21,393 bases of DNA from a virus, in the IMG/VR virus record IMGVR_UViG_3300028840_002083, positions 1-21,393 of that record; one strand, written 5' to 3'. A program made the translations under genes and the position numbers. The notes below the pieces were generated by a model. The model was not told the DNA's origin and did no database searches. It worked only from the letters and a program-made list of their open reading frames with translations. Shown here in pieces: positions 1-21,393 of the stretch (position 1 is the stretch's first letter; every line of letters starts with the position of its first letter).

Positions 1-1564
1 ATTACAGCTACGTGCTATGGCTAGAAATCAGAACTCTATGCTTATTTGTTCAAGGGGTATTGGTAAGTCATGGATAGTGGCAGTTTTCTCTATTTGTATG
101 TGTATTCTGTATCCCGGATATAAATGTGGGATGTGTTCTGCCAAAGGGCAACAGAGCAGGAATATTATCATCCAAAAGATCAAAGGTGAATTGATGAAAA
201 ATGATTCATTAAAAAGAGAGATATTCTTTCCTATCCGTACTGGACAAGATGAGTGTTACGTTTCTTTTAAAAATGGATCTGAGATTAGAGCTATTGTATT
301 AGGTCAAAATCAAAGTGGAGATTCAGCTAGATCATGGAGATTTAACTGTGTAATAGTGGATGAGTGTAGATTAGTAAAAGACGATATAATTGAAACAGTT
401 CTTATCCCTATGACTAAGACCAAAAGAGAAAACATTATAAAGTTGCAACAAATATTTCCTAACAGAAAAGTTGCTGAAAAAGGTAAGGTTGTTTATATTA
501 GTTCTGCTTACTTGAAAACATGTGATCTATATAGTCGATTTGTTCATCACTATAAAGAAATGTGTAAAGGTAATCCAGACTATTTTGTTTGTTCACTTGA
601 TTATAAAGTTGGTGTTCATTCAGGAATTTTTGATGAAGATGATATCTTGAAAGAAAGAGATAAACCATCTATGACAACTGATAAATTTGCCTATGAATAT
701 CTAGGAATCTTTATTGGTTCTAGTAATCTGTCATATTATCCATTTGAACTTACTGAGAAATGCAGACAATTAGAAAGATGTGAACTTGAACAACCTAAGA
801 AATGTTTAACTAAATACATAATTACACATGATGTTGCTGTATCTAAAGGAGCTAAATCTGATAATGCTGTAACTCATGTAATAAAGTTAAAACAACGTTC
901 TGGAGGAACATATTACAAAGAAGTAATTTATACAAAGACTATGAATGGTGTATCTTTAATTGAACAAAGAGATTTCTTAAGAGAATTGCTCCATATAAAG
1001 TTTCCAAATACAATCAAGTTAATAATTGATACTCTAGGTGCTGGTGCAGGATTGCCATCACTATTTTATGAGTCATGAGAGTATCATAACAAAGATACAA
1101 ATGTTAAAGTGGAATATCCACCAATAGTTAGAGATGATGACGAAGAAGCTCTTGAGCTAGAAGGTGCTATTCCAATGATCAAGCCTATTACAGCAAGTCA
1201 GCAATTTAACAATCAATTCTATCCATATATGAAATCTTGTTTTGAAGATCGTTCATGTAGATTATTAAAAGCAGCTAACGAAGTTGATCCAGCTTATAAA
1301 GAAGGAGAGCTTTCAGCACTTGAATATTCTCAGCATGTAGAAACAGATATATTGATACAAGAGTTATCTAATATACAACAGACTTTTACTGACTCTGGAA
1401 TTACTGTTTTTGAAAAAATTGTTAAATCTAAAAAGCGTGATAGAGCTACATCATTAATGTATGGATTATCTTATATATATTTATTAGAGGCTGAAAACAG
1501 ACAGAACTACTATAAAAAAGATGTAGATAAATTTAGTAATTACAAGAAATATATAAACTTCTAA
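1..1564 (+). CDS. terL: Terminase large subunit (5' partial, one in-frame TGA read as Trp)
   Basis: This is the DNA-packaging motor ATPase/nuclease that pumps phage DNA into the prohead through the portal. The frame is open from base 2, so the true start lies upstream; the ATG at 17 is internal. A Walker A motif, SRGIGKS, lies near 50-70. A Walker B-type VIVDE lies near 350-365. The C-terminal RNase H-like nuclease shows an acidic HDVAVSKGAKSDNAV segment near 830-870 and an IIDTLGAGAG segment near 1022-1050. A TGA at 1076-1078 would cut the protein inside the nuclease domain, just after that last motif. The same frame continues to TAA at 1562-1564 with a coherent terminase C terminus, giving 520 residues in all, a normal TerL length. 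Reading TGA as Trp gives YESWEYHNKD. The portal gene follows after 23 nt. The family call is firm; the Trp reading is inferred from the whole window. Confidence 0.94.
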
Positions 1565-1587
1565 AGGGAAGTTGGTGATAAAATAAT

Positions 1588-3141
1588 ATGTCAAATAACG
1601 CAGATTCAAGTTATGCTAAACAGTTTGCTAATGCAATGCAAGGCTATATCAGTCCTTACCAATATATATATAATCCTTATATAATGAATGAAGTATTGAA
1701 GAATGTTAATATGAATCCATCTGGAAAAGATCGTGATGAATTATTAGCAATGGTTCAAAATCCTAAACAGAATGAGCAAGGTTTAAGGCAGTTTTCTGAA
1801 TATCTTTATAATACACAACTACCATTTAAAAGACTTATACATTATTTAGCAGATATGCTTTCTTTTGATTTGTCTGTTTATCCAATAAATGCTACAGAAG
1901 CAGATATGAAAACAGATACGTTCAAGAGAGAATATGATAAGGTTTGAAAGTTTTTTTCTAAGTTTAATTATAAAAGAGAATTTCAAAATATTGCTATAGG
2001 AATGGCTAAAGAAGATGCTAAATTTATGTACATTCGTGATGAAGATCCTGAAGTGATATCTTTACAAGAAATGCCAACAGACTATTGTCTTATAGACTCT
2101 AGATTTGCTTATGGCTGGATGTATACATTCAACTTAAACTATTTCTCAAATCAAGGCGTAGATATTAATGCGTTTGCCCCTGAGTTTAAAGAATATTATA
2201 TGAATTATGTTAACTTATTAAATAAAAACATTGATTACGCACCAAATATTAAACCTGAATTAAGGGATGGAAGATGGACTTACTGGCAACAAATAAATCC
2301 AAAACGTAGTTGGGTGTTCAAGTGGCACGATACATTTGCTGGACTTGTTCCACCATTCTTAGGATTGTTTGTAGATGCTAATGAGATTGATACATTTAAA
2401 CAGTTACAGAGTACTAAGACAGCTTTAGATGTGTTTAACCTATTGATTGGAATAATTCCAATTAACAAAAACAAAAATGGAACAAAGACTGATGATTTAG
2501 CAATTAGTGCTGATATGGCAGGTGAATTTAATGCTTTAATTAATCAAACACTTCCAGACGGCGTTAAGTTTGGTACAGTTCCATTTGATGATATAAAACA
2601 ATTCGACTTTAGTAAAAACAGTCAAACTAAAAATGATGTAGTTGGAGATGCACTTAAGAACTTCTATAGAACGAGTGGATCAGATCAGGCGCTCTTTAAC
2701 AGTGATAAGCCTAATGCCACTACAATGAAAGGTAGTACTGCTGTAGATGCTGCTTTTGCGACATCTATATATAAAGTTTTTGAATCTTTCTTAAACTATC
2801 AACTACTTAAAAGGTTTGATAAATACAAGTTCAAAGTTAAATTATCTGGAACAATTTTTGATGAAGATGAGAGAGCAGAAAAGGCTCTTAAATATGCTGA
2901 ATATGGAATCATTACACCAGAACTTCCATCATCTATGGGTTTAACTGAAAAGGAATTCAGAGATGGTTTAGCGTTAATGCGTTCTTTAGGATATCCAGAT
3001 GATTTAAAACCTTTGCCTACTAGTCATACAATGCCTAATGAAGAAGAAACTGGTAGACCTACAAAGAAAGCTGAAGATAAAACAGACAAAGGTGAAGGAA
3101 CAACTGATCAAGGAGCTAATGTAGATAAAACAACTAATTAA
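1588..3141 (+). CDS. Portal protein (one in-frame TGA read as Trp)
   Basis: The portal forms the dodecameric ring at the capsid vertex through which the terminase packages DNA. The position directly after terL, the 517-residue length, the acidic and charged Lys/Glu/Thr-rich tail after about residue 480, and internal features such as LPFKRLIHYLADMLSFD fit portals of siphophages. A TGA at 1945-1947 (codon 120) splits the gene under the standard code, but the same frame continues through KVWKFFSKFNYKREF into the rest of the protein. The piece after it has no ribosome binding site at its first ATG (2002), which argues against two genes. The chosen start has only a weak purine-rich signal (GGTGAT) about 10 nt upstream. 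Function is inferred from synteny and overall character rather than from a short diagnostic motif. Confidence 0.88.
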
Positions 3142-3157
3142 GACAGGAGATGTAGAA

Positions 3158-3385
3158 GTGTTTATAAAAAATCCAAACAAAATAAACAAGGATATATTGT
3201 TTCCTTGCAAAAGCAATAAGCTTAAGAAGTTTTTAGTAGAAAATAAAGGATTACCATATGCAAGTAGGATTTTTGATGAAAAAGATAAGAAATATATTTG
3301 GTGTTTTATTAGGACAGAGGAACTAGCCAAAGCTCTAATTGAATGGTCAGATAACAAGGAGAAAAATACTTTAGCTTTTAAATAA
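3158..3385 (+). CDS. Small hypothetical protein between portal and capsid protease
   Basis: A 75-residue protein that I do not recognise. It starts at GTG 3158, set by the Shine-Dalgarno AGGAGA at 3145-3150, and follows the portal stop by 16 nt. It is basic at the N terminus (FIKNPNKINKD) and has an aromatic core, KKYIWCFIRTEELAKALIEW, that looks like a small alpha/beta fold. No membrane segment or signal peptide is visible. Its position within the head operon suggests a small accessory or DNA/RNA-contacting protein co-expressed with morphogenesis genes, but the sequence does not prove a role. Confidence 0.7.
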   Translation: MFIKNPNKINKDILFPCKSNKLKKFLVENKGLPYASRIFDEKDKKYIWCFIRTEELAKALIEWSDNKEKNTLAFK

Positions 3386-3422
3386 TGACTCTGAAATTTT
3401 TTACATAAATCAATATAGGGAG

Positions 3423-4880
3423 GTGGGTACGCTGTCTAATAATGCAAAAGCACTCACTTTTACTATCGACAACTATTCTCTTAATGAGATAAGTGATTCT
3501 CAGTTCATGGAATTAGAGATGTATGTTGTATCTGAAGGTGACAATCGTCATGGAATGCCAATAACTAGAGATGCTGTAATCGCATCTGCTGAAACAATCT
3601 TAATGAAACCACTTTTATTTAAGTTTAATAGTGCTACTCAAGATTTTATGCAGCACGAAGTAGATCAAATAGCATGTGGTACTACAAGTTACACAAAGGA
3701 AGATTACTATTTTAAAGAAATTGATGGCAAGCTATGGTTGGTTGTTAAAGCCTATATATGGAAAATGTATTTTGAAGAAGTTGTGAATGTTTTTATGAGA
3801 GACAAAGAAAAGGCTATCAGTATGGAAATGCTTATAGTTGACTCGGAAGTTGAAGAAGACGATGAGACTCTTGAGAAAGAAACAATAACTAGCTTCTGTT
3901 TTACTGGTGTTACTCTTTTGGGTAACATGTACAATCCTGCAATAGTAGGAGCTAACGCAGAAGTTATCAAATATAGCAAAGAAAGTTTCTCACAAATGTT
4001 AGAACAAACTAAGGAACTTTTATTTTCAAATAAAGGCGCAGATACAAACAATAATCAAGTAAAGGAGGCTAACGAAGTGGCAGAAAAGGTTAAGTTTAAT
4101 AAAGAAGAGTTTGCAAAAAATTATTCTTTGACAGCTAATGATATGTTTGAAAAGTTTCAATTAACTCTTAATGCATGTAAATATTCAGAAGGCGAGTATG
4201 AGTGCAGAAAGTACTATGTCAGAGATTTTTGTGGTACTTATGTATATGCAAGAGATTATGAAGAAGATGCTATGGTAGCAATTCCATATTCATTTTCAGA
4301 GAAGAATCCTTCTTTTGATTTTACAAATGTAAAGTACGCAAGGCTGACATATGTTGTCGATGAAGAAAAGCAAGGAGATATGGTTCAAACTTATGCTGAT
4401 GAATTAGTTAATGAAGCTGTTGCCAAATGCAATGAAGACTCTAAGGCTAAAATAACAGAATTTGAAGCAAAAGTTACAGATCTTGAAAGTGCAAAGACAG
4501 AGTTTGAAGCTACTAAAGCAGAATTTGAAACTAAGAATAGTGAATTGACTAGTGAAGTTGAAACTTTCACAGAAAAAGTTAAGACATTAGAAGCGGAAAA
4601 AACTGAATTAGTAACATTTAAAGAAAATGTTGAAAAACAAGCTAGAGAACAAAAAATTAATTATGCTGTTGAATCAGTAAAAGAAAATTTGACAGACAAA
4701 CAAATTTCAGAGTGGAAAGAAAAAGTTGAAGAGTTTGAGAGTGTGGAGTCCTTTACTAATGCTATTCAAGCATATGCTTACACACAAACTAAAAATATCC
4801 CAGCAATCAATGAAGATCAAGAAATCAAGATTCATATTCCACAACCAAATACTGATAACAATAAAGGATTATGGGATTAA
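3423..4880 (+). CDS. Capsid maturation protease fused to scaffold (prohead protease-scaffold)
   Basis: The N-terminal ~200 residues look like a phage prohead protease of the herpesvirus-assemblin/HK97 type. There is a candidate catalytic His in DFMQHEV (about residue 78) and a candidate nucleophile Ser in KAISMEM (about residue 133), followed by a conserved-looking FTGVTLLGNMYNPAIVGA segment. The C-terminal half is charged, with a long heptad-like coiled coil (about residues 340-415, rich in EFEAK/TEFEAT/ELTSEVE repeats) typical of scaffolds. The protease would cleave scaffold and capsid N termini during maturation. The annotated start is a GTG that overlaps the Shine-Dalgarno (GGGAGGTG, 3418-3425); an in-frame CTG at 3432 would have better spacing. 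Catalytic residue assignments come from pattern and position. Confidence 0.82.
   Translation: MGTLSNNAKALTFTIDNYSLNEISDSQFMELEMYVVSEGDNRHGMPITRDAVIASAETILMKPLLFKFNSATQDFMQHEVDQIACGTTSYTKEDYYFKEIDGKLWLVVKAYIWKMYFEEVVNVFMRDKEKAISMEMLIVDSEVEEDDETLEKETITSFCFTGVTLLGNMYNPAIVGANAEVIKYSKESFSQMLEQTKELLFSNKGADTNNNQVKEANEVAEKVKFNKEEFAKNYSLTANDMFEKFQLTLNACKYSEGEYECRKYYVRDFCGTYVYARDYEEDAMVAIPYSFSEKNPSFDFTNVKYARLTYVVDEEKQGDMVQTYADELVNEAVAKCNEDSKAKITEFEAKVTDLESAKTEFEATKAEFETKNSELTSEVETFTEKVKTLEAEKTELVTFKENVEKQAREQKINYAVESVKENLTDKQISEWKEKVEEFESVESFTNAIQAYAYTQTKNIPAINEDQEIKIHIPQPNTDNNKGLWD
4077..4880 (+). CDS. Probable nested in-frame scaffold protein (internal start)
   Basis: Inside the protease-scaffold gene an almost ideal Shine-Dalgarno, AAAGGAGG (4061-4068), sits 8 nt before an in-frame GTG at 4077-4079 (codon 219). 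Translation from it would give a separate 267-residue protein, MAEKVKFNKEEF onward, comprising exactly the charged coiled-coil scaffold half without the protease. This is the arrangement known for lambda C/Nu3, where one gene gives protease-scaffold and an internal start gives bulk scaffold. The placement at the domain boundary supports function; translation itself is inferred. Confidence 0.6.
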   Translation: MAEKVKFNKEEFAKNYSLTANDMFEKFQLTLNACKYSEGEYECRKYYVRDFCGTYVYARDYEEDAMVAIPYSFSEKNPSFDFTNVKYARLTYVVDEEKQGDMVQTYADELVNEAVAKCNEDSKAKITEFEAKVTDLESAKTEFEATKAEFETKNSELTSEVETFTEKVKTLEAEKTELVTFKENVEKQAREQKINYAVESVKENLTDKQISEWKEKVEEFESVESFTNAIQAYAYTQTKNIPAINEDQEIKIHIPQPNTDNNKGLWD

Positions 4881-4914
4881 TCCTATATTCAAATAATAAA
4901 AGGAGGATAAAGTA

Positions 4915-5439
4915 ATGGCTTATTCTGTATTAATAGCAGGTGCTATCGCTGCAAAACACATAGATGCTTATGTTAAATCTGCAAAGTGTGATAGTGCTGT
5001 AGAGAATGGTAATTTAGTTAGATTAACAGGATTGTCTAGCGTTTCTGGAGAAGCTGAAGTTTATGTTGCTACAACACCAGTATCAGCTACGTTGGATACG
5101 GATGTAATTTACATGGTTAATGATCCAGTTAACGTACTAGTTAATTCAATCTATGCAGGTCTTATCGATGATCCTAGAGAGTTTAATATTGCTGCAAGTA
5201 AAGTATTTTCAGCTTATAAACCTCAAGTTGGTGACGAAGTAGTAGTATCAGAGGATGGATTTGCTTCAACAAGAACAAGTGAAAGTTATGCAATCCCTGC
5301 TGATGGCAGTTTAGAACTTAATTGGTCAAGTTCAATTTCTGGCGTAACTTTAGCGTATCAATATTTAGAAGATTTTAACATTCCAATTGGTAGCGAAAGA
5401 TTAACTGGCTATAAATTAGTTTGTATAAAAGCTTCGTAG
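4915..5439 (+). CDS. Probable capsid decoration/stabilisation protein
   Basis: A 174-residue protein preceded by a strong AAAGGAGG and placed between the scaffold and the major capsid gene, the usual slot of a decoration or head-stabilisation protein. The composition is beta-strand-like: alternating Val/Ala/Thr/Ser, many Gly and Asp turns, very few Cys or Trp, and no coiled coil or membrane segment. A short Ala-rich start, MAYSVLIAGAIAAKH, looks more like a structural N-terminal arm than a signal peptide because it lacks basic residues. The function is inferred from position and character. An alternative is a small head-fibre or spike base. Confidence 0.6.
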   Translation: MAYSVLIAGAIAAKHIDAYVKSAKCDSAVENGNLVRLTGLSSVSGEAEVYVATTPVSATLDTDVIYMVNDPVNVLVNSIYAGLIDDPREFNIAASKVFSAYKPQVGDEVVVSEDGFASTRTSESYAIPADGSLELNWSSSISGVTLAYQYLEDFNIPIGSERLTGYKLVCIKAS

Positions 5440-5468
5440 TTTAAATTCTAAAAAAGGAGGAATACATG

Positions 5469-6563
5469 ATGGCAAGATTAGGAAATGAAATTCTTAGATT
5501 TTCTACAGAACAAGGCATAGAGCCTACGTTATATCAAAAATTTAAGGATTACTACAATCAATACAAAGCAGAGCAATATAATGCAAAAGTTAGCTATGAT
5601 AGTAAAGTAAGCTTTGAAGAAAAAAATATAAAAATGCATGAAGATATTTCTAAAGCTATATCTAAATTGTCAGGAGTAAGTACTGAAAAGTTTTCTGAAA
5701 CTATAGTTAGATCTAATCCTTTATATAAATGGGCAACTGATGCAATAGTAAATTCATTAATAGATTCTATATTAGCTGAGTCAATAATTACTGACTTTGG
5801 TCAATTTGCTGAAGTAAAATATGGTGGATATGGAGACACTTTCACATTTGATATTGATAATTCAGATTTATTCATTATAAGCAAAATGTCTAATGGCAAA
5901 CGTCATGCGTTTGGTCAAAGACAGTACATGAATCAAGATAGCTTAATTCCTGTGAATAGAGCTATAACAGTCGAAGAGGACTACTACAGAATTCTCGCTG
6001 GAAAGCGCAATCTCGCTCAATATGCATTGAAGGTTGTAATGGCATTCGAAGAAGAAATGTCACTAGATATCTACAATGCAATAAATGACACTTATGATAG
6101 TTTAGCTGCTAATTTCAAAGAAGCTTCATTCACTCAAGCTGGATTTGTTCAACTTGGCGAAAGAGTTTCTGCTGCTAATGGTGGAGCTAACACAGTTGTA
6201 TTTGGTACAAAAACAGCTTTATCTTATGTGTTACCAGATAACGATAATCTTAAATTAGGTTTAGGTACTGAGTACTCTAAGGTTGGATATATAAGAGACT
6301 TTATGGGTATGGATATGATGCCTCTAAGACAAAAAGTTGAATGGCAGTCTGGTGATTATGACTTCAGAATTGATAACACTAGAATGTACTTCATTTCTAC
6401 AAACGTTCAAAAATTAGTTAAGGTTGCAATCGAAGGCGATATGATGTCTTTCTCAGATGTTGCTAACGTAAATGCTAACTTAACAGAGACAAATACATTG
6501 CAGAAGCGATGGGCAGTAGGCTTAATCACTAACGCAAAGTATGGAATGATGGATGTTGCATAA
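5469..6563 (+). CDS. Major capsid protein (HK97-like)
   Basis: The shell protein, 364 residues from the ATG at 5469. Two tandem ATGs occur (5466 and 5469); the second is 8 nt from the AGGAGG at 5455-5460 and is preferred. Its place after protease-scaffold and decoration genes, its length and its very strong ribosome site fit a high-copy capsid protein. The first ~75 residues are helical and charged and could be the N-terminal delta-like segment removed by the protease. The core holds the usual alternation of helices and strands, with a glycine-rich YGGYGDTFTFDIDNSD stretch and a C-terminal beta region. A terminator follows directly, consistent with differential expression. The fold assignment is inferential; the role is well supported by order. 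Confidence 0.88.
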   Translation: MARLGNEILRFSTEQGIEPTLYQKFKDYYNQYKAEQYNAKVSYDSKVSFEEKNIKMHEDISKAISKLSGVSTEKFSETIVRSNPLYKWATDAIVNSLIDSILAESIITDFGQFAEVKYGGYGDTFTFDIDNSDLFIISKMSNGKRHAFGQRQYMNQDSLIPVNRAITVEEDYYRILAGKRNLAQYALKVVMAFEEEMSLDIYNAINDTYDSLAANFKEASFTQAGFVQLGERVSAANGGANTVVFGTKTALSYVLPDNDNLKLGLGTEYSKVGYIRDFMGMDMMPLRQKVEWQSGDYDFRIDNTRMYFISTNVQKLVKVAIEGDMMSFSDVANVNANLTETNTLQKRWAVGLITNAKYGMMDVA

Positions 6564-6575
6564 ATTTATCAATTT

Positions 6576-6598
6576 TAGGGGTTAAATCCCCTATTTTT
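6576..6598 (+). terminator. Intrinsic terminator after the capsid gene
   Basis: Perfect stem TAGGGG (6576-6581) and CCCCTA (6588-6593) with a six-base loop, followed by TTTTT. It lies 12 nt after the capsid stop, where it may attenuate read-through or protect the capsid mRNA 3' end. Confidence 0.85.
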
Positions 6599-6626
6599 AA
6601 AAACTAGAATAAAAAGGAGATCGAAT

Positions 6627-7205
6627 ATGAGTAGAAAATTAAAAGCTGATTTAGAAAAAGAAAATGAATTACTATATGCAAAACTAGCAAAGTTAGAGGA
6701 TGCTATAAATGCATTATCTAATCCAACTAGTAGTGTTTCTACTGAAATGATTCCTATGACTAAAATCATTAAAGTTGTTAGCTTGTATGACGGAATTTTA
6801 AATCTGCGAACTGCGTATGGTCAGGCTGCTACTATTTTTAAGTTTAATTTCTTTGGAGATGAGCAACCTATTTTTTATAGTGATCTTGTAAAGTGCATTT
6901 CAATGCAACAAAGATTTTTTAAGGATGGATTTGTAATGATCCTAGATGAAGAAGTTGTTAAAGCTCATTATCTTGTTGAACATTATAAAGACTTACTTAA
7001 TAAAGATCAAATAAATAGTTTCTTAAACTTCAATGAATTTGAAATCAATAGTATTTATCCAAAGCTAACTACGCAACAGAAGATAACAGTTCTACAAAAC
7101 ATAGCTAATAAAATCAATGCTAATACGGCTGATAGGAATAAAGTGGATATAGTTTCTAATATCAGTAAAGTTGACTTAAATGAATTAGCAAACAAATTAA
7201 AGTAA
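6627..7205 (+). CDS. Conserved-looking phage hypothetical protein after the capsid gene
   Basis: A 192-residue protein with a clear ribosome site (AAAAAGGAGA). Residues 1-32 are a charged heptad-like coiled coil (ADLEKENELLYAKLAKLEDAI). This is followed by a compact domain with KIIKVVSLYDGILNLRT and ATIFKFNFFGDEQPIFYSDL, then a helical part with NFNEFEINSIYPKLTTQQKITVLQNIANKI. From general familiarity this resembles a hypothetical family that often lies just after the capsid gene in gut siphophages, with no established function. The helix-rich C terminus could contact DNA or act in assembly, but nothing visible is diagnostic. It begins a new transcript segment after the capsid terminator. Confidence 0.75.
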   Translation: MSRKLKADLEKENELLYAKLAKLEDAINALSNPTSSVSTEMIPMTKIIKVVSLYDGILNLRTAYGQAATIFKFNFFGDEQPIFYSDLVKCISMQQRFFKDGFVMILDEEVVKAHYLVEHYKDLLNKDQINSFLNFNEFEINSIYPKLTTQQKITVLQNIANKINANTADRNKVDIVSNISKVDLNELANKLK

Positions 7206-7218
7206 CGGAGGGGATATT

Positions 7219-7665
7219 ATGTCAACTCCTTATTGTGAAATTTTTAATCTGTTTCTTTTTAACATTCAAGATTATTTAATAGATGAAATGTATGATACAT
7301 CTACAGAGGATTTTGAGATCTATGCTACTAACTTTTTATTAAAAGCGATTCCATCATTTAATCAGTGCAAACAAGATTTAGATGATAGAGATGACACAGC
7401 AAGAGTGTTTAATGTAACACTAACATTAACTGAAAAGAATATCTTAGCAAATTTAATGACCTTATATTGGTTAGTTAAAGAAATTAATAATATATTAGAA
7501 ATGAGAAACTTTTTAGTGAGTGGAGATTACAAGGCTTTTTCTGCTGCCAACAATCTTAAAGAGAAGAGACTTTGGTACGAAGAGATTAGCAAAGATGTAG
7601 ATAGACAAATGACTTCATATGGCTATGACAATAACAATTGGAGTAGTTTTTTTGAAGGAGCATAA
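7219..7665 (+). CDS. Probable head-tail connector/adaptor protein
   Basis: A 148-residue, mainly helical acidic protein with a good ribosome site (GGAGGGG). It opens the run of short genes between capsid and major tail protein, the region that normally encodes the adaptor, head-closure and tail-terminator proteins of siphophages. The helical first half, FLLKAIPSFNQCKQDLDD, and the later ANLMTLYWLVKEINNILEMRNFL look like the helix bundle of gp6/gp15-type adaptors that bind the portal. No catalytic motif is present. The role is inferred from position and size. Confidence 0.6.
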   Translation: MSTPYCEIFNLFLFNIQDYLIDEMYDTSTEDFEIYATNFLLKAIPSFNQCKQDLDDRDDTARVFNVTLTLTEKNILANLMTLYWLVKEINNILEMRNFLVSGDYKAFSAANNLKEKRLWYEEISKDVDRQMTSYGYDNNNWSSFFEGA

Positions 7666-7677
7666 GGAGATGTTTAA

Positions 7678-8442
7678 ATGGCTTGCTATAATGGCTATAA
7701 TATATTTAGAAATTATTCTGCTTCATCTCCTAAAGAATATCTAAAGACAACTCTACAACAAAGAATTGATAGAGACTTTTCTGACACTCTAGATGTATAC
7801 ACAGTTAAAATTAAAAACCGAATAACAAGTGAATTTTCTGATCTGACAGTACGTGTAGTAACATATGGTCAAGAATTCAGTTTCTTTAGTCATGACGATT
7901 ATAAGAAGATTGTATTTCAAGACTTAGACTATAACGTTTATATGGGAGATATTTTTGAATTCTCTGGATATAGATGAATAGTAGTACAAGCAAAAAACAA
8001 AGAAAGTACATCAAGTTCATGTGTTGTACAAAGGTGCAATACTATACTTAAATTTACTGAATCAACACCTATAACTGAGAATATAATTGAGATAGATTGT
8101 GTAGCTGAAAACAGAATACATGATAGTGCTAATGATTCATACATAGATTTACCTAGCGGTAAGTTGCAAATAATAATGCCATATGACCAAGATTCTATCA
8201 AAATACGTGTCTCACCAAAGCCTACAAGATTCTTAATTGGATTAGCTGATTGGAGAGGGCAAGTGAAAGCGTGGGAAGTTGAAAACATAGATACTATTCA
8301 GTATTTGCGTCAAGACTTATATGCCTCTACTCCATCAACTTATGCAGGTTCCCTTCGCGTAGATCTACGCGAAACACAATATGACAATGTCAGAGATGAT
8401 AGTTCTGTTGGTGTTGCTTGGCAGAGATACTTTGGGAGGTAA
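7678..8442 (+). CDS. Head-tail joining/connector protein (one in-frame TGA read as Trp)
   Basis: With the TGA at 7975-7977 read as Trp this is one 254-residue protein. Under the standard code it would be a 99-residue fragment followed by an open but start-less stretch of about 180 nt in the same frame. The context FEFSGYR-W-IVVQAKN, then SSSCVVQRCNTILKF, is the pattern I associate with phage connector proteins in which an aromatic residue follows the beta-turn. The second half includes SGKLQIIMPYDQDSIKIRVSPKPTRFLIGLADW. The stop is TAA at 8440-8442, followed immediately by TGA. A 20-bp perfect palindrome lies within the gene near its 3' end. Function is inferred from synteny. Confidence 0.78.
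8354..8373. repeat. 20-bp perfect palindrome inside the connector gene
   Basis: TTCGCGTAGATCTACGCGAA is a perfect inverted repeat with no spacer. It is much richer in G+C than the gene around it and encodes LRVDLRE using two CGC and one CGA-overlapping segment where neighbours use AGA for arginine. Candidate protein-binding or recognition site, or an mRNA hairpin. Confidence 0.8.
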
Positions 8443-8447
8443 TGAAC

Positions 8448-8954
8448 ATGGCATCTAGACTTTATTCAATGAATAAATACATAAATGCAGTAGCTACTAA
8501 GATCTATAACAATCAAACCTTATGTAAATATCTTTATTATGACCAATATGATCCATTAGCTCAACCTGACATTGCTGATACAACAATACTTTATACAGAC
8601 GAAGATAATCAGAGACTCTTATTCAATCCGTTTATAGTCGCTCAAGAAGACAACAGACTTACAAGACTAGGTGTAAATATTGATGATGTGGATGTTGATA
8701 GGACTGAATATTTTAAGAATATAAGTATTGATTGTATTTTAGTTTGTCATAATGATCTTTGGAGAGTAAGTGTAAGTGATGATGATATTGGTGTTAGACC
8801 TTTGCTTATAATGGATGAATTAGATTCTATCTTTGTTGATTCTTCAACTAAAGGAATTGGTTCTGACAAACTAAGTTACAGTAAATTGATTTACTTAAAT
8901 GATTACTACACAGGATATAGAATTTGCTATAAAAGCATATCTTTACCAATTTAG
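8448..8954 (+). CDS. Probable tail-completion/tail-terminator-type protein
   Basis: The 168-residue form starting at ATG 8448 is preferred because GGGAGG at 8434-8439 lies 8 nt upstream. An in-frame ATG at 8442 overlaps the previous stop and is too close. The protein is acidic, with SISIDCILV-type strands (YFKNISIDCILVCHNDLWRVS) and alternating alpha/beta character. This is consistent with tail-terminator or head-closure proteins found just before the major tail gene. No membrane segment or catalytic motif is seen. It ends with TAG 11 nt before the next gene. The assignment rests on order and size only. Confidence 0.6.
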   Translation: MASRLYSMNKYINAVATKIYNNQTLCKYLYYDQYDPLAQPDIADTTILYTDEDNQRLLFNPFIVAQEDNRLTRLGVNIDDVDVDRTEYFKNISIDCILVCHNDLWRVSVSDDDIGVRPLLIMDELDSIFVDSSTKGIGSDKLSYSKLIYLNDYYTGYRICYKSISLPI

Positions 8955-8964
8955 GAGAATAAAA

Positions 8965-9699
8965 ATGGAATTGAATAGAGAACATATAGATTATTATTCT
9001 AAACTTTTGTTTGGTAAGCCTATTACCTTTGATGGAATAGATGTTTATCCTCTCAAAATAAGAGAAGTTATGGAATATTCATTAGATACATATAATAAGT
9101 TTCTCTCGTTAATATCCCTAAATAGAACTGAAATCATGGAATCATTAAACATAGTTCAAGAAGTTCCTTTGTATCAATTTATAATTCTCAATATTGTTAA
9201 TGATACATCAAATGAGTTCATTGATTGGTTTTTAAAAACTTTGTCTATGATATTAAAAGATGATGTTCTCTTTACGACAGATGGATATTTCTTAATTGGA
9301 GAGAGTAATAAAAAAATTGATGAAAATAATTTCGAACAAATAGTGCAAATAATTAAAGATCAAAATTTTATGAAAGAAAAAAAAGAAACAATAACAACCA
9401 AAAAAGAGAGAGATTATAAAGAGATGGTTAAGAAGGCAAGAGAAAGGCATAAAGGATATCTAAAAGCTTTAGGTAAGCTTAGTGATACAGATCTATTAGA
9501 TTTAATGAGTTCCTTGTCAGCAAAACATCCTTCTATCAATCTTTTACAAATACAGGATTTAACAATCTATCAACTTATAGATCAATACAAACGATTAAAT
9601 ATGATTGATGATTACTTCATTGCAATTGATTCATTATTTGCAGGTGCAGATAAGAAGTCAGTCGATTTAATACATTGGTCTAAAAAATTCCAAGATTAA
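8965..9699 (+). CDS. Helical tail-region protein, possible tail assembly factor
   Basis: A 244-residue protein, with its start fixed by TTAGGAGA 8 nt before ATG 8965; earlier in-frame ATG codons lie inside the preceding gene without a ribosome site. The N-terminal part, FGKPITFDGIDVYPLKIREVMEYSLDTYNKFLSLISLNR, is similar in style to proteins that set tail assembly or act as chaperones in gut siphophages. The middle holds a strongly basic stretch around KEKKETITTKKERDYKEMVKKARERHKG, and the C terminus is helical with a FAGADKKSVDLIHWSKKF end. No clear -1 frameshift signal of the lambda G/GT type was found. I do not assign a definite function. Confidence 0.65.
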   Translation: MELNREHIDYYSKLLFGKPITFDGIDVYPLKIREVMEYSLDTYNKFLSLISLNRTEIMESLNIVQEVPLYQFIILNIVNDTSNEFIDWFLKTLSMILKDDVLFTTDGYFLIGESNKKIDENNFEQIVQIIKDQNFMKEKKETITTKKERDYKEMVKKARERHKGYLKALGKLSDTDLLDLMSSLSAKHPSINLLQIQDLTIYQLIDQYKRLNMIDDYFIAIDSLFAGADKKSVDLIHWSKKFQD

Positions 9700-9726
9700 T
9701 AAAAATATAATAGGAGGTAAATATAA

Positions 9727-9864
9727 ATGTCAAAACAATTTGCTATAAAAGAAGTTGTTAACTGTTGGATCTCAAAATTCAGTAATGATGACCCAATTTT
9801 CTATGTTGACTATGCTTCTGATACGACTTTTAGCTTTGAGGCTGAAAGACTTGACCTTAGAGGT
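9727..9864 (+). CDS. Major tail protein, exon 1
   Basis: The first 46 codons of the tail tube gene, starting at ATG 9727 behind TAGGAGG. The exon ends with codons for LDLRG; beyond it the frame meets TAA at 9874-9876 inside the intron. The 5' splice site is placed after GGT (9864) because the preceding GAGGT pairs with GCCTC (9898-9902), with a terminal U-G wobble as expected for P1 of a group I intron. Joined to exon 2 it gives LRG-GQGNYILVSFDHTK, a junction that looks like the RGG.GN pattern common in phage tail tube proteins. Confidence 0.8.
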
Positions 9865-10246
9865 AACACTTGGTAAAGATTCCTTTATTTACCATCCGCC
9901 TCCCATGTTTGTAACAAGCATGGAAAATTCCTTTAACTGTCTGGAATCTCCTAAAGCTAACTAAACTACAACGTAAGAATGAAATAAGTCTAAGCGTGAA
10001 TGTTGTGAAAACAGAAAAAATTAGTTAGATGACATAAGGTTAAATCCTAAGTGTTATTTAATGGACGATCAGCAGCCAAGTCTCGAATAGAGAAAGGTTC
10101 AACGACTATCCTGTGGTGGGAGTACGCTTAAGTAAGCGGAAGTGGGGAATGCCAAATCAGGCAATGATATAGTCTATTCTGGTTAGAGATAATCAGATGC
10201 TCAAACGAGCTGCATAAGAGTAACGATCTTATGTGAATATAAAAAC
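9865..10246 (+). ncRNA. Group I self-splicing intron (td-like, subgroup IA), no ORF
   Basis: Catalytic-core elements are visible. P1 is GAGGU/GCCUC (9860-9864 with 9898-9902), extended by UGGUAAA/UUUACCA (9871-9877 with 9888-9894). P2 is CCAUG/CAUGG (9903-9907 with 9919-9923). P7 is GACUAU/AUAGUC (10104-10109 with 10169-10174) within the signature strings GTTCAACGACTA and GATATAGTC. P9 is CUGGUU/AAUCAG (10179-10184 with 10191-10196). A 3'-proximal hairpin is CAUAAGA/UCUUAUG (10213-10219 with 10227-10233). The 3' end resembles that of the T4 td intron as I remember it (UAAGA.UAACGA..UUAU.UGAA.AUAA). P10 would be UCC (9895-9897) with GGA (10247-10249). The 3' boundary is uncertain by a base: frame and P10 favour 10246/10247, whereas the canonical terminal G would be 10247. 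No homing endonuclease is encoded. Confidence 0.88.
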
Positions 10247-10882
10247 GGACAAGGAAATTATATCTTAGTTTCATTTGACCACACTAAGTCAGGAACTATG
10301 ATGCTAGAAATGCCATTAGTTGATTTAGAGTTCTTAAGTCAATTAACTGGACAAGATTTATCTACTGGTGCAGCTACAGTGCCTTATAGAGAAACATTGA
10401 CAGTTGCTAGTTCTGAAGTTACTTTAGCTTCTACTCCAACTTCTGGATCATTATCTGTGTACATATTAGATAGTAATAGAGATTATGGCACTGAGCAAAC
10501 TTTAGGTTCAGCTGTTAATGAGAATGAATATGAGATTACTGGTGGAGTTATCACTTTAAACAGTACTTCATGTCCAGATGATAGTAAAGTTATTTGCGAA
10601 TATACATATAGCGCACCTTCAGACACAAATACAATCACTTATACAGCTAATCAATTCCCTGTATATATGAAGATTAATGGTATAGGCGAATGGCTAGACG
10701 AAGTAACTGGCGATACTAAGCCTGTTGTTTTTGAAGTTCTAAAATGTAAGCCTAGAAACAACTTTACAATAACTCAAAAGTCTACAGAAGCTACAATCTT
10801 AAATATCGAGTTCGATCTGTTCACTCAAGATGACGCTTCTGGCAACAAAGTATATATGAAGACATATCAATTGCAATCGTAA
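10247..10882 (+). CDS. Major tail (tail tube) protein, exon 2
   Basis: Exon 2 adds 211 codons, for a 257-residue spliced protein that polymerises into the tail tube. The sequence just after the junction, GQGNYILVSFDHTKSGTMMLEMPLVDLEFLSQLTGQDLS, is followed by a beta-rich Thr/Ser region (PYRETLTVASSEVTLASTP to SKVICEYTYS) that looks like an inserted Ig-like or decoration domain. The C-terminal tube strands are KPVVFEVLKCKPRNNFTITQKSTEATILNIEFDLF. It ends in TAA at 10880-10882 and is followed by a strong terminator, as expected for an abundant structural protein. An ATG at 10298 lies within this exon and is not the start. The identity is inferred from sequence style and gene order. Confidence 0.82.
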   Translation, partial: GQGNYILVSFDHTKSGTMMLEMPLVDLEFLSQLTGQDLSTGAATVPYRETLTVASSEVTLASTPTSGSLSVYILDSNRDYGTEQTLGSAVNENEYEITGGVITLNSTSCPDDSKVICEYTYSAPSDTNTITYTANQFPVYMKINGIGEWLDEVTGDTKPVVFEVLKCKPRNNFTITQKSTEATILNIEFDLFTQDDASGNKVYMKTYQLQS

Positions 10883-10896
10883 CACATAAGCTAACA

Positions 10897-10924
10897 TGGG
10901 GCATTTTGCCCCAGTTATTTTTTT
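10897..10924 (+). terminator. Strong intrinsic terminator ending the structural operon
   Basis: Stem TGGGGC (10897-10902) and GCCCCA (10908-10913) with an ATTTT loop, followed by GTTATTTTTTTTTT-like T-rich sequence. Flanking AAC/GTT can extend the stem with one bulge. It lies 14 nt after the major tail stop. Confidence 0.9.
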
Positions 10925-10933
10925 GTCATAAAA
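10921..10933 (+). repeat. 13-bp direct repeat, copy 1 (TTTTGTCATAAAA)
   Basis: Identical to 11759-11771. The two copies bracket the glycosyltransferase gene, copy 1 overlapping the T-tract of the tail terminator and copy 2 lying at the expected transcription start of rep. Confidence 0.6.
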
Positions 10934-10951
10934 TAGAAAAGGAGACTTTAT

Positions 10952-11716
10952 ATGGAAACTATAACTATAGCATGTCCTATCCATAATAGAGGTAAATACT
11001 TACCTTTTTATCTGAAATGCATTCTCAATCAAACTTATCCCAAAAATCAAACAGACTTATTCTTTGTAACAAATAATTGTACTGACGATTCTATAAAAAT
11101 TCTAATGAAGTTCAAACAAGCTCATTCCGATAAATATTCCAATATAAGATTAGATAATATAAATGATAAATCCATACCATCTGATGGAGAAGATAGATAT
11201 TCAAGATCTAGAACAACAGTAATATACGATTTTTTGTCGTATTTAAGAAATTATATTTGTCGAAATACAAATACAGACTATCTTTTTTCTGTCGATTCTG
11301 ATATAATGCTTTTGCCTGACACACTAGAACGTCTATTAATACATAATAAGAAGTGCATCTCAGCTTTAGTCTGTAATGGGCATGTGTTTGCTAATAATTA
11401 TAAAGAAAAAAATATAGATAAATATCAATACACTAACATTCTAAACATGAATGAACGTGGTCGCTATTCTCATATCAATTTAACTGGAATCCAAGGTTTA
11501 GTCGAAGTAGATGTGACTGGAGCAGTCTATCTATTGCACAAAGATATATACAAAAAATGTAAATATAGGAAAGATTTGCAAGGGGAAGATATACCTTTTT
11601 GTAAGAATATAAAAAAATTAAATTATAAATTATATTGTGATACCAGTATAAAACTGGCTCATTGTATGACTTTAGAATTGTTAGAAAATTACAAAAAAGG
11701 TAAGTTTACATATTAA
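10952..11716 (+). CDS. GT-A glycosyltransferase (family 2-like)
   Basis: A 254-residue protein starting at ATG 10952 with AAAAGGAGA upstream. It begins with a typical GT-A N terminus, ITIACPIHNRGKYLPFYLKCILNQTYP, for nucleotide-sugar binding. It then has a metal-binding DxD-type motif in YLFSVDSDIML (about residues 110-120). VDVTGAVYLLHKDIY with QGEDIPFCKNIKKLNYKLYCDTSIKLAHC resembles the acceptor/catalytic region of Anp1-like and family 2 enzymes. It would transfer a sugar from an NDP donor to a protein, lipid or glycan; the substrate cannot be read. It is isolated between the tail terminator and the replicon and flanked by copies of a 13-bp repeat, which suggests an inserted accessory gene. 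All Trp-free; TGA is not used. Confidence 0.82.
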   Translation: METITIACPIHNRGKYLPFYLKCILNQTYPKNQTDLFFVTNNCTDDSIKILMKFKQAHSDKYSNIRLDNINDKSIPSDGEDRYSRSRTTVIYDFLSYLRNYICRNTNTDYLFSVDSDIMLLPDTLERLLIHNKKCISALVCNGHVFANNYKEKNIDKYQYTNILNMNERGRYSHINLTGIQGLVEVDVTGAVYLLHKDIYKKCKYRKDLQGEDIPFCKNIKKLNYKLYCDTSIKLAHCMTLELLENYKKGKFTY

Positions 11717-11730
11717 TTTCAAAATTATGC

Positions 11731-11759
11731 TTGTATTTTTATAAGTTTTTTAATATAAT
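11731..11759 (+). promoter_or_regulatory. Predicted rep promoter
   Basis: TTGTAT (11731-11736), a 17-bp spacer and a perfect TATAAT (11754-11759). Transcription from about 11766 would give a leader of roughly 200 nt before rep, fully overlapping the antisense RNA. Confidence 0.7.
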
Positions 11760-11771
11760 TTTGTCATAAAA
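11759..11771 (+). repeat. 13-bp direct repeat, copy 2 (TTTTGTCATAAAA)
   Basis: Exact copy of 10921-10933. It overlaps the last base of the predicted -10 box of the rep promoter and the T-rich end of the antisense RNA terminator, so it may be a regulator site or a recombination footprint. Confidence 0.55.
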
Positions 11772-11888
11772 AAGGAAAAAGCATATCTCCCCAGATATAC
11801 TGACTTAATCCTTATTATTAAACTTTAAAAAATTTATACCACACTAGTCAACCTCACTTGACTTAAACCGCCGTTATTAGCGTTTTAT
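11768..11888 (-). ncRNA. Candidate antisense (countertranscribed) RNA controlling rep
   Basis: On the minus strand a near-consensus promoter (see 11895-11923) would start an RNA near 11888. It would run through a stem-loop AGTCAA/TTGACT (11846-11851 with 11858-11863, six-base loop). It would end at an intrinsic terminator formed by ATATCT/AGATAT (11783-11798, four-base loop) followed on that strand by GCTTTTTCCTTTTTT (down to 11768). The RNA would be about 115-120 nt and is wholly complementary to the untranslated rep leader. This is the architecture of plasmid copy-number control RNAs, which block rep mRNA translation or elongation. No transcription data; inferred from promoter and terminator geometry. 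Confidence 0.68.
11783..11798 (-). terminator. Terminator of the antisense RNA
   Basis: Perfect six-base-pair hairpin ATATCT-loop-AGATAT. Only on the minus strand is it followed by a T-rich run (TTTTTCCTTTTTT, 11780-11768). On the plus strand the downstream sequence is not T-rich, so orientation is clear. Confidence 0.65.
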
Positions 11889-11894
11889 GGAAGT

Positions 11895-11923
11895 ATTTTA
11901 CCACGTACCTTTGAAATTGTCAA
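11895..11923 (-). promoter_or_regulatory. Promoter of the antisense RNA
   Basis: On the minus strand: perfect -35 TTGACA (11918-11923), exactly 17 bp, then -10 TAAAAT (11895-11900). It points away from rep into its leader. Confidence 0.75.
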
Positions 11924-11964
11924 TGCAAACATACAATAAACATAAAAACAAAGGAGCAAAACTA

Positions 11965-12906
11965 ATGAGAAAAGTAGAAGAAAATAATTTAATCGAAAGT
12001 TCGTATGTAGTCTACAAAGGAAATGATTTGATATCAGCTAAGAGTGATGCTATGACAGCATTAGAAAGCAAGTTACTATTGACAGCATTAAGCAAATGCG
12101 ATTCTAGTCCTGAAAGTATTGATACTATTCGTTTTGATGTAATTGAATATTGCAAATTAGCTAACATAAAGTCCGAGGGAACATATGATAAGATTGCAAG
12201 AGCTTGTCAGAATTTAGTGAGGAAAGGTGTGTTTCTCAAATTGACAGGTACAAAAGAAAAGAATTATAGTTGGGTATCTGATTCAGAATCAGAATATGGT
12301 GAAGTAGCTATAACCATAAATCCAACTATAAAACCTCTTATAAGCTTTCGCAAAAACGTACCTTATACAAAATTTTTATTAAGCAATATTTTACGTATGA
12401 ACAGTAAACATTCTATCAGACTTTATGAAATTTTGAAACAATATGAGCAAAAAAAAATAAGAACAATTGCATTACAAGAATTAAAAGACATTATGGGATT
12501 AAGTAAACAATATAAAACATATAAACCGTTTAGGATAAAGGTCTTGGAAGTTGCATGTACTGAGATAAACAAAGTATCGGATATTAAAGTATCTTTCACT
12601 CCAATCAAGACAGGTAGACGAGTTACAGAAATTAAGTTTACAATAACTTCTAAATTAGAAATAAGTGAATATGCTGGCATAGATAAAGCAAGATTAATTA
12701 ATAAGCTATTGAGTAATGTTAGTATAAAACATGGATATTTACTTAATAAGTCAATATTGACATCTTATCACAGAATTGTATTAATTGACCTAATTAAATC
12801 TATCGAACATGGTTTTACTTGCGAAGTCAAAAGTGAAGGGTTTTTCTATAATCTGCTAAAACTAATTAAGGAAAAGTACAGCTTAGAAGACCAAGAAGAT
12901 TACTAA
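11965..12906 (+). CDS. rep: Plasmid-type replication initiator, Rep_3 family
   Basis: A 313-residue initiator protein. The ATG at 11965 is chosen because AAAGGAG (11951-11956 region) lies about 8 nt upstream; an in-frame ATG at 11887 has no ribosome site and sits over the antisense RNA promoter. The N terminus, ESSYVVYKGNDLISAKSDAMTALESKLLLTALSKC, matches the Rep_3 (RepB/RepA/pi-type) start. Two winged-helix domains follow: about residues 15-130, and 130-250 with KHSIRLYEILKQYEQKKIRTIALQELKDIMGL and YKPFRIKVLEVACTEINK. Such proteins bind iterons and recruit DnaA and helicase to start theta replication. Iterons and DnaA boxes lie just downstream, giving a complete replicon. The last ~60 residues are an extra helical tail. 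The family call is strong; autonomous replication is inferred. Confidence 0.9.
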   Translation: MRKVEENNLIESSYVVYKGNDLISAKSDAMTALESKLLLTALSKCDSSPESIDTIRFDVIEYCKLANIKSEGTYDKIARACQNLVRKGVFLKLTGTKEKNYSWVSDSESEYGEVAITINPTIKPLISFRKNVPYTKFLLSNILRMNSKHSIRLYEILKQYEQKKIRTIALQELKDIMGLSKQYKTYKPFRIKVLEVACTEINKVSDIKVSFTPIKTGRRVTEIKFTITSKLEISEYAGIDKARLINKLLSNVSIKHGYLLNKSILTSYHRIVLIDLIKSIEHGFTCEVKSEGFFYNLLKLIKEKYSLEDQEDY

Positions 12907-12926
12907 ATTTTACATATATGAAATAG

Positions 12927-12956
12927 TATGGCTTTTAACGAGTCATATTTTTTTTT
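12927..12956 (+). terminator. Intrinsic terminator after rep
   Basis: Stem TATGGCT (12927-12933) and AGTCATA (12941-12947), one G-T pair, loop TTTAACG, followed by nine T. It insulates the origin from rep transcription. Confidence 0.8.
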
Positions 12957-12966
12957 GCACGTTTTC

Positions 12967-13115
12967 TGTGGATATCATGTGGGTGATTCTGTGGATAACT
13001 CCACCTCAAATGGCAACCTTTAATTTGCTGTTCATATTCTCTGGTAGTATATGTAATTTATTTTTTCAATTTCTGTGGATATCCTGTGGATATCCTGTGG
13101 ATAACCTGTGGATAA
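12967..13115. repeat. Cluster of six DnaA boxes (origin)
   Basis: Exact DnaA boxes TGTGGATAA (complement TTATCCACA) at 12990-12998, 13096-13104 and 13107-13115. One-mismatch boxes TGTGGATAT are at 12967-12975, 13074-13082 and 13085-13093. The last four start at 13074, 13085, 13096 and 13107, an exact 11-bp period (one helical turn), all in one orientation. Cooperative loading of host DnaA is the expected role. Confidence 0.88.
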
Positions 13116-13116
13116 A

Positions 13117-13178
13117 TTCACCCGATCGGTATCCCTATTCACCCGATTGGTACCCCTTATTCACCCGATCGGTATCCC
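13117..13178. repeat. Three 19-bp iterons of the replication origin
   Basis: TTCACCCGATCGGTATCCC at 13117-13135 and 13160-13178, and a two-mismatch copy TTCACCCGATTGGTACCCC at 13138-13156. Start-to-start distances are 21 and 22 bp, two helical turns. The core CCGATCGG is palindromic in copies 1 and 3. The first iteron begins one base after the last DnaA box. These are the likely Rep binding sites and are strikingly GC-rich against the AT-rich surroundings. Confidence 0.88.
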
Positions 13179-13550
13179 TTTAGCTTCTGGAGGTCAACTC
13201 TCCGTTAGTCTCTCAGCCTCGGAAAACAAAGATAACTTGTTATCTTATGTTATTAATATTATTAGATGGGAAAAAGAGTTTACATAATATTTTCAAGTCG
13301 TGTACATTTACATACCAAATATTTCCATTCTGACACTTTTAAAAATAAGCCTTTTAAATACCTTTTAAATCAATTTCATATACCTACAGGTAAATTTATA
13401 TTCAAAGCATATATCAATTAATTCTAGACCTATTTCTGATGCTCCTAGATGCATTTCTATTCGAAAGAAAACCCCCCGATGTTAGATCACACCTAATTTA
13501 CATCCTAATTATTTCCATATTAATCATAAAGCAAGCAAATAAAATAAAAT
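13179..13550. other. Non-coding AT-rich stretch beside the iterons (candidate unwinding region)
   Basis: No gene with a ribosome site is seen on either strand. It holds an 8-bp inverted repeat AAGATAAC/GTTATCTT with a two-base spacer (13229-13246), which could be an operator. It also holds a tandem CCTTTTAAAT pair with an 11-bp period (13350-13359 and 13361-13370), typical in style of AT-rich repeats at origins. A C6 run occurs near 13480. Placement next to iterons suggests the DNA-unwinding element. Confidence 0.55.
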
Positions 13551-13580
13551 TTGACAAATTATAATAAAATCTGATAATAT
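13551..13580 (+). promoter_or_regulatory. Strong promoter for the glycan operon
   Basis: Perfect -35 TTGACA (13551-13556), an 18-bp spacer, extended -10 TG-A-TAATAT (TG at 13572-13573, hexamer 13575-13580). It lies 36 nt upstream of the first glycosyltransferase, with ribosome site AAAGGGG at 13601-13607. Confidence 0.78.
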
Positions 13581-13616
13581 ATTTTTTAATATCTCGTCTT
13601 AAAGGGGAATCCAATA

Positions 13617-14630
13617 ATGATAAACAGTCAAGATCGCAATATTGTATTCGTACCACCTATTTGTAACTGGAATTTTCTTAAACAATTACCGCAACAGATG
13701 TCAGAGCAATTTGCTAAAAATGGTTATAAAGTAATCTTCTGCAATGAGAGAATTGTAGGCGAACCTAAAATGCAAAATCCAGTAGAAAATGTCTATGTGT
13801 TTGCAAATGCAGAACACGCATTATCTTATATAAGACAAAACGATATAAAGATAGACATAATCTATAATTCAGCAGCAAAGAATTACAAATTTGTAGATGC
13901 TTTAAAGCCTAGAGTAACTATTTATCATAGTTGTGATTCATTTGACGAATGGAAGAAACTTGAGAACTTTATGATATCAAGAGCAGATATAATTCTCTGT
14001 ACTTCAGAGTTTTTATATAATATAAGAAATGGTCAACACCCAAATGCACACCTAGTCAGAAATGGTTGCAACGAAGCCATGATTAATGCGTCTTACTACA
14101 AAGAAGAAAAACTTAAATTTATACAAAAGCCTATTTGTGTTTTCTCAGGTGCAATAGGTAATTGGGTTGCAACCTATCTGATTAGGAACACAGCTAAACA
14201 CTTTTACACAACAATAATTGGTGTAGAGTTTGGTAAGACTGTTCCAGACAACTGTATGTTCTTTAAGGCTGTTGAACATAAAAGAATGATTGATTTTCTA
14301 AACAATATGGACATAGGTTTGCTACCATTTGTAACCAAAAAGGAAGTAACTCAAGCAGCGAATCCTATAAAACTATGGGAATATCTAGCTTGCGGATTAC
14401 CAGTAATTGCTACAGACTGGGCAGAAACGAATAGAGAAGAATTAAAGGATGTAGTTTTAGTAGCAAAGACTGACGATGAATATGTCGAATTGATACAAGA
14501 GTACAATTCTTTCAGTGAAGACAAACAATTAGAAATAAAAAATAAATGCTATGAAGTAGCAAGAAATAACACGTGGGAGTCAAGATTTAAAGATTTGCAA
14601 AAAGCACTAGATGAACTAGGAGGAGTCTAA
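13617..14630 (+). CDS. GT-B glycosyltransferase (family 4/1-like)
   Basis: A 337-residue GT-B fold enzyme. The N-terminal Rossmann-like half starts DRNIVFVPPICNWNFLKQLPQQMSEQFAKNGYKVIF and includes VTIYHSCDSFDEW and a SRADIILCTSEFLY segment. The C-terminal nucleotide-sugar domain contains CVFSGAIGNWV, MIDFLNNMDIGLLPF and the family signature NPIKLWEYLACGLPVIATDWAE with the Glu that binds the donor ribose. This resembles TuaH-like enzymes that add sugars to secreted or envelope glycans. It is the first gene behind a strong promoter, with the next gene starting immediately after its TAA. The donor and acceptor are not deducible; a cytoplasmic enzyme is expected as no membrane segment is seen. 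Confidence 0.85.
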   Translation: MINSQDRNIVFVPPICNWNFLKQLPQQMSEQFAKNGYKVIFCNERIVGEPKMQNPVENVYVFANAEHALSYIRQNDIKIDIIYNSAAKNYKFVDALKPRVTIYHSCDSFDEWKKLENFMISRADIILCTSEFLYNIRNGQHPNAHLVRNGCNEAMINASYYKEEKLKFIQKPICVFSGAIGNWVATYLIRNTAKHFYTTIIGVEFGKTVPDNCMFFKAVEHKRMIDFLNNMDIGLLPFVTKKEVTQAANPIKLWEYLACGLPVIATDWAETNREELKDVVLVAKTDDEYVELIQEYNSFSEDKQLEIKNKCYEVARNNTWESRFKDLQKALDELGGV

Positions 14631-15656
14631 ATGAAAGCTTCTGATGTTAGAGTTTTATTATTAAATCCAGTTCCAAGCTTGATCAAATACGGAATTAAAT
14701 GGGGTTTTGATAAATGTGGATGTTACACATATCTGATGGAAGGTGACGATCAAGTTTATTTGTTAAGACAAGAACAGGATAGAAATCTAGCTTTAAGAAG
14801 AATTGAAAAAGCTATTATTACTCATGATATAAATCTTTTATTTTGTGAAGGCTATGCAAATATGCCTATAGCAGAGATCTCAGAGATATGTAAGAGACAC
14901 AATGTAAAGTTTCATTGGTGGGCAATAGAAGATCCAGTAACTCCAAACATAGGCGAAAATGTAGTAAAACAAAAATTAGTAGATTATATTTGGACAACAA
15001 CAGTAGAGTTTATAAATAAATATAAAACACTTGGAATACCTAGCGATTTGCTAATGTTTGCTTGCAATCCAGACTTCCATAAACCAGTAATTGGAGAAGA
15101 TAGATTTAAACATGATATATCCGTAATTGGAACTAACTATTCTAATAGATTTGACAAGACTAAAGAGTTTATATTTCCTCTGATACAAAGAGATTACGAT
15201 ATAATGATCTATGGTCAATGGTGGATGAAGAAGGAACAAAAGGTAAATCTAATAGAATTTAAAGATAAAGGAATTTATTGGCAAGAAGATGGATATATAC
15301 AATTGCCTTATGAGTGGTTGCCTATAGTTATAAATAGTTCAAAAATCATGTTTGGTTTAAATTGTAGCGATAAGAGTACTACACAGACAAGTTGTAGACC
15401 ATACGAAACACTAGCATCAAGTGGAGAATCTGTTTATGTAGCATATTATACACCTGCTCAAAATTATTTATTTAAAGATTACATTGTTCAAGCACACACA
15501 GGTAGAGAAATGCTAGATAAGGTAGATGATGTTTTAACTTGGTCAGATGCCAAAAGACGTGCTATGGCTCAAGAAGCAAGAAACTATGTAGTGTCAAATC
15601 ACACATATGAAAGTAGAGCAAAGCAAATAATTAAAGTAATCTTGGAAGGTGATTAG
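14631..15656 (+). CDS. CgeB-like glycosyltransferase
   Basis: A 341-residue GT-B enzyme resembling the CgeB spore-maturation/glycosyltransferase group. The N-terminal domain holds LLFCEGYANMPIAEISEICKRHNVKFHWWAIEDP. The hinge carries VDYIWTTTVEFINKYKTLGI and the hallmark-like ACNPDFHKP. The C-terminal domain has DISVIGTNYSNRF, SKIMFGLNCSDKST, a RPYETLASSGE segment and the ending NHTYESRAKQII typical of the group. CgeB relatives glycosylate spore coat, S-layer or other surface proteins. The ATG abuts the previous stop and has a strong AGGAGG. Gene order suggests a shared glycan with its neighbours. The family call is good; the substrate is unknown. Confidence 0.82.
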   Translation: MKASDVRVLLLNPVPSLIKYGIKWGFDKCGCYTYLMEGDDQVYLLRQEQDRNLALRRIEKAIITHDINLLFCEGYANMPIAEISEICKRHNVKFHWWAIEDPVTPNIGENVVKQKLVDYIWTTTVEFINKYKTLGIPSDLLMFACNPDFHKPVIGEDRFKHDISVIGTNYSNRFDKTKEFIFPLIQRDYDIMIYGQWWMKKEQKVNLIEFKDKGIYWQEDGYIQLPYEWLPIVINSSKIMFGLNCSDKSTTQTSCRPYETLASSGESVYVAYYTPAQNYLFKDYIVQAHTGREMLDKVDDVLTWSDAKRRAMAQEARNYVVSNHTYESRAKQIIKVILEGD

Positions 15657-17450
15657 ATGAAAAGAATTAAATTAATATCTGGTACAATACGTCCTTATGT
15701 ATTTAACCATAATTATTCACACTGAAAAAGCAAAGCTAAAGATATGTCTAGAATAGATGTAACTGTAGCAGTCAATACAAGTGCACAAGTAGATGAAATA
15801 AAGAGAGAACATCCAGAAGTAGAAGTAGTTAATATTGGTGAGAATATCGGAATTTGTAAACCAATTTATGAAATCACAAAGAATTTAAAAGGCAATGATA
15901 ACGATATAGTGATAGCTTTCTTTGATGATGTATTTTGCATTAGCGAATGGGACGAATATCTATATGAACAATTTGAAGATTTTTCTGGAGCAGTAATGAT
16001 AAATGATGGTGTGCAACATCCAGATCCAAAAAATGCACCATTGTTAGTTGCGGTTACTATGCCAGTAATGGACATGGCTACACTGAAAAGGCTTAATAGA
16101 ATAATATTTAATCCAACATATGCTCACTATTATGCTGACAATGAACTGTACTCGAACTTAGAAGAGATGGGATTGCTGAAAGATAATAGGGTACATGACA
16201 AAACAACATTTTTACACAAACATTTTAACAAAGTAGACGAAGTAAGATCTGATGAACATGATCAAAGAGTAGTGGACAAATGTGCAATTCCAGATAGGGA
16301 AATATACAAGATAAGAAAGAAATATCCCTTAGAAGAAAGACTAAAGTTAAAATCAGACTATAGAGATGGTGATAAAATGAAAATATTGATTGTTTGTGAT
16401 AGATTAGAAATAAGAGGCGGTTTAGAAACACATGTGGCAACACTAGCCAAAGCGTGGGCAAAAAAAGATGATGTATTAGTTTATGCAAATGCAATTAGTA
16501 AGAAATATCAATTAGATCTAGCTTCTTGTAGTCTATTAAATGGATATAGTGATAAACATGATGATTATATTATTGATAATTATAAGCCAGATATTATTAT
16601 TGGACATCCATTTTCTGGAATAGATTTAGCCACAAAGCTATTAGCAAAACTTGACAATGCAAAGATGTACTCTGTAATGCATGGTGACTACACTACAGGA
16701 TTGAGTAAAGAGGCTATATCAAACACTAAGAAAGTTATTTGTGTATCTCATACAGCTTATATAGCTAATCGTAAGATAGTACCAGAAGATAAACTGAAGA
16801 TTATTTATAATGGCGTGAATATAAAGGACTTCTATCCTACAAAGAAACACATGGTACTCAATAAAAATCTTGGATTCAACAACAGGTTCAAAACTATAGT
16901 TGCTATAACAAGATTGCAAGATGGAAAAGAAATTCCAGTTAAACAATTATTACAAATATTAACTCCGTTGGCAAATAGACTAGCTGGTCTTAATGTTGCA
17001 ATAGTTGGTGGGGGAAGTCAATTAGATTTAATAAAAGAACTAGCAGAACAAGTACCGAAAAGTCCTAACTTGAATCTACAAATCACTGGTGAGAAAAATA
17101 ATGTTAGATCATATATGAATTTAGCAGATATAGTACTAGGTTGTGATAGAGTTGCAATAGAGTCAATACTTTGTAACAAGAACGTGTTTTATATGGGATT
17201 AGGTCAATGGAAAGGTTTGATTAAGAACGATAATTACAATGACTTAATATTTACAAAAAATGGATTTGAAGACTATACCAACGATGAATTAGTTAGACAT
17301 CTTACATGGATGTTGATGCACAAAAAAGAGATTGATAAGTATACCAATAAACTTATGGAAATAATAACCAATATATGCGATAATAAGATTGTAGCACAAA
17401 AATATATAGATACTTTTAATGAGGAACTAATACATGGACAAAAAGATTAA
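15657..17450 (+). CDS. Fused GT-A-like and GT4 glycosyltransferase (one in-frame TGA read as Trp)
   Basis: A 597-residue two-domain protein. The ATG at 15657 directly follows the previous TAG and has GGAAGGTGA upstream. The TGA at 15723-15725 (codon 23) lies where the paralogous downstream gene has TGG, gapless and in the same context (HW-KSKAKDM against EW-KIQCEDW). Domain 1 (about 1-240) carries an FFDDVFCI acidic motif and HYYADNELYSNL, as in GT-A-type donors. Domain 2 (about 241-597) begins MKILIVCDRLEIRGGLETHVATLAKAW, a GT4 N terminus with the GG loop, and continues with VICVSHTAYIANR, LKIIYNGVNIKDFYP, AITRLQDGKEIPVKQ and ADIVLGCDRVAIES. An ATG with a weak ribosome site begins domain 2 at 16377, so it may also be made separately. 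The domain order implies two successive sugar transfers. Confidence 0.85.
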
Positions 17451-18123
17451 ACTAATCACAGCTACCGTAAGACCTGCAATGTTTGCAAGTAACATGAATG
17501 AGTGGAAGATACAATGTGAAGATTGGAACAATGTAGATCTAACAGTGGCGGTAAATACACTAGAAGAAAAATTACTGATAGAAGAAATGTTTGAAGAAGC
17601 AAAAGTTATAGCAATTGGAGATAATATAGGTGTGGTAAAACCAATATTTGAGATAACTAAAACTTTAGACATAGGTGATGATGACATACTTTTAGCAATG
17701 TTTGATGATGTTGCATGCATCAAAAACTGGGATGTATATATCAAAAGTCAATTTGAAGATTATACAGGATCTATATTGCTTAATGATGGAATTCAAGACC
17801 CGATTACTAGGGGATTAATAGCAATAACAATGCCTATTATGGATGGAAGAACACTTAAGAAGTTGAATAGAATTATATATCATCCAGAATATATGCACTA
17901 TTACGCTGATAATGAGGTTTATAGTAATTTGTTGGAGCTAGGTTTAATTAAAGACATAAGAAGAGATGATGTGACTACGTTCCAGCACTTACACTATTAT
18001 GGAGTTAATCGAAGAAAAGCTGACAGTATAGATCATGAGATTATAGCCAAGTGTGGAAGTCCAGATAGGGCAATATTTGATAAGAGAATGAAACTATCTG
18101 TTAAGGAAAGGTTGGTTATTTAA
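17434..18123 (+). CDS. Stand-alone paralogue of the GT-A-like domain
   Basis: A 229-residue protein matching residues 1-235 of the upstream fusion over its whole length. Shared blocks include LTVAVNT, NIGxxKPIxEITK, FDDVxCIxxWD, LKxLNRII, HYYADNExYSNL and a TTF.H.H segment. It therefore looks like a tandem duplication, with the upstream copy later fused to a GT4 domain or this copy separated from one. Its start overlaps the end of the fusion by 17 nt, using GAGGAA as ribosome site. The conserved DD and HYYADNE suggest metal and donor binding, but I cannot name a characterised member. The paralogue contains TGG at codon 24 where the other has TGA. Confidence 0.8.
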   Translation: MDKKIKLITATVRPAMFASNMNEWKIQCEDWNNVDLTVAVNTLEEKLLIEEMFEEAKVIAIGDNIGVVKPIFEITKTLDIGDDDILLAMFDDVACIKNWDVYIKSQFEDYTGSILLNDGIQDPITRGLIAITMPIMDGRTLKKLNRIIYHPEYMHYYADNEVYSNLLELGLIKDIRRDDVTTFQHLHYYGVNRRKADSIDHEIIAKCGSPDRAIFDKRMKLSVKERLVI

Positions 18124-20043
18124 ATGGATAATATTTACTTTTGTCAGTTTTCAAGTCTCGTTGGAGATAATGTCTTTCTTCCATACTCTGTAGGTACAAT
18201 AATATCATATATAAATACAAATAAAGTCATTAGAGACAAGTACAATATTGACATAATGTTTTTAAAAGAAGATGATATTATTAAGAAGTTTGACGATCCT
18301 AAACTAGTATTTATATCTGTATATATATGGAATTTTAAATACAGCATGGATATTGCTAAAATGATTAAAGATAAATATAGTGACTGTAGAATCGTGTTAG
18401 GTGGGCATCACGTACCATATTACAGTTTTAATTTTTTCAAACAATATCCATTCATTGACATATTAGTACATGGAGAAGGCGAGAAAGTAACAGAAGACAT
18501 TTTGATGGGCAAATGTAAATACACTATTAATAACATATCTTTTAATAAAGAACTTAAGAGTGTTGATACTAGGAAAGTTTATAATAATTGTAATTTATTT
18601 GATATACCGAGTCCTTATTTGACTGGAGTATTTGACAAAATATTAAAAATGCCTTATAATTTTACAGCTTCACTAGAAACAAATAGAGGTTGTCCGTATG
18701 GTTGTGCTTATTGTGATTGGGGATCAACTCTAACAAGCGAAAAGAAGTTAAGGTTCTTTGATCAAGATAGGGTTTTAAAAGAAATAGAATGGTTTGGAAA
18801 AAATAATATTGAGTTTGTTTTTGGAACAGATTCAAATTTTGGCATTATAGAAAAAGATATGGACTGGATAGACAAGATAATTGAGACAAAAAAGAAATAT
18901 GGATATCCACAAAAATTCAGAGTTTGCTATGCTAAGAATAGCAACGAAAGGATATTTAATATGAATATGAAACTAAATAAACATGATATAAGTAAAGGTG
19001 CCACATTGTCATTTCAAACATTGAATAAAGAATCAGAAAAGGCAGTTGGAAGAATAAATATGTCTATAGATGATTATGGAAAATATATAAAAAAATACAA
19101 TGATAATAAAATTCCAACTTACACTGAAATGATTATAGGACTTCCAGAAGAGACTTATGATACTTTTTGTAATGGATTATGCCTATTGCTTGAGCATGAA
19201 CAGCATCACTCAATTGTCGTTTATTATTGTCAAATTTATCCTAATAGTAAGATAAATACAGATGCATTTAGGAAAGAATATGGCATTGAATCAATTAAGA
19301 TTCCAATGTACCCAACACACACACGAATACAATCAATGGATGATGTTGATGAAGAAGAAATTATTATAGCTACAAATAAAACAAATAAAAAAGAATGGGT
19401 TGACACATGCCTGTTTTCATGGGCGGTACAAGCCTTTCATTGTCTTTCTATAACCTCATTGATGGCAAGATATTTGAGAAAAAAGAAAGGTATTAGCTAT
19501 AGAGTATTTTACAATAGATTATTAGAGTTTGCTCAGAAACATCCGAAATCTATAATTGGAAGAGAATACCATAAGGTTAAACGGATATATGAAGAAGTAC
19601 AAAATGGACAAGGTTTCTATTATATAAATAGACCTTATGGAGATTTAAATTGGACTATAGAAGAAGGAAGTTTCTTGAGTTTTATATTAGATATAGACAA
19701 GGTTTACTCGGAATTGATCGATATTTATAGTGATATAGATGAACATATAGATGCAGAGATAGTTACTTCATTAGCAATAGCAAACAGATATTTGTTAAAG
19801 CAACCAATGAATAATCCAATATTAACTAATGATGAAAACATGAAAGACATATTAGAATTTGCTGGTATAGATCCAAGTCATGAGCAATATAGACTTATTA
19901 ACATTGAAGGATATAATGGTTTAGAAGATTATGCTCATAAAACAGTGTGGTATGGACGTAAAGGTGGACAGTTCTTGTATGATGACAAAAATATAGAAGG
20001 AAGGGAAAGAGTTGTATGCAAAAAAGCAAACTCATGGTCTTAG
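18124..20043 (+). CDS. Radical SAM enzyme with B12-binding-like N-terminal domain
   Basis: A 639-residue protein. The N-terminal ~140 residues are an alpha/beta domain resembling cobalamin-binding domains of class B radical SAM enzymes: LPYSVGTIISYI, VFISVYIWNFKYSMDIAKMIKDKY, IVLGGHHVPYY and IDILVHGEGEK. A DxHxxG cobalamin ligand motif is not obvious, so cobalamin use is uncertain. The radical SAM cluster is C190-x3-C194-x2-C197 in RGCPYGCAYCDWGS. Barrel features are FVFGTDSNFGI, FRVCYAKNSN, GATLSFQTLNKES and YTEMIIGLPEETYDTF. A 300-residue C-terminal helical domain follows. It starts next to the previous stop and probably modifies a sugar, lipid or peptide substrate of the pathway (methylation, epimerisation or ring chemistry). 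Such a gene in a phage is unusual. Confidence 0.86.
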   Translation: MDNIYFCQFSSLVGDNVFLPYSVGTIISYINTNKVIRDKYNIDIMFLKEDDIIKKFDDPKLVFISVYIWNFKYSMDIAKMIKDKYSDCRIVLGGHHVPYYSFNFFKQYPFIDILVHGEGEKVTEDILMGKCKYTINNISFNKELKSVDTRKVYNNCNLFDIPSPYLTGVFDKILKMPYNFTASLETNRGCPYGCAYCDWGSTLTSEKKLRFFDQDRVLKEIEWFGKNNIEFVFGTDSNFGIIEKDMDWIDKIIETKKKYGYPQKFRVCYAKNSNERIFNMNMKLNKHDISKGATLSFQTLNKESEKAVGRINMSIDDYGKYIKKYNDNKIPTYTEMIIGLPEETYDTFCNGLCLLLEHEQHHSIVVYYCQIYPNSKINTDAFRKEYGIESIKIPMYPTHTRIQSMDDVDEEEIIIATNKTNKKEWVDTCLFSWAVQAFHCLSITSLMARYLRKKKGISYRVFYNRLLEFAQKHPKSIIGREYHKVKRIYEEVQNGQGFYYINRPYGDLNWTIEEGSFLSFILDIDKVYSELIDIYSDIDEHIDAEIVTSLAIANRYLLKQPMNNPILTNDENMKDILEFAGIDPSHEQYRLINIEGYNGLEDYAHKTVWYGRKGGQFLYDDKNIEGRERVVCKKANSWS

Positions 20044-20276
20044 AAGATTGTAAAGAAGAGCGCGATTATTATTTGAGAATTTGTTTCGATTATGGATATG
20101 AGCAGACTATTGTAAATACGTGATCTAAATGTAAGGAAATTAGAAAAGAAATCTTATGAAAATTAGAAAGTAGCAATGATCGATATCATCATATCTTCTC
20201 CTCTGGTGTTGATTTGTTGATTGATTTAAACAAACTTGTTTTAGTCAATTTAACTGAGACTGATGAATCGTATTAG
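20016..20276 (+). CDS. Small hypothetical protein with two in-frame TGA (Trp) codons
   Basis: An 86-residue protein hidden under the standard code. The ATG at 20016 overlaps the end of the radical SAM gene by 28 nt and has a purine-rich GGAAGGGAAAGAG upstream. TGA codons occur at 20121-20123 (codon 36) and 20157-20159 (codon 48), and the frame then runs to TAG at 20274-20276. The translation is well balanced, with helical charged stretches (VLEDCKEERDYYLRICFDYG, SKCKEIRKEIL) and a hydrophobic VDLLIDLNKLVLVNL end. No family is recognised. Without the altered code this stretch looks empty, so it is worth checking in the related genomes. Confidence 0.68.
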
Positions 20277-20290
20277 ACATAGGTGATCAA

Positions 20291-20407
20291 ATGAATAATG
20301 AAGAACTAATCAGAGAGATTTATATGAAAATGATACATACAAATCAAATGTTAGATGAAAACAAGTTTACAGACGAGGAAATAGATTTTATTAAGGAACT
20401 TGAATAA
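20291..20407 (+). CDS. 38-residue acidic hypothetical protein
   Basis: Starts at ATG 20291 with TAGGTGATC upstream and ends in TAA at 20405-20407, 17 nt before the dehydrogenase. Sequence MNNEELIREIYMKMIHTN onward is helical and acidic, ending FTDEEIDFIKELE, like a small helical adaptor or helix-turn protein. No function is assigned. It is short, but the operon spacing and codon use fit its neighbours. Confidence 0.5.
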   Translation: MNNEELIREIYMKMIHTNQMLDENKFTDEEIDFIKELE

Positions 20408-20424
20408 GCATAGGAGAATTGAAT

Positions 20425-21393
20425 ATGAAAATAGACGTAATAATTATAGGTATAGGAAGAGTTGGATTACCTTTAGGTTTAAGTCTATCTAAGAATGGTG
20501 TAAAATGTATAGGAGTAGATATAGACAAATATACTATTGATTCTGTTAATAACAAAGAAATGCCATTCATGGAAAAAGGATATGATGAAATTATTAAGGA
20601 TGTTGATTTCAAGGCTACTAGTGATTATAGGTTAATAGCTAAAGCAAGCAACATAATTATAACAGTAGGCACTCCACTCTTACAGCACATCGAGATAGAT
20701 TTATCTTACATTAAAGAAGTAATCAACAATATTATCCCACATTTGCAAAAATATCAAAACATTATTCTACGAAGCACAGTAGCTCCAGAAACAACAGCAT
20801 TTATAAAGAAATATATTGAGAAAGAAACTGAATTTAAAATAGGAAAAGATCTCTATTTATCATTCTGTCCAGAAAGAATAGCTGAAGGAAAAGCGCTTAA
20901 AGAACTAGAACAACTACCTCAAATAATTGGATCTGAAGATGATGTAAGTTTCAAAAAAGCAAAAGATGTATTTAAGAATTTGACAAAAGAAATATTTCAA
21001 GTTACATACAATGAAGCTGAATTAGTAAAATTGTTTTGTAATGTAAGCAGATATATGCAGTTTTCTACTGTAAATTATCTTGCTATAATAGCAGAGTCGT
21101 ATAGTTGTGATATTCACAAACTGCTAACAATAATTAATACCGATTATCCAAGACCGATATATGGAAAAGTAGGAGCAACAGCAGGAACATGTTTAAGAAA
21201 AGACTGGGGAATGATAAATGAAGATATCCCTTATGCTGACTTATTACTATCTGCATATAAGATAAATGAATATATTCCAAGGTTTTTAGTTAAACAGACT
21301 AAGCTACACATAGATACATTCGAAGACAAAGAAGTAGCAATTCTAGGCTATGCATTCAAAAAAGATTGTGATGATATCCGCGATTCTCTATCG
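20425..21393 (+). CDS. UDP-glucose/UDP-ManNAc-type nucleotide-sugar dehydrogenase (3' partial)
   Basis: NAD-dependent four-electron oxidation of a UDP-hexose (or UDP-HexNAc) to the corresponding uronic acid. Ribosome site AGGAGAATT precedes ATG 20425, and the frame is open to the window end (323 codons). The N-terminal Rossmann motif is IIIGIGRVGLPLGLSLSKNG (Gly 9, 11, 14), followed by GVDIDKYTIDSVN. Further family features are the IITVGTPL segment, IILRSTVAPETT, LSFCPERIAEG and the EAELVKLFCNVSRYMQFSTVNYLA helix. The catalytic-type Cys256 sits in GATAGTCLRKDWGM and FKKDCDDIRDS begins the C-terminal domain. The operon probably needs an acidic sugar donor made by this enzyme. UDP-Glc, UDP-GlcNAc and UDP-ManNAc specificity cannot be separated from sequence alone. 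Confidence 0.9.
   Translation, partial: MKIDVIIIGIGRVGLPLGLSLSKNGVKCIGVDIDKYTIDSVNNKEMPFMEKGYDEIIKDVDFKATSDYRLIAKASNIIITVGTPLLQHIEIDLSYIKEVINNIIPHLQKYQNIILRSTVAPETTAFIKKYIEKETEFKIGKDLYLSFCPERIAEGKALKELEQLPQIIGSEDDVSFKKAKDVFKNLTKEIFQVTYNEAELVKLFCNVSRYMQFSTVNYLAIIAESYSCDIHKLLTIINTDYPRPIYGKVGATAGTCLRKDWGMINEDIPYADLLLSAYKINEYIPRFLVKQTKLHIDTFEDKEVAILGYAFKKDCDDIRDSLS

Follow-up and report, generated by a model that had tools for sequence, protein, structure and literature searches.

The staphylococcal plasmid pSK41 encodes, in the leader of its rep gene, an antisense RNA (RNAI) of ~80-120 nt, which lies ~80-100 nt upstream of the start codon and acts on rep translation (PMC5703833). The SD of pSK41 rep is held in a stem beside the antisense promoter, the initiator is of the RepA_N family and the origin is within rep. 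RNAIII of pIP501 and RNAI of pT181 also span the 5' leader, and act via a leader attenuator. In pIP501, an antisense-controlled theta plasmid, the antisense leader, rep and the origin follow one another in that order, with the origin 3' of rep, and R1 shows the same order.

Replicons with a Rep_3 initiator, such as those of pSK639, P1 and F, are iteron-controlled. Iterons and an antisense RNA occur together in lactococcal Rep_3/RepB replicons, which carry 22-bp iterons and ctRNA_pND324 (RF00238); antisense control in pND324 is ascribed to Duan et al. 1998, as cited by PMC5812246, and pLd1 carries a ctRNA similar to that of pND324 (PMC5812246). Among the loci collected here, a lactococcal RepB replicon in the Skunavirus sv66901 record (PP906168.1, 27528-31156; L146) has a Rep_3 initiator, three 22-bp iterons upstream and a ctRNA_pND324 (78 bits, Rfam model) that ends at the repB start codon. 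Its RepB is identical to the RepB of the 4.2-kb plasmid NZ_CP031544.1 and the Skunavirus record is circular; the record is a phage-plasmid cointegrate or construct.

A plasmid-type replicon on a phage fragment

The window (the whole 21.4-kb stretch of DNA analysed here) is a phage fragment from a single virus record and encodes a terminase, a portal and virion proteins. These structural genes and a Rep_3 replicon stand on one contig, a single metagenomic assembly that could be a chimera. The elements of the replicon are as follows.

11731-11759, plus strand: candidate rep promoter, TTGTAT (11731-11736), 17-bp spacer, TATAAT (11754-11759), with a start at ~11766
11766-11964, plus strand: predicted rep mRNA leader, 199 nt, of which the 5' ~120 nt are complementary to the antisense RNA
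11768-11801, minus strand: intrinsic terminator predicted to end the antisense RNA, with its stem at 11801-11780 and a T-rich tail
11770-11888, minus strand: predicted antisense (countertranscribed) RNA, ~115-121 nt, non-coding, its ends placed from the promoter and terminator
11846-11863, both strands: candidate first-contact stem-loop, AGTCAA-CCTCAC-TTGACT in the sense RNA, loop GTGAGG in the antisense RNA, predicted on both strands
11895-11923, minus strand: antisense promoter, -35 TTGACA (11923-11918), 17-bp spacer, extended -10 TG.TAAAAT (-10 hexamer at 11900-11895)
11908-11956, plus strand: predicted SD-hiding stem, CCUUUG (11908-11913) paired with CAAAGG (11949-11954)
11965-12906, plus strand: rep, encoding a Rep_3 initiator of 313 aa (Rep3_N E 4e-30, Rep3_C E 3e-18)
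12925-12957, plus strand: rep terminator, -7.8 kcal/mol, with a long T tract
12967-13115, plus strand: six DnaA boxes (TGTGGATAW), of which four are spaced 11 bp apart (0.58 boxes expected across the whole window)
13116-13179, plus strand: iterons, three copies of ATTCACCCGATCGGTATCCCT, 21-22 bp apart

The rep product matched both domains of Rep_3 (PF01051), WH1 and WH2 (Rep3_N 105 bits, Rep3_C 66 bits), and an AT-rich stretch lies 3' of the iterons. Together, the Rep_3 gene and its terminator, the three iterons and the six DnaA boxes supply all the parts of a plasmid-type replicon, and the iterons are the probable Rep binding sites of its origin.

A predicted antisense RNA gene within the rep leader

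The minus-strand promoter opposite the rep leader scored 14.7, the top value for that strand of the 21.4-kb window (the runner-up scored 12.4), with promoter weights based on approximate consensus frequencies. The hairpin at 11801-11780, a 9-pair stem AGTATATCT-GGGG-AGATATGCT of -9.0 kcal/mol followed by TTTTCCTTTTTT, was the best minus-strand terminator in the window; it was not among the results of a generic terminator scan of the same DNA. A promoter scoring 14.7 arose at 0.022 per strand-window in shuffled sequence and a terminator of this quality at 0.005, and a comparable pair at the observed distance of ~114 nt was seen in none of 1200 dinucleotide-preserving shuffles of the window, which is a lenient null. 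Because every larger gene-like ORF in the window lies on the plus strand, no other gene needs a minus-strand promoter or terminator here. These signals give good support to an antisense RNA gene lying wholly within the rep 5' leader, with the ~115-121-nt RNA as the likely product.

The earlier note had described the same -35, 17-bp spacer and -10 and a hairpin-T terminator about 100 nt away, which were borne out, and had placed an RNA gene entirely inside the rep leader, which these signals support. It had also reported a sense promoter with a perfect TATAAT starting just beyond the terminator. The TATAAT is indeed perfect, but the -35, TTGTAT, is poor, and the score of 9.1 is at chance level, a value expected about once per 1.1 kb; TTGTAT-17-TATAAT is thus a plausible rep promoter that is not statistically significant.

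The predicted RNA has a fold that is only mildly stable (z -1.8), and Rfam ctRNA families, ctRNA_pND324 included, gave no match in the window. Neither the antisense RNA nor the rep leader showed a convincing reading frame that has a start, and a peptide from either was dismissed on that ground.

The rep leader resembles that of pSK41

The stretch targeted by the predicted antisense RNA stops 77 nt short of the rep start codon at 11965, which has a strong ribosome-binding site, AAAGGAG (11950-11956). An in-frame upstream ATG at 11887 was rejected as the rep start since it has no such site; with that start, antisense transcription would begin at the rep start codon, the arrangement of pND324. 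The SD is predicted to be sequestered, with a pairing of 0.80 compared to a shuffle mean of 0.34, and 1.2% of shuffles were equally paired. In equilibrium folds the SD stayed hidden whether or not the antisense RNA was present, both in the window and in the pSK41 control, and this test is non-discriminating because the known pSK41 case is also unchanged by RNAI.

The geometry of the leader is the same as in pSK41. The antisense promoter lies at -41 to -69 relative to the start codon in the window and at -50 to -78 in pSK41, and in both the SD falls in a stem beside that promoter (predicted in the window). The sequences are unrelated, and the pSK41 initiator is RepA_N whereas that of the window is Rep_3. 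With pIP501 RNAIII and pT181 RNAI the window shares an antisense RNA over the 5' leader and, with pIP501 and other antisense-controlled theta plasmids, the order of antisense leader, rep and origin. Unlike pIP501 and pT181, which act via an attenuator, the window has a leader in which the terminator scan found no plus-strand terminator, and no cop gene adjoins rep in the window.

Iterons lie only downstream of rep

To the iteron-controlled Rep_3 replicons (pSK639, P1, F and the relatives collected for this comparison) the window is similar in its initiator family, its 21-22-bp iterons and its DnaA boxes, but differs in where the iterons are. We surveyed the Rep_3 relatives with enough flanking sequence, 96 for the upstream side and 93 for the downstream side. 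Tandem iterons were found upstream of rep in 54 of the 96, compared to 0 of 92 shuffled sequences, whereas only one of the 93 (L015) had iterons downstream, and it has upstream copies too. The iterons of the window, like its six DnaA boxes, are exclusively 3' of rep, and no iteron copy was found near the rep promoter or elsewhere upstream of rep in the window. The region that normally serves for Rep self-repression therefore contains no iterons and is occupied by the predicted antisense gene. Two related gut virus contigs, L002 (5840-6000) and L003 (3740-3893), carry several iterons ATGGGGGACAAAATGACGAG, ~22 bp apart, immediately 5' of a TTGAC..TATACT rep promoter, an arrangement that, unlike that of the window, makes a clear case for Rep self-repression.

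The iterons that the earlier note had mentioned together with the antisense gene are real, but they sit 3' of rep and not at the leader. The contrast it drew with other plasmid Rep families, as though an antisense RNA together with iterons were unusual on a Rep_3 replicon, did not survive the comparison with the lactococcal replicons. The ctRNA_pND324 group of lactococcal RepB theta plasmids (pND324, pLd1; also L146) has, as checked in L146, the same combination of Rep_3 initiator, iterons and rep-leader antisense RNA that is predicted for the window. The two arrangements differ in that ctRNA_pND324 reaches the repB start codon and its iterons are upstream, whereas the RNA of the window ends well before the start codon and its iterons are downstream.

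Searches for relatives of the locus

Single-sequence searches with Rep or the portal, and a search for the 20-base iteron pattern, found no close relative in viral contigs. Shorter iteron and hairpin patterns matched six and two loci in viral contigs, which had no gene in common with the window. Alignment-based searches with Rep recovered 12 and 14 loci from viruses and 80 from genomes, at ~23-42% identity. Because the nearest Rep relatives reach only ~25-37% identity, their rep leaders could not be aligned to that of the window. None of 36 records of portal relatives contained a Rep_3 gene. A scan of the leaders of 99 relatives found no antisense promoter-terminator pair of the quality seen in the window, a result that is no firm evidence of absence because the scan misses all three known ctRNA controls. 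An Rfam scan of 20 relatives returned no ctRNA.

A model for control of rep

This arrangement is best explained by countertranscript control of Rep, to which the iterons would add a second layer. In the model that we consider reasonably likely, a constitutive antisense RNA would keep the copy number of the phage's plasmid-like replicon low and self-correcting, likely by blocking translation. Every genome copy would transcribe the RNA from its near-consensus promoter, so that the RNA level would track copy number. The RNA would pair with the 5'-terminal ~120 nt of the rep mRNA, probably by way of an initial contact between hairpin loops, and pairing would lower Rep synthesis. The antisense terminator is predicted to stop transcription just short of the rep start site, so the RNA would span the leader without crossing the rep promoter. 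Inhibition would most likely occur at translation, as in pSK41, since the leader is without an attenuator and the SD falls in a predicted stem 3' of the target; collision between the convergent promoters may assist. A pSK41-like block of rep translation is our best guess for this step. The iterons and DnaA boxes 3' of rep would be the origin, and Rep bound at the iterons, together with handcuffing, could provide a second brake. The transcription of the RNA, its pairing, the inhibition and the effect on copy number are what we infer from the arrangement of these elements, and the same holds for the 'switch' and 'dual control' of the earlier note.

A bolder version of the model is unlikely. It would have the Rep_3 initiator rewired in the phage into an R1- or pIP501-like unit that has lost iteron self-repression at the rep promoter and has its origin 3' of rep, with one antisense RNA serving both as prophage copy control and as immunity or incompatibility determinant, and with runaway lytic replication following its loss.

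Other explanations give the antisense RNA a different role or none. It could act by attenuation, making the nascent rep leader form a terminator as in pT181 and pIP501; the RNA spans the 5' end of the leader as it does in those plasmids, and the leader-rep-origin layout is common to pIP501 (PMC5703833). However, no plus-strand terminator is present in the leader, where the sole GC stem accompanied by a run of T (~11864-11887) contains three GC pairs, with the T residues falling inside the stem, and we regard attenuation as quite unlikely. Slightly more doubtful is that no RNA is made, the promoter and terminator having arisen by chance in AT-rich DNA. Promoter-like sites matching 9 of 12 positions are indeed as common in the shuffles as in the window, but the shuffles never produced a pair of this quality and spacing, and both signals are the top of their strand and both fall inside the rep leader.

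In phage P4 the CI RNA, and in P1 and P7 the c4 RNA, provide models for a prophage immunity RNA, and here too the antisense RNA might pair with the rep leader but serve mainly to prevent Rep synthesis by an incoming phage. The replicon is located amid phage structural genes, and a trans-acting RNA directed against rep would inherently cause incompatibility as well. Against this, the predicted RNA is complementary to rep, the one target considered, and the 21-kb fragment is without lysogeny genes to judge by; we consider such a principal role very improbable. The least probable of these readings is that control is mainly transcriptional interference, with a strong antisense promoter opposing a weak rep promoter and the RNA a by-product. 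The two promoters are convergent, ~140 bp apart and very unequal in score (14.7 and 9.1), but a dedicated terminator would halt the antisense polymerase before the rep start, sparing the rep promoter.

If countertranscript control of Rep is real, the window adds one phage to the few Rep_3 replicons in which control by an antisense RNA might be combined with control by iterons. The RNA would take the usual place of iteron self-repression, which raises the question of whether RNA control replaces Rep self-repression or is added to it, and it would offer a small system for testing how copy number is limited in a phage with a plasmid replicon. It is the layout, and not the combination of antisense RNA with iterons, that plasmid specialists may find interesting.

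Neighboring genes and codon usage

The flanks of the replicon (10952-11716 and 13617-20043) contain glycosyltransferase-like genes and a B12-binding/radical SAM protein, an unusual cargo beside virion genes. No tRNA genes were found in the fragment. The terminase, the portal and the ORF at 7678-8442 each contain one in-frame TGA, at 1076-1078, 1945-1947 and 7975-7977, respectively, and none of the complete called genes in the window ends in TGA. In alignments Trp stands opposite each of these codons: in 11 of 11 relatives for the TGA at 7975, in three relatives for that at 1945 and, for that at 1076, in the closest relative (54% identity). The codon count was 61 TGG to 3 TGA. The phage probably reads TGA as Trp, at least in these three genes.
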